Below are positions 1-64,000 of a DNA stretch of 64,000 nucleotides, piece by piece (position 1 is the stretch's first letter; each line of letters begins with the position of its first letter). Origin of the DNA: Sporolactobacillus laevolacticus DSM 442 (GTDB taxonomy: Bacteria; Bacillota; Bacilli; Bacillales; Sporolactobacillaceae). The notes beneath the pieces were generated by a model. It saw nothing but the letters and a program-made list of their open reading frames with translations. It made no database searches and was not told the origin of the DNA. A program made the position numbers and the translations under genes. The DNA is taken from contig NZ_AWTC01000005.1 in assembly GCF_000497245.1 (NCBI RefSeq), forward strand, positions 125,588-189,587. The letters are read 5' to 3'.

Positions 1-1065
1 AAAATCATCGTCCTCCCGGCTGCGCTCCCAAATGCGCGGGCTCAGCTGATTCGCAAGCTCTTTCAATTTTGCGCTGTTCGGGAACTGGTAACGGAGTACA
101 AAACGCTGTTTTTCATAGAGCTGATTTAACTCCTCACGCTTTTCCTTCAGATAATTGGTATAGTTTTCCTTGCGTTCTTTTCTTCGTTCTTTCGTCTGCC
201 TCGACTCCCTAACATACTGATAAACGGAAGTCACAATCGTTGAGAGAAACATTACGATCGAGATCAGCATATAAATGCCGCTTGGCTGAACAAAAAGCAC
301 AACCGCCATAACAATCAGCATGATCACCGGCGGCAAAATCATCATCCAGAGATTGCGGCGATTGTCGCCGTCTGAATCTGAGGGCCATGAAAATTTCACC
401 TTATCGTTTGGACGTTCATAAATCAGCCTCGGTATTCTTTGGTAGTCCGGATATTTGTCGGCGAGCATCGTTTTAGGATTTCGTGTTGGCGCAAACCGAG
501 TTTCAAATGCGTTACCCGCAGTCACTACGAGCAAATCTTCCGATTCCAAAATCCACTCATTCAAGCCCCAGAACAGAACATCACCAGCTTCAAGCGGCGC
601 ACTTTGATGCACACGCTCTCCATTCAAATAAACAGGAATGCCTTTGGATGAAGAAAAAATGCGCCAGATTTTCCCTTCTTTGCTCAACTGAAAACCCGGA
701 TCATCTTTATACTCCGGAAATGAGAAGTCAGCTGTTTCTGATGCTGATATCGACAGTTGAATGTCACTGCCAATATAGTACCCGGATGCCTCCGGAGCAT
801 CATCTGCCTGCTGACAAAACATATTCACTTTGCCGGTCTGCAAGGGTTCAGTGATGCTCACTAACCATTTGCTTTGAGCATATTGCTTATGCAGTTTCCA
901 GTTGTTATCTTCCTGATCCCAATTCAACCGGATCTTCTCATCCAATGTGTACGAAAGGGTGATGGTGTCCGACCATTCATTTCCAATAACCACTTCTTTT
1001 TTATGAAAAGGCTGAAGATCAATGACTTGAGCATGCTCTTCTGTAAACAGCCATAATTTTTCCAA
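1..1065 (-). CDS. essC: EssC/YukB-type T7SS ATPase, N-terminal part (runs off left edge)
   Basis: N-terminal 355 codons of the FtsK/SpoIIIE-type motor ATPase of the Firmicutes type VII (ESX/Yuk) secretion system, cut by the window edge. The start is TTG at 1065 because a strong Shine-Dalgarno (AGGAGGGGAG, 1071-1080) lies 5 nt upstream. The first 200 or so residues look like the tandem FHA-like domains of EssC (for example KIWRIFSSSKGIPVYLNGERV). Two adjacent membrane segments follow (around MMILPPVIMLIVMAVVLFV and MLISIVMFLSTIVTSVY), then a charged Arg/Lys/Glu helix. The P-loop ATPase modules lie outside the window. It follows essB by 49 nt in the same operon. The ATG-initiated plus-strand ORFs over this region are antisense shadows. 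Confidence 0.9.
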   Translation of the reverse strand, partial: MEKLWLFTEEHAQVIDLQPFHKKEVVIGNEWSDTITLSYTLDEKIRLNWDQEDNNWKLHKQYAQSKWLVSITEPLQTGKVNMFCQQADDAPEASGYYIGSDIQLSISASETADFSFPEYKDDPGFQLSKEGKIWRIFSSSKGIPVYLNGERVHQSAPLEAGDVLFWGLNEWILESEDLLVVTAGNAFETRFAPTRNPKTMLADKYPDYQRIPRLIYERPNDKVKFSWPSDSDGDNRRNLWMMILPPVIMLIVMAVVLFVQPSGIYMLISIVMFLSTIVTSVYQYVRESRQTKERRKERKENYTNYLKEKREELNQLYEKQRFVLRYQFPNSAKLKELANQLSPRIWERSREDDDF

Positions 1066-1114
1066 AAATGCTCCCCTCCTCACGAGGTCGTTCATATGCT
1101 ATATCCGTGTAGGC

Positions 1115-2440
1115 TTACTTTTTGCTCGAATCTTTTCCAGTTGAACTACCGTCTTTCTGTGATGACGATCCATCTTTCTGCCCACTGCTTTGAGTCTGGT
1201 TGGAGCTTCCACCACTTCCCCCCTGCGGGTTTTGATTTACATCCGCATTGGTGTTAATACTGCTACCGTCCGAAGTGCTCGCTTGCGTTTTCTGAGGTTT
1301 AACGTTATATTTCTTCAATTCTGAATCAATGCTCTGCAGTCGTTGTTGTTTTTGTTGACCGTTCATCGACAGATCGTCTTGAATTGCCCGTTGTTCTTTA
1401 ACCAGTGCATAGGCGATCAGAGTACGGTCATTGAGCGATCGTGCTGTATTCAAGGCACCGGCCGCTTCGCCACGCCCAACCTGAATCCAATATTGATAAT
1501 AAAGTGCATTACTTTGGAGGGTTAGATCATTTAATATGTTGTTGTGCTGCTCGTCGGTAAGGTTTTCATTTTTCACATAAGATACAGCGAGCTCGTAGCG
1601 GACAACTTTCGGCATTTTGCTGTAGGCAACGGAATTTAATGTTGTCGCTACATCGCTATACTGATTTTCCAGGAAAAATTCATGACTCTGCTGGAACAAA
1701 TTTTCTCGGGGAAGCTGTATGACAAAGGCATAAACCGTAAGAATAAGAAGAGGAATAAGAACTGCAAGACTACCAATCAGCATTCCATTCCGAGTTCTGT
1801 TCCTTTTTTTCGGGAGTCTGATGCTCTGTTTTTCAGTAACAATCTCTTTTTTACGTTCCTTCTCCACCAGAGCAGCCAGAGAATGAAAACTTGAACAACG
1901 AAAAAGATCTTTCACGAAACGCGTTGACTTTGCCGCGAAATCGAATTTCACATATGTATCGAAGCTGTTGGATGCATCAAACAAGGTCGCAATAACCGCC
2001 TTGACTTGTTGCAGTGCGGCTTCTTCCTCATAACTTAGAGGCGGTAGACTGTCTTTTACCCCATAATGAAGAAATACAGGCTGGAAACCTGTCGTAAAAA
2101 AGAGATTTTCCGGAAAACAAACCGGAATCAAGCGTGCGGGTTGGTAATGCTCAAAAAAGCGAATAAGATTGCTGGCAAAGATTAATTTTTCCGTGATGGT
2201 TTCCGAAGTCAGTTCTGTGAATCTTCTCAACCCGGGTACATTTGCCGAATGAATCACGATTTCATCTTCTGTTGATTCTACCGTTCGATTGATGCCATCA
2301 TGAATACTTTGCAGAACGCCTAATTCGTCCACATGGCGCATTGGAATTTTTGCACGTTGAAAAGTGAGGGTGTATTGGCTGTCCTGAACTTCCGCTTCTG
2401 CTTCAAATTTAGATTGAAAAAAGCTGTTTGATAGTGCCAT
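1115..2440 (-). CDS. essB: EssB/YukC, T7SS membrane pseudokinase-like subunit
   Basis: 441 aa, the bitopic membrane subunit of the type VII secretion channel. The N-terminal 215 or so residues are the cytosolic pseudokinase-like domain, including YVKFDFAAKSTRFVKDLFRC. One membrane segment spans about 219-241 (LIGSLAVLIPLLILTVYAFV), and an extracellular helical domain runs to about 385. The last 55 residues are low-complexity Ser/Gly/Gln/Lys, with SSSQKDGSSTGKDSS-type repeats, probably a flexible extracellular tail. SD AAGGAG lies 8 nt before the ATG. It sits between yukD (12 nt) and essC (49 nt), the B. subtilis yukEDCB order. The family is known to contact EssC in the channel; nothing here indicates what this system exports besides the WXG100 protein. 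Confidence 0.9.
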   Translation of the reverse strand: MALSNSFFQSKFEAEAEVQDSQYTLTFQRAKIPMRHVDELGVLQSIHDGINRTVESTEDEIVIHSANVPGLRRFTELTSETITEKLIFASNLIRFFEHYQPARLIPVCFPENLFFTTGFQPVFLHYGVKDSLPPLSYEEEAALQQVKAVIATLFDASNSFDTYVKFDFAAKSTRFVKDLFRCSSFHSLAALVEKERKKEIVTEKQSIRLPKKRNRTRNGMLIGSLAVLIPLLILTVYAFVIQLPRENLFQQSHEFFLENQYSDVATTLNSVAYSKMPKVVRYELAVSYVKNENLTDEQHNNILNDLTLQSNALYYQYWIQVGRGEAAGALNTARSLNDRTLIAYALVKEQRAIQDDLSMNGQQKQQRLQSIDSELKKYNVKPQKTQASTSDGSSINTNADVNQNPQGGSGGSSNQTQSSGQKDGSSSQKDGSSTGKDSSKK

Positions 2441-2452
2441 AACTATTCTCCT

Positions 2453-2692
2453 TCACAGTACAGTCAGTTTGTCTCCATCAGAAATCTTTTTGTCACCTAA
2501 AACATCAAAGCCACGAATCATTTGTGACTTATTCGCTACGCGCACCCAGTACCCTTCTCGCGGAGGCGACTGTATGCCGGCAATTCTCCATACCGTCCGG
2601 ATGAGCTGTTTGACAGGCTGACGGTCAGATATTCTCAGATCGAGAGGTTCTCGCCTGTAATGCGATAAATCCACAGTTATATTGATGTACAT
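2453..2692 (-). CDS. yukD: YukD/EsaB, ubiquitin-like T7SS protein
   Basis: 79 aa, matching the YukD/EsaB family: a small cytosolic protein with a ubiquitin fold that belongs to Firmicutes type VII secretion loci. It begins MYINITVDLSHY and has the usual short beta-rich layout ending in GDKLTVL. It has no Gly-Gly tail, as expected for a family not thought to be conjugated. It lies between esxA and essB. The upstream GGTGAAATAG is only a weak Shine-Dalgarno, so translation may depend on coupling within the operon. Identification rests on size, sequence character and position. Confidence 0.85.
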   Translation of the reverse strand: MYINITVDLSHYRREPLDLRISDRQPVKQLIRTVWRIAGIQSPPREGYWVRVANKSQMIRGFDVLGDKKISDGDKLTVL

Positions 2693-2750
2693 TCTATTTC
2701 ACCACGTTTAAAAAACCGAAACTCTATCAAGAGCTCCGGCATGATTTGAA

Positions 2751-3044
2751 TTACGCATTGATCTGTCCGGCAATCTGCTGGTCGGTATCTTCCAAAATGG
2801 TAGCTGTTTTCGAAAGTTGATGATTGACATCTTCGAGGAGCTGTTGCATTTGTTGGAAGGATGGGCGTAGCCGTTCATACTGATCCTTGAACGCCCGGCT
2901 TGAAGCGCCTTCCCAAACCTGGGCCAGCTGGTTGATCATGCCATCCAGTCTTCCAATTAATTCACCGGTATTTGAAGATTCCTGCCCATATTTTGCTGCA
3001 TAACTGCGTAGTTCTTCCGGGGTTAAGCGAATTTGTCCTGCCAT
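2751..3044 (-). CDS. esxA: EsxA/YukE-type WXG100 secreted protein
   Basis: 97 aa WXG100 protein, the small helical-hairpin substrate of the type VII system. The W-E-G turn is at residues 44-46 (AQVWEGASSRAF), midway between two amphipathic helices. Near the C-terminus is the stretch TILEDTDQQIAG. The canonical export signal Tyr-x3-Asp/Glu is not obvious, and TILED may hold the equivalent place with Thr in place of Tyr. SD AAGGAGG precedes the ATG. It is the first gene of the secretion operon, and the 690-bp upstream region carries short hairpin repeats. WXG100 proteins usually dimerise and are exported folded. Confidence 0.93.
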   Translation of the reverse strand: MAGQIRLTPEELRSYAAKYGQESSNTGELIGRLDGMINQLAQVWEGASSRAFKDQYERLRPSFQQMQQLLEDVNHQLSKTATILEDTDQQIAGQINA

Positions 3045-3587
3045 GATTAAATAACCTCCTTATTTTTTGCATACGCATACATTCGCATGCCGGAACTTCC
3101 ACAGGATGTGGTGACTTCGACGTTACGTACTTCCCCGCAGGATGCGGTCGCTTCCGCGTTGTACGCAGGACGTTCTTTCACAGGATGTGATGGCTTTCAC
3201 GTTACGTACAGGACGTACGTGCGTTAGCGAACGTTCCTTTAGTTCGTCGAAACCACTCTATCTATGAAATCCGTCAATGACGGTATTCCGCTGTATTCAA
3301 TTGGCACAATTAATTTAGCTATAGCATGGAATTACAGATAAAAAGCTTCTTGAGGTGCACTTCTGAAGTAAACTGCCGCGGTCACTTTGTCACAGAAAAT
3401 ACTAACTTGTTAACTTTTCCCACACATTATATAAAAAAGCCTACTGCTCTGAACACGGTCTAAACTCCTGAAAAACCCCGAAAAATCCCGCATCGCAAAG
3501 ATTTGCCGACAACCTTCGACAAGAAACACCGGGACAAATTTACTACGCCGATTTGTTAACGCTTTCATTTCGCTTTTCAGATCATAG
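3045..3587. other. Gene-free region upstream of esxA
   Basis: About 540 bp without a credible gene. The part nearest esxA (3099-3220) is packed with short GGA-loop hairpins, annotated separately. The rest is AT-rich. The esx operon promoter must lie here, but I could not choose one with confidence. Confidence 0.6.
3099..3220. repeat. Cluster of five GGA-loop mini-hairpins
   Basis: Five short palindromes with a central GGA: CCACAGGATGTGG (3099-3111), CCGCAGGATGCGG (3135-3147), ACGCAGGACGT (3163-3173), TCACAGGATGTGA (3178-3190) and ACGTACAGGACGTACGT (3204-3220). The stems differ but both arms change together, so the hairpin is conserved rather than the sequence. Linker words such as GACTTCGACGTT recur at the 38.6-kb copy. 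Confidence 0.75.
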
Positions 3588-3619
3588 AAAAATCCATTGG
3601 CTTCACTTTGCCAATGGAT
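3588..3619 (-). terminator. Intrinsic terminator of the ywrDBA operon
   Basis: Perfect 10-bp arms ATCCATTGGC (3592-3601) and GCCAATGGAT (3610-3619), followed on the minus strand by a T-run. It lies 120 nt past the ywrA stop. Confidence 0.8.
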
Positions 3620-3738
3620 CGTAAGTTTGTTAGTTGTTGATCATTTTTTTAACTATGACAAATGGCTATATTCACATCACTGTTCACTAGGCACTGAGCA
3701 TGAAATTTTCTACCATAAAGGTCCTGCTTCTTGAGTTT

Positions 3739-4272
3739 TCAGCCCATAAAGGCAGCACCGATCAGTAATGCCCCGGCAATGACAAAAGCCGGATGAATCC
3801 GAAAACGCTGTATCAGAACGAAACTTACGGCTCCAATCAAAACGAGTGGAAGCCATCCGGATGACTGAAACGAGGTCGAAAAAAAGTTATAGGCCATCAT
3901 CCCGAGCATGACGACGATAATCGGCCGAATCAATAAGGTAAGCCACTTTACTTTGGGCGAATCTTTAAATTTGTAGAGTAGCCGCAGCAGAACAATGAGC
4001 AAAATCAGCGATGGTGCGATTGTTGCAAACAGAGCAACGAAAGAACCTGGAACGCCGGCAACCTGGTAACCGATATAGCCGGCCATTTGCGGCGCGATCG
4101 GGCCTGGCAATGAATTTCCGAAGGCTAGGACATTACTGAACCTTGTGACTGTCATCCAGTGATAATGGCCGACCACTTCGTTTTCAATCAGTGGAATGGA
4201 TGCCGGGCCGCCGCCATATCCAAGAATTCCCGGTATAAAGAAAGCAAGGAACACGTGCCATAGAAGGATCAT
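3739..4272 (-). CDS. ywrA: CHR-family transporter half (YwrA-like)
   Basis: 177 aa integral membrane protein, one half of a split chromate-transporter (CHR/ChrA) family pair. The N-terminal family motif reads YGGGPASIPLIENEVV, followed by the LPGP loop (SLPGPIAPQMAGYIGY). The remainder is four or five hydrophobic helices. Its start overlaps the stop of the preceding gene by 4 nt (ATGA, 4269-4272), so the halves are translationally coupled and probably form a heteromer. Size, order and the neighbouring gamma-glutamyltransferase gene match B. subtilis ywrB-ywrA/ywrD. CHR proteins export chromate in some bacteria; the physiological substrate here is unknown. Confidence 0.85.
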   Translation of the reverse strand: MILLWHVFLAFFIPGILGYGGGPASIPLIENEVVGHYHWMTVTRFSNVLAFGNSLPGPIAPQMAGYIGYQVAGVPGSFVALFATIAPSLILLIVLLRLLYKFKDSPKVKWLTLLIRPIIVVMLGMMAYNFFSTSFQSSGWLPLVLIGAVSFVLIQRFRIHPAFVIAGALLIGAAFMG

Positions 4273-4889
4273 TTGGAATCACCTTCCGAAACGGATTTCC
4301 GCTTTGAAGGTTTCAGCAGCACATAGGCGAGCACCAAAGCAATCAGGATCGGCGGCTGAATGTTGATCACTTCAATCAGGACGAAGCTGATTCCGACCAG
4401 AATCAGGCTGATTGGCCAGCCCAGCCCTTTTTTTGCATTCGACAAAAATTTCCAAGTTAACTGGGCCATCATTATTCCGACTACCGGCAGCACAGCCTGG
4501 GTCATCCCGCGCACCCATCTCTGATTCTGAAAAGATGTCATGAAACCCAGCAGCACGATCATGGCCACAACCATCGGACCGACACTGGCAATCAGTGCTG
4601 TAAGAAGCCCGCCGATACCCTTAAGCTTCCAGCCGATATACCCGGCGAGCTTAGTGTTGACCGGGCCCGGCAACGCATTAGCGATAGCCACCAAATCGCC
4701 AAACTCCTCAAGCGACATCCATTTATATTTTTTAACCACTTCTGTTTCAATCAGAGGTATTCCGGATGGCCCGCCGCCGAAGCTCAGAATGCTCGACCGA
4801 AAAAAAGCCACTAGTATGTCTCTATACCGGACTTTAGCCGGAACCTGTTTTTCCTTCTCTTCCAATCTCTTATTTTTTTCCTGATCCAT
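4269..4889 (-). CDS. ywrB: CHR-family transporter half (YwrB-like)
   Basis: 206 aa, the partner of the downstream CHR half. A charged cytosolic N-terminus of about 30 residues (MDQEKNKRLEEKEK) precedes the motif FGGGPSGIPLIETEVV and the conserved ALPGPVNTKLAGYIGW loop, then several transmembrane helices and a basic C-terminus. SD GAAGGG lies upstream of the ATG. The two genes together equal one full-length ChrA made of two homologous domains. It is the second gene of the ywrD-ywrB-ywrA operon, 86 nt after ywrD. No regulator gene (ywrC-like) is adjacent. Confidence 0.85.
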   Translation of the reverse strand: MDQEKNKRLEEKEKQVPAKVRYRDILVAFFRSSILSFGGGPSGIPLIETEVVKKYKWMSLEEFGDLVAIANALPGPVNTKLAGYIGWKLKGIGGLLTALIASVGPMVVAMIVLLGFMTSFQNQRWVRGMTQAVLPVVGIMMAQLTWKFLSNAKKGLGWPISLILVGISFVLIEVINIQPPILIALVLAYVLLKPSKRKSVSEGDSK

Positions 4890-4975
4890 CTAATCAGCCC
4901 TTCTATATCTAAGTTGTGCAAGCTACATCAACTATTCTGTTATGATGTCCTCGTGTAGGGTTCTACTCCGATACC

Positions 4976-6583
4976 TTACCACGCGGCGACAAAACCATCG
5001 GCTCTAGATTCACTGCCGCCACTTAATACTCCGGTCTTAGGATCACGCAAGATGATCTGTCCGCGTCCGAAGGATCCTGTTTCCAACGCAACGCGTATAT
5101 CGTGACCACATCTGGAAAGCGCTTGAGCAGCTGCATTTGGAAAATTCGATTCGACCCACACTGTTTTACCTTCAATCCACTGCCATCTCGGTGCATCAAG
5201 CGCGGCTTGAGGATGAAGATGATCATCAATCAAATGACTGACAACCTGAAGATGGCCTTGCGGCTGCATGTACCCGCCCATGACTCCGAACGGACCGAGC
5301 GGCTGTCCGTCTCGAGTCAAGAATCCAGGAATGATTGTATGATAGGTTTTTTTACCCGGAGCAAGCGCATTCGCATCCTTAGGATTTAGTGAGAACGTAT
5401 GCCCGCGATTTTGCATTGAAATGCCGGTATCAGGAATCACGATACCCGAGCCAAAGCCCATAAAATTGCTTTGAATGAAAGAAACCATTGTCCCATCGCT
5501 ATCCGCCGTTGCTAAATAGACGGTGCCGCCTTTAGGCAGTGTTCCAGGAGCGGGATCCAGAGCTGTCGATCCAATAAGTCTTGCGCGAGCTGCAGCATAA
5601 TTTTCACTCAGAAGTGCAGCAACCTCTTCACCCATGTCACGCGGATCGGTAATATAAGCCTTTCCATCGGAAAAAGCGAGTTTTAATGCCTCAATCTGCT
5701 TGTGATAGGTATCTATGTAATTCTTCTCGCCCAGATCAAATTGCTTTAAAATATTTAAACCGAGAAGTGCCACAAGCCCTTGCCCGTTCGGTGGGAGTTC
5801 CCAGATATCATACCCGTGGTAATTAATGGAGATCGGATCCACCCACTGCGGCCGATAATTCTCTAAGTCGCTTTTACGCAAAAAACCACCATGTTGACGA
5901 GAGAATCGATCGATTCGATCCGCTAATTCTCCCTTATAAAAGTCCTCTGCATTGGAATCTGCGATTGCCTTCAGGCTGCGGGCATGTGCCGGAGAGGACC
6001 ATAATTCACCGGCTGCGGGCGCTTTGCCATCAGGTGCAAACGTGTTGAACCAAGATTCGAACATTGGATCCTTGAACGTTTTCGTATAGCCCTTAAATGC
6101 ATGCTGCCAGTTTCTAGCTACAACAGGAGAAACCGGAAATCCATTTTCCGCATAGTCAATCGCAGGCTTTAAAACCTCAGATAAAGGCAACCGCCCAAAT
6201 CTTCGCGAACATTCCGCCCAAGCAGCCGGAGCGCCAGGGACAATCACAGGCTCAAGACCATGCACAGGCATCGTATCATAGCCCCGAGCACGGATCGCCT
6301 CAATAGAAATGCTTTGAGGTGCTACCCCGCTGGCATTGAGTCCATGAAGCTTGCCCTTTGTCCAAATCAGCGCAAACGCATCACTGCCGATGCCGTTGGA
6401 TGTCGGTTCAACGACAGTCAGGCAAGCAGCCGTGGCGATTGCAGCGTCAACTGCATTGCCCCCTTTTTTCAGCATGTCTAAGCCGGCTTGTGCCGCAAGC
6501 GGCTGCGCTGTTGCCACCATACCTCTTTGTGCAACAACTGAATTTCTTGGCTGGCGATACGGGCTGAAGTCATAGTCGAACAT
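4976..6583 (-). CDS. ywrD: Gamma-glutamyltransferase family protein (YwrD-like)
   Basis: 535 aa N-terminal-nucleophile hydrolase of the gamma-glutamyltransferase family. The large-subunit region carries the typical GGNAVDAAIA at 41-50. The predicted autocleavage and nucleophile residue is Thr354 in KGGTVYLATADSDG, which would begin the small subunit; the oxyanion and glycine-rich segment follows (PFGVMGGYMQPQGHLQV). There is no signal peptide, which distinguishes this YwrD type from secreted Ggt, so it probably acts in the cytosol. SD AAAAGGAG precedes the ATG. It shares an operon with the split CHR transporter. Family members cleave gamma-glutamyl amides, and a glutamate-cysteine ligase gene lies elsewhere in this window; a link between the two is only inference. 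Confidence 0.88.
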   Translation of the reverse strand: MFDYDFSPYRQPRNSVVAQRGMVATAQPLAAQAGLDMLKKGGNAVDAAIATAACLTVVEPTSNGIGSDAFALIWTKGKLHGLNASGVAPQSISIEAIRARGYDTMPVHGLEPVIVPGAPAAWAECSRRFGRLPLSEVLKPAIDYAENGFPVSPVVARNWQHAFKGYTKTFKDPMFESWFNTFAPDGKAPAAGELWSSPAHARSLKAIADSNAEDFYKGELADRIDRFSRQHGGFLRKSDLENYRPQWVDPISINYHGYDIWELPPNGQGLVALLGLNILKQFDLGEKNYIDTYHKQIEALKLAFSDGKAYITDPRDMGEEVAALLSENYAAARARLIGSTALDPAPGTLPKGGTVYLATADSDGTMVSFIQSNFMGFGSGIVIPDTGISMQNRGHTFSLNPKDANALAPGKKTYHTIIPGFLTRDGQPLGPFGVMGGYMQPQGHLQVVSHLIDDHLHPQAALDAPRWQWIEGKTVWVESNFPNAAAQALSRCGHDIRVALETGSFGRGQIILRDPKTGVLSGGSESRADGFVAAW

Positions 6584-6712
6584 GCTTTTCGGCTCCTTTT
6601 TTCATGGCGTCTTTGCTTTCATTTTACTCCAGCCTGAACCAGTCTGTATATCTTGTTTTCATTGATTCTCTTTTTTCATCAATAGATTATCATGGCTTAT
6701 GTACGTTTTGCA

Positions 6713-6752
6713 CAAAAAAACAGCACCTATGACAGGCGCCGTTTCCTTGTAT
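6713..6752 (-). terminator. Terminator after spoIIQ
   Basis: Hairpin made by CAGCACCT (6720-6727) and AGGCGCCG, with a run of seven A at the left (T on the minus strand). It is placed just past the spoIIQ stop. Confidence 0.75.
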
Positions 6753-6761
6753 TCTTTTTAA

Positions 6762-7646
6762 TTAGTTGTGCGTGTCCAGTGAACTTTTGTCGATTGTTGA
6801 CCCTTTGCTTGAATCGCTTTTCGTCCCTTTGGTGTTCGATTTGCTTTGGTCTTTCGACTTACCAGTATCCTGTTTTGGTGTTTCTGTGCTGCCTTGATCT
6901 TTAATTTTTTCAGAGGCTGAGGGGTTAGCTGTTGTTGATTGAGCACCAACTTTTACAGCTTTGACATCCGAAGCGCTCTTATTCATATAGTTCTCAGGGC
7001 TGACCGGCACGTCATTTTTACGAATTTCAAAATGAAGATGAACGCCCATTGCTTTGTTCAAAGCTTCTGTTCCGGCTGTGCCGATTTTTTCACCTTGAGC
7101 CACTTGTTGTCCGACCGCAACATCAACGGATGCCAAGCTCTGGTACATGGTCTTAACACCATTTTTGTGCTGCAATGTTACTTTATAACCGAGTACGTCA
7201 TCCTTCTTTGCTTCCGTGACTTTTCCGCTCATTGCTGCTGTAACTGTAAACGATTTCTCATCATTCGCGCCAATGTTAATGCCTGTATTTTGGACGTATG
7301 AATTGTTATAGTTTACGAGAGCGGCTTGCTGATCCTGTTCAGTTCCTTTTGCATCATAAAAAGGTTGGATGACTTGTGTGTCTTCAGCCGATGCTGGCCA
7401 TTCAAACACTTCATCACCCGCATTCAGGGGATGGGAAGACGGCTTGTCTTGATTGAAAACCACTCGGTCCCGCGCATCCTGACTCGCTTGATCTGAACTG
7501 TGCATCTGGAAAAGCAGCACACCGGTGAGAATTAAAGACGCGGCGCATAAATATAAAGCGGGATAGAACCAGCGCCGTTTTGCTAGTTTTCGCAGACCGG
7601 ACAGCTCTTTTTCCTGCAATTTCTTTTGATCCTTGTTATCTGTCAA
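6762..7646 (-). CDS. spoIIQ: SpoIIQ, M23-fold forespore membrane protein
   Basis: 294 aa, the forespore half of the SpoIIQ-SpoIIIAH channel that spans the intermembrane space during engulfment. One membrane helix at about 27-47 is followed by a LytM/M23 fold ending GVHLHFEIRKNDVPVSPENY. The HLHFE strand is kept, but the first metal site, normally H-x3-D, reads NTGINIG and lacks both ligands. The domain should therefore be structural rather than a peptidase, as in B. subtilis. The Lys/Ser/Thr-rich C-tail (from about 240) is disordered. The start is TTG with SD GAGGTG about 7 nt upstream. It should be under sigma-F; I did not find a convincing promoter. Confidence 0.92.
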   Translation of the reverse strand: MTDNKDQKKLQEKELSGLRKLAKRRWFYPALYLCAASLILTGVLLFQMHSSDQASQDARDRVVFNQDKPSSHPLNAGDEVFEWPASAEDTQVIQPFYDAKGTEQDQQAALVNYNNSYVQNTGINIGANDEKSFTVTAAMSGKVTEAKKDDVLGYKVTLQHKNGVKTMYQSLASVDVAVGQQVAQGEKIGTAGTEALNKAMGVHLHFEIRKNDVPVSPENYMNKSASDVKAVKVGAQSTTANPSASEKIKDQGSTETPKQDTGKSKDQSKSNTKGTKSDSSKGSTIDKSSLDTHN

Positions 7647-7854
7647 TTTGTATCACCTCAGCAACATTCTGATCAGAATGCCGCTGATCTATACATATAA
7701 ATTGTGAAATTCTACCTTTTTCTGTACAAAATTAAAGAATTTAATAAAAATAACGGCTTTTTCTGCTATTTTTTTAGATTCCATCGGTTATTTGATAGGT
7801 GTATTCTTTTTATTTTGGCTCTCTTATTAGATAGTGCTGATAACGCAACATGCA

Positions 7855-7990
7855 TTCACATCAATAGGTGCGGCCGCAGGTGATCCGCAAACCTCCTCGC
7901 TCTGGCACCTTGCCGCGGGATCTCCTCTAGCTCGCCATCAATAGGAACGCTCAGCTGGAGTCTCGCACTTCGTGTTAAAATCAGAACTTT
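7855..7990. repeat. Decayed copy of the long palindromic repeat
   Basis: Shares ordered words with the clear copies at 12.4, 15.7 and 37.4 kb: AGGTGATCCGCAAACCTCCTCG, then GCGGGATCTC, then GGAGTCTCGCAC. It lies between spoIID and spoIIQ. The rest of the 490-bp gap (7647-8136) is AT-rich with no gene seen. Confidence 0.65.
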
Positions 7991-8136
7991 TACACCGCTA
8001 ATATAAACCCTGAGCCCTCAAACTTTTATACTTCTTTTCTTTTAAAAAAAGTGCCCAATTTTGGACACCATACTGAAAAGTAATAATTTCAAACTTAGAA
8101 AAGATAGTTAAACACTTCTCGCAATAAGTCATGCTG

Positions 8137-9129
8137 TCATTTTTTAGCAATTGCTCCTTGTTTTTTGACGGTCATTTTGCTGATCTGCGTTCCTTGGTAA
8201 AAATAAGTGATAATCTGCTTAGCACTCTTTCCTTCACGAGCCATTCCTTCAGCTCCATATTGGCTCAGGCCGACGTCATGGCCGCTCCCCAATGTTAAAG
8301 CCTTTATTGTATCTCCGTTCTGGGTGAGCTGGAAATCGGTCGAACTTAAATTTAATTTTTCACGTATCTGTCTGCCAGTAAATTGCTTTCCGCCAAGTTC
8401 GTAAAGCGCAACATGATCCGTTGCGGTCTTTCGGATCACTTTTCCTAAACTACCTTTGTTGCTTCCAATACTGACACCAAGTGCCTGCTCAACGTCGGCT
8501 GCGCGTAGTGTTTTCTCAATTTTGTATTTTGGTGAGAGTTTATCCCAAGGGCTGGACACCGATTTGAGATAAGGAACATCTGTCGTCCAATAATCCTTCG
8601 CGTTCTCGGTCTGTCCGTTGCTTGTTGAAAAAAACACAGGTGAAATCAGCTTGCCACCATAAGTGACCACTTGATTATTTGTCTCTGCGACCGCCTGTTT
8701 TACCTTTTTCATTTTCCACCCATAGTCTTTGCCCCAGATTTTTTTAAACTCTTCTGGACTATGATAGACTTGATTTTGGACGGTATCTGTGACACGGACA
8801 TTTGGATTTTCAATAATTCGTGCCATAATATAAGTACGGGCCGCTATTGCTTGAGCTTTCAGCGCCTCAATTCGAAATTTGGCTGGCATTTCTGAACCGA
8901 CTACCCCGATCAGATAGTCGTTAAGCGCCACCTGATCGGTCCGTTTTTCAGTCGATCGATAGACAGTAACGGAAATCAACGCATGTCGTGCCGCACTATT
9001 CTGTGTCTGACTTACTTTTTTCTGCGGTTGTTCCTGAGCAGCCTTTTGCGTGAACGGAATAACAACCACTGCGGGGATAATAATAATAACAAGCGCGAAG
9101 AGGAAGATGAGCACAGCGGCTTTCTTCAT
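8137..9129 (-). CDS. spoIID: SpoIID, sporulation lytic transglycosylase
   Basis: 330 aa, the mother-cell enzyme that cleaves peptidoglycan glycan strands during engulfment, together with SpoIIM and SpoIIP. An N-terminal signal anchor spans residues 5-25 (VLIFLFALVIIIIPAVVVIPF). The SpoIID domain follows, with the catalytic Glu at E80 in VVGSEMPAKFRIEALKAQAIAARTY and the C-terminal GSGHDVGLSQYGAEGMA motif expected of the family. SD GGAGG lies just upstream. The gene sits immediately upstream of murAA, as in B. subtilis, but they are separated by the murAA terminator region. Sigma-E control is expected from the family. Confidence 0.93.
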   Translation of the reverse strand: MKKAAVLIFLFALVIIIIPAVVVIPFTQKAAQEQPQKKVSQTQNSAARHALISVTVYRSTEKRTDQVALNDYLIGVVGSEMPAKFRIEALKAQAIAARTYIMARIIENPNVRVTDTVQNQVYHSPEEFKKIWGKDYGWKMKKVKQAVAETNNQVVTYGGKLISPVFFSTSNGQTENAKDYWTTDVPYLKSVSSPWDKLSPKYKIEKTLRAADVEQALGVSIGSNKGSLGKVIRKTATDHVALYELGGKQFTGRQIREKLNLSSTDFQLTQNGDTIKALTLGSGHDVGLSQYGAEGMAREGKSAKQIITYFYQGTQISKMTVKKQGAIAKK

Positions 9130-9339
9130 ATGGTTTTTGCCTCCAGGAGAATGATATGTTAAAAATTATGCATCCCCTGAATGAAATAGAACAAGCTATG
9201 GATGCATTATTCGCAACAAAGAGCATATAATCCTGTTTGGATACCTCTGATCGCTTTTATTTTTCTGAAGATTGCAAACTCGAAAAGCATTTTTTGTTTA
9301 AGGATCAACTTTTTATTTCTGTAAGCACAGCTTTATAAA

Positions 9340-9368
9340 AATAAAAACCCGACCAAAATGGTCAGGCG
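9340..9368 (-). terminator. Terminator after murAA
   Basis: On the minus strand CCTGACC-atttt-GGTCGGG is followed by TTTTTATTTTT, 31 nt past the murAA stop. Confidence 0.82.
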
Positions 9369-9398
9369 GTAAAATAGAGAGGTAAGAGTACCTCAAAA

Positions 9399-10730
9399 TT
9401 AAGCAAATTTTGGATTGATTCCAAGCTGTGTCCGGACCTCTTCGGTAGCAGCAACCGGTTGCTCAGCTTCATTAATACGCACACGTTCAATGTCTGCGCC
9501 AAGCGCACGTAATTTTCCGGCTAAATCAACATAGCCACGGTCAATGTGATGAAGTCTGCTCACCTTTGTATAGCCCTTTGCCACAAGACCGGCAATTACA
9601 AGTGCCGCTCCGGCACGAAGATCAGTCGCCGCAACTTCGGCACCCTGAAGATCGCACGGACCACTAATTACGGCAGAACGACCATCAATTTTAATGGTGG
9701 CATTCATTCTTCGGAATTCTTCAACATGCATAAAGCGATTTTCAAATACCGTTTCGGTAATAACAGATGTGCCTTTCGCTTTTAAAAGCAAAGCCATCAT
9801 TTGTGCCTGAAGATCCGTTGGGAAGCCAGGATGTGGCATGGTTTTCACATCAGTTGCCTGAATGAAATCACTGCCAATAACACGTATGCCAGCCTCTTCT
9901 TCCTCAACGGTAATGCCCATCTCGCGCAATTTGGCAATTAACGGACGAAGATCTTCAATATCGGCGTCCTCAATGAGTACATTGCCACCTGTGATGGCAG
10001 CAGCGATCATGTATGTGCCTGCTTCAATACGATCAGGAAGAATTGCGTGTTCTGCACCATGCAGTTTTTCAACGCCTTCAATCGTAATTCTGCCGGAACC
10101 CGCCCCATTGATTTTTGCACCCATTGCATTGAGGTATTGCGCCAGATTGACAATCTCCGGTTCACAGGCTGCGTTTTCAAGAACGGTTTCTCCTTCTGCA
10201 AGTGATGCCGCCATGATGATATTTTCTGTCGCGCCAACACTTGGAAAGTCCAAGTAAATAACTGTGCCCTTAAGTTTTCCATTTACGCTGGCTTCAATCG
10301 AACCGTTTCCGATTGTTACCTGTGCGCCCATCGCTTCAAAACCTTTGAGATGTTGATCAATCGGCCTGGAGCCAATTGCACATCCTCCAGGTAAAGCAAT
10401 CTTTGCATGACCTACCCGAGCCAATAATGGCCCCATAACCAAAAAAGAAGCACGCATTTTTCGAACATATTCAAATGGCGCTTCAGTAAATAATTCCGCC
10501 ATTGCGTTAACCATGATTGTCTTGTTTTCGTAATTCACCGACGTATTCAAATAGCGCAAAACTTCATTAATCGTGTATACATCTGCCAATTCCGGTACAT
10601 TATATATTTTGCTTGTGCCTTCAGAGGCAAGCATCGATGCGGCAATGACAGGAAGAACAGCGTTCTTTGCGCCTTCAATTTTCACAGAGCCCGAAAGCCG
10701 TTTCCCTCCATGAACGATAATTTTTTCCAA
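9399..10730 (-). CDS. murAA: MurAA, UDP-GlcNAc 1-carboxyvinyltransferase
   Basis: First committed step of peptidoglycan synthesis: transfer of enolpyruvate from PEP to UDP-GlcNAc in the cytosol. I place the start at TTG 10730 (443 aa). The open frame reaches an ATG at 10751, but a strong SD (GGAGGGG) lies inside that extension, 6 nt before the TTG, and family proteins begin MEKIIVxGG. Lys22 and Asn23 (GAKN) and the fosfomycin-target Cys117 ([15 protein letters not shown]) are all present. A second copy, murAB, lies at 33.6-34.9 kb. Gene order murAA-ywmB-ywzB matches B. subtilis. Confidence 0.95.
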
Positions 10731-10849
10731 ACTTTTCCCCTCCGCGTCCATTTATCTCTTCGCTCGATCCGGAACATTCTTCCGTGCCGCGTATTTTACT
10801 GTATCGAACCATAACGGGGAGCAAAACAAGAAATAATTTCATTCCCATT

Positions 10850-11614
10850 TTAATATTCCACCGTGATGATCGGTGAGCCAAGGACAATAATGGTCCGGTC
10901 TCCATCATTTCTCAAGGCTGCCTGAATGTTCATTTTTTTGTTCCCAGTATAAATGGCATTGTTCCATATCTTAGTGTATGCGGAAATCGATACAAAGGTT
11001 TTTTCTTGCAGTCGTTCAATAGGAGCGCCTGAGAAAAGCTTAATATACCGTTTTCCCTCTTTAATTAAGCCAATTTTCATTTTAGCACTGCGATCCGCTC
11101 TTACACAAGTGTAGATGTGCTCTTGCCCATGGAAAATTCTTTTTAATTCCGCATTAATATCTTTTTTTTGCTGCGTCCATTTAACCTGATTAAAAGATTC
11201 GCCAACAACCCGATAAAGTATGACTGCCTGGTAATATTTCCCCTGTGGATAAGCAGTGTATGTTACTCTCATTTGAATATGCTCAGGAGTATTTTTAACG
11301 CCTTCCCATCCAATCGAACCTTCATTAGGTTTAAGTGCAAGCCATTTGTATTCATCCAGCTTCGCTCTTTGAATTGCTGCTTCACGGACAAATTGCTTTT
11401 TTGTTACGACAGATGATTGGGTTTCCCGCGCATAAAGCGTCCATTTTTCTACTTTAGCCTTTTGTTTTTCGAGAACATGTGCAAAAAGTGCGATACGGTT
11501 AAGCTCATCAACATGATTTTTCGTCTGCTCAGCCACAGCACGTTCTTGAAAATTTGACGTAAACAATAGAGAACAAAACAATAAGATCATTATTAGAAAT
11601 AATTTCCGAATCAT
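10850..11614 (-). CDS. ywmB: YwmB family protein
   Basis: 254 aa from the ATG at 11614 (MIRKLFLIMILLFCSLLFTS). This start has SD GGGAGAGGGG and gives a clean signal peptide or anchor; the longer frame reaching 11686 has neither. The mature region is hydrophilic and mixed alpha/beta, as in the YwmB family, whose structure resembles a TATA-binding-protein fold. The function is not established. It lies directly upstream of murAA in the same direction, so cotranscription is likely. An extracytoplasmic location is inferred from the signal sequence. Confidence 0.85.
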   Translation of the reverse strand: MIRKLFLIMILLFCSLLFTSNFQERAVAEQTKNHVDELNRIALFAHVLEKQKAKVEKWTLYARETQSSVVTKKQFVREAAIQRAKLDEYKWLALKPNEGSIGWEGVKNTPEHIQMRVTYTAYPQGKYYQAVILYRVVGESFNQVKWTQQKKDINAELKRIFHGQEHIYTCVRADRSAKMKIGLIKEGKRYIKLFSGAPIERLQEKTFVSISAYTKIWNNAIYTGNKKMNIQAALRNDGDRTIIVLGSPIITVEY

Positions 11615-11725
11615 TAACGTACGCCCCTCTCCCTTATTCAGTATTGCCTGAAGGTAGAGGAAGCCATACGAGGAACTTTTCGTCAAAAACTGACGTATTC
11701 ATCGCAAAATTGCATCGCCAAAACG

Positions 11726-11962
11726 TCAATTATAAATTTGTGGCAACATCAATGACCAGATAACGTAATCAAGAAAAAATTTTGCCACCGGATAACTAAT
11801 GGCAATAGCCAATAGAACATATAAAATTCTGGCCTGCAAACTTTTCGGATTGCGAATCGCTGCATCTAATTTCAAACTTTGCAACGCCCACCACGTCAAA
11901 GCAAGAAAGAAAAGATGAAACAATATGCTGATCATTGCCTGAAGACCTGAATTGCTGATCAA
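11726..11962 (-). CDS. ywzB: DUF1146 small membrane protein (YwzB)
   Basis: 78 aa with two hydrophobic helices (about 10-29 and 46-70) separated by a short basic loop (RNPKSLQARI). The composition, size and position between ywmB and the ATP synthase operon match YwzB/DUF1146. The start is TTG at 11962, preceded by the weak AGGCGGTGG; an internal ATG at codon 10 is the alternative but would truncate the first helix. The function is unknown. Confidence 0.8.
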   Translation of the reverse strand: MISNSGLQAMISILFHLFFLALTWWALQSLKLDAAIRNPKSLQARILYVLLAIAISYPVAKFFLDYVIWSLMLPQIYN

Positions 11963-12437
11963 TCAAGCCACCGCCTGTGAAATTATTTGAACAAGTACAT
12001 CAGGGACTTTCGATGTTCAAGCACCTGTTCATTTATGTAATGCCGCTCTCTGTTTCCGTACGAATTTTTATGCACAAAACATTCTTCGCTTGAGAAAAAG
12101 AGACTATGCATCCATCTCCTTGTTTGTCATGTAATTGTAATCTTTTTTTAATTAAATGATAATATTTAGTTTATGAAACCATTTTAGCGCGGATCGTATA
12201 AAATAACCACACTTTTCCCGATATTATTTTTTTCCAAAAATAAGCGAAAATGAGAATTATTTTAATACCTATGCCTTATTTATTGATACTTTTAAAAATT
12301 ATACTGAATAAATCTGAACAAGTTTTGAACAAGTATCTAGAAACATTTTATGACTGATTTTTTTAGAAAAACCAGGCAATCCCTTGGATATACGCATGAG
12401 TGCCGACTTTTGAACGTCAATCCGTGCCTGATCACAC
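11963..12437. other. AT-rich gene-free stretch between ywzB and the atp operon
   Basis: About 475 bp with many homopolymer T and A runs and no ORF with a plausible ribosome-binding site. Together with the adjoining repeat and terminator it fills the gap between ywzB and atpC. Transcription of ywzB-ywmB-murAA presumably starts here. Confidence 0.5.
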
Positions 12438-12560
12438 TCCAGTTGCTCGCTTTCCGCGGGCGATCCGTGAGCCTCCTCAAACAAACAGTAATCTGCGGGG
12501 TCTCACTTGTCTCGCGATTCCCGCAGGAGTCTCGCACTTTCGTGCTTGATCAGAGTTTTT
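12438..12560. repeat. Long palindromic repeat, copy downstream of atpC
   Basis: Contains the conserved order GCTCGCTTTCCGCGGGCGAT, GAGCCTCCTC, TGCGGGGTCTCAC, CCCGCAGGAGTCTCGCAC. ORFs crossing it are spurious. Confidence 0.85.
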
Positions 12561-12622
12561 TCCAAGCTTTTCGCCGCTGATAGGAATTTTGAGCCCATTC
12601 AAAAATTATACTCTTGCTTATG

Positions 12623-12662
12623 AAAAAAAGATCCTTCCATTGGTTTGGAAAGATCTTTTTTT
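12623..12662 (-). terminator. Terminator of the atp operon
   Basis: AAAAAAGATCcTTCC and GGAAaGATCTTTTTTT form a strong hairpin followed by T residues on the minus strand, 18 nt past the atpC stop. Confidence 0.9.
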
Positions 12663-12679
12663 GTAAAAGTTAATTATAA

Positions 12680-13138
<459 letters not shown>

Positions 13139-13156
13139 TCATTGTTGATCCGCTCA

Positions 13157-14622
<1,466 letters not shown>

Positions 14623-14641
14623 AGCTTTTTCTTACAGTCAT

Positions 14642-15511
14642 TTATTCGAGAGCGGCGGCACCGCCAACAATCTCAGTAATTTCCTGTGTAATTGCGGCCT
14701 GACGGGCGCGGTTATAAGACAGAGACAAGTGATCGATGATGTCGCTTGCGTTATCTGAAGCGCTCCTCATCGCTGTCATGCGGGCAGCCTGTTCAGCAGC
14801 TTTTGCATCAAGTAGAGCACCGTAAATCTGCCCCTCTGCATATAGAGGAAGCAGGCTTTCCAGTACTTCATCTTCATCAGGTTCATACGCATAGTTCACT
14901 TTTTCCGTCGGCTTGCTTTCAAGATCCTTCAACGGAAGCAGCTGCTTGTCAACCAAGGTTTGTGAGATCGCATTAACAAAGTGATTATAAATCAGATGCA
15001 ATTCATCAATTTGCTTGGTATCAAACAATGTAATCGTCTGCTTGGCAAAAGCCAAAACATCATCGAATGAGAAATCATCGGAAATATCAGTTTTGCTGAA
15101 AGCTACGGGATAGCCGCGCTTTTCAAAGTAATTCAGCCCGACTTTTCCTGTAACAATGATCAAATACTCATCCTGTGACTGATGCTTTTCACGAATCAGG
15201 TTCTGAGTGTATTTCAGCACCGTGCTGTCATAGGCGCCGGCTAATCCACGATTCTCCGTAATGACCAAATAAGCTGTCTTTTTCACGGGCCTGGTAGCCA
15301 GCATTGGATGCTTGCTGTTGCTCCCCTTTGACGCGGTGCTCGCGATACTTGCCACGACCTCGCGCAACTTATCTGCGTAGGCTGAGTAGTCCTGCGCTGT
15401 TGCCTGCGCGCGATTCAGCTTTGCTGCCGCCACCATTTGCATTGCTTTGGTAATTTTGCGCATCTGTTTCGTTGACGCGATTTTTTCCTTAATATCACGC
15501 ATTGAAGGCAT
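14642..15511 (-). CDS. atpG: ATP synthase F1 gamma subunit
   Basis: 289 aa central rotor stalk of F1. The N-terminal coiled-coil helix (MRDIKEKIASTKQMRKITKAMQMV) and the C-terminal helix (RQAAITQEITEIVGGAAALE) carry the family signature. Codon 4 is a second ATG and could be the true start, since homologues begin M-x-S-x-R-D-I-K. SD GGGTGG precedes the first ATG. It is separated from atpA by an unusual 322-bp spacer holding a long palindromic repeat. Confidence 0.97.
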   Translation of the reverse strand: MPSMRDIKEKIASTKQMRKITKAMQMVAAAKLNRAQATAQDYSAYADKLREVVASIASTASKGSNSKHPMLATRPVKKTAYLVITENRGLAGAYDSTVLKYTQNLIREKHQSQDEYLIIVTGKVGLNYFEKRGYPVAFSKTDISDDFSFDDVLAFAKQTITLFDTKQIDELHLIYNHFVNAISQTLVDKQLLPLKDLESKPTEKVNYAYEPDEDEVLESLLPLYAEGQIYGALLDAKAAEQAARMTAMRSASDNASDIIDHLSLSYNRARQAAITQEITEIVGGAAALE

Positions 15512-15614
15512 GTTCGTTCACCACCCTTGAAAGCCGTTTGAACTTGATTATGGACAAGCCATAATTATTCATCGGGCCAATCTTCAGAAGAATACGCGTT
15601 CTTCCGATGCCAAA

Positions 15615-15812
15615 ACATCGGATTGCTTTTTTGACTTTGTAAACTTGCCTGTTGATTTTCGCTCCATGTGCTCGCTTTCCGCGGGCGATCCGCGAGCCTC
15701 CTCGCTCAATACTTCGCTGCGGGGTCTCGCCCGGTTCGCATCAACAGAGGCAATCCCGCAGGAGTCTCGCACCTTCCGCTCCAATCAACATTGAGCTTTA
15801 ACATAGCCTTTT
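15615..15812. repeat. Long palindromic repeat inside the atp operon (atpA-atpG spacer)
   Basis: A clear copy of about 200 bp filling most of the 322-bp spacer. The core runs GCTCGCTTTCCGCGGGCGAT at 15670 through GGAGTCTCGCACCTTCCGCT at 15761. The outer ends are inverted: the left reads TTTGTAAAC..GTTGATT..GCTCCA, and the complement of the right reads TATGTTAAA..GTTGATTGGAGC. The ORFs across it are spurious. Confidence 0.9.
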
Positions 15813-15833
15813 CATTAAATGCTGAACTATCGC

Positions 15834-17897
<2,064 letters not shown>

Positions 17898-17901
<4 letters not shown>

Positions 17902-18386
17902 CGCTGATTCCCCACCTGCTTTATTAACTGGTCAATCTCTGTTGAATAATCTTTTGGATTAATTTCCTTCTCAAGCACTTTAGACGCGAGCAGAACCGAC
18001 AGGTCAGCGACTTCATCGCGGATCGCGGCAATCGCCTTTTCTTTTTCAAGGCTGATTTCTTCATTCGCATCTTTAATCAACAGATCAGAACGGTTTTTCG
18101 CCGCTTCAATAATGCTTTTCGCTTCAGCATTTGCCTGGCTTTTCGCCTGTTCAATAATGCCGTGAGCTTCTTCACGAATACGTTCAACTTCCGCTTTCTG
18201 CTCTGCTAAGTAAGCTTCTGCATCCTGGCGGTTTTTTTCCGCTCCGTCAATCTGATTGTTGATATATTTTTTACGCTTTTCCATAACCGAGACGACCGGT
18301 CGTACGCCAATAATCGTGACGAAAATCATCAACAAGATCATGACGACTAATTGGAAAATGATATTTCCTAAAGAAAATGACAGCAC
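17898..18386 (-). CDS. atpF: ATP synthase F0 b subunit
   Basis: About 162 aa: one N-terminal membrane helix (IIFQLVVMILLMIFVTIIGV) and a long charged coiled coil rich in Ala, Glu and Lys that forms the peripheral stalk. I place the start at GTG 18386, because the only good SD (AAAGGAG) lies inside the longer frame that begins with TTG at 18407; the GTG is 11 nt after it. The exact start is therefore tentative. It sits between atpE and atpH. Confidence 0.94.
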
Positions 18387-18477
18387 AGCTCTTGCCACTC
18401 CTTTCAATCTTCAGATTTTCTCGCTCATTCCGGTCGTAAAAAAAGAGCACCAGTAATTCTAATACATGTCTGGCGGA

Positions 18478-18732
<255 letters not shown>

Positions 18733-18772
18733 TTAACCTTCGCCCGCAGTGGGAAGATAGAATTCTTAATTA

Positions 18773-19513
18773 TCATTCTTCTCCCACCTTTTGAGCGATA
18801 TACACCATTGCCAGCACTGTGAAAATGTACGCCTGGATACATCCGACGAACACTGAAAAGCCCATCCAGGCAAAGAGCGGAATCCCAGTGAAATAAAATG
18901 TGCCTTCGCGAAGAATCAAAATTAAGACTTCACCGGCGAAAATATTCGCCCAAAGTCGCAACGCGTGCGTTGCAGGTTTCGATACTTCGTCAATAATGTG
19001 AATCGGAAGCATCCACCAGAAAGGCTTCACGTAATGGTGCAGATAACCGAGCGGACTTTTGGCAATGCCTGCAAAATGTGAATAAAGAAAAATTGCACCG
19101 GCCATTGCCACTGTTACGTTAATATCTGACGTCGGTGATTTGAACCAGCTGACTGAGTCTGTCAGTTTCAAGTCAGCCGCACTAATGCCAAGCGATGGAA
19201 TTGGGCCATGCGCGGTCGCCGTTACCATGACGACAACACCAAGCAAATTGGCCACCAGAATGAAAAGAAAGGTTGTCAGTGCAAAGCTCAAATATCTCGC
19301 CGACTCTTTCTTCTCAAGCATCATTCCAGTAATGCCGCTGACAAAGTCAATGATGTATTCCATCACATTTTGACGACCATTAGGCCGTACGGTCAGGCGG
19401 CGGCTCAGCAGAAACACAATGAGCATGACAATTAATGCGGAAATCACTGATCCAATCATCAACGTGACATCAAATGTCAGTCCGAGAAATTTCACTTTCG
19501 GAGTCAGATCCAT
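18773..19513 (-). CDS. atpB: ATP synthase F0 a subunit
   Basis: 246 aa from ATG 19513 (MDLTPKVKFLGLTFDV), which has a G-rich SD (AAGGGGGGGAG). The frame is open to 19549, but that extension has no ribosome-binding site. It has five or six transmembrane helices. The essential stator arginine lies in THALRLWANIFAGEVLI, and the C-terminal helix carries the usual Gln (FVGCIQAYIFTVLAMVYI). The start lies within the 3' end of atpI (44-nt overlap). Confidence 0.96.
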   Translation of the reverse strand: MDLTPKVKFLGLTFDVTLMIGSVISALIVMLIVFLLSRRLTVRPNGRQNVMEYIIDFVSGITGMMLEKKESARYLSFALTTFLFILVANLLGVVVMVTATAHGPIPSLGISAADLKLTDSVSWFKSPTSDINVTVAMAGAIFLYSHFAGIAKSPLGYLHHYVKPFWWMLPIHIIDEVSKPATHALRLWANIFAGEVLILILREGTFYFTGIPLFAWMGFSVFVGCIQAYIFTVLAMVYIAQKVGEE

Positions 19514-19922
19514 GAATCTCCCCCCCTTCATCTGAAGAAGTCGTGCCATTGCCTCTTAAGTAATAATAACTCATCACCGTCACAAGCAACAGATAGCCAA
19601 ACAATAGAGACAGCACGAAGGTTCGATAATCAATCCAGGTTGGAAATCGATAAACCATCAATGCTCCAAAAACGATTGTCAGGACACGGACGGTCATATG
19701 TAGCCCCGCCAATTTGCGAGTACCTGATTGAACCCGAAGTCCGGCTATCCTTAGTCGAAACGATAAATGAAAAACATTATATAAACTGATTAATCCGCCG
19801 AGGAGAAAGCCGCTGGCCAGCGCTCTCGCCGGTCTCAAAAACCAGATTAATCCAAATACGCTGACATAAATAACTGCAACAATCAGCACAACGCGTGAAA
19901 ACCATTCCATGACCGGTTTCAT
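19470..19922 (-). CDS. atpI: ATP synthase subunit I (AtpI)
   Basis: 150 aa with four hydrophobic helices (MKPVMEWFSRVVLIVAVIYV through LLFGYLLLVTVMSYYYL) and a hydrophilic Ser/Asp/Glu tail. It matches the AtpI family, which assists c-ring assembly. The tail of about 25 residues is unusually long and is encoded by the stretch that overlaps atpB. SD AAGGAATG is present. It lies between atpZ and atpB. Confidence 0.88.
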   Translation of the reverse strand: MKPVMEWFSRVVLIVAVIYVSVFGLIWFLRPARALASGFLLGGLISLYNVFHLSFRLRIAGLRVQSGTRKLAGLHMTVRVLTIVFGALMVYRFPTWIDYRTFVLSLLFGYLLLVTVMSYYYLRGNGTTSSDEGGEIHGSDSESEISRTDI

Positions 19923-19928
19923 CGCTAA

Positions 19929-20150
19929 TCATTCCTTCATTAGTGATTTCAGCGTATAGTAACAACTGAATAGCCCTAGAAAAAATCCGGCAACCGCACA
20001 AATCGGCAACCACAAATGTCCCGTTCCGAATCGCACATCCAGGTAGTTTCCGCCGAGCGCACCAATGATGATAAACGCGAAGATTTCAAACCCCATCGCG
20101 CTGACCGTTGCCGCTATTTGTAAAGCGTTGGGCTCTTTTTTTTGTTTCAT
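19929..20150 (-). CDS. atpZ: AtpZ/AtpI-like accessory protein
   Basis: 73 aa with two membrane helices (ATVSAMGFEIFAFIIIGALGG and LWLPICAVAGFFLGLFSCYYTL), matching the small AtpZ family found at the head of Firmicutes ATP synthase operons. In an alkaliphile this protein has been linked to magnesium or calcium supply for the synthase. SD AGGAGGG precedes the ATG. It is the first gene of the operon, ahead of a 446-bp leader and promoter region. Confidence 0.85.
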   Translation of the reverse strand: MKQKKEPNALQIAATVSAMGFEIFAFIIIGALGGNYLDVRFGTGHLWLPICAVAGFFLGLFSCYYTLKSLMKE

Positions 20151-20596
20151 GGAAGGCCCTCCTCAGAACAAATTGTCTTCAGCCGGGTTCCGGCAAAAGA
20201 AAAAGCTCAACTGATTAACCATTCGAAACCGGATGTCTGGAACTGGAGTCGGACATAAATCTTTCACAAGGCAATTTTGTTTGATCGCAGTCTTTATATT
20301 TACAGAATGCATGATTAAGATACATCCACAAAAATTAAAGTTCTTTTACATTTTAGCGAAAGCGCTATCTTTATGCAATCATTAAGAAGGAAAATGTGAT
20401 ATTAATCACTGCGAATTTAAATTCATGTTCCACATAAAAGTTGGTCATGTACATCTTTATAAATAGAATTTTAATCATTTTTACTACGATCGGCACAATA
20501 CAATTGTGACAAATCACCAACAATGAAAATAATCCTCACATGGGATGTCAATTAGCGAAATAAAATTTCAAACGCTTCCAAACGGTAATTAGATTG
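20151..20596 (-). promoter_or_regulatory. Upstream region of the atp operon
   Basis: 446 bp without a gene. It holds inverted repeats CACAAT-aca-ATTGTG (20494-20508) and TTGTGA-caaa-TCACCAA (20504-20520), and a cre-like box GCGAAAGCGCTATCT (20356-20370; 13 of 15 to the consensus WTGNAANCGNWNNCW). No single sigma-A promoter stands out: TTGACA at about 20547 (minus strand) lacks a good -10. Confidence 0.4.
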
Positions 20597-21226
20597 TTAT
20601 TTCGTCCCAAAGAGCCGATCGCCGGCATCACCTAAACCAGGTACAATGTAGCCATGTTCATTCAGTTTTTCATCAAGCGCAGCTAAATAAATATCCACAT
20701 CGGGATGCTCTTTCTGGACTTCCTTGACCCCTTCAGGAGCACCAATCAAGCACATCAATTTGATGTTGACGCCCCCACGCTGCTTTAGTGAAGTAATCGC
20801 TGCCGCTGCAGATCCTCCTGTTGCCAACATAGGATCAACTATGATCAGATCTCGTTCTGAGATATCGGCAGGCAGCTTAACATAATACTCTACGGGCTTA
20901 AGCGTCTCCGGATCACGATAAAGGCCGACATGCCCGACTTTCGCAGCTGGGATCAATTGCAGAACTCCGTTTACCATGCCCAATCCTGCACGAAGAATCG
21001 GCACAATGCCTAACTTTTTCCCGGCAATTTCATAAGCTTTTGCCTTCGCAACCGGGGTTTGAACTTCAACTTCTTTCAAAGCAAGGTCGCGGGTAATTTC
21101 AAAGGCCATCAAAGTGGCGACTTCGTCCACTAATTCACGAAATGCTTTTGTTCCTGTTTTATAATCTCTAATCATTGTCAACTTGTGTTGAATCAACGGG
21201 TGATTCAATACGATCAGTTTACCCAT
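20597..21226 (-). CDS. upp: Uracil phosphoribosyltransferase
   Basis: 209 aa cytosolic pyrimidine-salvage enzyme converting uracil and PRPP to UMP. The PRPP-binding loop reads [17 protein letters not shown], and the uracil-binding C-terminus ends in [17 protein letters not shown]; both are diagnostic. SD GGGGGA lies 6 nt before the ATG. It follows glyA by about 100 nt, the conserved Bacillus order, and is followed by the atp operon region. Confidence 0.98.
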
Positions 21227-21278
21227 GTTCTTCCCCCGTCATAGTAAAAGATTTCTTGTATTCTCTCCACTTGAATCA

Positions 21279-21306
21279 AATAAATAAGGGAGAATGAATT
21301 CTCCCC
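21279..21306 (-). terminator. Hairpin after glyA
   Basis: GGGAGAAT (21288-21295) and ATTCTCCC (21298-21305) form a perfect palindrome followed on the minus strand by TTATTTATTT. The T-run is interrupted, so it may be a partial terminator. Confidence 0.55.
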
Positions 21307-21325
21307 ATTTCAAGCTTGTGCATAA

Positions 21326-22582
21326 TCAGGCAAATGTGCCTGTCCCATTGGCATAAAGCGGATATTTTTCCGTCAGTGTCTTAACGCGTTCTGCCGCTTT
21401 TTCCAAAACTGCTTCACTCTCAGGATTCTTAAGTGCGTCGGCAATAATTGAGGCAACTTCCCTCATATCTTCTTCTTTGAATCCTCTCGTTGTCACTGCA
21501 GGTGTTCCCATACGAACACCACTGGTAACAAAAGGTTTTTCCGGATCAAATGGAATTGCGTTTTTGTTTGTCGTAATTCCGGTGCTGTCCAGTACAGCTT
21601 CTGCTTTTTTGCCAGTAATACCAAGGTTCCGCACATCAACCAAAACCAAGTGATTATCCGTTCCTCCTGAGACAAGAGTCAGCCCTTCGTCTTGCAGAGT
21701 CTCTGCAAAGGCCTTAGCATTTGCAATGATCTGAGCCGCATACTCTTTGAATTCCGGCATAAGTGCCTCTCCAAGAGCAACTGCTTTGGCGGCGATGATA
21801 TGCATCAATGGACCACCCTGGATACCCGGAAAAATTGCTTTATCCAGTTTCTTTGCAAACTCTTCTTTGCAGATGATCATGCCCCCACGCGGTCCGCGCA
21901 GTGTTTTGTGCGTTGTTGTTGTAACAAAATCCGCATAAGGCACAGGGCTTGGATGAAGACCAGCTGCAACAAGTCCGGCAATGTGTGCCATATCGACCAT
22001 CAAGTAGGCGCCGACGCTATCGGCAATCTCACGGAACTTTTTAAAATCAATCACGCGCGGATATGCACTTGCACCAGCAACGATCAGTTTTGGTTTATAT
22101 TGTAAAGCCTGGCTGGCCACTTCATCATAATCAATTGTTTGCGTTTCTTTAGTCACTCCGTAATCAACGAAGTTATAAAGCTGCCCGCTGAAGTTTACCG
22201 GACTGCCATGTGTCAGGTGTCCGCCATGCGCAAGTCTCATACCAAGGACCGTATCTCCCGGTTTCAGGATGGTCTCATAGACTGCCATATTGGCCTGTGC
22301 TCCTGAGTGAGGCTGAACATTAACATGCTCACCACCGAACAGTTTGAGTGCCCGATCCCTTGCAAGGTCTTCAACAACATCGACAAATTCACAGCCACCA
22401 TAATAACGGTGTCCCGGATAGCCTTCCGCGTATTTATTGGTTAGAACTGAACCGGCTGCTTCAAGCACCGTTGTGCTGACAAAATTCTCAGATGCAATCA
22501 GTTCAATTTTATTCCTCTGTCTGCCCAATTCTTTTTCAATGGCTTGAAACAATTCAGGATCGTTCGCTTTAATACCCTTCAT
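21326..22582 (-). CDS. glyA: Serine hydroxymethyltransferase
   Basis: 418 aa PLP enzyme interconverting serine plus tetrahydrofolate with glycine plus methylene-tetrahydrofolate, the main one-carbon source. The PLP lysine is Lys226 in [17 protein letters not shown]. The N-terminal [11 protein letters not shown] and [15 protein letters not shown] blocks are complete. SD GAGAGGAG lies rather far (13 nt) from the ATG. It is divergent from the plus-strand GH66 gene. Confidence 0.98.
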
Positions 22583-22845
22583 GAAATGCGTGCAACTCCT
22601 CTCAAGTCTAATTCAAGTAAAGTTTATCACATTTTATTCATTAAAAGTGAATTAAATCGATCTGGGACGAACCAAAGATGTCATCAATTCGTTTATCCGA
22701 TTTTTTAGTATGGCCAATTCTTTCAATCCATGACCTCTTTCAAAAGAAAACGTTAATTAGTGTTGCAACCTTAATGTGCTCTTTCAGAAATAGGTAGATA
22801 ATTTCTATATTTTACCATCCGTTTTTCATTTCGTCATTTAGTCCC

Positions 22846-22875
22846 TTGAAAATAGCAGTCTATTCATCTTATACT
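22846..22875 (+). promoter_or_regulatory. Candidate sigma-A promoter for the GH66 gene
   Basis: TTGAAA (22846-22851), an 18-bp spacer and TATACT (22870-22875), 94 nt before the start codon. Nothing else was seen in the 387-bp glyA/GH66 divergent gap. Confidence 0.5.
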
Positions 22876-22969
22876 AAACGTTCTTTAATAAGTTTCATCC
22901 GTAAAACCGCATAAAGTTTGACAGCCAGCGAATTCTAAATACGCGATTTCTCTCCGAGGTGTTGTTTTC

Positions 22970-24748
22970 ATGCGAACAAAATATATTATCGTTCTTACCC
23001 TGCTTTTTATAGTCGCTGTTGCTATTGTCGTCCCGTACAGTTGGCACGCGCAGAAAAAAGTGTCGCAGCTCAGAAGGAGCAGTCAAGTTTTTTCATCGCT
23101 TGCTACAGATCGATCAGTTTACGTTCCGGGACAAAAAGTAGCTTTCTCTCTTAACACAAAAGGGAAATCAATTAAATTACACGTTCGTTATTATCATTTA
23201 GATAAAAAAATTGGCGAACAAACGAAGACGCTCCCGAACGCAAATCATGTTAAATGGACATGGCAGCCCCCAAAGACAAATGGCAGGGGCTATTTAGCCA
23301 CTGTCTCAGTAACGGCATCAGGGAAGGTTCAAACTGAAACCATCGCTGTTGACGTGTCACGCGACTGGAGCAAATTCCCGCGTTACGGATTTCTTAGCAA
23401 TTTCCCCAAAATGCCGCAAAGCGAAATCCAGCATAATATATCACAATTGAATCGCTATCATATTAATGGTCTTCAATTTTACGATTGGAGCGAGAAACAT
23501 CATCAACCGCTAACGGTAAAAGATGGAAAGCTATCCTCCACATGGACGGATATCGCCAATCGTCCAATTGAAGAAAAAACGATCCGATCTTATATCAGTG
23601 CTGCCCATCACCGTCAAATGAAAGGCATGTCCTATAACTTAATTTATGGAGCACTTGCACAGTCCGAGCAAGATGGGACAAAGCGAGATTGGTTTCTTTT
23701 CAAGGATCAGAACCATGATCAAGTAGACGTCAATCCTCTTCCGTCAGGATGGAAAAGCGACATCTACCTGATGAATCCGGCGAATCCCGGATGGCAGGAC
23801 TATCTGATCAATCAGCAGAAGATCATTTATCGATACCTGCCCTTTGATGGCTGGCATGTTGACCAGCTTGGCGATCGCGGTAATGTTTATGATGAAAATG
23901 GACAGTCCGTATCGCTTTCGGATAGTTTCGGACCGTTCTTGAACAAAATCAAAGCGGCCGATCCAAACAAAGACCTGGTGATGAATGCCGTTGGACAGTT
24001 TGGCCAGGGGAGCATCGCTTCGTCCGGCGTCAACTTCCTGTATACGGAGGTTTGGGACAATACCCGTCCAAATTATCAAGATCTGAAACAGGTGATCGAT
24101 GAGAACAACAACCTCTCTTCGGATAAGAAAAATACTGTACTTGCTGCATACATGGATTACAAGAAAGCCGATCAATCCGGAACGTTTAACGAACCTGGCA
24201 TTTTGCTGACTGATAGTGTCATTTTCGCTTCCGGAGGCGATCATATTGAGCTTGGCGAGCACATGCTTTCAAAAGAGTATTTTCCAAATGCTAACCTATC
24301 AATGTCTCGTGGCTTAACAAATAAGTTGACCCACTATTATGATTTTCTGACCGCCTATGAAAATCTGCTGAGGGATGGAACAAAGGACAGCGAAGCGGCA
24401 CTTCATTCCGAAGAACAGCTGCCTATATCAGACACCCCTGAACAGAACCATATTTGGGCTTTCGCTAAAACAAAACCTCATCATAAAATGATTCACCTGA
24501 TCAATTTTCTTGACGCAAACTCAATGAAATGGCGAGATACAGACGGTTCTCAGGCTGCACCACAAGAGCGAAGAGCACTGAATTTTACGATTGATGAGTC
24601 TAAACCTGTTGAAAAAATGTGGATGGCCTCTCCAGATTATCGCAACGGGGTTCCTATTGCGATCCCATTCCATCAAAAAAACGGCAAATTGTTCGCAACT
24701 GTTCCCTCACTTCTGTATTGGGATATGCTTGTTCTCGAATACCGATGA
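22970..24748 (+). CDS. GH66 dextranase-like glycoside hydrolase, membrane-anchored
   Basis: 592 aa. An uncleaved-looking N-terminal anchor (residues 5-23) is followed by a beta-sandwich (about 45-130: SVYVPGQKVAFSLNTKG) and a TIM barrel typical of GH66 dextranases and cycloisomaltooligosaccharide glucanotransferases. The expected nucleophile is Asp298 in GWHVDQLGDRG and the acid/base Glu360 in NFLYTEVWDN. The C-terminal beta domain ends about residue 592. No CBM35 insertion is obvious, which favours a simple dextranase over a cyclising enzyme. SD GAGGTG lies 8 nt before the ATG. It is a lone plus-strand gene that interrupts the conserved glyA-ywlG order, suggesting insertion. Confidence 0.85.
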   Translation: MRTKYIIVLTLLFIVAVAIVVPYSWHAQKKVSQLRRSSQVFSSLATDRSVYVPGQKVAFSLNTKGKSIKLHVRYYHLDKKIGEQTKTLPNANHVKWTWQPPKTNGRGYLATVSVTASGKVQTETIAVDVSRDWSKFPRYGFLSNFPKMPQSEIQHNISQLNRYHINGLQFYDWSEKHHQPLTVKDGKLSSTWTDIANRPIEEKTIRSYISAAHHRQMKGMSYNLIYGALAQSEQDGTKRDWFLFKDQNHDQVDVNPLPSGWKSDIYLMNPANPGWQDYLINQQKIIYRYLPFDGWHVDQLGDRGNVYDENGQSVSLSDSFGPFLNKIKAADPNKDLVMNAVGQFGQGSIASSGVNFLYTEVWDNTRPNYQDLKQVIDENNNLSSDKKNTVLAAYMDYKKADQSGTFNEPGILLTDSVIFASGGDHIELGEHMLSKEYFPNANLSMSRGLTNKLTHYYDFLTAYENLLRDGTKDSEAALHSEEQLPISDTPEQNHIWAFAKTKPHHKMIHLINFLDANSMKWRDTDGSQAAPQERRALNFTIDESKPVEKMWMASPDYRNGVPIAIPFHQKNGKLFATVPSLLYWDMLVLEYR

Positions 24749-24752
24749 AACT

Positions 24753-24798
24753 AAAAGGGCTGTCTCGTCAGTCGATTTTACGACTATTGAGACAGCCC
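24753..24798. terminator. Hairpin between the convergent GH66 and ywlG genes
   Basis: GGGCTGTCTC (24757-24766) and GAGACAGCCC (24789-24798), with a nested AGTCG/CGACT. The T-run lies on the minus-strand side (TTTTAG), so it best serves ywlG. Confidence 0.8.
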
Positions 24799-24807
24799 CA
24801 ATTATGA

Positions 24808-25380
24808 TTAAATTTGCCTTATTCTCTCTTTTTCAGGATAGATTGCCCGCTCGCCGCCAATCAGTTTCGGACGCGTTCTCGCCATCACCAAATGTGCGTG
24901 TCCGATCTCGCGGATTTCACTCCTCACCGGAACTGCAACATGTTTGAGATGCATGCCAATTAATGTGTCACCAATATCCAAACCGCCATCAGCGCGGATA
25001 AATTCAACGATAACCGGATCCACCATATGTTCATAGGCATACGTAGCCATCGCCCCGCCCGCATGACGAATCGGTCTTACGGTCACTTCATCATAGCCGC
25101 GATGCTCTGCTACAGCCCGGTCGATGACAAGTGCCCGATTTAAATGTTCACAGCATTGAAAAGCAAAATGGACTCCGGTCTGTTCATGGCATTTTTTTAG
25201 TGCGGCGAAAATTGAAGCCGCTGCATTCATTGAACCTGACGTTCCAATACTTTTTCCGCTGACTTCACTCGTACTACAGCCGACAACGAGCAGCTTCCGG
25301 TCATTAAATGGCATCGCCTGTTCAAGATCATTAAGTGCCCTGCTGACTGCTTCAACAATTTTCTGATCCAATTCTTCCAT
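24808..25380 (-). CDS. ywlG: YwlG/DUF436 family protein
   Basis: 190 aa, matching the YwlG (TIGR01440-type) family. Conserved segments include VVGCSTSEVSGKSIGTSGS and the FIRADGGLDIGDTLIGMHLKHVAVPVR region near the C-terminus. It has no signal peptide or membrane helix. The biochemical role is unknown. In B. subtilis it lies after glyA with rpiB and ywlE next; here those two genes are missing and mntP is the next neighbour. SD AGGAAGG precedes the ATG. Confidence 0.88.
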   Translation of the reverse strand: MEELDQKIVEAVSRALNDLEQAMPFNDRKLLVVGCSTSEVSGKSIGTSGSMNAAASIFAALKKCHEQTGVHFAFQCCEHLNRALVIDRAVAEHRGYDEVTVRPIRHAGGAMATYAYEHMVDPVIVEFIRADGGLDIGDTLIGMHLKHVAVPVRSEIREIGHAHLVMARTRPKLIGGERAIYPEKERIRQI

Positions 25381-25600
25381 GATCTGATCCTTCCTACAAA
25401 AGCATATTCCGACACTATTTTACCTGTCTATTATAGCAGGTTGCTCAGTTGAAAGACGAATGATTCACTGATACCAACACTTTTTGTCAGACAGACCGTC
25501 TATGTGACAATTACCCGGGAAATATAATGACGAATAATTGGACATGAACACTATTTGTGAAAAACAGTCGGGAATAATTGACGATATTGATGTTCTTTGA

Positions 25601-26170
25601 CTACATATGAAAATGCAGAAGGAGTTTTAATCCCAGGAAAAATAGGATAATGCCGCCTAACGCTTCACCATAACGTCCAAAATAGCGTCCAGTTTTTCTT
25701 CCAATGTAAAAACCGAGCCAAGCCATAATCATGCTCGTGATTCCAAACATAAAAACAGCCGCCAGCATTTTTGCGCCAAACAACCCCATACTGAGCCCAA
25801 CAGAGAAACTGTCAATGCTGACACTGACGGCAAACAATAGAAGGCTGGTATCCGATGAATACGCGAGGTCAGATCTGACTTGATTATGTTTGGCAACGGA
25901 AAGAATCATTTGAAATCCAATGAGAAGCAGAAGCAATCCGCCGGCCATCTCCGCTATCTCTCCAAATCGACCAGACAACATCTGTCCTAATGTCATACCA
26001 AGAAGCGGCATGAATAGATGAAAAAGTCCGATCCACATGCTGGCCCAAGCTGCCTTTCTCAACCGAAAGACAGTCATTCCCATCCCTACGCACACTGAAA
26101 AAGCATCCATGCCCAAAGCAATAGCCATCACGCAGAGTGCCAATCCCTGGTTAATCAGATCCGCAGCCAT
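25601..26170 (-). CDS. mntP: MntP manganese efflux pump (YwlD)
   Basis: 189 aa with six membrane helices. The two repeated family motifs with membrane aspartates are present: MAIALGMDAFSVCVGMG and AVSVSIDSFSVGLSMG. The family exports manganese. A small hairpin (TTGTCC-gtat-GGACAA, 26186-26201) ends 2 nt before the SD (AGGAGG) and might modulate initiation. No yybP-ykoY riboswitch was seen upstream. The far upstream region contains a 21-nt-period repeat. Confidence 0.92.
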   Translation of the reverse strand: MAADLINQGLALCVMAIALGMDAFSVCVGMGMTVFRLRKAAWASMWIGLFHLFMPLLGMTLGQMLSGRFGEIAEMAGGLLLLLIGFQMILSVAKHNQVRSDLAYSSDTSLLLFAVSVSIDSFSVGLSMGLFGAKMLAAVFMFGITSMIMAWLGFYIGRKTGRYFGRYGEALGGIILFFLGLKLLLHFHM

Positions 26171-26336
26171 GTCCGTTCCTCCTTCTTGTCCATACGGACA
26201 ATCTATGCACGTCCCTTGAAGAATAGAAGGTTATAGCCATGAATAAAAAAGAGTTTAGCTAGAGGGATTAATCTAGAACCTATAGTTAAAAAACTTCTAC
26301 GATTGTTTTGAAGCGAATGACAGAGAGTACTAGATT

Positions 26337-26440
26337 TTCAGGTTCCGGTTTCACTTTTGTTCCCCATTCGGTATTACCTTTGGATTTCGGTATAACTTTA
26401 CTCACTTTCGGTCTAACTTTCAATTAATTCGGTTCTATAG
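26337..26440. repeat. Degenerate tandem repeat, about 21-nt period
   Basis: Five units related to TTCGGTNTAACTTT, with GGT at 26347, 26370, 26389, 26410 and 26431 (steps of 23, 19, 21 and 21). It lies between the ywlC terminator and mntP. The remainder of the 383-bp gap shows nothing clear. Confidence 0.7.
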
Positions 26441-26444
26441 CAAT

Positions 26445-26477
26445 AAAAAAGAACCGGGAGTCAGCACCTCCCAGCTC
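26445..26477 (-). terminator. Terminator after ywlC
   Basis: GAACCGGGAG (26451-26460) and CTCCCAGCTC (26468-26477), with six A on the left (T-run on the minus strand). Confidence 0.85.
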
Positions 26478-26553
26478 TTCTTCAAATAATATTTTCATGT
26501 TCTTAATAAACGGATCATACTTGCGAATGATCTTCGTGATCATTCACAGAAGA

Positions 26554-27597
26554 TCACTCAATCACTCGTCCTCCGGCGGCCTTCGATAGACGATTCATGA
26601 TCGCCTTGCCTATGCCGTCTTCCGAAAAAGTTTCACTATAAATGGCATCCACTTTTTTCTGATCAAAATGGCGAAGCACATCAAACAGATTATGTGCCAC
26701 GGTCTCCGGTTCACTGCGTCTGCCGCAAACAAGTACAACATCAGCCTCAGGATAACTGTCGCGATTTTCTTCTGTTGTTAGTACACCGATTCGCCTGTCA
26801 TTGTTTTTCTCGAAAGCAATCAATTCACTAATTCTATCTTTACCTGCGGGAACAAGATACATCGTTGCTTCCGGCGCGTAATGCTTATATTTCATACCTG
26901 GTGCCTTTGGCGCCTGATCAGAGCGTGTCAGTCCTGGATCTTCCGCTACAGCTCCAACTGCTTCAATCAATTGCTCTTTCGAAATACCGCCAGGACGCAG
27001 AATGGTAATAGGTGTTGTCGTACAATCTACAACCGTAGATTCAACGCCAACTCCCGTCTCACCACCATCTAGAATTCCTGCGATGCTTCCGTCCAAATCA
27101 TGAAATACATGATCCGCTCTTGTCGGGCTCGGCCTGCCTGACCGGTTGGCCGAAGGAGCAGCAATAGGCAGATTGGATGCCAAGATTAGTGCTCTTGCAA
27201 CAGGATGACTCGGCATGCGTACCGCAACTGTGGACAATCCTGCAGTAACTGCATTGGACACTTCCCCGCGTGAGGGCAGGACTAAAGTCAATGGCCCAGG
27301 CCAGAATGTATCAATCAGTTTTTGGGCAATTGGGTGAATCTCAGTACAGATGTCGCGCACCTGTTCCAAGGTTGCAACATGAACAATCAATGGATTGTCG
27401 CTCGGTCGCCCTTTGGCTTCATAAATTTTCCGAACAGAATCTTGTAATTTGGCATTCCCGCCTAAACCGTATACCGTTTCGGTAGGAAAGGCGACGATTT
27501 CACCTTGTGCCAGTTTTTCCGCCGCAGCGATAATCTGTGGTGCATGTTCAAGATCGGGGGCATCAGGATCTACTCGCCATACTTGCGTCTCTACCAT
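26554..27597 (-). CDS. ywlC: L-threonylcarbamoyladenylate synthase (Sua5/YwlC)
   Basis: 347 aa. It makes threonylcarbamoyl-AMP from threonine, bicarbonate and ATP for the universal t6A37 tRNA modification. The YrdC domain (residues about 20-205) holds FPTETVYGLGGNA, KGRPSDNPLIVH and SANRSGRPSPT; the C-terminal Sua5 domain (from about 235, APGMKYKHYAPEA) makes it the two-domain type. It is upstream of mntP and downstream of spoIIR, as in B. subtilis. Confidence 0.95.
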   Translation of the reverse strand: MVETQVWRVDPDAPDLEHAPQIIAAAEKLAQGEIVAFPTETVYGLGGNAKLQDSVRKIYEAKGRPSDNPLIVHVATLEQVRDICTEIHPIAQKLIDTFWPGPLTLVLPSRGEVSNAVTAGLSTVAVRMPSHPVARALILASNLPIAAPSANRSGRPSPTRADHVFHDLDGSIAGILDGGETGVGVESTVVDCTTTPITILRPGGISKEQLIEAVGAVAEDPGLTRSDQAPKAPGMKYKHYAPEATMYLVPAGKDRISELIAFEKNNDRRIGVLTTEENRDSYPEADVVLVCGRRSEPETVAHNLFDVLRHFDQKKVDAIYSETFSEDGIGKAIMNRLSKAAGGRVIE

Positions 27598-27715
27598 AAA
27601 AAATTCCCCTTTTTTCTATCTATTCGTTCATCCATTCGAATAAGGCCGTTTTTTCGCCGACCTTGCATCGCTTCCGTATACACCATACCATTCACTTAAT
27701 CAGCTTGCAACGTCT

Positions 27716-28411
27716 TTAACCTGCAATGGAGTGCCAAACTTTAGAGAAAAAGTCAGCGATAAACGAATGAACTTCCACTTTATCTGCTTTAGCAGCGGGT
27801 TGTTCTGGAGTCTCCTGCTTTGGCTGCTGATTAACTTGAGTTCCTGTATCTGCCGTCTTTTCAGCACTTTGTGGGGCTGTTTCAGTCTTTGCAGCCGCAT
27901 TCGGATTAGCGACGGCCTCGCTATTAGAAAAATCTAAGAAACAGAGCGGTGGGAAAAGCACGCACCACCAATTGGCACCTCTGCCGTCACCCAACGTAAC
28001 AACTAATGCATCATATTTACCCGCTGGATAAACGAAATTACCATACATTTTTGTTGGAAAATCCGCTTTCCCGAGTTTTACTTTAAACGCACTGTCTGCA
28101 TGTGCTTTGCGAAGAGTCTGGTCAATGGTCCGGCGAATTTCAGGCATATGCGAGCGAATAACCTGCTTTGCCTGATCTGTCGTTTTCAAGCGTTGCACCC
28201 AGCGTGTAATATTGGCATTCACTGCATCCCGGACTTGCCGCTTAACCGTCTGATCAGCGAGCGAATCACTATTAGCGAGGATGCGCAGCCGAATGGCATC
28301 TTGCGGGATCGGTCCCTTTTGATCCGCTTTCGTTGTGCTGTATTGCCAGAAAAAGAAAACAACTGCTAGATTAATAGATAATAAGAGCATTAACATCAAT
28401 GGCTTTTTCAT
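27716..28411 (-). CDS. spoIIR: SpoIIR, sporulation signalling protein
   Basis: 231 aa from ATG 28411, chosen because SD AAGGAGG lies 8 nt upstream; the frame open to 28435 lacks one. The N-terminal signal segment (MKKPLMLMLLLSINLAVVFFF) is followed by the conserved PQDAIRLRILANSDSLADQTVKR block. SpoIIR is secreted from the forespore and activates SpoIIGA, triggering pro-sigma-E processing. A Glu/Lys/Pro/Gln-rich segment (about 170-205) is inserted before the C-terminal end, an extension that looks low-complexity. Confidence 0.93.
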   Translation of the reverse strand: MKKPLMLMLLLSINLAVVFFFWQYSTTKADQKGPIPQDAIRLRILANSDSLADQTVKRQVRDAVNANITRWVQRLKTTDQAKQVIRSHMPEIRRTIDQTLRKAHADSAFKVKLGKADFPTKMYGNFVYPAGKYDALVVTLGDGRGANWWCVLFPPLCFLDFSNSEAVANPNAAAKTETAPQSAEKTADTGTQVNQQPKQETPEQPAAKADKVEVHSFIADFFSKVWHSIAG

Positions 28412-28478
28412 TATGCCCGCCTCCTTACCACACATTGTGGTCAGGAAAGCATTAATCTAAACATGTTCATGTAAATTA

Positions 28479-29360
28479 TTACAATGCTGGTTTTCGAAGC
28501 ACAGCCAGCACATTGCGATCATATCCGGCTATATCTTTTTCAATGGACAGAGATTCAATATGGTGAGGAAAAGCGCTGTGTATCAGTTCCTTCACTGCTT
28601 TGCCCTGATATGCCCCGATTTCAAAAGCTGCAATAAAATAAGGTGACTGACCAAAGATCAGCGGTAAATCGTTGATGATGCGCCGGTAAAAATCCAGGCC
28701 GTCCTCTCCTCCAAACAAAGCAAGATGAGGCTCAAAATGACTTACCGTATCATCCAAACGATCCATTTCCTGACTGGTAATATAAGGCGGATTTGAAACA
28801 AGCAGATCAAAAGATTCGCCATTTAACGGTTCCAGCAAATCGCCTTGACGGAAGTTAACCTTCGCGCCAAGTAACGCAGCATTTTGTCTTGCCACATCTA
28901 AAGCCTTTGCTGAAACATCAACTGCAGTTACGTGCCATTCCGGATGTTCCAGCGCGAGTGTTACTGCTATTGCTCCGCTTCCTGTCCCAATGTCACAAAC
29001 CGCTAGCTGCTTTTGATTTGAAAAATAACGGTCTGCCCATTGGCCAACGCGCCATACAAGCTCCTCCGTTTCCTGACGCGGAATAAGCACATCGGGGGTA
29101 ACTTTGAATGACCGCCCGTAAAAGGGGGCAGAACCAATCATATATTGAACCGGAGTGCCATGATACACATGATCGGAAACACATTCACGGACCCATGACG
29201 CATCCTGATCCGAAACCGGTTCTCTAAGACCTGCAAGAAGAGCTGTCCGCGAGATCTGTAACCGCTCACAAAGAAGAATTTCACCAATATTTGTATCGCG
29301 ATGATGTGCTTTTAACAATGCAGATGCCCAATTTAATAATTCGTACCTTTTTTCTGTCAC
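28479..29360 (-). CDS. prmC: Release factor glutamine methyltransferase PrmC
   Basis: 293 aa SAM-dependent methyltransferase that methylates the GGQ glutamine of release factors. An N-terminal helical domain is followed by the SAM loop [11 protein letters not shown] (about 123-133) and the catalytic N190-P-P-Y193. It starts with GTG at 29360, overlapping the prfA stop by 4 nt (GTGA), so it is coupled to its substrate's gene. The frame also passes through a normal TP-rich linker, with no anomalies. Confidence 0.96.
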
Positions 29361-30430
29361 CGGGCATCCGCCTGTTCCATTTTTTTGGCTTGATCATTTA
29401 AGATTAACGCATGAATGATCTCATCCAGTTTTCCATTCAGTACTTGGTCTAATTGATGAATCGTCAATCCGATCCGATGGTCAGTAACACGATTTTGAGA
29501 AAAATTATAAGTACGAATGCGTTCCGAACGATCACCCGTTCCAACCGCTGATTTTCTCGTTGAATCGTATTCCGCCTGTGCTTCTTTCTGGTATTTGTCA
29601 AAAACACGTGCACGTAATACTTTCATCGCTTTTTCCTTATTCTTAATCTGCGAACGTTCTTCCTGGCACGATACAACAATCCCTGTTGGAATATGGGTCA
29701 GCCTAATTGCAGACATTGTCGTGTTTACGCTTTGTCCGCCTGGTCCGCTTGAGGCAAAACGGTCGACACGGATTTCCTTCTCATTCAATTCAAACTCGAC
29801 TTCCTGAGTCTCAGGAAGAACCGCAACCGTTGCGGTAGACGAATGAATACGGCCGCCTGATTCCGTCTCAGGCACTCTTTGCACACGATGTGCACCGTTT
29901 TCATACTTCAGCTTCGAGAAAGCACCCTTCCCAGAGATCATGCAGACAATTTCTTTATACCCGCCGATTTCATTAGGGTTTGCATCAATGACCTCCGTCT
30001 TCCAGCCCTGTTGTTCGGCAAAACGCGAATACATTCGAAAAAGGGTACCGGCAAAAAGCGCTGCCTCATCGCCTCCAGCAGCACCACGTACCTCAAGAAT
30101 CACGTTTCGTTCATCATTCGGATCTTTAGGAATCAGCAGCTGCTTGAGTTCTACTTCAAGTGCCGACTGCTCATGCTCCAATCGGCTGATCTCATCATTC
30201 ACCATGTCCCTCATACTGTCATCCAGCGAATCTTCAAGCATCGTCTTGGCGTCTGCCAATTCTGACTCAGTTTGTTTATAATTACGGTAAACTGCAACAA
30301 TTTCTTGTAAATCCGACTGTTCCTTTGAATACTTGCGCAGTTTCACCGGATCACTGATGACATCCGGATCAGCAAGGAGCTGGTTCAGTTTTTCATAGCG
30401 TTCGTCCATGGACTGCAAACGTTCAAACAT
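29357..30430 (-). CDS. prfA: Peptide chain release factor 1
   Basis: 357 aa from ATG 30430 ([15 protein letters not shown]), which follows SD GGGGTGG; the GTG three codons upstream falls inside that SD. RF1 reads UAA and UAG. The GGQ motif is at about residues 231-233 ([12 protein letters not shown]), and the codon-recognition region and coiled N-terminal domain are intact. It overlaps prmC by 4 nt. Confidence 0.97.
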
Positions 30431-30537
30431 CTTATCCACCCCATCTTAATTGCAAAAAACCTTCTCAGTCCGCATCTCATTCCAATTATTTATTATATTA
30501 TAGCAATCTTTATAGGGTCAAAAACATACAGCAAGCA

Positions 30538-31113
30538 TTAGATAGGCGGATGGCTGTAACAGTGCCGACAGACCGGATAATAACTCTCATTACCGCCAAT
30601 CTGAATTTGATCACCGGTATATACTGGCTTTCCGTTACTGTCAATTCGAAGGTTCATGATTGCCTTCCGCTCGCAGAACCAACAAATTGTCTTCATCTCT
30701 TCAATTTTATCAGCGTAGAGAAGCATGTATTTGCTGCCCTCAAACAACTCATTGCGAAAGTCATTTTTTAAGCCAAATCCCATTACCGGAATATGCAATT
30801 GATCAACAATCTTTGCAAGTTGGAGAACATGTTCCTTTGATAAAAATTGAACTTCATCAATAAGCACGCAATGCGGACGTGGGTGATAGTTACTGACCAT
30901 CTCATACATATCGGTCGTCTCAAAGATTGGGACCGCACGTCGTTTAAACCCAATCCTACTGGAAATCGAGCCCACTTCATCTCGATTATCAACGCCCGAT
31001 GTAAACAAAAGGACCGATTTCCCTTGTTCCTCATAATTATGTGCAACCTTGATTATCTCAATTGATTTTCCGCTGTTCATTGCACCGTATTTAAAGAAAA
31101 GTTGAGCCATCAC
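30538..31113 (-). CDS. tdk: Thymidine kinase
   Basis: 191 aa type II thymidine kinase, which phosphorylates thymidine in salvage. The P-loop is [10 protein letters not shown], the Walker B and catalytic segment is [14 protein letters not shown], and a zinc ribbon is formed by CWFCERK and CRHCYSH. The length is typical. The next gene upstream is rpmE, and prfA follows downstream, the B. subtilis order without intervening genes. Confidence 0.97.
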
Positions 31114-31225
31114 TCGTTCGCCCTCTCATGATTTCCATCTTTCCATGATGGTTTCAAGTTGTTAAAAAGCAGGCAGAATGTCCTGCCTGCGGTGTTCAAT
31201 ATATAAAAAAGCCTGTCCTAGGTAA

Positions 31226-31279
31226 AACAAAAACGGCCAATTCCGCACCACTTTTGCATTGCACCGGAAATGCCGTTTT
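31226..31279 (-). terminator. Terminator after rpmE
   Basis: Long imperfect hairpin (AAACGGCcaaTTCCG with CCGGAAaTGCCGTTTT), followed on the minus strand by TTTTTGTTTT. Confidence 0.85.
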
Positions 31280-31301
31280 CTGTCTGGACTTCAAATAAAT
31301 C

Positions 31302-31547
31302 TTATTTAAGATTATATTTCTGTTTAAACCGATCGACACGTCCGCCTTTGTCTGCAAATTTCTGACGGCCTGTATAGAATGGATGCGAATCGGAACTAAT
31401 TTCGACTGTAATCAATGGATATTCGTTTCCGTCTTCCCATTGAACCGTTTGATTCGATGTCTTCGTTGAACCGCTCAAAAATTTAAAACCGGTACTTGCG
31501 TCCATAAATACAACTTTGTGATAGTCAGGATGGATGCCTGCTTTCAT
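31302..31547 (-). CDS. rpmE2: 50S ribosomal protein L31 type B
   Basis: 81 aa from ATG 31547. The ATG three codons upstream directly abuts SD AAAGGAG and is too close to be used, while homologues begin MKxGIHPxY. The zinc-ligand CxxC pairs of type A L31 are absent and the type B ending [11 protein letters not shown] is present. It occupies the rho-tdk position that holds zinc-type rpmE in B. subtilis. Followed by a strong terminator. Confidence 0.93.
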
Positions 31548-31594
31548 CTCATTCATCTCCTTTGCCCTGATTATTCTCTCAAACCAGAGTTTGA

Positions 31595-31750
31595 TAGAGG
31601 ATGTTCAAAATGTCCGGGAAAAATTGCTGTCGAATCTCTGCGTCAACTTGTTTCTCCGCTCCTCACGTATTTTGTGTATACGCTCCGGTGCTCGAAACTG
31701 CGTTTCCTTGATCTTCTCGGCCCTTTTTGTCCTCCCTTTTGAACTCACCC
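31595..31750. repeat. MITE-like element, short (unfilled) copy
   Basis: Begins TAGAGGATGTTCAAAATGTC and ends GTCCTCCCTTTTGAACTCAC, imperfect inverted ends. The interior TCTGCGTCAACTTGTTTCTC and ACTGCGTTTCCTTGATCTTC is shared with the 49.5-kb copy. It is followed by the palindrome CGTTGTGC-ataac-GCACAACG (31750-31770). It fills the rho-rpmE gap. Confidence 0.75.
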
Positions 31751-31867
31751 GTTGTGCATAACGCACAACGAGTATTATATCAGGACAATAGCGGGTTTGC
31801 AAGCAGCATTTTCCCTTGCAAATCTTCCTTTTGGCATATAACTATTGAGGCTTCCGTCAATCCCAAA

Positions 31868-33139
31868 TTATTTAACCTGTACGCCGCCCTTTTTCTCCTT
31901 CTCAAAAAGGTCGAAAAATTCCTGATTGGTTTTCGTGTCTTTAATACGTTTATAAAAATGTTCTACAAATTCCTGTGATTCATCCATGGTCTTGCGCATC
32001 GTCCAAAGCTTATCCAGATGATCCTGATCCACAAGCAATTCTTCCTTACGAGTGCTGGAACGGCGAATGTCAATGGCAGGGAATACACGACGTTCAGCGA
32101 GACGGCGATCAAGATGCAATTCCATGTTTCCGGTACCTTTAAATTCTTCGTAAATCACATCGTCCATACGTGATCCTGTGTCAACTAAGGCAGTTGCAAG
32201 GATTGTTAGGCTTCCGCCTTCCTCGATGTTTCGAGCAGCACCAAAGAATTTTTTCGGTTTGTGAAAAGCAGCGGGATCAATACCACCGGACAATGTTCGC
32301 CCACTTGGCGGAATGACCAGGTTGTAAGCTCGTGCCAGACGGGTGAGGCTATCCATTAGGATAACAACATCTCGCTTATGTTCTACTAAGCGCATCGCCC
32401 GTTCAAGAACAAGCTCGGACACTTTAACATGATTTTCCGGGACCTCATCGAACGTTGAACTAACGACATCACCCTTAACCGAGCGTTCAATATCCGTTAC
32501 TTCTTCCGGACGCTCATCAACAAGTAGAACAATTAATTCAACTTCAGGATAATTGACGGTGATGCTGTTGGCGATCTCTTTCAGCAACGTGGTCTTACCG
32601 GCTTTTGGAGGCGCAACAATCATCCCTCTTTGTCCAAAGCCGACCGGGGAGATCATATCAATAATCCGGGTCGAAAAATGTTCTCTCGTCGTTTCAAGAA
32701 CCATGTGCCTGTTTGGGTAGAGCGGTGTAAGTGCAGGAAAATGCACCCGTTCCTTAGCTACATCTGGGTTTTCTCCATTGACAGCTTCAACCCGGAGCAA
32801 ACCAAAATAGCGCTCATTTTCCTTTGGTGGACGTACTTTCCCCGTAACCTTGTCCCCATTACGTAGATCAAAACGGCGAATCTGTGAAGCGGAAATGTAG
32901 ATGTCTTCAGAACTTGGTGAATAATTGATCGGGCGCAGGAAACCAAATCCCTCAGTCGGAATAATTTCCAATACACCTTCCATGAGCGATAGACCATCTT
33001 TTTCGGCTTGTTTTTTCAAAATTGAGAAAATCAATTCGCGTTTATTGAGCTTGCTATAATACGACACTTTATATTCTTTGGCGTGCTCGTATAATTCTTT
33101 AAGTTTCATATTTTCCAATTCTGCTAATGTTATCGGCAT
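31868..33139 (-). CDS. rho: Transcription termination factor Rho
   Basis: 423 aa hexameric RNA helicase. The Rho N-terminal domain ([19 protein letters not shown]) is followed by the RNA-binding cold-shock domain (EGFGFLR) and the ATPase with Walker [13 protein letters not shown] and Walker B region [18 protein letters not shown] place the start at ATG 33139, matching homologues; the frame runs open to 33190 without an SD. The position after murAB is conserved, but glpX, which sits nearby in B. subtilis, is absent. Confidence 0.96.
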
Positions 33140-33579
33140 TATCGCACCACACTTTTTTAATTTATCATTAGTTTCTATATAAAGGCACACTTGTATAGAG
33201 CTGTATCTTTTGTTCTTTTTTTCGTAATCAAAGCCGGAAATTGCACAGAACTGTGCATCTGAGGGAGGGGAGGAATTAAGTTGAAAGAGCGCGACACGAT
33301 AATCCGAGCGATTTCAAATCCTTCACGAATAAAGGCACAGTTTGAGAAAAATAATGACCTTTCAAAAACAACTGCATGCAATATTTTTTTCTTATCGTTA
33401 TAAATAATTCTATCTCATTATTAGCATATTATGCCCTTTTAATCAACTATTATTAGAAACTTGGTCTATGGGTGGGGTTTAACAGACGTTTCCAGTATGT
33501 CCGGCCATTTAATCCGAACATTAGATTTAAACATAGCCTTCTATAAAAGAGCAAGATAATGTCCCTAAGCAGATACAAA
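33140..33579. other. Gene-free region between murAB and rho
   Basis: About 440 bp. It contains an apparent solo end of the long palindromic repeat (33519-33545, a TTTAAACATAGCCTT word shared with the ends at 15.8 and 37.6 kb). No gene was seen. Rho autoregulates in B. subtilis; no such signal was identifiable by eye. Confidence 0.5.
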
Positions 33580-33619
33580 CGGATCCGCATAAAAGCAAAG
33601 GTGCTCTTATACGGATCCG
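33580..33619 (-). terminator. Long hairpin after murAB
   Basis: CGGATCCGCATAAAAGC (33580-33596) pairs with GCTCTTATACGGATCCG (33603-33619) with two non-canonical positions. The T-run beyond it is short (TTTG), so termination efficiency is uncertain. Confidence 0.6.
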
Positions 33620-33627
33620 CGTTACGG

Positions 33628-34923
33628 TTATTCCTGCTCTTTTATGCTGTCTCTGGCTTCTTCTTCAAGCATGGGTTCACGCCAAATCGTCGCGCCAATC
33701 TTTTGCAGTTTCTCCATAATATGGTCGTATCCTCGATCAATATGTTCAACACCGGCAATTTCGGTAATTCCTGCTGCCATCAGACCGGCAATAACAAGTG
33801 AAGCGCCGGCTCGCAGATCAGTTGCCCGCACTTTTGCGCCTTCGAGGTGAGTCGGGCCGCTCAATATAGCCGAACGTCCTTCCACCTTCACGTTTGCACC
33901 CATCCGGCGAAGTTCATCGATATGTTTAAAACGGGCGCCGTAAATGGTATCCGTAATGATGCTGGTTCCTTCTGCCTGTGTAAGCAAGCTGGTCAACGGC
34001 TGCTGGAGATCTGTCGGAAACCCTGGATATACAAGTGTCTTCACATCCGCACTTTTCAACTGAGCAACACTTCTCGAAATGAGAATCTGATCTTCACCGA
34101 CTTGTATATCGGCGCCCATTTCCCTAAGTTTCGCTGTCAGTGATTCAACATGTTGGGGAATCACGTTGTCAATCAAAAGATTATCGCCCCTGGCTGCGCC
34201 TATAATCATGAATGTTCCTGCCTCAATACGGTCAGGAATAATCATGTGCCTGCACCCATGGAGATGCTCAACGCCTTCAATACGAATAACATCTGTCCCG
34301 GCTCCCTTAATTTTTGCGCCCATGCTGGTCAGAAGTGTGGCAACATCGATAATTTCCGGTTCTTTCGCTGCATTCTCAATAATGGTCTGACCCTCTGCTT
34401 TCACAGCAGCAAGCATAATGTTAATGGTGGCGCCAACGCTGACAACATCTAGATAAATGCGAGCCCCGTGCAAATCGTCCGCGCGCAAGTAAATGGCCCC
34501 CTGCTCGTTCGTCACTTTCGCGCCAAGTGCCTCAAATCCCTTAATATGCTGGTCAATTGGACGCGGACCCAAGTTGCATCCGCCTGGAAGGCCGATTACC
34601 GCTTTGCGGAACCTGCCGAGCATCGCTCCCATTAAATAATAAGAAGCTCGCAATCGTTTCACTGATCCGTTCGGAAGCGGCATGTCCACCATATTTCTTG
34701 GATCGACAACGAACGTATGATCATCAAAGGATACCGTACCGCCAACTTCACGCAATAACTTACAGAGCGTGCGCACATCTGAAATATCGGGAAGCTGGTC
34801 AATGGTAACTGGTGAATCAGCAAGAATGGTGGCCGGAATCAACGCGACAGCACTATTTTTCGCTCCGCTTATTTGAACAGTACCACTTAAGGTAGTGCCG
34901 CCTTCAATAAGTAATTTATCCAT
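33628..34923 (-). CDS. murAB: MurAB, second UDP-GlcNAc 1-carboxyvinyltransferase
   Basis: 431 aa paralogue of MurAA, which low-GC Gram-positives typically carry in addition. Lys22 and Asn23 (GAKN) and Cys116 ([15 protein letters not shown]) are conserved, so it should be active and fosfomycin-sensitive. The C-terminus has an extra acidic tail ([12 protein letters not shown]). It lies upstream of rho and downstream of spo0F; the fbaA and tal genes found between them in B. subtilis are missing. Confidence 0.96.
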
Positions 34924-35171
34924 GGTCAGAATACTTCCTTTTCCTTTACATCAATTAGTAAGCGCCTATTCTGTAAACCTCACTTGTGAAAACAAACGGG
35001 CTAAACCATTATATGTACATCAACAAATAAATGTCCTGATAAGAAATAAAAAAACTGAACTTCTAAGAAAAATATCAAAGATCTAAACAATCAAACATTC
35101 TTTTAGCATTATAGCATAAACCGTCGAGAGGTGTCTTTGTCTGCGCACCGAAAAGATACTGTCTTACGATA

Positions 35172-35579
35172 TCATCGATCACATTCGTTTTGAGGACATT
35201 CTTTTTCTACAGATGTGATTAACTCGTGAAGATCAAAAGGCTTTGAGAAATGCGACATGGCGCCGTTCCGCAATGCTTCCTTAACAATGTCGCTTTCGCC
35301 ATAAGCAGTCATCACCATCACTTTTAGATCCGGTTTCACTTTTTTTATTTTTTTGAGAATCTCAAGTCCACTCATCCCCGGAATTTTCATGTCCAGCAAT
35401 ACCAGATCCACATTATTTTCTTCTATAATTTCTAGTGCCTGGTTGCCGTTAGACGCTGTCAATATGCTGTAGCCTTCCTTTTTAAACACTTCTTCAAGCA
35501 GCATTCTTATGCCTGCCTGATCATCGACGACCATGATCTTTGTCGCACGTTCTGCTGCTTCAGCAACTTCATTATTCAT
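35172..35579 (-). CDS. spo0F: Spo0F, sporulation phosphorelay response regulator
   Basis: 135 aa single receiver domain with no output domain. From ATG 35579 (SD GAGGG) the acidic pair is Asp19-Asp20, the phosphorylated residue is Asp63 (LVLLDMKIPGMSG), followed by the Thr of VMVMTAYGES and the Lys of SHFSKPFDL. Spo0F relays phosphate from sporulation kinases to Spo0B and Spo0A. About 11 residues longer than B. subtilis Spo0F at the N-terminus; the frame open to 35618 lacks an SD. The conserved position next to pyrG supports the name. Confidence 0.93.
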   Translation of the reverse strand: MNNEVAEAAERATKIMVVDDQAGIRMLLEEVFKKEGYSILTASNGNQALEIIEENNVDLVLLDMKIPGMSGLEILKKIKKVKPDLKVMVMTAYGESDIVKEALRNGAMSHFSKPFDLHELITSVEKECPQNECDR

Positions 35580-35681
35580 TATATTGCCCTCTTTCTCAAA
35601 TATCTGCTCATACAGCATAGAAGGTTTTACGCATTAGACTTCTATAATTTGAAATGATATTCCTTCTTAATTGATGAATAT

Positions 35682-35730
35682 AGAAATAAGAAGACCGGTA
35701 GTTGGATTCACCACCGGTCTTCTTATTTCT
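35682..35730 (-). terminator. Terminator after pyrG
   Basis: Perfect 18-bp arms (AGAAATAAGAAGACCGGT, 35682-35699, and its complement at 35713-35730). A/T-rich outer pairs supply the U-tract. Confidence 0.88.
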
Positions 35731-35761
35731 ATTATCGCAGCTCCATTTTCAGAGCAAATCA

Positions 35762-37582
<1,821 letters not shown>

Positions 37583-37691
37583 AGAAAAATTGACAAAGCC
37601 AAGCTTATTGCACAGACATGAGTGATCATGGCAAAGGATCGCCATTCGTGGTCAATCGACCGGATTCGACCCGTTTTTCTTGCCTTTTTTT

Positions 37692-37740
37692 GTAAAAAAG
37701 CAAAAGCGGTACGCTCCCCTTTCGGAGGGCTCGCTTTTGC
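37692..37740 (-). terminator. Terminator after rpoE
   Basis: GCAAAAGCG (37700-37708) and CGCTTTTGC (37732-37740) with a nested CTCCCC/GGAGGG, then TTTTTT on the minus strand. Confidence 0.9.
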
Positions 37741-37870
37741 TTCAAAATTCGATTCTATTTATCGCCCTTTGCAATTCTAACAAACTTAAACGGCTGAATC
37801 AAGAGCACGATTTAGGAAAAATAGACCTGTTTTTGTCAGGTTTAGATGATGCATGCAAAAATCGCCAAAC

Positions 37871-38341
37871 TTATTCTTCTTCGTCGTCAATGACAGCGTT
37901 TCTCTTGATTCGTTGAACATCATCATCTTCATAATCATCGTCGTCATTGATGTCTTCATCATCATTTTCATCTTCGTCGTCCTGATCAAGAACATCTTCA
38001 TCATCGATATCTTCATAATCATCGAATCCATCGTCTGCAACTTTGTGTTTCTTGTGATGAGAGTCGCCCAGTGTTTTGGCAACATCATCTTCACGCTGTT
38101 CCAGTGGATACCAGTTACGCAATGCCCAAAGATTATGCCCGACGCTCAGAAAACGACCGTCAAGGATAAGCGTTGTATACAGTCGCGCTAACGACTCGCC
38201 GCCATCTGCTTCAATTTCGCCTTCTTTATAAACCATGTCCGTCAGTTCATAGAAGGTTTTCGGGTCTTTGCCTTGGGACAATATATCGTAGAATTGATCA
38301 ACTTTTGCTTTTTCAACCGTGTGTTCTGTCAATGGAAACAT
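37871..38341 (-). CDS. rpoE: RNA polymerase delta subunit
   Basis: 156 aa. A folded N-terminal HARE-HTH domain (DPKTFYELTDMVYKEGEIEA through LDGRFLSVGHNLWALRNWYP) is followed by a disordered tail of about 60 residues that is almost entirely Asp and Glu. The delta subunit of Firmicutes RNA polymerase stimulates recycling and promoter selectivity. The ATG at 38341 directly abuts SD GGAAAGG, so TTG three codons in may be the real start; an in-frame TAA lies just upstream. Opposite- and shifted-frame Met/Asn-rich ORFs here are artefacts of the acidic codons. Confidence 0.93.
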   Translation of the reverse strand: MFPLTEHTVEKAKVDQFYDILSQGKDPKTFYELTDMVYKEGEIEADGGESLARLYTTLILDGRFLSVGHNLWALRNWYPLEQREDDVAKTLGDSHHKKHKVADDGFDDYEDIDDEDVLDQDDEDENDDEDINDDDDYEDDDVQRIKRNAVIDDEEE

Positions 38342-38886
38342 CCTTTCCCTTTATCAATACTCTCGCCAAAAAATGCCTAGGTGCGGCCGACGGAATCTTG
38401 CCATTATGCCGGATATCCGCATACCAAGAAAAAATCCGTAAATCTTTTATCCAAAAAACGCATTTGGTAACCTGTACCAAGAAACGTTTGGAAAAACGCA
38501 CACTAAGACTCATTGTAAAGTTATACATTAAATACAATAATCCGTTCATGGATTAAAATCAAGTCTAGATAAAGAAAAAATTGGTGAAACCAAGCCTCGC
38601 GCAGGCTGAGCTTCCACAGGATGTGGTGACTTCGACGTTGCTTACAGGACGTAAGCGAAGTTAGTCGAAGTTCCTCTTTCGTTACACTTATACTAGGTAC
38701 CGCTACTCTCTTATATTTTATACATGCTTATTTGTACAAGAAAATAGTGGTTCAATCTTTTTTATTCATTTTTTTACCACTCTAATGATCAGCTAAAGAT
38801 AATCCATTCAAGATACATTCGCGAAAATGGGATATATTATGAACAAGACAATCATTATGCAGGCCTATCCGATCGGAGGACATGTG
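38342..38886. other. Divergent gene-free region rpoE / cls
   Basis: About 545 bp. It holds two GGA-loop mini-hairpins (annotated next) and an AT-rich stretch near 38730-38830 that probably has the cls promoter. No convincing gene was seen. Confidence 0.5.
38614..38656. repeat. Two GGA-loop mini-hairpins
   Basis: CCACAGGATGTGG (38614-38626) and GCTTACAGGACGTAAGC (38640-38656), linked by TGACTTCGACGTT as in the cluster upstream of esxA. Confidence 0.75.
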
Positions 38887-40101
38887 ATGCACCTTGTATT
38901 CAACACACTATTCATTATTCTGGCGCTTGCCATTTTAATCCCTGTAGCCATTTTGGTCGATATCTTCTCAGGACAAAAAGCCAAACATCCGCTTAATCCT
39001 GATCGCAAACCGGTAGCAGGTTTTAACCATTTCCATTATTTCACGAACGGCCATGAGCTTTTTGAGGATATGAAACAAAGTATCAGTCATGCCAGGCACC
39101 ACATTCATCTTTCCTTCTTTATCTTTACTGCCGATGAAATCGGAAACGAATGGTTGCAGTTGCTGAAAAAGAAGGCAGGTGAGGGCGTCGAAGTCCGGTT
39201 GCTTGTCGATAGCCTTACCGGCTTAGGCTTGCGAAAAAAAAGAGCGGAATTAGCTAAAGCCGGTGTCAACCTCGCTTTTTCAGGAAAAGTCACTTTTCCG
39301 TTCACCTTCTACTACCTGAACCGTCGTAACCACCGAAAAATTATGGTTATTGATGGCGAGATCGGGTATTTTGGCGGTTTTAATGTAAGCCGAGATTATA
39401 TCGGCCGTCGGCCAGAAAGAGGAGCGTGGCATGATAATCACATAAAGCTACTCGGTGAAAGCGTTCATGAACTGCAGCGCCAGTTTCTCGAAGACTGGAA
39501 GACAGCCACTAAAAGTGATTTGATGAATAACGAGACCTATTTTCCAACAGTTGAGAAAGGTCCGTCGCAATTGACATTGATTGCAACTGACGGCAAGCAG
39601 ATTGAAGATTATTTCGTTGAAAAATTAAGTAGCGCCAAAGTTTCCATCGTGATCGGATCCCCTTATTTCGTGCCAAGCAAGAAACTGATGGATGCGCTCA
39701 TGGATCGGTTGAGCTGCGGTATCAAGCTGACCATCCTTTTACCAAAGAAAAAAGACCACATATTAGTGCAGCCTGCATCATTTTTGTATCTAAAACCGCT
39801 TGTTCAAAAAGGTGCCCGGTTGTTCCATTTTTATCAAGGCTTTTATCATTCGAAGATCTTTGTTGTTGACCGAAAACTATGCTATATCGGCACAGCAAAC
39901 TTTGACCAGCGCAGTTTATTTTGGAACGACGAACTATCCGGTTTTACTGATGATCCTGTACTTATCCGGCATGCACTTCAGAAACTGGAAAAGGAAATTG
40001 AAAACTTGTCTATGCCTGTTACATTGGATCAAATTGAAAACCGTTCACCACTTGATAAACTAAAATCGCTCTGCTGCGGATGGTTCAGCTTCTTCCTGTA
40101 A
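38887..40101 (+). CDS. cls: Cardiolipin synthase / phospholipase D family
   Basis: 404 aa from ATG 38887, which follows SD GGAGG at 7 nt; the frame is open to an ATG at 38827 without an SD. One N-terminal membrane helix (LVFNTLFIILALAILIPVAILVD), then two PLD domains. The first HKD motif lies in NRRNHRKIMVIDGEIGYFGG and the second in YHSKIFVVDRKLCYIGTANFDQRS, both complete. The family condenses phosphatidylglycerol to cardiolipin at the membrane. Having one helix rather than two resembles the YwiE/minor Cls type, so it may not be the main synthase. Confidence 0.85.
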   Translation: MHLVFNTLFIILALAILIPVAILVDIFSGQKAKHPLNPDRKPVAGFNHFHYFTNGHELFEDMKQSISHARHHIHLSFFIFTADEIGNEWLQLLKKKAGEGVEVRLLVDSLTGLGLRKKRAELAKAGVNLAFSGKVTFPFTFYYLNRRNHRKIMVIDGEIGYFGGFNVSRDYIGRRPERGAWHDNHIKLLGESVHELQRQFLEDWKTATKSDLMNNETYFPTVEKGPSQLTLIATDGKQIEDYFVEKLSSAKVSIVIGSPYFVPSKKLMDALMDRLSCGIKLTILLPKKKDHILVQPASFLYLKPLVQKGARLFHFYQGFYHSKIFVVDRKLCYIGTANFDQRSLFWNDELSGFTDDPVLIRHALQKLEKEIENLSMPVTLDQIENRSPLDKLKSLCCGWFSFFL

Positions 40102-40127
40102 AACGGATTATGATCAGCACACTAAAA

Positions 40128-40152
40128 AACAGCTCCCGACTCGGAAGCTGTT
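40128..40152. terminator. Bidirectional terminator between cls and argS
   Basis: AACAGCTCCCGACTCGGAAG and the following CTGTT make a near-perfect hairpin with A residues on the left and TTCTTT on the right, between convergent genes. Confidence 0.85.
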
Positions 40153-40168
40153 CTTTATATGTCATAAG

Positions 40169-41839
40169 TTACATTTTTTCAGGTGCGTCGACGCCGATTA
40201 ATTCCATTCCGTTCTTCAGTGTGATGCGTACGGCCTTCATTAGCGCCACTCGGGCCTTGCTTAATGCTACATTGCTCTCGTCGAGTACTTTTTCCGCATT
40301 ATAGAAACTATGCAAGCAAGAGGCAAGATCGAATAGATAGGCAGGGACGTGCTGGATTGCAAGCTTTGCCGCGCTGTCGGCGACAACTGCAGGGAAATCG
40401 CCCAATTTTTTCAGTAGATCGACTTCTTTCTCACCGGAGAGCAAGTTTAAATCTAGGTCTGCAATATGATCATGTTCAAAGTTTTCAGCACGTTTCAGCA
40501 TGCTGCTGATTCGCGCATACGCATATTGAACGTAATACACCGGATTCTCGTTTGAATGTGAAATGGCAAGATCCAGATCAAAATCAAGATGGCTGTCCGA
40601 GCTGCGCATTGCGAAGAAATAACGAGCAGCATCAACACCGACATCTTCCATCAATTCACGCATCGTCACAGCTTTTCCGGTACGCTTGCTCATCTTCACC
40701 TTCTCGCCGTCTTTAAAAAGATTAACAAGCTGAATGATCTGAACCGTTAACTGATCCGGATCGTAACCTAGCGATTGAATGGCTGCTTTTAACCGCGGCA
40801 CGTAACCATGGTGATCCGCGCCAAACACATCAATCAGCTGTTCGTAACCACGATCGAGTTTATCCTTGTGGTAAGCGATATCCGGCATGAAGTACGTATA
40901 ACTGCCATCGGACTTGACCAGAACACGGTCTTTGTCATCCCCATATTCAGAAGTTTTCAGCCACAAAGCGCCGTCCTTTTCATACGTTTCGCCTTTATTT
41001 TTCAGAAAATCAAGAGCCTCTTCAACCTTGTGCTCCTCATAAAGGGATCGTTCCGAGAACCATTGATCAAAATGCACGCGAAAATCTGCAAGGTCTTTCT
41101 TAATGCCGCGCATTAGATGTTCGACACCAAAGTTGCGGAAGAAACGGATTCGTTCTTCTGTCGGTTTCGACGAGAGTGAATCCCCATATTGGGCAATCAG
41201 CTGTTTTGCCAACTCAATGATATCTTTGCCGTGATAGCCATTTTCAGGAATTTCCGCATCTCTTCCTAGTTCTTGTAAATAACGCGCTTCAATAGAAACC
41301 GCCAGATTCGTGATCTGGTTTCCGCCGTCATTAATGTAATATTCCGGAACAGCATGATAACCTGCTTTGTTCAGCAATTTGCATAAAGCGTCGCCAACCG
41401 CTGCCCCGCGGCCATGGCCCAAATGCAAGCTTCCGGTTGGGTTCGCAGAGACGAATTCAACCAAGACTTTCTTGCCTGCTCCACTTTCTGAAGCGCCATA
41501 ACCGTCACCCGCTTCAATAATAGTTGGAATGAGATCCGTTAAATACTGATTATCAAGAAAAAAGTTAATAAAACCAGGTCCTGCAATCTCGATCTTGCGA
41601 ATATGACCCTTCTCTTTGTCAAAACTGCTGATTAATTCTTCGGCAATCTTTCTCGGCGCCTTTTTCGCGATCCGCGCGAGTTGCATGGCCATATTTGCAG
41701 CAAAGTCGCCATGCGCTTTATCCTTCGGGACTTCAAGTACCACATCCGGAACCTGCTCCGGTTCTGCCAGTCCCGCTTTAATGACTGCGTTAATAATTTC
41801 TTCCTTCAACTGATTCTTGACTTGTTCAACAATCGTCAT
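40169..41839 (-). CDS. argS: Arginyl-tRNA synthetase
   Basis: 556 aa class I aminoacyl-tRNA synthetase. An N-terminal additional domain (residues 1-110) is followed by the HIGH-type motif [16 protein letters not shown], a KMSKR motif ([13 protein letters not shown]) and the C-terminal anticodon-binding helices. SD GGAGG precedes the ATG. It is downstream of ywiB, as in B. subtilis. No T-box was seen in the roughly 210-nt upstream gap, which contains a decayed repeat. Confidence 0.98.
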
Positions 41840-41914
41840 CTTATAACCTCCAAAAAATCGTGCTTGCTCATGTCGTACACTATTTTGTCAATTTGGCTTT
41901 ATTCATAGATAGTG

Positions 41915-42048
41915 TTGACCAACGCGAAATTCACTCGCATCAACAGGCGCGACCGCGTGCGATCCCGCGAGCCTCTCTAAACAACAGTAGAAATGAACAG
42001 AACCATCTATTTAAAAGCTCCGCAAGCCGCACCTTTCTATGCGCAGCC
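41915..42048. repeat. Decayed copy of the long palindromic repeat
   Basis: Between argS and ywiB. Shares GATCCCGCGAGCCTCTC and a terminal TGCGCAGCCTTTAA with the clear copies, and a 23-nt exact match with the copy at 46.8 kb (41982-42004 versus 46832-46854). Confidence 0.65.
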
Positions 42049-42049
42049 T

Positions 42050-42484
42050 TTAATTAACCATGTAGTGATAATCAAGCGTCAGTTTTCCCACTGACTGTCC
42101 TTGCATATTCAGTTCATAAACAAGATGAACCGATCCTGAATTTCCGGACGAATCGGAAACTGTTTCTATTTTCTCGGCGGTTGCCTTTGTTTCCATGAGA
42201 CCAAATGCTGTTTCGTACGTTCCATCCATTGTTGTTCCAAGCAACAACGGCTGCCTCATCGGCAACGCACCTTTGCGCAGGATGAGCGCCTCATTTCCAC
42301 TTATTCTTACTGTATAATCAGCCGGGCCAACGTCAGCAATCTTATCGCTAAAACTTAAATACAGGCTGGAACCGCTCACACCAATCCGCCCGCGGAGGAC
42401 AGCCGTTGTTTTTTGTTCCTGATCCGATTGCCCATGTCCGTTCATCCGGCTTGTAAATACAATCTCGGCGTTACGCGTTTTCAT
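42050..42484 (-). CDS. ywiB: DUF1934 family beta-barrel protein (YwiB)
   Basis: 144 aa, cytosolic, almost all beta: alternating hydrophobic strands and Gly turns, as in the lipocalin-like DUF1934 family. It begins MKTRNAEIVFTSRMNGHGQ and ends KLTLDYHYMVN. The family's function is unknown. In B. subtilis ywiB adjoins argS, the same order as here. Placed divergently from the PBP gene. Confidence 0.88.
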   Translation of the reverse strand: MKTRNAEIVFTSRMNGHGQSDQEQKTTAVLRGRIGVSGSSLYLSFSDKIADVGPADYTVRISGNEALILRKGALPMRQPLLLGTTMDGTYETAFGLMETKATAEKIETVSDSSGNSGSVHLVYELNMQGQSVGKLTLDYHYMVN

Positions 42485-42733
42485 TCAGCCGCCTTCCTTC
42501 ATGACCGCATGTCCCCATACTTATACTACTATAAAATATTGACTATCTCTGAGCAAGGTTAACTCCACTATTTTTCCAAGGATTCTATTTTTTTCTTACA
42601 TTTATACCTGAATTCGCCCCTTTCAGTCCTCAATGTTTAGAATAAGGTTGCTTTATCCATAATGTTAAAAGTAAATAAACTGCAAGGCTTTGCCTACGGC
42701 TGCCTATTTTTCGGATTGAGGAGGTTCTGATTT

Positions 42734-44782
42734 ATGTTTTCTGACATGAGGATCCGAAAAAGGAAGAATAGCTTTATGAGGTGGTCAGTTTGGTTCATCG
42801 CACTTTTGCCCGCCATGCTGCTGCTTGGCATCTTTGTTCTTCTGCTGTCTGCAAAGATTGCTGGCCCAATGAATATTCCGGCATCTCGCCCCGCCATTTT
42901 CTATGACAGTCGCGGCCAATTTATCGGCAAGTGGGACACAACGAACAGGCGTTGGACGGATATCGAAAAAATGGCTCCCTCGATCAAATTGGCCACACTC
43001 GCAGTTGAAGATCGTCGATTCTTCCAGCACCATGGATTCGATTTCCGTCGAATCGCACAGTCTGCCCTGATCGATATGCGCAGTTTTACCAAAGCTCAAG
43101 GCGCAAGTACGATCACGATGCAGTACGCTAAGAATCTTTTTTTAACCAATGACAAAACGTGGCTGCGCAAGTTCTCCGAAATGTTCTACACCGTTCGACT
43201 TGAAATGAATGAATCGAAAAAAGATATTCTCGAAGGCTATTTAAATACGATTTATTATGGACATGGCGCCTACGGAATTGAGTCAGCAGCAAAAGTATAT
43301 TTCAATAAAAAGGCTGAAGATCTATCACTCGCTCAATCCAGTATGCTCGCTGGTATTCCAAACGGTCCCAGCCTTTATTCACCGTTTCTCCATTATGATC
43401 AAGCAAAGAAACGGCAGAAAGTCGTTTTGGATACCATGGTGAAAAGCGGCTTTCTGACAAAGAAGCGCGCTGAGATTGCCTATCATGCCCCTCTGCAATT
43501 GACGCACTCAGACATACAAAAAACGGAGGAAGCGCCCTATTTTCAAGACGCAGTTCGACAAGAATTAACGGATGATCTGCATATCAGCCGTAAAGAACTG
43601 GCATCGGGCGGAATCAAGGTCTATACAACGCTCGATTCTGAAACCCAGAAAACAGCCGAGTACTGGGTGAAGTATGCTATACCGGACACATCGAGCATCC
43701 AAACAGCGCTGATCGCTCTCGATCCGAAAACCGGCGGTATCGTCGCAATGGTTGGTGGACGCGACTACCAAAGCAGTCCGTATAACCGGGCGATGAACGC
43801 GAAACGTTCACCAGGATCTGCTTTCAAGCCGTTTCTCTATTACGCGGCATTGCGAAACGGATTCACACCCGCTACCCGGTTAAAAAGCGCGCCTACCGAA
43901 TTTACTTTTGATCACGGACATTCGGATTATGCGCCGAACAATTTCGGCGGCTACTACGCGAACAAACCGATTACCATGGAACAGGCGCTTGCTCTTTCCG
44001 ACAACATTTTCGCTGTAAAAACGCATTTGGCAATTGGCATGGAGAAGCTAGTGAACGCGGCACGAAAAGCCGGGATTACAAGTCCCCTTGCCCCGATCCC
44101 TTCACTCGCGCTCGGTTCAAAACCAGTAAGCGTGTTGGAACTTGCTCGTGGCTACGCAACACTTGCTAATGAAGGCGCGCGCATCAAGCCAGCACTGATT
44201 ACTCGGGTCGTTGATGGAAAAGGGCATATACTCTATGAATGGCAACCGGACAGAAAGCAGGTACTCAATCGGCAGACATCCTTTGTTCTTTCACAGATGA
44301 TGACCGGCATTTTTGATACAAAGCTGAATGGGTATACGAAAGTCACCGGCGGTCCTGTCGCCGGCTTACTGACTCATAAAGTGGCAGCAAAGACAGGATC
44401 AACATCCACAGACAGCTGGATGGCAGGATTCACGCCGGACCTAGTTGCCGCAGTGTGGGTCGGGTATGACAAAGGTGAAACCATTACCACCTCTCCAGAC
44501 ACTGGTTATGCCAAAACCATTTGGAGCCATTTTATCGAATCTGCGCTCGAAGGCACGCCAAAGAATCGATTTAAGCCTCCGAAAGGTGTAGTTAGTGTCA
44601 GTATTGATCCAAAGAGTGGCCTTCGGGCAAGCAAAGCCTGTCCGGGACGATCAACCTATTTTGTTAAGGGAACTGAGCCAACAACATATTGCGGCGATTC
44701 AAAGAAAAAAACAGCAGATCAACGTAAAGAAAATAAAGCGCATCGTTCCATTCTAGACCGCCTGTTCCACTGGTGGAAATAA
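42734..44782 (+). CDS. pbpG: Class A penicillin-binding protein (PbpG/PBP2d-like)
   Basis: 682 aa bifunctional peptidoglycan glycosyltransferase and transpeptidase. A membrane anchor (about 17-40) is followed by the GT51 domain with catalytic Glu92 (LAVEDRRFFQHHG), then the transpeptidase with Ser362-x-x-Lys365 (SPGSAFKP), SDN (ALALSDNIF) and KTG (AAKTGSTSTDSW). It has a short C-terminal extension with two cysteines (SKACPG, TTYCGD). SD GAGGAGG precedes the ATG. Position between ywiB/argS and ywhD matches pbpG, which acts in spore germ-wall synthesis under sigma-F; the role is inferred from synteny. Confidence 0.9.
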   Translation: MFSDMRIRKRKNSFMRWSVWFIALLPAMLLLGIFVLLLSAKIAGPMNIPASRPAIFYDSRGQFIGKWDTTNRRWTDIEKMAPSIKLATLAVEDRRFFQHHGFDFRRIAQSALIDMRSFTKAQGASTITMQYAKNLFLTNDKTWLRKFSEMFYTVRLEMNESKKDILEGYLNTIYYGHGAYGIESAAKVYFNKKAEDLSLAQSSMLAGIPNGPSLYSPFLHYDQAKKRQKVVLDTMVKSGFLTKKRAEIAYHAPLQLTHSDIQKTEEAPYFQDAVRQELTDDLHISRKELASGGIKVYTTLDSETQKTAEYWVKYAIPDTSSIQTALIALDPKTGGIVAMVGGRDYQSSPYNRAMNAKRSPGSAFKPFLYYAALRNGFTPATRLKSAPTEFTFDHGHSDYAPNNFGGYYANKPITMEQALALSDNIFAVKTHLAIGMEKLVNAARKAGITSPLAPIPSLALGSKPVSVLELARGYATLANEGARIKPALITRVVDGKGHILYEWQPDRKQVLNRQTSFVLSQMMTGIFDTKLNGYTKVTGGPVAGLLTHKVAAKTGSTSTDSWMAGFTPDLVAAVWVGYDKGETITTSPDTGYAKTIWSHFIESALEGTPKNRFKPPKGVVSVSIDPKSGLRASKACPGRSTYFVKGTEPTTYCGDSKKKTADQRKENKAHRSILDRLFHWWK

Positions 44783-44795
44783 GTAAATATGTAAT

Positions 44796-44834
44796 AGGGA
44801 CTTTCCATCAATAATAAGGAAAGTCCCTGTTTTA
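44796..44834 (+). terminator. Terminator after pbpG
   Basis: AGGGACTTTCC (44796-44806) and GGAAAGTCCCT (44818-44828), then GTTTTATC. Confidence 0.88.
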
Positions 44835-44941
44835 TCTTATTTGTTGAAAATATTTCCAAGTTATAGAGTCATTTTATTTCTCTTTTTCGAAGTTCTTCTT
44901 TTATACTTAATTACGTTTAGAACACACGAGAGGTTACATAT

Positions 44942-45391
44942 ATGATTATTTTATTTCTGACTGGCGGTTTGATCGCGGGCGGCATTATTCCGGTGCAGAC
45001 ATCGATTAATTCCAAGTTAGGCCAGCAAGTGGGGTCACCTTTTCTGGCCTCTTTTATTTCTTTTTTTACCGGAACACTGACTCTAATCATTCTTTCTCTA
45101 GCAATTGATCACCGGATCGCCTTCGACCCAGCTGCTTTTTATAATCATCCTTGGTGGATATGGATCGGCGGTGGCATGCTCGGCGTCTTTTACCTGACAA
45201 CAAACATCCTGCTTTTGCCGCGATTGGGTGCAGCGCTTACCGTTGTCGTCACATTGTGCGGCCAAATGATTATGGCCATTGCCATCGACCAGTTCGGCTT
45301 GTTCAATGTTCCAGTGCATGAACTAAACATTCCGAGACTAATTGGTATCACATGCATGTTCGCGGGTGTCTATCTGATCAAGAGATTTTGA
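44942..45391 (+). CDS. YdcZ/DUF606-type small DMT transporter, copy 1
   Basis: 149 aa with about five membrane helices and the family opening GGIIPVQTSINSKLGQQVGSPF. These half-size DMT proteins are commonly encoded as adjacent pairs and probably work as a heterodimer. It is followed after 13 nt by a paralogue. SD CGAGAGG precedes the ATG. Substrate unknown; no regulator or biosynthetic gene lies alongside to hint at it. Confidence 0.85.
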   Translation: MIILFLTGGLIAGGIIPVQTSINSKLGQQVGSPFLASFISFFTGTLTLIILSLAIDHRIAFDPAAFYNHPWWIWIGGGMLGVFYLTTNILLLPRLGAALTVVVTLCGQMIMAIAIDQFGLFNVPVHELNIPRLIGITCMFAGVYLIKRF

Positions 45392-45404
45392 AGGGAGTAC
45401 ACCA

Positions 45405-45878
45405 ATGACTATTAACCGAAAAAAATACCTGTTTACCAGTATCTTGCTCATCTGGGGCCTGGCCGCGGGTATGGTTTCGCCCGTTCAGACATCTATAAAT
45501 ACCCAATTACGGTATGCCGTCCGGTCACCTTTTATTGCTTCGCTCATCTCATTTACAACCGGAACCATTATTCTAGCTCTGCTTACGCTGATTATCGACC
45601 ACACAATGAAGATGGATTGGCGAATCGTTCCACAAGCACCTAAGTGGATCTGGGTCGGCGGCATGATGGGCGTTATTTTCGTCACATCTAATATTTTGCT
45701 GCTCCCTGTTCTCGGCTCCGCGTTGACTGTTGTCTCCGTGCTTTGCGGGCAAATGACCCTTGCAATGGCCGTTGATCATTTTGGCTGGTTTGGTGTCCAG
45801 CAGCATAAACTGAATTGGCCGCGTATCACCGGTCTCACACTGATGATTATCGGTATTGTCCTGATTCAGCACTTTTAA
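45405..45878 (+). CDS. YdcZ/DUF606-type small DMT transporter, copy 2
   Basis: 157 aa, clearly paralogous to the preceding gene: GMVSPVQTSINTQLRYAVRSPF, the WIWVGGMMGVIFVTSNILLLP block and the C-terminal helix line up along the whole length. A basic N-terminal extension (MTINRKKYLF) precedes the first helix. SD GAAGGGAG precedes the ATG. It converges with ywhD. Confidence 0.85.
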   Translation: MTINRKKYLFTSILLIWGLAAGMVSPVQTSINTQLRYAVRSPFIASLISFTTGTIILALLTLIIDHTMKMDWRIVPQAPKWIWVGGMMGVIFVTSNILLLPVLGSALTVVSVLCGQMTLAMAVDHFGWFGVQQHKLNWPRITGLTLMIIGIVLIQHF

Positions 45879-45900
45879 CTCTTAAAGTGGATATTAATCA

Positions 45901-46422
45901 TTATTCAGTTTCAAGCTGTGCCTTCAATTCAGGATTCGCTTTCTCCCACTGGCCAGGAGCAACGCTCTTCAGAAATTCGCCCAGCACTTTTTTGGATTTC
46001 GTATCCATTTCACTTAAATCTACATTGCCCTTCAATGCCTTATCCATTTTGTTTACATGGTCGGCCAAAATTTTATATCCGCGTTTGATCTCGCGATGAA
46101 TAATCATTTCAGCGGCGGCAGCTCCTGAGTAATGAGGTCCTTCTTTTGTCACCTCAGTGTTCACCCACACGAGCCAGTACTTCTTGCCACCGCCCTGGAG
46201 ATCTGCTTTATTAGCCGAAAAGCGAATTCTACGCTCGATATCACTGCGTGCGTGAAGCGCACCCATATCAACTGCAGCCGTACCTGCCTCCACATCAATA
46301 ATGACCGGAGACATGTTGTCCAGGTTGATCAAGCCAGCGCCGAATCCGCCGTGTCCTTTTGTTGAATCGCCTTTTATAATATTAAATCCTGATTTTTTTC
46401 CATCTTGGTGAAAAATGTCCAA
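45901..46422 (-). CDS. ywhD: YwhD family protein
   Basis: 173 aa from TTG 46422 (MDIFHQDGKKSGFNIIKGD). The frame is open to a GTG at 46431, but that codon overlaps the SD (AAAGGGTG). Conserved family segments include GHGGFGAGLINLDNMSPVIIDVEAG and GGGKKYWLVWVNTEVTKEGP. No signal peptide or membrane helix. The function is not known. In B. subtilis ywhD lies next to pbpG, as here once the transporter pair is discounted. Confidence 0.88.
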   Translation of the reverse strand: MDIFHQDGKKSGFNIIKGDSTKGHGGFGAGLINLDNMSPVIIDVEAGTAAVDMGALHARSDIERRIRFSANKADLQGGGKKYWLVWVNTEVTKEGPHYSGAAAAEMIIHREIKRGYKILADHVNKMDKALKGNVDLSEMDTKSKKVLGEFLKSVAPGQWEKANPELKAQLETE

Positions 46423-46431
46423 ACGGATCAC

Positions 46432-46734
46432 CCTTTCGAAAAGTGATTAATCTCACTGTCGTTATTCTATCACAGGAATGTCAAGAACGCTCATTTAAGC
46501 TCAATCGACGAAGCCTTGACACCATTTCCTGATTTCCAGCATTTTATACTTTGGCGGAAAACACTTGTGACTCGAGTCATAAGATGAATGCAGAACGGCC
46601 TTGTACAACCACAATGAATAAAAACAGAGCAAGGCTTTGTCGTCAACGGTTAAATTAATTGAATCGCACTCGCAGATCATTTAGACTCAAGAGTAGTAAA
46701 TCCATGCTGTGTTTATTTAAGTATTAGCTCTGTT
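46432..46734. other. Gene-free stretch between ywhD and the ligase gene
   Basis: About 300 bp of unremarkable sequence between divergent genes. I saw no promoter I would defend. Confidence 0.45.
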
Positions 46735-46854
46735 CTTAGATCGTGTTGATCAATGCGAAATTCCTCGCTATCAACGAGTACCGTTCCTCAGGAATCTCGC
46801 AAATTTCGTATCTCTAAAAATGGACCATGATCAACAGTAGAAATGAACAGAACC
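46735..46854. repeat. Decayed repeat related to the copy at 41.9 kb
   Basis: Shares GTGTTGA-CAA-GCGAAATTC-type blocks with 41915-42010 and an exact 23-nt word (46832-46854). It abuts the ligase gene and contributes the spurious N-terminal codons of its longest frame. Confidence 0.6.
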
Positions 46855-46883
46855 TAAGTATTTTAAGAATGCGAGGAAACGAT

Positions 46884-48083
46884 ATGCTCAATAAAAGGCC
46901 CTTTTCCATCCATCCATTATCCGTTCACGGACAGTTCGGTCTAGAGCGGGAAAATTTAAGAATTGATGCGAATGGGGCATTAGCATTGACCCCACATCCA
47001 CAGGCATTCGGCGATAAGCTGACTAATCCGGAAATTACGACTGACTTTTCGGAGAGCCAGATTGAACTCGTCACTCCTGTTGCTCCATCTATTCAGAAAA
47101 CACTGGAACATGAGAAAAGACTGACTAGAAAAGTCTTCACCAGCATTAAATCTGAATTATTATGGCCGCTTAGCAGTCCGCCTACACATCTGCCGCCGGA
47201 AGATCAGATTCCAATTGCCGATTTTGGACTGGAAGGCAAAGAAAAAACGGACTATCGGATCTATCTATCAAACAAGTATGGAAGACGGAAACAGCTTTAT
47301 TGCGGTATTCATTTTAATTGCTCATTTGCAGATGATCTGTTTGTGAGCCAGGATGAACGTAACAGATTTTATTTGGACCTTGCCCAACAAGCGCTCCGCC
47401 ACCGCTATTTTCTCGTTCACCTGCTGGCTGCGAGTCCGGAAAAAATCGGAGAGGTTTGTTATCGTTCTGCCAGACTCAGCGTCCATGGTTATAAAAACGA
47501 CCAGCCGGTCTATCCAGATTACTCTAGTCCCAATGCCTACATTCATTCATTGCGTGCTGCTGTAAAAAACGGAGCAATTGAAAGTCCTCGTGAACTTTAT
47601 CAGCTTGTCCGCATCAAAGGAGAAGGATTCGAGGATCTTGTTGATGATCCGAATGCAACCCGTGTTGAAGTGCGCATTCCGGATCTCAACCCGCTTTTTC
47701 ACACAGGGATCAATCCGAGCGATCTTTATTTGATGCATCTCTACCTGCTCTGGTGCAGCCAAAACGAAACGCATGCCTTCACAATGCCTGAGCAGAAAGA
47801 AGCAAATGCGCTATCCGATGAGGCAGCTATGCTGAATGTTTCCCCAGCTTTTACAGATAAGATGAACGTGTTATTTGACGTGCTGCAGGCATTCGTCGAA
47901 CAACAAGAGCTGCCTGACGTCTATGAACAAGCGCTTAATCAGGCAGAAATGCGCTGGCGAAATCCTTCTATGAGGTATGCTGAGCAAGTTCGCGACTGTT
48001 TAGATGCAGACAGTGAAGCAGCCATGAACTGGGCACGGCAAATGAAGCATACCTATATGCACACTTGCCGTTCTTCACAATAA
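46884..48083 (+). CDS. gshA: Glutamate-cysteine ligase (GshA type), stand-alone
   Basis: 399 aa from ATG 46884 (MLNKRPFSIHPLSVHGQFGLERE), chosen for SD GAGGAAA; the longer frame starts inside a repeat. The opening FGLERENLRIDANG and TDFSESQIELVTP are the hallmark of E. coli-type gamma-glutamylcysteine synthetase, also found as the N-terminal half of bifunctional GshAB/GshF. It would make gamma-glutamylcysteine from glutamate, cysteine and ATP. It is shorter than E. coli GshA (about 518 aa), lacks the GshF ATP-grasp domain, and no glutathione synthetase gene is nearby. Activity is likely but unproven. Confidence 0.85.
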   Translation: MLNKRPFSIHPLSVHGQFGLERENLRIDANGALALTPHPQAFGDKLTNPEITTDFSESQIELVTPVAPSIQKTLEHEKRLTRKVFTSIKSELLWPLSSPPTHLPPEDQIPIADFGLEGKEKTDYRIYLSNKYGRRKQLYCGIHFNCSFADDLFVSQDERNRFYLDLAQQALRHRYFLVHLLAASPEKIGEVCYRSARLSVHGYKNDQPVYPDYSSPNAYIHSLRAAVKNGAIESPRELYQLVRIKGEGFEDLVDDPNATRVEVRIPDLNPLFHTGINPSDLYLMHLYLLWCSQNETHAFTMPEQKEANALSDEAAMLNVSPAFTDKMNVLFDVLQAFVEQQELPDVYEQALNQAEMRWRNPSMRYAEQVRDCLDADSEAAMNWARQMKHTYMHTCRSSQ

Positions 48084-48299
48084 TACAATGGTCCAATCAA
48101 TCCAATCGACAGAAACAATCAAAGATCATGCTTAACAACGCATGCCTTGAGTCCCAGCCATTGCCAAATAGCCATGCAACCCTTATTCTAAATGTAGCGA
48201 TGTCCTAATGATCAGAAAATCCTGTCGTCCCGAGCGTTTATGGCGTCATTTTTCTTGATATCAGGCAAATGCAGGCTGTTTTTGGAGGATTTGTGAAAC

Positions 48300-48530
48300 A
48301 TGATCTTGGTCAGATGCATTAAGAATGTGTATGGGGAGACCGTGGAGGTTCCTCTTGATTTTATGGAGGCACGGCTGCTTTTCAAGGTAAACAATTTTTA
48401 CATGGCAGAACAGGATAAGGAAGGACATCTTGTCACTCAGGACGAAGAAGGCGAACCGCATATTATCGCCGACAGCCGTGAAATCTTGAGTGGTGATTCT
48501 TGGTTTCATGAACATTTCATATTAATGTAA
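48300..48530 (+). CDS. Small unknown protein, 76 aa
   Basis: I do not recognise this protein. It begins MILVRCIKNVYGETVEVPLDF and is acidic, with predicted beta strands and an EDKEGHLVTQDEEGEP-type turn-rich middle; it has no cysteine pair, signal peptide or membrane helix. A GGAGG lies 11 nt before the ATG, which supports translation. It lies alone between the ligase and a PC4-like gene. Composition and codon usage look like a real small cytosolic protein. Confidence 0.6.
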   Translation: MILVRCIKNVYGETVEVPLDFMEARLLFKVNNFYMAEQDKEGHLVTQDEEGEPHIIADSREILSGDSWFHEHFILM

Positions 48531-48595
48531 GTCATTCATTTATCGATGTTCCTTTTATTATCCTCATTAGTCAAAAGTCTAGGAAGGTGCAAGTG

Positions 48596-48823
48596 ATGAG
48601 CAGTATTCAATTTGAACTGGTTAAGAAGATTGGAACCTTAACCGAGTCTTCAAGCGGATGGTCGAAACAACTGAACATGGTTAGTTGGAACGGACGAGCT
48701 CCAAAATATGACTTGCGAGACTGGGCGCCGGACGGCGAAAAAATGGGCAAAGGCATCACACTCAGTCTGGATGATTTAAAAGCCTTAAAGACACTGTTAA
48801 ATCAACTTGAAGAACTAGATTAA
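48596..48823 (+). CDS. YdbC-like PC4-fold nucleic-acid-binding protein
   Basis: 75 aa from ATG 48596 (SD GGAAGG), after trimming three codons. The sequence SSGWSKQLNMVSWNGRAPKYDLRDWAPDGEKMGKGITLSLDD closely follows the bacterial YdbC family, which has the PC4/Whirly-like fold and binds single-stranded DNA. Strands and the C-terminal helix (DLKALKTLLNQLEEL) are complete. Role in transcription or repair is unknown. A terminator follows immediately. Confidence 0.88.
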   Translation: MSSIQFELVKKIGTLTESSSGWSKQLNMVSWNGRAPKYDLRDWAPDGEKMGKGITLSLDDLKALKTLLNQLEELD

Positions 48824-48829
48824 CTAAGC

Positions 48830-48862
48830 AAACGGATGGTACTCAAGCCATCCGTTTTTTAT
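48830..48862 (+). terminator. Terminator after the PC4-like gene
   Basis: AAACGGATGG (48830-48839) and CCATCCGTTT (48848-48857) followed by a T-run. Confidence 0.88.
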
Positions 48863-48949
48863 TGTCAAACCTATTCATTTGTACACACATACGGATGACA
48901 CCGCCTGCATTGAAAGTGATCGACCTATCTTTCGATACGAAGTGAGTAT

Positions 48950-49468
48950 TCAGTGAGGCATGGGCTGTTCAATTGATTGGAGAACACGGAGCTCATCAAT
49001 GAAAGAAAAGGTGCGTTCTAGGTCTTCCTGAATCGTTCTTTTTTCGATGGATTCAACTTTCTTAACGGCTTCATTCCGGGGCAAGTAATCAAAGTAAAGC
49101 AGTATGGCAACACGTTCAAGAAACCACGTATTCTGATCCATAACTTTTTGTGTAAGACTCCGTACGCTGGGTAAGATGTTTTTGTAATGGGACAGAAATC
49201 CTTCTCCCGCTTCGGAGAGACGATAATGACATTTTTCTTCTTCACCCTTATCCTCCCTGTTTTCGATCAAAAAACCGAAATGACATAATTCCTCAAGCTG
49301 TACGGACAGTTCTTCTGAGTAAGGGCCATAAAAATGAAAGTGAAAAATCTGGTCAAAAGGATATCCGAGTTTCTGCAGTATGTAGACGACTTTTTGAAGC
49401 TTCTTGCTTCCTGAAATTTCACCGGCTTGGTGAATCAGCGACGCAATTTTGGCGTGATCTTCCAACAT
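48950..49468 (-). CDS. ywgA: YwgA family protein
   Basis: 172 aa. It begins MLEDHAKIASLIHQAGEISG and has the GPYSEEL turn and a winged-helix-like first half, followed by helices. The family's role is unknown; the fold resembles PadR/MarR-type or antitoxin SocA-like winged helices (inference). In B. subtilis it precedes ywfO, as here, although a repeat element now separates the two. Confidence 0.85.
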   Translation of the reverse strand: MLEDHAKIASLIHQAGEISGSKKLQKVVYILQKLGYPFDQIFHFHFYGPYSEELSVQLEELCHFGFLIENREDKGEEEKCHYRLSEAGEGFLSHYKNILPSVRSLTQKVMDQNTWFLERVAILLYFDYLPRNEAVKKVESIEKRTIQEDLERTFSFIDELRVLQSIEQPMPH

Positions 49469-49502
49469 GTTACTATTCCCCCAAGTAGTTCCTAATCTCT
49501 TT

Positions 49503-49842
49503 TAGAGGATATTCAAAAAGTCCGGGAAAAGGTAAGAAGGATCTTCTGCTAATAACGTGCACGTCTTGTGCACAACGCAGAAGTCACCACATCCTGTGGA
49601 AGTTCTGCGTCAACTTGTTTCTCCGCTCCTCACGTATTAACAGGGGAACTCCAACTAAGAACGCGTACGTCCTGTACGCAACGTTGAAGTCACTACATCC
49701 TGTAGAAGTACGCTCCGGTACTCGAAACTGCGTTTCCTTGATCTTCGACGCACAGGACGTGCTAGTGTCAGGTATGCCACAGGACGTGGCGTTTTGCCTT
49801 ACCTCGGCCCTTTTTGTCCTCCTTTTTGAACAAGCTCTACTA
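49503..49842. repeat. MITE-like element, long copy with nested mini-hairpins
   Basis: Ends TAGAGGATATTCAAAAAGTC (left) and CTTTTTGAACAAGCTCTAC (right) are imperfect inverted repeats. It matches the 31595-31750 element block by block, but is interrupted at three places by segments carrying GGA/TCC-loop hairpins (49557-49599, 49663-49705, 49750-49790). It fills the ywgA-ywfO gap (49469-49870); no gene lies here. Confidence 0.82.
49557..49790. repeat. Six GGA/TCC-loop mini-hairpins
   Basis: GTGCACGTCTTGTGCAC (49557-49573), CCACATCCTGTGG (49587-49599), GCGTACGTCCTGTACGC (49663-49679), CTACATCCTGTAG (49693-49705), GCACAGGACGTGC (49750-49762) and GCCACAGGACGTGGC (49776-49790). Stem pairs covary; loops stay GGA or TCC apart from the first. 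Confidence 0.78.
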
Positions 49843-49870
49843 TAGATTTTCTTCTCTATTCGCGTTGGTC

Positions 49871-51172
49871 TTAGATGCCTAAAATCTCTCTTATCTTCCG
49901 CTTCGACTGTGAATCGTCAGGTAAGTCAAGCACTCTGTCTTTTGGGTAGTAGAGTTTGCAGTCCGTTCGGCGCATGCCTGTGATCGAACCGACAACATCT
50001 GATTCTTGGGACAGTTCATGAAGCGTCCCATCGGGCATTAGAAGCTGGATCGGCTGTCTCTCGCCTTCCTCACCCGGCCGATATAAATCGTATGGAGAAT
50101 TTGACGATGAATCGACTTCCAAATAATAGTCCGGATCAATACCCGCTTCTCTGAATGCTCCGGTCAGCTCATCCTTTGAACCAATTAATTCAGGTGTAAA
50201 TTCAACATACTTGAACAAGCGCCGGTTCATAAATCGGCAGCACAGATCACTGAGAATTGTGTCCTTTTCTTCTTGCCAGGCTTGAAAGAAATACATAATA
50301 ACCGACTCGTCCAGCTTAAGGTAATCACGGAGTTCCATTTCTCCTTCAAAAAGCTTGATCAAAGGTGTTGGCGTATGTTTGAAACGAAAATCATTTTGAT
50401 ACAGCACTTTCGCTCTGTGAAGAATCTGAGTGAGAATGACTTCCGCACTGCGCGTCACCGGATGGAAGTAAACTTGCCAATACATCTGATAGCGGCTCAT
50501 GATGTAGTCTTCCACCGCATGCATCCCAGACAGTTTATAAACAATTTGATCATCTTGAGACCGCATCACCCGCCAAATGCGTTCCATATCAAAATGACCG
50601 TAGCTGACCCCTGTGAAATAGGCATCGCGAAGCAAATAGTCCATGCGATCGGCATCAATCTGGCTTGAGATCAGGCTGACTACAAGGCGATTCGGATAAG
50701 TTTTTCCGATCACATCCGCCACTTTTTCAGCAAACCCATCCCCCTGCTCGTTTAGAAGGCGATGGATTTCTGTGTCGCCAAGAATAATTTTCTGCGTATA
50801 TTTTTCATGATCGGTGCCAAAGACTTTTTCAAAAGAATGCGAGAATGGTCCATGGCCCACATCATGAAGCAGCGCAGCGCACAGGGCGATCATCGTTTCT
50901 GAGTCATCCCAAAGACTTCGATATTTGAAAATATCAATCACGCGCCGGGTAATCTCATAGACACCGAGTGAATGTCCGAAACGGCTGTGTTCTGCACCAT
51001 GGAAGGTTAAGAAAGTCGTTCCTAACTGACGGATCCGCCTTAAGCGTTGAAATTCAGAAGTGCCGATCAGATCCCAAATCAGTCGATCACGAACATGAAT
51101 ATAGCGATGTACAGGATCTTTAAATACCTTTTCTTCATTCAATTTCTGAAATGATCGGGTCAATGTCACCAC
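49871..51172 (-). CDS. ywfO: HD-domain phosphohydrolase (YwfO-like)
   Basis: 433 aa. The HD metal site is clear: R-H...FGHSLGVYEI and LLHDVGHGPFSHSFEKV, with the downstream Asp in QIDADRMDYLLRDAYFTG. Family members are dNTP triphosphohydrolases or related nucleotidases (YwfO), so regulation of dNTP pools is a reasonable guess. The C-terminal third carries RRLFKYVEFTP and a flexible segment. It starts with GTG or ATG near 51172; no strong SD decides this. Downstream neighbour ywgA is conserved. Confidence 0.9.
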   Translation of the reverse strand: MVTLTRSFQKLNEEKVFKDPVHRYIHVRDRLIWDLIGTSEFQRLRRIRQLGTTFLTFHGAEHSRFGHSLGVYEITRRVIDIFKYRSLWDDSETMIALCAALLHDVGHGPFSHSFEKVFGTDHEKYTQKIILGDTEIHRLLNEQGDGFAEKVADVIGKTYPNRLVVSLISSQIDADRMDYLLRDAYFTGVSYGHFDMERIWRVMRSQDDQIVYKLSGMHAVEDYIMSRYQMYWQVYFHPVTRSAEVILTQILHRAKVLYQNDFRFKHTPTPLIKLFEGEMELRDYLKLDESVIMYFFQAWQEEKDTILSDLCCRFMNRRLFKYVEFTPELIGSKDELTGAFREAGIDPDYYLEVDSSSNSPYDLYRPGEEGERQPIQLLMPDGTLHELSQESDVVGSITGMRRTDCKLYYPKDRVLDLPDDSQSKRKIREILGI

Positions 51173-51296
51173 ATCCTGTTCGTTTCTCGCTCAGACAGAT
51201 CCTTCGCTTGATAAGTCAAAGTGTACTGCGATTATTATATCTTTCTTTAGAAAAAAATAAAAACAGCCGGTTATATCCGTTAACTAAAATTCCAGT

Positions 51297-52085
51297 TTAT
51301 TGCAGTTGGTCTACTATTCTTTTTCTGTTTTTAAAATAAACTGGAGTAAGCTGATATTCTTTTGCCATCGCCAGGCCTAACGGATATTTTATGCCAATTG
51401 TATCCGGTGAATGGTTGTCGCCACCAATCGTCACGTATTTACCACCCAACTCTCGATACCGGCGAACGATGCTTTCAAGTCCCTCCCTGAATGAGGGCTG
51501 ATCAATCAGGCGAAGATTGATCTCCAGGCAAATATCATTCTCAATCAGTGTAAAAAGAAAATTGTCAATCAACAGCGGAAAATCTTCATAACGGAGCACG
51601 TTATCTGAATACGTGAGATAGCGACACGGATAGTCGATATGCGCAAACGTGTCGATATACGGATTTTGATGGATCGTGTTCTCCGCATAAATCAGATACT
51701 GTGAAAAAAAGTCCTGTTTGGAGAGGAAATTTTTCGTACGATCACTGTACATGTCATAGTCCTGAAGATTGTGAACAGAACCAATAACCATATCGAAAGG
51801 ATGTGATTCTGCTATCGTTCGATTACGTGTTATGTAATCAGGACGATTATCCAACCCTAGCTCGATTCCGAGCAATAATCGTTCGCCACGAAATGATGAA
51901 TACGCTTCAAAATAGCGATCAATTTCGAAGTCAACCGGTCTGCCGTCTTCTTGTTGTTCGTTCAGATCATAGTGTTCGGTAAGCACTAAATTCAAATTAT
52001 ACTTTTCCGCTTCCTTCAGTGCATCTTGGATGTTCATATCCGCATCAAATGAAAAATGTGTATGATTATGTGTATCAAATGGCAT
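51297..52085 (-). CDS. PHP-domain phosphatase (histidinol-phosphatase-like)
   Basis: 262 aa from ATG 52085 (MPFDTHNHTHFSFDADMN), placed after SD GGAGG at 11 nt; the upstream ATG at 52103 is part of that SD region. The first PHP metal motif H-x-H is DTHNHTHFS, and further histidines and aspartates follow (TEHYD, GSVHNL, FAHIDYP, IGGDNHSPD), filling a trinuclear site. The HisK/histidinol-phosphatase family is the closest match, but no his genes are nearby, so the substrate is uncertain. It overlaps the yczE-like gene by 11 nt. Confidence 0.85.
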   Translation of the reverse strand: MPFDTHNHTHFSFDADMNIQDALKEAEKYNLNLVLTEHYDLNEQQEDGRPVDFEIDRYFEAYSSFRGERLLLGIELGLDNRPDYITRNRTIAESHPFDMVIGSVHNLQDYDMYSDRTKNFLSKQDFFSQYLIYAENTIHQNPYIDTFAHIDYPCRYLTYSDNVLRYEDFPLLIDNFLFTLIENDICLEINLRLIDQPSFREGLESIVRRYRELGGKYVTIGGDNHSPDTIGIKYPLGLAMAKEYQLTPVYFKNRKRIVDQLQ

Positions 52086-52758
52086 GATGGTCGTTTCCTC
52101 CATTCATCTGTCCGTTTTTGCTTACAAATCCTTCAAACATATGTCTGTCAAGATAGATATGGTGCACGGTTTTGACGTCAAATCGGCACAATTTAAACGT
52201 TGCTTGAACAAAAATACCAATCAAAGAAACCATGATGACCGTGCCGATTCCAACTGAACCGCCAAGGATCCAGCCAAGCAGCAAGGCAACGCCTTCGTTG
52301 CAGGTTCGAATCAGACGAACGGACTGCTTGGTCTTGCGCGCGAGCACAACCATCAAACCATCTCTTGGACCCGCGCCGAAACCCGCGCTTATGTATAAAT
52401 AGGTACCGAAACTGATGATTACCAGTCCAGCAAGAACCATCAGAATACGGGCAGAAAGGTTTTGAAACTCGGGCACAAGGTGATTCAGCATAAGCATATC
52501 CATAAAAAGACCGATGAACAACATATTTGCCAATGTGCCAAATCCTATTTTCTCTCCAAAAATCCTGTTCACAATGACAATGAGGAACGCCACGAGAATG
52601 TTGGCCATTCCGATCGTCATGTGCAGGGTTCTGGAAAGCCCCTGATGCAGCACATCCCACGGCTGCAGGCCTAAATGAGCGTTGATGGTGCAGACAGCGC
52701 CCAATGAGAACAAAAACAGACCGAGAAAAAGCTTGGCCAGATTCATTGTTATTTTCAA
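52075..52758 (-). CDS. YczE-family membrane protein
   Basis: 227 aa from TTG 52758, which follows SD AGGAG at 8 nt; the longer frame reaching 52806 has none. Five hydrophobic helices with family motifs INAHLGLQPWDVLHQGLS and SAGFGAGPRDGLMVVLARKT, both typical of YczE/YyaS. The role is unknown (B. subtilis YczE affects non-ribosomal lipopeptide production). It shares an operon with the PHP gene. Confidence 0.85.
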   Translation of the reverse strand: MKITMNLAKLFLGLFLFSLGAVCTINAHLGLQPWDVLHQGLSRTLHMTIGMANILVAFLIVIVNRIFGEKIGFGTLANMLFIGLFMDMLMLNHLVPEFQNLSARILMVLAGLVIISFGTYLYISAGFGAGPRDGLMVVLARKTKQSVRLIRTCNEGVALLLGWILGGSVGIGTVIMVSLIGIFVQATFKLCRFDVKTVHHIYLDRHMFEGFVSKNGQMNGGNDHHAI

Positions 52759-52966
52759 AACATCAACTCCTATTCCATGTGTCAACGAATAAAAACGTTC
52801 GCACAAACATATTTTCTCCGAACATCACTAGACTCGTCCTTAAAGTATAAATTTAATTACACTTTGAAACAATGAATGTCAAAAATTAATTTCCTTGATC
52901 TATTTCTGCATCCGGAACCTCATATAGATGCTCGCTTTCTACCCTATCAACTTTTAGAAATGACTG

Positions 52967-52995
52967 TTGACGAACGTAAAATCGAGTGCTATATT
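52967..52995 (+). promoter_or_regulatory. Sigma-A promoter of the ilvD leader
   Basis: TTGACG (52967-52972), a 17-bp spacer and TATATT (52990-52995). It is well placed for a start near 53002, 37 nt ahead of the leader-peptide ATG. Confidence 0.75.
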
Positions 52996-53038
52996 TGACC
53001 ATACGAAAATTCTTATTTATTTTAAGAGGCTGATTATT

Positions 53039-53080
53039 ATGTTATTCCTATCCCATTCTCGAGTCTTGATTATTATCTAG
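53039..53080 (+). CDS. Leader peptide of the ilvD attenuator (13 aa)
   Basis: Reads MLFLSHSRVLIII followed by TAG at 53078-53080. SD AAGAGG (53024-53029) lies 9 nt before the ATG. Five of the last five residues, and seven of 13 overall, are Leu, Ile or Val. The stop codon's G is also the first base of the first stem of the attenuator (53080-53123). Such a peptide has no folding or export signature; its likely role is to let ribosome position report the supply of charged branched-chain tRNAs, as in the enteric ilv leaders. The matching peptide before the second transporter gene (56172-56222) differs in sequence but shares these properties. Confidence 0.8.
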   Translation: MLFLSHSRVLIII

Positions 53081-53183
53081 GATCCTGGCAATCGCTGAAA
53101 ATTTAAAACGATTGTCCGGGTCCTCATTGGCATTGAATGGGAGCCGGACAAAACTCCCATTGTATTTCAAATGGGAGTTTTTT
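53080..53183 (+). promoter_or_regulatory. Branched-chain attenuator upstream of ilvD
   Basis: Five pairing segments. S1 GGATCCTGGCAATCG (53080-53094) pairs with S2 CGATTGTCCGGGTCC (53109-53123). Alternatively TCCGGGTCCTCATT (53115-53128) pairs with S3 AATGGGAGCCGGA (53136-53148). S3's AATGGGAG can also pair perfectly with S4 CTCCCATT (53154-53161), which otherwise forms the terminator with S5 AATGGGAGT (53170-53178) and TTTTTT. Inferred logic: a ribosome finishing the peptide masks S1, S2:S3 forms, S4:S5 terminates; a ribosome stalled earlier leaves S1:S2, S3:S4 forms, and transcription continues. Confidence 0.82.
53153..53183 (+). terminator. Attenuator terminator before ilvD
   Basis: ACTCCCATT (53153-53161) and AATGGGAGT (53170-53178) followed by TTTTTT; 41 nt before the ilvD start. 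Confidence 0.9.
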
Positions 53184-53223
53184 AATTTCCAGATTTTATT
53201 TTCAAAGAGAGGATGAACAAACA

Positions 53224-54951
53224 TTGAGAAGCGATGAAATCAAGAAGGGCGTGGATCGAGCTCCAGCGCGAAGCCTGCTGCGAGCAACCGGTGTTGTAAG
53301 AAACGAAGAGGATATGCACAAACCGTTTATCGCGGTATGTAATTCCTATGTGGACATTGTTCCAGGCCATGTTCATTTAAGAGAATTGGCTGATGTCGCA
53401 AAGCAAGCGATACGCGAAGCAGGCGGCATTCCATTTGAATTTAACACGATAGGCGTTGATGACGGCATTGCAATGGGCCACATTGGCATGCGTTATTCGC
53501 TTCCGAGCCGTGAACTGATCGCGGACGCAGCTGAGACGATGATCAACGCGCACTGGTTCGACGGCGTTTTCTATATCCCAAACTGTGATAAAATCACGCC
53601 TGGTATGCTGCTCGCAGCTGTCCGAACCAATGTACCCGCCATCTTCTGTTCTGGAGGACCAATGAAAGCGGGACTGTCCGCTCAAGGGAAGGCACTGACC
53701 CTGTCATCCGTATTTGAAGGCGTAGGCGCTTTTAAAGAAGGCCAAATCACAAAAGAACAGTTCCTGGATATCGAAGCTTCCGCATGTCCAACCTGCGGTT
53801 CTTGCGCCGGAATGTTTACCGCCAATTCGATGAACTGCTTGATGGAAATGCTCGGTGTCGCCCTTCCAGGAAACGGTACAGCCCTTGCGGTATCTGAAGA
53901 AAGGCGTGACCTGATCAAGCAATCTGCCTACAAATTAATGGATCTTGTAAAAAATAATGTTCGGCCAAGAGACATCATCACCCCTGAAGCTGTCGATGAT
54001 GCATTCGCACTCGACATGGCGATGGGCGGATCGACCAATACAGTGCTGCACATGCTCGCTGTCGCTTCCGAAGCCGGTATCGACTATGACCTCGATCGAA
54101 TTAATCACGTAGCGAAAAAAGTACCCTATCTAGCAAAAATAGCCCCAAGCTCATCATTCTCGATGCAGGATGTTCATGAAGCAGGAGGCATCTCCGCAAT
54201 TATCAAAACGCTTGCCGACATGGGCGGTGTTATTCATCCGGACCGGATTACTGTCTCCGGACAAACACTTCGAGAAAATGTCGCCGATGCGGAAATCAAG
54301 AATCCGAAAGTCATTCATCCACTGAATGAGGCGTACAGCAAAACCGGCGGATTATCAGTTCTCTTTGGAAACATTGCACCAAAAGGCGCGGTCATCAAAG
54401 TCGGCGGTGTTGATCCTTCGGTCAAAACATTTACCGGCGAAGCCATTTGTTTCAACTCCCATGATGAGGCGGTCGAGGCGATCGACAACCATACCGTCCG
54501 CAAGGGCCATGTTGTCGTCATCCGATACGAGGGGCCAAAAGGCGGTCCGGGCATGCCGGAAATGCTGGCACCTACCTCGTCGATTGTCGGACGCGGACTT
54601 GGCAAAGATGTAGCTCTGATTACCGACGGACGTTTTTCCGGTGCAACTCGCGGCATTTCAGTCGGGCATGTATCACCAGAAGCCGCAGCCGGTGGACCGA
54701 TCGCACTTATTCAGGACGGAGAAAAAATCACAATAGATCTGCTTGAGCGAACCGTACATCTTGACGTAACTGATGCCGAACTTGCTGCACGGCGCAAATC
54801 GTTAAAAGCTTTTGTTCCAAAGGTCCGCTCAGGTTATCTCGCTCGTTATGCTGCGCTCGTAACTTCCGCCCATACCGGTGGTGTCATGCGTCTCCCAGAA
54901 GCATGGTCTGACAGCAACAAGGCCGAAAAAGAAACCGATACTGTTAAATGA
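53224..54951 (+). CDS. ilvD: Dihydroxy-acid dehydratase
   Basis: 575 aa from TTG 53224 ([23 protein letters not shown]); the frame is open to 53137, but that part overlaps the attenuator, and SD GAGAGG lies just before the TTG. The enzyme makes 2-ketoisovalerate and 2-keto-3-methylvalerate for valine, isoleucine, leucine and pantothenate synthesis. Iron-sulfur cysteines lie in [10 protein letters not shown] and [12 protein letters not shown]; the active-site [11 protein letters not shown] region is intact. No other ilv or leu gene is in the window. It forms an operon with a BASS transporter 96 nt downstream and is preceded by the attenuator. Confidence 0.97.
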
Positions 54952-55047
54952 AAAGAGCACGAAATGCCACCTTAAGTCTGATCATCGCTTCAACACGCGA
55001 TTGAATAGAGAGAAAGAATATACGAAAATCGAAAGGATGTTTGAATA

Positions 55048-56031
55048 ATGAAAGTTGTTGTTTCAACAGGACAGTTCTTAGGCAAGTATTTCGCACTCTT
55101 CGTTTTGGCAGCGGCAGCTGTCAGCTATTATCAACCAAATCTGATCACTTGGGTACTCCCTTATGTCAACTATCTACTCGGCATAATCATGTTCGGGATG
55201 GGTATGACTTTGAAAAGATCAGATTTTGCCGCTGTTTTTAAGCGCCCTAAAGATGTCATCATCGGCGTTTGTGCCCACTATCTAATCATGCCGCTCGTTG
55301 CTTTCGCCCTCTGTTTTGCATTTCATCTTCCTCCGGCCGTTGCCGTTGGCGTCATCCTCGTTGGTTGCTGTCCAAGTGGTACGGCTTCCAATGTAATGTG
55401 TTTTCTGGCAAAAGGCGACGTCGCGCTCGGCGTTTCAATCGGCGCTGTTTCGACCTTGATTGCTCCGGTAATGCTTCCTCTTATCCTTTGGCTATTAGCG
55501 GGTCATTGGGTAAAGATTCCGACAAGTTCACTTTTTGTCAGCGTTGTGGAAATTGTGATCGTGCCAATCGTTCTTGGCGTTTTGGTTAATACCTTCTTTG
55601 GCAAGAAGGTTCACAAGGTGACTGCCGCACTGCCGCTCGTTTCGACTGTGGCCATTATCCTGATCGCCGGTGGTGTCGTTGCGGCTTCTAACAAAAATGG
55701 CGACTTGCTGACAGCCAGCACGTTAGTGATTATACCTGTCGTTATCCTGCATAATCTGCTCGGCTACTCATTAGGTTTCTTTTTCAGCCGCTTGCTTGGC
55801 ATGAATCATTCTAAGAGTCGCGCAATCACATTTGAAGTTGGAATGCAGAACTCAGCGCTCGGTGTTGCACTTGCTATGGCATTTTTCTCGCCGGTCGCCG
55901 CTATACCTGCTACCCTGTTCAGTATCTGGCATAACATGTCCGGATCCCTTCTCGCTTCTTTCTGGGCAGGAAAAAAAGGGACTTACTCAAAGAATACGAA
56001 TGTTGACGCTGCTACGAGTGCAGCAAACTGA
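55048..56031 (+). CDS. BASS-family transporter 1 (PanS-like), in operon with ilvD
   Basis: 327 aa with about ten membrane helices, a bile acid:sodium symporter (BASS) fold. Motifs include FGMGMTLKRSDF, the GCCPSGTASNVMCFLAKGDVALGVS crossover region with Cys-Cys, and FEVGMQNSALGVALA. The family includes a ketopantoate transporter (PanS), other organic-acid carriers and bile acid carriers. Cotranscription with ilvD, whose product 2-ketoisovalerate precedes ketopantoate, makes a branched-chain keto acid or ketopantoate a plausible substrate (inference). SD AAAGGATG precedes the ATG. A second, close paralogue lies 425 nt downstream. Confidence 0.88.
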   Translation: MKVVVSTGQFLGKYFALFVLAAAAVSYYQPNLITWVLPYVNYLLGIIMFGMGMTLKRSDFAAVFKRPKDVIIGVCAHYLIMPLVAFALCFAFHLPPAVAVGVILVGCCPSGTASNVMCFLAKGDVALGVSIGAVSTLIAPVMLPLILWLLAGHWVKIPTSSLFVSVVEIVIVPIVLGVLVNTFFGKKVHKVTAALPLVSTVAIILIAGGVVAASNKNGDLLTASTLVIIPVVILHNLLGYSLGFFFSRLLGMNHSKSRAITFEVGMQNSALGVALAMAFFSPVAAIPATLFSIWHNMSGSLLASFWAGKKGTYSKNTNVDAATSAAN

Positions 56032-56046
56032 TTGTACCGGATTCAA

Positions 56047-56076
56047 TTAATTTAAGGATTTGGCAACCGTTAAAAA
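56047..56076 (+). other. Decayed copy of attenuator segment S1
   Basis: Reads TTAATTTAAGGATTTGGCAA and onward, with a 15-nt exact match GGCAACCGTTAAAAA (56062-56076) to the working attenuator at 56229-56243. It keeps a stop codon in the right place (TAA) but lacks S2-S5. Confidence 0.65.
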
Positions 56077-56079
56077 CTG

Positions 56080-56094
56080 GCATTTCAGAAAATG
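56080..56094. promoter_or_regulatory. CodY-box-like inverted repeat
   Basis: GCATTTCAGAAAATG agrees with the CodY consensus AATTTTCWGAAAATT at 11 of 15 positions and ends 10 bp before the -35 of the second transporter's promoter. CodY, sensing branched-chain amino acids and GTP, would be a logical repressor. Confidence 0.4.
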
Positions 56095-56104
56095 CGAAAT
56101 TATG

Positions 56105-56134
56105 TTGACATTATTCCTTGCAAGATGATATAGT
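56105..56134 (+). promoter_or_regulatory. Sigma-A promoter of the second attenuator
   Basis: TTGACA (56105-56110), an 18-bp spacer and TATAGT (56129-56134), 38 nt before the leader-peptide ATG. Confidence 0.78.
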
Positions 56135-56171
56135 TTCATCACCAAAATTGTTTTGCAAGGAGTTAGCAATC

Positions 56172-56222
56172 ATGGTTTTCCTATTCGATGTACGAGTCAA
56201 TGAAATCGTCTTGATTTTGTAG
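56172..56222 (+). CDS. Leader peptide of the second attenuator (16 aa)
   Basis: Reads MVFLFDVRVNEIVLIL followed by TAG (56220-56222), with SD AAGGAG (56157-56162) 9 nt before the ATG. Nine of 16 residues are Val, Leu or Ile, including the last five in a row. The G of the stop codon starts the S1 stem. Sequence similarity to the ilvD leader peptide is limited to composition and the VL-I ending. This argues that the amino acid content, not the exact peptide, has been kept. Confidence 0.8.
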   Translation: MVFLFDVRVNEIVLIL

Positions 56223-56325
56223 GATCCAGGCAACCGTTAAAAATAACGTTTGTCCGGGTCCTCATTGGCATCGAATGGGATCCGGAAAAAGCTCCCGTTC
56301 GCATCATGTGGACGGGAGCTTTTTT
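56222..56325 (+). promoter_or_regulatory. Branched-chain attenuator upstream of BASS transporter 2
   Basis: Same architecture as before ilvD. S1 GGATCCAGGCAACCGTT (56222-56238) pairs with S2 AACGTTTGTCCGGGTCC (56245-56261). The alternative is TCCGGGTCCTCATT (56253-56266) with S3 AATGGGATCCGGA (56274-56286). S3's AATGGGA can pair with TCCCGTT (56293-56299), which otherwise joins the terminator (AGCTCCCGT 56290-56298, ACGGGAGCT 56312-56320, T-run). The terminator arms differ from the ilvD copy on both sides while pairing is kept. Confidence 0.82.
56290..56325 (+). terminator. Attenuator terminator before BASS transporter 2
   Basis: AGCTCCCGT and ACGGGAGCT with a TTTTTT tail, about 130 nt ahead of the transporter start codon. 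Confidence 0.9.
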
Positions 56326-56456
56326 AATATTTATAGAGGAAGGAGATTCAGACACCTTGCAGTGACACCATTTGGATGAGTAATGATTCAAAGCAGAGAG
56401 AACGATTCACAGATTCACAACAAAGGATAGTCGAAAACAGAAGGGATGAATGACGA

Positions 56457-57431
56457 ATGAATCGAATTGTTAGCCTTGGACGCTTTATAAGCGGACATTT
56501 TGTCTGGTTTGTCCTTGCAGCCGCCGCCATTGCCTATTTCCAACCTGCACTAGCTATCTGGGTTGTTCCCTATGTTCCTTATTTGCTGGGAATTGTCATG
56601 TTCGGCATGGGCATGACCCTGAAACGCTCCGATTTTGCAGATGTTTTCAAAGCGCCAAAAGAAGTTGCACTAGGAGTAGCCGCGCATTACTTGATTATGC
56701 CTTTGACTTCGCTAGCAATTTGCACACTGTTTCAGCTGCCCGATGCGATCGCCGTCGGCGTTATTCTTGTCGGTTGTTGTCCAAGCGGCACTGCGGCCAA
56801 CGTGATGTGCTATCTGGCAAAAGGCGATGTTGCTCTCGGCGTTTCGATCGGCACGGTCACGACTTTTATTGCACCTCTGATGCTGCCCGTTCTGCTTCTG
56901 CTCTTAGCTGGGCGCTGGGTTAGCATACCTGCTGTTTCTATGTTTATCAATGTCCTTGAAATTGTTGTTGTGCCTGTCATTCTTGGGCTTCTCGTCAATA
57001 CATTTCTTGGTGAAAAAGTTAGAAGAGCAACCGAGGCGCTTCCTCTTGTGTCAACATCTGCAATCTTGCTAATTATTGGAGGAGTCGTTGCCGCAAACAG
57101 TGCCAACTTATTTAAGCGTGAGATGCTTATTCTAATCCCAGTCGTCATCATGATTAACTTAATTGGTTCAGCAATTGCCTTTTTCGCAAGCAGGTTGTTA
57201 GGCATCGACCATGTCAAGAGCCGGTCGATTTCTTTTGAAACCGGAACGCAGAATTCTGCACTCGGGCTTTCTCTTGCACTTGCCTTCTTTTCACCGGCTG
57301 CGGCGATCCCCGGTACCTTGTTCAGTGTCTGGCAAAATATATCCGGACCGATGCTTGCATCTTACTGGGCAGGAAAAAAAGCTATAAAAGCTGAGAAAAA
57401 AACAAACAGTGCCCCTGATCCTGTTAACTGA
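56457..57431 (+). CDS. BASS-family transporter 2 (PanS-like)
   Basis: 324 aa, paralogous along its whole length to the gene 425 nt upstream: FGMGMTLKRSDFADVFKAP, GCCPSGTAANVMCYLAKGD and FETGTQNSALGLSLALAFF line up without gaps. It has ten or so membrane helices. It has its own promoter and attenuator, so each copy can respond separately to branched-chain amino acid supply. SD AGAAGGG lies somewhat far from the ATG. A bidirectional terminator follows. The substrate is inferred only from context, as for copy 1. Confidence 0.88.
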   Translation: MNRIVSLGRFISGHFVWFVLAAAAIAYFQPALAIWVVPYVPYLLGIVMFGMGMTLKRSDFADVFKAPKEVALGVAAHYLIMPLTSLAICTLFQLPDAIAVGVILVGCCPSGTAANVMCYLAKGDVALGVSIGTVTTFIAPLMLPVLLLLLAGRWVSIPAVSMFINVLEIVVVPVILGLLVNTFLGEKVRRATEALPLVSTSAILLIIGGVVAANSANLFKREMLILIPVVIMINLIGSAIAFFASRLLGIDHVKSRSISFETGTQNSALGLSLALAFFSPAAAIPGTLFSVWQNISGPMLASYWAGKKAIKAEKKTNSAPDPVN

Positions 57432-57476
57432 ACCTTGACGGAATAAATAGATAAGTAATTTTAAAATTTGGAAAGC

Positions 57477-57521
57477 AAACAGTCCGTGAGCTTGTTTATG
57501 CTCACGGACTGTTTGTTTTTT
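57477..57521. terminator. Terminator between BASS 2 and the PTS gene
   Basis: Perfect 15-bp arms: AAACAGTCCGTGAGC (57477-57491) and GCTCACGGACTGTTT (57500-57514), then GTTTTTT. Usable from both sides of the convergent genes. Confidence 0.92.
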
Positions 57522-57532
57522 ATTACCTACAT

Positions 57533-59521
57533 TTATTTGTTATAGATCTGAATTAATGATTTTTCTGCAGTAGCATTTTCCTTCAGGTTTGGAACAACTG
57601 CTTCAAACTCATTGGTATTGGTTACAATGACCATCGTCGTTGTGTCATAACCCGCATCCTTGATCTTATCCGGTTCAAACAGAGTCAGAACGTCACCTTT
57701 TTTTACCTTGGCGCCATTTTCTACCTTTGGATCAAAGTACTTTCCTTTGAGTTCAACTGTATTGATACCGATGTGAATCAGGATTTCCGCCCCAGAGTCC
57801 GATTTGATTCCATAGGCGTGACCAGTTGGGAAGGCAACCGTTATCTCACCATCAACTGGTGACACACAAGTTCCTTGAGATGGAATCACGGCTGCTCCGT
57901 TTCCCATCGCTCCTGAACTAAATACCGGATCATTAACTGAACTTAATGCCACTGGCTTGCCTTCAATCGGGCTGTAGATCTCATCTGCCAGAGTCAAACC
58001 GGTCGTATCAACGGTTGGTTCCTCGGTTTTCACCGATTCAGCAGCGGCTGCCGCTTCATCTTCTGTATCCAGACCGAGCTTCGCCGTCTTCTTCTCAGTC
58101 AAACTCTTCTTTCCCGAGGTTACTTTTGCAAACAATTTTTCAGTGTTACTTTCATTGAATCCGAAGATGATAACAAGTAAGAACGAGCAGAGCCAAGCAG
58201 CCCACCAAGCAGCAAAGGCCAGCCACATACTTGAATTTTTGCCAATAAACAGCGGCATTTCAAACCAATTCATAATCGGCGTATATTGAAAGCATTTAAC
58301 ACCAGCTGCACCAATAAATGCACCGCCAATTGCTCCACCGACCAGTCCGAAAATAAACGCTTTTTTGTACTTTAAGTTTATGCCATAAATCGCGGGTTCA
58401 GTGATGCCGAAAAATCCACTGATAGCTGCTGAAAGAGCAATGCTCCTGTTTTTACTTTTCTTGGCCTTGATTATCGCTGCCGTTACAGCACCGAACTGTC
58501 CAGCAACCGCGCAGAACATCACAGCGAGTAGCGTATCATAACCGTAGTTTTGAATATTAATGAACGATATTGGTAGGATGCCCCAGTGCAATCCAAAAAT
58601 GACAAAAATCTGAAAAGTGCCACCCAAAATTGCACCGGCCACCAGAGGGCTTAAATCATACAGGAATTTATATCCGTATGCTAAACCTGTACCAACTTCG
58701 GTGCCAAGCGGCCCGATAATGAAAAAGGTCAATAGTCCGGCTACAATCAGTGTAAAAAAAGGAACAAATACCAATTGAGTCACTGCTGGCAAATGCTTTT
58801 TAAACCATCTTTCAATATAACTTTCCAGCCAGATGGCGAGAATTGTTGGAATAACGGCACCGCCATATGTTTTGAAATCAACGGGGTAGCTTCCTAAATG
58901 AGCAATTTTCGGAATAGTAGCGTCTGTCAACGGATAAATCATAGCAGCTGCCAACGCCACGGCTATATATCGGTTGGTATTGAACTTGTCTGCCGCGGTA
59001 ATTGCGATAAAAATCGGAAGCAACACAAACATACCGGTTGCCAGTGCATTGATGCTGATATAAATCGGCGATGAAGTCCAATGTGGCTGGGCACTCGCCA
59101 TCAAAATAGCAATCCCCTTCAGCACACCTGCTCCGGCAAGCACTGAAATAAATGGTGTGAATATCCCGGAAATAACAGCGACAAAGCGTTCAAACCAACT
59201 ATCTGATTTAGCCGGCTCAGATGCTTCGTCAGTGCTGTCTGCATCCGATTTGGCATCGGCAGCGCTGAACCCATATTGTTTCATGATTGCTTCAAAAACT
59301 GGAACCACTTCGTCGCCAATAACGACTTGATACTGACCTCCGGCACTGACAGCAGTCAATACATTGGGCAGATCTTCCAGCACTGATTTATTAGCCTTGC
59401 TTTGATCTTTGAGTCTAAATCGCAGCCGTGTCGCGCAGTGAATCAATGAATTGACATTTTCTTTACCCCCGACATTAGCAACAATATCATTTGCCAACTG
59501 GGTGTAATCTTTTTTACCCAT
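57533..59521 (-). CDS. bglP: PTS beta-glucoside-type permease, EIIBCA
   Basis: 662 aa fused PTS permease. The IIB domain comes first, with phospho-Cys29 (SLIHCATRLRFRLKD). IIC follows, with about ten helices and the GITEPAIYGI substrate loop; the C-terminal IIA domain has phospho-His583 (ILIHIGINTVELKGK). The B-C-A order is that of BglP and sucrose/trehalose permeases. No partner hydrolase or antiterminator gene is adjacent, so the sugar cannot be fixed; the symbol is a family label. No LicT-type RAT hairpin was recognised in the leader. Confidence 0.88.
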   Translation of the reverse strand: MGKKDYTQLANDIVANVGGKENVNSLIHCATRLRFRLKDQSKANKSVLEDLPNVLTAVSAGGQYQVVIGDEVVPVFEAIMKQYGFSAADAKSDADSTDEASEPAKSDSWFERFVAVISGIFTPFISVLAGAGVLKGIAILMASAQPHWTSSPIYISINALATGMFVLLPIFIAITAADKFNTNRYIAVALAAAMIYPLTDATIPKIAHLGSYPVDFKTYGGAVIPTILAIWLESYIERWFKKHLPAVTQLVFVPFFTLIVAGLLTFFIIGPLGTEVGTGLAYGYKFLYDLSPLVAGAILGGTFQIFVIFGLHWGILPISFINIQNYGYDTLLAVMFCAVAGQFGAVTAAIIKAKKSKNRSIALSAAISGFFGITEPAIYGINLKYKKAFIFGLVGGAIGGAFIGAAGVKCFQYTPIMNWFEMPLFIGKNSSMWLAFAAWWAAWLCSFLLVIIFGFNESNTEKLFAKVTSGKKSLTEKKTAKLGLDTEDEAAAAAESVKTEEPTVDTTGLTLADEIYSPIEGKPVALSSVNDPVFSSGAMGNGAAVIPSQGTCVSPVDGEITVAFPTGHAYGIKSDSGAEILIHIGINTVELKGKYFDPKVENGAKVKKGDVLTLFEPDKIKDAGYDTTTMVIVTNTNEFEAVVPNLKENATAEKSLIQIYNK

Positions 59522-59717
59522 TTAAAATCCTCCTATAAACCGTTTTCAACAATGTCTGCATTAATAGAAGAAATTGCTTTCAAAACGACCTGTGCGAAAT
59601 GCTCGTCCGATGAATCCGCCCATGAATCGTTTTAAAAATATATAGATCCATTCATCAATCTTTTGTTATTCCATACAACAGTTATTCACCCAAGAGATAT
59701 GCCGAGCGAACGAACTA

Positions 59718-59746
59718 AGTTTAGAATAAAAACGCTTTCTTGTCAA
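59718..59746 (-). promoter_or_regulatory. Promoter of the PTS gene with overlapping cre-like site
   Basis: On the minus strand TTGACA (59741-59746), a 17-bp spacer and TAAACT (59718-59723). The spacer contains AAGAAAGCGTTTTTA, which fits the cre consensus at 13 of 15 positions, so CcpA could block the promoter. The 190-nt leader beyond it shows no clear structure. Confidence 0.65.
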
Positions 59747-59845
59747 ATTAATTTTCGTAAAATATAATTTTTTAATGCAATAATTTCGTCTTCAATATCA
59801 AGGCGTATAAAGTCGAATTATGTATCATTGGGTAAACGTCAAACA

Positions 59846-59870
59846 GGCTGCCGGCGTGCAGCCGACAGCC
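59846..59870 (-). terminator. Weak hairpin after the GNAT gene
   Basis: GGCTGCCGG with CCGACAGCC around a GC-rich loop, followed on the minus strand by TGTTTGA. The T-run is poor. Confidence 0.4.
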
Positions 59871-59889
59871 CTTTCGTACAAGTATACGT

Positions 59890-60681
59890 TTAATAGTTAA
59901 CCATCATCCATTTTTCAATAGCTTCAAATCCTAATTTTTGATAGATCCGTCCAGCCGCCGGATTATCATAGAACAGGCAGGGCTGTTTATGTTCGGCGCT
60001 GAGTGCGCTGAGCGTTTTGATCAAGCAGCTTGTCGCAAAGCCCTGATGTTCGTACTCTTTCTTCGTACAGACGCCAACGATCATCGCAGCACCTTTTGTT
60101 TCAGCCGCTGTTGACACGCTGCTGACCGGCTCATTATTTCTCTCAATATAATAAGTTCGTGAGACACCTTTATCCATGTTTTTCCGAAGCGTTTCCGAGT
60201 GTTCGGTGTATCCAGTAAATATGGAATTGCGTAGCTGAACGACTTTCTCAGCCTCTTCCGGAAATAACATCTTCACATCGCCGCGCATCTGCTCCTTGTC
60301 GAGTGGAAGCTGCACGTCACGTTTCGCATAATAACATAGTTTCTTTTTTTGCACAGATGTTTCAATATACGGAACAATTTTTTCCACGAGGTTTTGTAGA
60401 CCCGAAAGATGCTTTAGTTTACCGCTTTTTAGCATCACGTCCGCCCAAGCCTTTCCGTCTAGAACATCAGGATTTTGCGCATAGGGGATAAAATTTTCAA
60501 GGTATCGGAGCAGTATGCTGAGTAAATTTCCCTGTTCATCGTAGTCTCCCCACAAAGTGACTGAATCGCTCTCAATGCCAAATGCTTCAATGTCTCCAAG
60601 AATAAATAAATTCTCCGCCGGCCGATCTCCGGCGAATTCAAGCACACTGTCTCTGTCTTTCTCTGTAAGTTGCCGAATCAT
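59890..60681 (-). CDS. GNAT-family acetyltransferase
   Basis: 263 aa from ATG 60681 (SD GAGGGGGG); the frame is open to 60705. The C-terminal half is a GNAT fold with the acetyl-CoA segment VGVCTKKEYEHQGFATSCLI and a following LFYDNPAAGRIYQKLGFEAIEKW, the typical end of the family. The N-terminal half (residues 1-130) is a second, degenerate domain, as in the tandem-GNAT group with structure-known members. The substrate is unknown. It is alone between the PTS gene and a small membrane protein gene. Confidence 0.85.
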   Translation of the reverse strand: MIRQLTEKDRDSVLEFAGDRPAENLFILGDIEAFGIESDSVTLWGDYDEQGNLLSILLRYLENFIPYAQNPDVLDGKAWADVMLKSGKLKHLSGLQNLVEKIVPYIETSVQKKKLCYYAKRDVQLPLDKEQMRGDVKMLFPEEAEKVVQLRNSIFTGYTEHSETLRKNMDKGVSRTYYIERNNEPVSSVSTAAETKGAAMIVGVCTKKEYEHQGFATSCLIKTLSALSAEHKQPCLFYDNPAAGRIYQKLGFEAIEKWMMVNY

Positions 60682-60846
60682 AAGCACGGCCCCCCTCTGT
60701 CTCATATATTCTGAACTAAAGATACAGCAATTGATCCAATTATTCCATAATTATGTCTAGTAGTGTCGAATGCGCACTTTATAAATGAGGCATCAAAAGA
60801 AATTAGGCACAACAAACCATTTGTATGGAACGCCTTCTCTCCATCT

Positions 60847-61176
60847 TCACAAAAAGTACTTGCACATCAGCATATAAATCAAATAGATTGCTAAGGAAAT
60901 AAGTACGGCATGAATGGGTTTGATCCAATTCGTCAAGATGAACACGGACAGGAGCAAAATTACGGCTCCGATCGCACCAAAGATTGCATTACGCTGCGTC
61001 AACCTGAAATCTTTGAGGGTCATATTTTTCATCTGTAATCTCATATTGATCAGCGTCATGATTGGGAGCAGCGTTATGATTCCTGACAGGAACAGGTGTC
61101 TGGATCTGCTGAAATAGGTTGCCAGGACGATGATCGTTCCGCCTAAGATAAGTTTCAGCACATAGTCTAAAAACAC
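60847..61176 (-). CDS. Small four-helix membrane protein (GlpM/DUF3147-like)
   Basis: 109 aa with four hydrophobic helices (about 3-22, 28-44, 64-85 and 88-107) and a basic loop MRLQMKNMTLKDFRLTQR in the middle. Its size and layout resemble the GlpM/DUF3147 family; this is a resemblance, not a firm assignment. The function is unknown. No neighbouring gene suggests a partner. Confidence 0.6.
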   Translation of the reverse strand: MFLDYVLKLILGGTIIVLATYFSRSRHLFLSGIITLLPIMTLINMRLQMKNMTLKDFRLTQRNAIFGAIGAVILLLSVFILTNWIKPIHAVLISLAIYLIYMLMCKYFL

Positions 61177-61443
61177 GTGGTAGTCCCCCTAATTTTATTC
61201 TTACATTTTAGAACATTACCTCTGCAAATAAAGTGACGGGCGGCACACTATGTATAAAAGTTCTCAATCATTACAACTGAACTTTTCAAGTGAAAATTGC
61301 GTTACTGACGATGGATTTCTATAGACAAGTTACTGTATCTCTGCCCAAACATAGAATGAAAAAGACAGTTCCTGCAGAAAGTTCTACGTTAGCCGAGCCC
61401 TGTCTTTTCATGTCGCAGGGCCGGTATCAAGGGCACTGCAACT
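61177..61443. other. Gene-free stretch with one hairpin
   Basis: Contains a hairpin of AAAAGACAG (61360-61368) and CTGTCTTTT (61400-61408) that could terminate transcription. A 64-codon frame at 61290 has no SD and overlaps this hairpin, so it is not called. Confidence 0.45.
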
Positions 61444-61708
61444 TAGAGAGTCTGTTCAAAAGAAGGACAACAGGAAAGAAGTAGGCGAAGCCTAGCATTC
61501 ACGGCCGTCTTGGACGTCAGGCATAACACCACAATCGGATCCAGCATGACAAATAGATTCGTCTGTGAGCTATAGGAGATGCAAGGAAAATTTGATGCGG
61601 TGATTTTGATCTTGTGCAGCGTGCACGTTCTTAGCCTGAAGATCCTGTTATTTATTTACAGAGTAACCTTCTCATCCTCTTCCTAGAATCATTGAACAGT
61701 CTTTTAAA
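61444..61708. repeat. MITE-like element, diverged copy in inverse orientation
   Basis: Left end TAGAGAGTCTGTTCAAAAGA with GGACAA; the complement of the right end reads TAAAAGACTGTTCAATGATT. These ends match the elements at 31.6 and 49.5 kb. The interior is diverged, sharing only words such as CACGTTCTTAG. Confidence 0.6.
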
Positions 61709-61725
61709 GGATGGAGGTAAGCTTT

Positions 61726-61803
61726 ATGGATATTTGTGTTGTCGGCGCAGGTTATGTGGGTCTGAAATACGGTTTTTACTATGTGGGAGTTGGAAGATCA
61801 TGA
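61726..61803 (+). pseudogene. Relic of a UDP-glucose 6-dehydrogenase gene (ytcA-like)
   Basis: 25 codons reading MDICVVGAGYVGLKYGFYYV and ending with TGA. The first 13 residues are the unmistakable nucleotide-binding start of UDP-glucose dehydrogenase (M-x-I-x-V-V-G-A-G-Y-V-G-L); everything after is lost. It keeps a strong SD (GGAGG). Its stop overlaps the epimerase start (ATGA, 61800-61803), so it may now act as a coupling leader for that gene. In B. subtilis ytcA (dehydrogenase), ytcB (epimerase) and ytcC (glycosyltransferase) form one operon. Confidence 0.8.
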
Positions 61804-62756
61804 ACATATTAGTGACAGGTGCTGCCGGATTTATCGGTTCTCATTTATGTGAACGATTGCTGCAAGACAAGAAGCATTCGGTTATCGGAATTGATGGATG
61901 GATCAGCAATAAATCAATCAAGCAGCGTAATCTGTCAGCTTTATTAGATGCTAAAAATCCCAAATTCCGCTTTTTACGTGCAAATCTACTCGATGCCGAT
62001 CTTCATCGCTTGCTAAGCAATATTGATGTTGTTTACCATCTTGCCGGCATGCCCGGTGTACGATCAAGCTGGGGAAATGATTTTCAGCAATACGTTTCCA
62101 ATAATATTTTGGCCACCCAGAGACTTCTGGAAGCATGCAAAGGCCAACCGTTAAAGAAATTTATTTATGTATCCACTTCTTCCGTATATGGAGAAAAGGA
62201 CGGCAAGGTCTCTGAGGATGCATCAACGAATCCGCTTTCGCCATATGGTGTCAGCAAACTGTCCTGCGAACATTTATGCAAAGTATATCAAAAAAACGAA
62301 GGGATCCCGGTAGTCATTTTGCGGTATTTTACCGTTTACGGCCCGAGACAGCGTCCGGATATGGCCTTTCACCGCTTTGTGCATCGCATTCTCCAGGGCA
62401 AACCGGTTCCTGTGTACGGTGACGGCAGACAGCGCCGCGATTTCACCTATATTAGTGATTGTGTGGCCGGAACTGCCTCTGTCCTTGAAGCTGAAGATGT
62501 GATTGGAGAAACCCTGAATATCGGCGGAAAAGAACGAGCCTCAGTCTTGGACGTCATTGATATTTTACAGGAGCTATTTCATCAGAAGATTGAGATTGAT
62601 TTTATCGGAGACCCAAAAGGCGAACCCAAACAGACATGGGCAGATATTGAAAAAGCAGGGAAACTATTGAACTATCATCCGTTGATGCCACTTCGTTCAG
62701 GACTGGAGCAAGAAATCGGTTATTTAAAAGATTTTTACAAGGAGCGAAAAGAATGA
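61800..62756 (+). CDS. ytcB: NAD-dependent nucleotide-sugar epimerase (YtcB-like)
   Basis: 318 aa from ATG 61800 (MNILVTGAAGFIGSHLCERL); the frame is open upstream through the element, but no SD supports that. Extended SDR fold: NAD loop G7-A-A-G-F-I-G13, catalytic Ser in YVSTSSVYG, and Tyr149-x3-Lys153 (SPYGVSKL). It ends with the nucleotide-sugar-binding VYGDGRQRRDFTYISD region. Most like UDP-glucuronate or UDP-glucose 4-epimerases. It is coupled to the dehydrogenase relic upstream and overlaps the glycosyltransferase by 4 nt. A role in spore-surface polysaccharide is inferred from synteny with ytcABC. Confidence 0.88.
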   Translation: MNILVTGAAGFIGSHLCERLLQDKKHSVIGIDGWISNKSIKQRNLSALLDAKNPKFRFLRANLLDADLHRLLSNIDVVYHLAGMPGVRSSWGNDFQQYVSNNILATQRLLEACKGQPLKKFIYVSTSSVYGEKDGKVSEDASTNPLSPYGVSKLSCEHLCKVYQKNEGIPVVILRYFTVYGPRQRPDMAFHRFVHRILQGKPVPVYGDGRQRRDFTYISDCVAGTASVLEAEDVIGETLNIGGKERASVLDVIDILQELFHQKIEIDFIGDPKGEPKQTWADIEKAGKLLNYHPLMPLRSGLEQEIGYLKDFYKERKE

Positions 62757-63946
62757 AACTGGGTTTGATCTGTACTGAAAAGCTGCCCTCGCCGGCTGTA
62801 AGGGGCGGGGCGATCCAGACGATGATTGACGGCGTTTCACCTTTTCTGGCGAAGCAGCATGACCTGACGATTTTCTCGATCACAGATCCTTTGCTGCCCG
62901 ATCGTGAAACAAGGAACACTGTTCATTATATACGTTTTCCAAGTGAGCATTATGCCGATGACGTTGCCCAGGAATTAACCCAGCACAATTTTGACGTGAT
63001 TCATGTCTTCAACCGTCCGAATCAGATTGTCAATTATAAAAAAGCAGCCCCTGACAGCAGATTTATCCTCGGTCTGCACAATGAGATGCTCAGTGAAGCG
63101 AAAATTTCCGACGAACTTGGTCAGGAAGCAGTCCGTTTGGTGGATCAGATTGTGACAATCAGCGGTTATATTAAAAAGACAGTGGTAGATCGATTTCCGG
63201 ATGCGGCATCTAAAATTCGAGTCGTCTATTCCGGAATTGATCTTGATCGGTTTACACCCTCATGGACGCGTCAAGGCGTTGACATCCGTCAGCGCATGCG
63301 TCAAAAGTACGATATTAACCATCAAAAAGTCATTCTTTTTGTCGGTCGGCTGAGTCGATCTAAAGGTCCTCATCTCCTGATTGAAGCCATGAAACAGGTC
63401 GTGACCAACCATCCCGACACTGAACTTGTCATCGCGGGCGGAAAATGGTTCAGCGATGATGGCGTGAATCCGTATGTTCGGGCTCTGTATCAACTAGCCG
63501 CTCCGTTAGGTGACCATGTCCGCTTTACAAAATATGTCCCTTTAGAACAAATTCCCGAGTTATTTTCGATTGCAGATGTCTTCGTCTGCAGCTCGCAATG
63601 GCAGGAACCACTGGCTCGCGTTCATTATGAAGCAATGGCCGCCGGAGTACCGATCATCACAACAAACCGAGGTGGAAATTCAGAAGTAATCAAGGACATG
63701 GAAAACGGTTTGTTACTGGACGATTATAATAAAGTCAACTCTTTCGTTGGCTCGATTGATTTTCTGCTGAGCGACCCCCAGACTGCGGAAACACTTGCCC
63801 GTCGTGGTCGGAAATTTGTCACGGCCCGTCATCAATTTTATCAGGTTGCCAAGCGTCTAGATGATGTGTATAACAGTGTACATGCGGGGAGATTGACGTC
63901 TGAACCGTCAATTCAGATGAACAGTGAGACAGATCCTGTTGTCTAA
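62753..63946 (+). CDS. ytcC: GT4 glycosyltransferase (YtcC/CotSA-like)
   Basis: 397 aa GT-B fold retaining glycosyltransferase. The N-terminal domain has the acceptor loop SPAVRGGAIQTMIDG; the C-terminal GT4 domain has FVGRLSRSKGPHLLIEAM and the nucleotide-sugar motif E-x7-E in QEPLARVHYEAMAAGVPII. It closely resembles B. subtilis CotSA and YtcC, spore-coat-associated transferases. ATGA overlap with the epimerase shows an operon. The sequence ends shortly after, so further cluster genes are likely beyond the window. Confidence 0.88.
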   Translation: MKLGLICTEKLPSPAVRGGAIQTMIDGVSPFLAKQHDLTIFSITDPLLPDRETRNTVHYIRFPSEHYADDVAQELTQHNFDVIHVFNRPNQIVNYKKAAPDSRFILGLHNEMLSEAKISDELGQEAVRLVDQIVTISGYIKKTVVDRFPDAASKIRVVYSGIDLDRFTPSWTRQGVDIRQRMRQKYDINHQKVILFVGRLSRSKGPHLLIEAMKQVVTNHPDTELVIAGGKWFSDDGVNPYVRALYQLAAPLGDHVRFTKYVPLEQIPELFSIADVFVCSSQWQEPLARVHYEAMAAGVPIITTNRGGNSEVIKDMENGLLLDDYNKVNSFVGSIDFLLSDPQTAETLARRGRKFVTARHQFYQVAKRLDDVYNSVHAGRLTSEPSIQMNSETDPVV

Positions 63947-64000
63947 GTGCGAACGGTGCAAATTAAGATGGATGTAGGCGTTTCTTCCAATTGTTCAATT

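Follow-up and report, generated by a model that had tools for sequence, protein, structure and literature searches.

A probable ribosome-mediated attenuator before ilvD of Sporolactobacillus laevolacticus, with an apparent additional pairing strand and copies before further genes

The window, i.e., the whole stretch of 64,000 nucleotides that was analysed (G000:C5:125588-189587), is part of the 3.59-Mb draft genome of Sporolactobacillus laevolacticus DSM 442. A leader at 52967-53183 comprises a promoter, a Shine-Dalgarno site, a small open reading frame (ORF), the overlapping stems S1-S5 and an intrinsic terminator, and ilvD lies downstream of it; the leader region is bounded by an ORF on the minus strand (52075-52806) and by ilvD itself (53224). 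The features of the leader and of the adjoining genes are the following:

52967..52995, plus strand: promoter TTGACG-17-TATATT with TG before the -10 element (motif scan; 10 of 12 consensus positions)
53024..53029, plus strand: Shine-Dalgarno site AAGAGG, 9 bases 5' of the leader start
53039..53080, plus strand: leader peptide ORF MLFLSHSRVLIII-stop, 13 codons
53051..53058, plus strand: S0, TCCCATTC, inside the ORF, partner of S3 (fold, covariation)
53079..53094, plus strand: S1, partner of S2 (fold, covariation)
53109..53128, plus strand: S2 (53109-53124 with S1; 53114-53128 with S3)
53135..53149, plus strand: S3, GAATGGGAGCCGGAC, with the competing partners S0, S2 and S4 (folding, covariation)
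53150..53161, plus strand: S4, partner of S3 (antiterminator) or of S5 (terminator) (terminator scan, covariation)
53170..53183, plus strand: S5 and T run, the end of the intrinsic terminator (terminator scan)
53224..54951, plus strand: ilvD, dihydroxy-acid dehydratase, probable TTG start (Pfam, NCBIfam)
55048..56031, plus strand: BASS-family transporter following ilvD, best NCBIfam match PanS below the cut-off
56105..56325, plus strand: second attenuator copy, diverged, with promoter TTGACA-18-TATAGT, stems and terminator (DNA search, covariance model)
56172-56222, plus strand: leader of the second copy, MVFLFDVRVNEIVLIL-stop, 16 aa
56457..57431, plus strand: another BASS-family transporter, PanS-like (NCBIfam, below the cut-off), preceded by the second attenuator copy

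The original prediction for this leader had named the promoter, the Shine-Dalgarno site, the 13-codon ORF, the alternative stems and the terminator, every one of which was recovered by the scans, and the alternative pairings S2:S3, S3:S4 and S4:S5 as well as S1:S2 can all be written; the strand S0 (53051-53058) and the second copy (~56105-56325) had escaped it. The promoter alone is weak evidence, since six promoter-like sites were found on both strands of the 701-base region compared to 2.0 expected; by eye, comparable promoters lie upstream of the leaders of relatives. The S4:S5 hairpin with its T run was the sole find of the terminator scan (1 found, 0.3 expected), and the folding of 53001-53190 beats that of 200/200 dinucleotide shuffles (z = -4.35). 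A mechanical ORF call puts the start of ilvD at ATG 53137, inside the attenuator (604 aa), TTG 53224 being the likelier start; annotated ilvD starts may hide the leader, because such a call extends the ORF by 53137-53223 into the attenuator. Elsewhere, the window contains four Bacillaceae-1 RNAs (RF01690) above the gathering score, at 3177-3243 and 38613-38680 on the minus strand and at 49533-49600 and 49639-49706 on the plus strand, two of the four in tandem.

The Rfam scan of the leader returned no family at the gathering score, and the ten sub-threshold matches (E up to 10) belong to unrelated families. The T-box (RF00230) is an RNA element that senses tRNA charging; the ilvD leader would sense tRNA charging as well, through translation. 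As an identity of the ilvD leader the T-box was rejected, there being no covariance-model match at the site: the genome has 19 T-box matches, 12 of them above the cut-off, and none lies here, which bears out the earlier statement that no T-box motif is present. The accompanying remark that branched-chain genes of Bacillales are usually controlled by T-boxes is a fair generality, also for this genome, where a T-box match (C1:68770-69028; 76.1 bits, under the family cut-off of 93) precedes leuA, the leuA match (69186; 596.1 bits, cut-off 598.7) beginning 158 bases past it. With a T-box before leuA and a leader peptide before ilvD, two different sensors of tRNA charging seem to serve a single pathway. 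The CodY box has the motif AATTTTCWGAAAATT. In the 3266 bases of the ilvD locus (L009) it has 0 matches with up to three mismatches (chance expectation 0.34), so that a CodY box near the promoter was rejected at the level of the motif. The published 'ilvD motif' WRC-18-2, finally, is according to its authors confined to Veillonella (PMC8632094).

Leucine, valine and isoleucine account for 7 of the 12 non-start codons of the window leader. The leader peptides of other Sporolactobacillus copies, such as MSFLSYLRVLIII, MFVSSQLRVVIII, MLNLFDERVLYVVIII and MVFLFDVRVNEIVLIL, were compared in an alignment of 44 copies from Sporolactobacillus, Staphylococcus, Enterococcus and one MAG labelled Eubacterium (A4), which replaced an earlier one of 60 rows (A3) that held some antisense matches. 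It holds 44 of 51 sources; the lower-scoring loci L105, L110, L114, L117, L120, L124 and L125 were left out of it and of the covariance model R2 and are still counted in the tests of ilvD loci, in the wider S0 test and in the test of 54 leaders. By a fixed rule, an ORF with a Shine-Dalgarno-like site was found in 44/44 leaders. Of the last eight codons before S1, 70% are Ile, Leu or Val when read in frame, the two other frames giving 29% and 16% and the remainder of the peptide 19%, i.e., the branched-chain codons are kept directly 5' of S1 and the other residues drift. Part of this in-frame enrichment is selected, because the covariance model R1, which was built from 19 Sporolactobacillus copies with the structure S1:S2 + S4:S5, spans the last four codons. 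Over the next four codons on the 5' side, which the model does not span, the share is 60% in frame vs 19% and 12%; inclusion of ten further leaders of lower score gives 62% vs 18% and 12%, the ORF being present in 54/54. The original prediction had stated that stems kept with loss of the ORF or of its branched-chain codons would point to a riboswitch; ORF and in-frame codons are kept in all 44 leaders. The terminal run varies among the three amino acids (VLIII, VVIII, IIII, VVILIS, EIVLIL, LLLIVIIT). In two close species (L020 and L043, genomes G017 and G018) the leader stop TAG is replaced by CAG and the ORF therefore continues into S1, which the L020 peptide enters by 6 residues; in both genomes the leader of the reductase copy (L087, L081; see below) likewise has CAG for TAG.

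Two alternative sets of pairings were evaluated in 19 copies. S1:S2 + S3:S4 gave 94.1% of the cells paired and S2:S3 + S4:S5 gave 94.5%, the covariation score of each lying above 500/500 shuffles. For S1:S2 + S4:S5, 96.8% were paired over 44 leaders with two-sided changes in 23/26 pairs (0/500 shuffles), this alignment having been fitted to S1:S2 + S4:S5 and thus being biased towards that structure. The terminator helix is paired to 100% in the 19 leaders and to 99.8% in the 44. Permutation of partners gave 0/5000 for S2:S3 overall and 50/5000 for S3:S4 overall, which is modest, and no S3:S4 signal was visible within Staphylococcus or Enterococcus. In the alignments, a mutually exclusive terminator and antiterminator are thus conserved with covariation, S3:S4 being the weakest part.

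Next to these strands, the minimum-energy fold revealed a further one inside the leader ORF: codons 5-7 (TCCCATTC) are paired with GAATGGGA of S3. In the 19 copies the ORF pairs with its own S3 at a mean of -18.3 kcal/mol compared to -12.8 with the S3 of other copies, and 0/20,000 permuted assignments fitted as well as the own partners. When the codons were shuffled, 16/19 leaders beat at least 98% of 300 shuffled ORFs; L023, L025 and L026 fail this test at 5%. The peptide residues over S0 vary while the S0:S3 pairing covaries. Permutation within groups gave 0/5000 in the ilvD-like Sporolactobacillus set (n = 20), 7/5000 in the reductase set (n = 11), 364/5000 in Staphylococcus (n = 9) and 848/5000 in Enterococcus with the MAG (n = 4). 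A looser test on 25 loci outside Sporolactobacillus resulted in a fraction of 0.022 for the 12 staphylococcal loci and 0/5000 for the 13 others, just 10 of the 25 beating their own letter shuffles at 95%; in staphylococci the weakly supported candidate S0 (CCATTC) lies in the 5' UTR, just 5' of the Shine-Dalgarno site. Within Sporolactobacillus, S0:S3 is a well supported pairing as judged by this covariation, and comparison among leaders likewise brings out the ORF, its codons and the covarying pairings S1:S2, S2:S3 and S4:S5.

The influence of the ribosome position was modelled by folding 19 transcripts in which S4 is out and S5 not yet, the bases under the ribosome being held single-stranded with five different footprints. 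Without a ribosome, the window leader has its S3 bound to the ORF region (0.92). When the base footprint is used, an A site at Val9 or Leu10 gives S3:S4 (0.91 and 0.86), and from Ile12 to the stop S3:S2 prevails (0.87). Over the five footprints, S3:S4 amounts to 0.86-0.91 at Val9, 0.15-0.88 at Leu10, where the largest footprint gives the 0.15, and 0.00-0.85 at Ile11; Val9 and Leu10 are therefore the predicted sensing codons, together with Ile11 if the ribosome footprint allows it. With the base footprint, the mean S3:S4 of the 19 leaders falls from 0.73, when the A site is at the fifth-last codon, to 0.06 at the stop; over all five footprints the two means are 0.65-0.79 and 0.06-0.14, respectively. 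In the free state S3 is predominantly paired with the upstream strand in 13 leaders, the window leader included, mixed in two (L017, L019) and mostly on S4 in four (L020, L024, L025, L026), which run against the model. In L018, L022 and L028 S0:S3 re-forms behind the ribosome; therefore only the earlier branched-chain codons give S3:S4 (Val9-Leu10, Val10 and Val9, respectively) and the terminal Ile/Leu/Val run does not. The last one or two codons give no S3:S4 in L011, L012 and L015. At the equilibrium of the full-length transcript the terminator prevails in 18/19 leaders in every ribosome state (lowest value 0.89; the exception is L024), and for this reason the antiterminator must be kinetic, i.e., it must form first.

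The leader is, on these comparisons, very probably a ribosome-mediated transcription attenuator that includes S0 and raises ilvD expression when charged branched-chain tRNA is short. With no ribosome on the leader, S0 would hold S3 and S1 would hold S2, so that the S4:S5 terminator forms and ilvD is off. Under starvation, a ribosome stalled with Val9 or Leu10 (perhaps Ile11) in the A site would cover S0 and leave S1:S2 intact; the free S3 would then capture S4 before S5 is made, no terminator would form in time and ilvD would be on. With amino acids in plenty, the ribosome would reach the stop codon and cover S1, S2 would take S3 and the S4:S5 terminator would switch ilvD off again. Translation of the leader, the positions of the stall, the order of folding and the starvation response with its size are what we infer from sequence and folding. 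Attenuation of ilvD by a ribosome reading branched-chain codons was already the core of the original prediction, and the ORF with its in-frame codons in 44/44 leaders supports it. The attenuators of the enterobacterial ilv, leu and trp operons combine a leader peptide rich in codons of the regulated amino acid with mutually exclusive stems and an intrinsic terminator. Compared to these, the element has one strand more, namely the stall-sensitive S0 within the ORF, which brings the partners of S3 to three.

The original prediction had arrived at a different wiring, in which S0 is idle, S1:S2 and S3:S4 form in the untranslated leader and the leader reads through. Conservation of both S1:S2 and S3:S4 suits such a wiring, as does the free state of the four leaders that favour S3:S4 and the two that are mixed. 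Nevertheless, it is unlikely: S0:S3 is part of the minimum-energy structure and covaries with none of 20,000 permutations as good, and the free window leader has S3 on the ORF region at 0.92. Moreover, in Listeria monocytogenes, where Rli60 was described as a ribosome-mediated attenuator before ilvD with a BCAA-rich leader of 13 aa (Brenner et al. 2018, PMC5864092; review PMC8079631), mutants of the start codon and of the RBS are reported to have lowered ilvD transcription in low-BCAA medium (PMC5864092), which speaks against readthrough of an untranslated leader. Once the S0:S3 pairing, which the original prediction omitted, is included, a terminator is predicted in the absence of a ribosome; the readthrough prediction is thereby reversed, in line with the upstream position of free S3 in 13/19 leaders.

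The BASS transporter at 55048-56031 may be co-transcribed with ilvD; by eye, a similar-looking gene follows ilvD in 10/12 named Sporolactobacillus loci, and in the other two the contig ends. R1 finds four strong copies in the own genome, i.e., before ilvD, before the transporter gene at 56457, before a gene of the ketopantoate-reductase family (contig C8) and as an orphan (C9). The reductase was assigned to its family through the corresponding gene of G012 (L080), whose match exceeds the TIGR00745 cut-off. The reductase copy is present in 14/15 genus genomes, with leaders such as MFRSKANELVVILIS; in the remaining genome, G022, no such copy was found, the match there (L189) having been rejected as a chance terminator. 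For the transporter copy, an intact leader was seen in two genomes (L026, L028); in two others inspected (L084, L086) the copy is degraded. The orphan adjoins the ilvB-ilvC-ilvA cluster (genes named by eye) and is divergent from it, and divergence from ilvB was seen in 5/5 loci inspected (L024, L190-L193). In the copies L190-L193 (own copy L192 at ~3629-3742, minus strand) the leader is intact, e.g., MNRPLQRMVKAIIIIS, and no gene clearly follows; these orphans perhaps stem from an ilvD that has been lost, or represent a free small RNA. In L024 (G013) an intact attenuator copy is followed by an ilvD-like remnant of 130 residues (1030-1422, minus strand).

A covariance-model search had been proposed with the original prediction, and R1 recovers the element in 15/15 genomes of the genus (best match per genome E <= 1.3e-28); a DNA search found it in 14/26 genomes of the family, i.e., in 14/15 within and 0/11 outside the genus. 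R1 gave no convincing copy in any of the 11 genomes sampled from the rest of the family, where four matches (E 0.003-0.005) look like plain terminators. At the level of the order, 25 genomes outside the genus matched at E <= 0.001; the six of these that were inspected (L059-L064) look like ordinary terminators or a T-box, as do L075 and L076. Also set aside were antisense matches, in which the model meets its own hairpins, and a weak match in the own genome (C5:91897, E 0.009). Among 80 ilvD loci of named genomes, chosen as the best matches to the window IlvD, R1 has a plus-strand match directly before ilvD in all 12 from Sporolactobacillus and, at E <= 4e-4, in another 25, with one more (L109) at 0.02; R2 matches 26 others at E <= 1.2e-5, leaving 42 loci without a match. 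The others positive for R1 are 12/12 Staphylococcaceae (E 7e-12 to 2.3e-6; S. aureus is not among them), 9/10 named Enterococcus (one Candidatus included), Vagococcus and some MAGs. No Bacillaceae, Caryophanaceae, Alicyclobacillaceae, Lactobacillaceae or Lactococcus locus among the 80 was matched by R1 or R2. As a model built from Sporolactobacillus alone reaches these loci, the element belongs to the ilvD attenuator group of Staphylococcus and Enterococcus as delimited by R1 and R2. At E <= 1e-5 and with stricter filters, R2 matched in 38/396 genomes of the class and 2/338 of the phylum, the own genome being counted in both. The loci L069-L074 (genus g148) were rejected as Listeria and read as Staphylococcus, the leader of L070 matching that of the Staphylococcus xylosus locus L111.

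Outside Sporolactobacillus the element also occurs before other genes, all named by eye: in G653 before two genes, of which one is ilvB-like (leader MKSFKAANFNIVVIIVT) and the other aminotransferase-like (MKKTAQVVIIINKQDFTN), and in G502, a genome of the Vagococcus family, before a leuA-like gene (L221, ~8171-8284), where the leader MTKSTTSIYRLLLMQGPV has three consecutive Leu codons. In this one genome the leuA-like leader reads RLLLM and the ilvD leader LVIILL, i.e., the codon content of the two sequences follows the regulated gene. This bears on two further explanations. If the nascent peptide itself arrested the ribosome, its hydrophobic C-terminal run responding to a cue other than tRNA charging, the strong conservation of a hydrophobic run near the stop would be accounted for; the free interchange of Ile, Leu and Val within the run and the LLL of the leuA-like leader make this very improbable. 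Still less credible is a metabolite riboswitch or protein-binding leader with an accidental small ORF, which could draw on the long conserved stems and on the separate ilvD-linked Veillonella motif filed as a weak riboswitch candidate (PMC8632094), and which is contradicted by in-frame codons kept in 44/44 leaders, by a peptide that varies over S0 while the pairing covaries, by the Leu codons of the leuA-like copy and by a leader with no Rfam riboswitch at the gathering score.

The closest sequence to the window IlvD among the best 80 matches is that of S. kofuensis (96%), and its nearest named relatives are Sporolactobacillus species. In an IlvD tree of 81 rows, made with a quick method, midpoint rooting and a sample biased towards the window IlvD, all 39 attenuated rows lie inside one group of 48 (SH-aLRT 100), and the attenuator label requires 3 changes compared to 27.3 with shuffled labels. 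The Sporolactobacillus IlvD groups with those of Staphylococcus and Enterococcus, not with Bacillaceae. Because of this grouping and because the 11 family members outside the genus gave no convincing copy, ilvD and its attenuator may have been acquired together.

The kind of device is known, since two ilvD attenuators have been published: leader-peptide attenuation of ilvD was described for S. aureus (PMC5794164) and for Listeria (PMC5864092), so that the novelty implied by the original prediction does not hold. For S. aureus ilvD, a leucine-rich attenuator peptide of high BCAA content, conserved in staphylococci, was reported (Kaiser et al. 2018, PMC5794164), which has the position before ilvD, the BCAA-rich leader ORF and the terminator in common with the element, and the staphylococcal IlvD belongs to the same well-supported tree group as the window IlvD. 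In the S. aureus model (PMC5794164) the antiterminator forms between GAAUGG and the poly-U tail, the stem of the terminator staying intact, whereas in Sporolactobacillus S3 pairs with S4; the staphylococcal leaders inspected have 22-26 aa compared to 13 codons in the window leader. For Rli60, the antiterminator 2:3 and the terminator 3:4 would equal S3:S4 and S4:S5 of Sporolactobacillus, a likeness drawn from the published description, which gives four segments and no S0 (PMC5864092). The Rfam model of rli60 (RF02414; gathering score 60 bits) has no match at this score in the window and none up to E = 10 in the leader, nor did it match in the own genome or in G021; it does match staphylococcal ilvD leaders. 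As R1 recovers these rli60-type staphylococcal leaders, the element belongs with them by likely descent and not by the Rfam definition. Neither the Sporolactobacillus element nor S0 nor the small regulon was found in print in the literature covered, subscription journals thinly so. New are the S0 strand and the wider gene set, and already known, from Staphylococcus and Listeria, is the kind of attenuator.

As a summary, several genes are apparently controlled in this way, and S0:S3 seems to be an additional pairing that had not been reported. The gene set seems to constitute a small regulon of ilvD, a PanS-like transporter and an enzyme of the ketopantoate-reductase family, with ilvB, an aminotransferase and a leuA leader in other genera. 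A more far-reaching reading, to which we give somewhat less than an even chance, is that one design spread within Sporolactobacillus into a branched-chain starvation regulon, whose members (ilvD, a PanS-like BASS transporter and the ketopantoate-reductase-family enzyme) may jointly salvage branched 2-keto and 2-hydroxy acids; that S0 makes of it a three-input switch, on only with a stalled ribosome and off without ribosomes or with fast ones; and that this layout, inherited with ilvD, underlies the attenuators of S. aureus and possibly Listeria. If this is true, the published models of the S. aureus and possibly of the Listeria attenuator would be incomplete. The ilvD attenuators of several Gram-positive genera are linked here through a single covariance model and an IlvD group that they have in common, S0 adds a covarying strand that would decide the fate of the untranslated leader, and the attenuator device stands also before genes outside the textbook pathway. 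For Sporolactobacillus, the predicted sensing of branched-chain amino acids also provides a clue to the function of the PanS-like transporter and the PanE-like enzyme.
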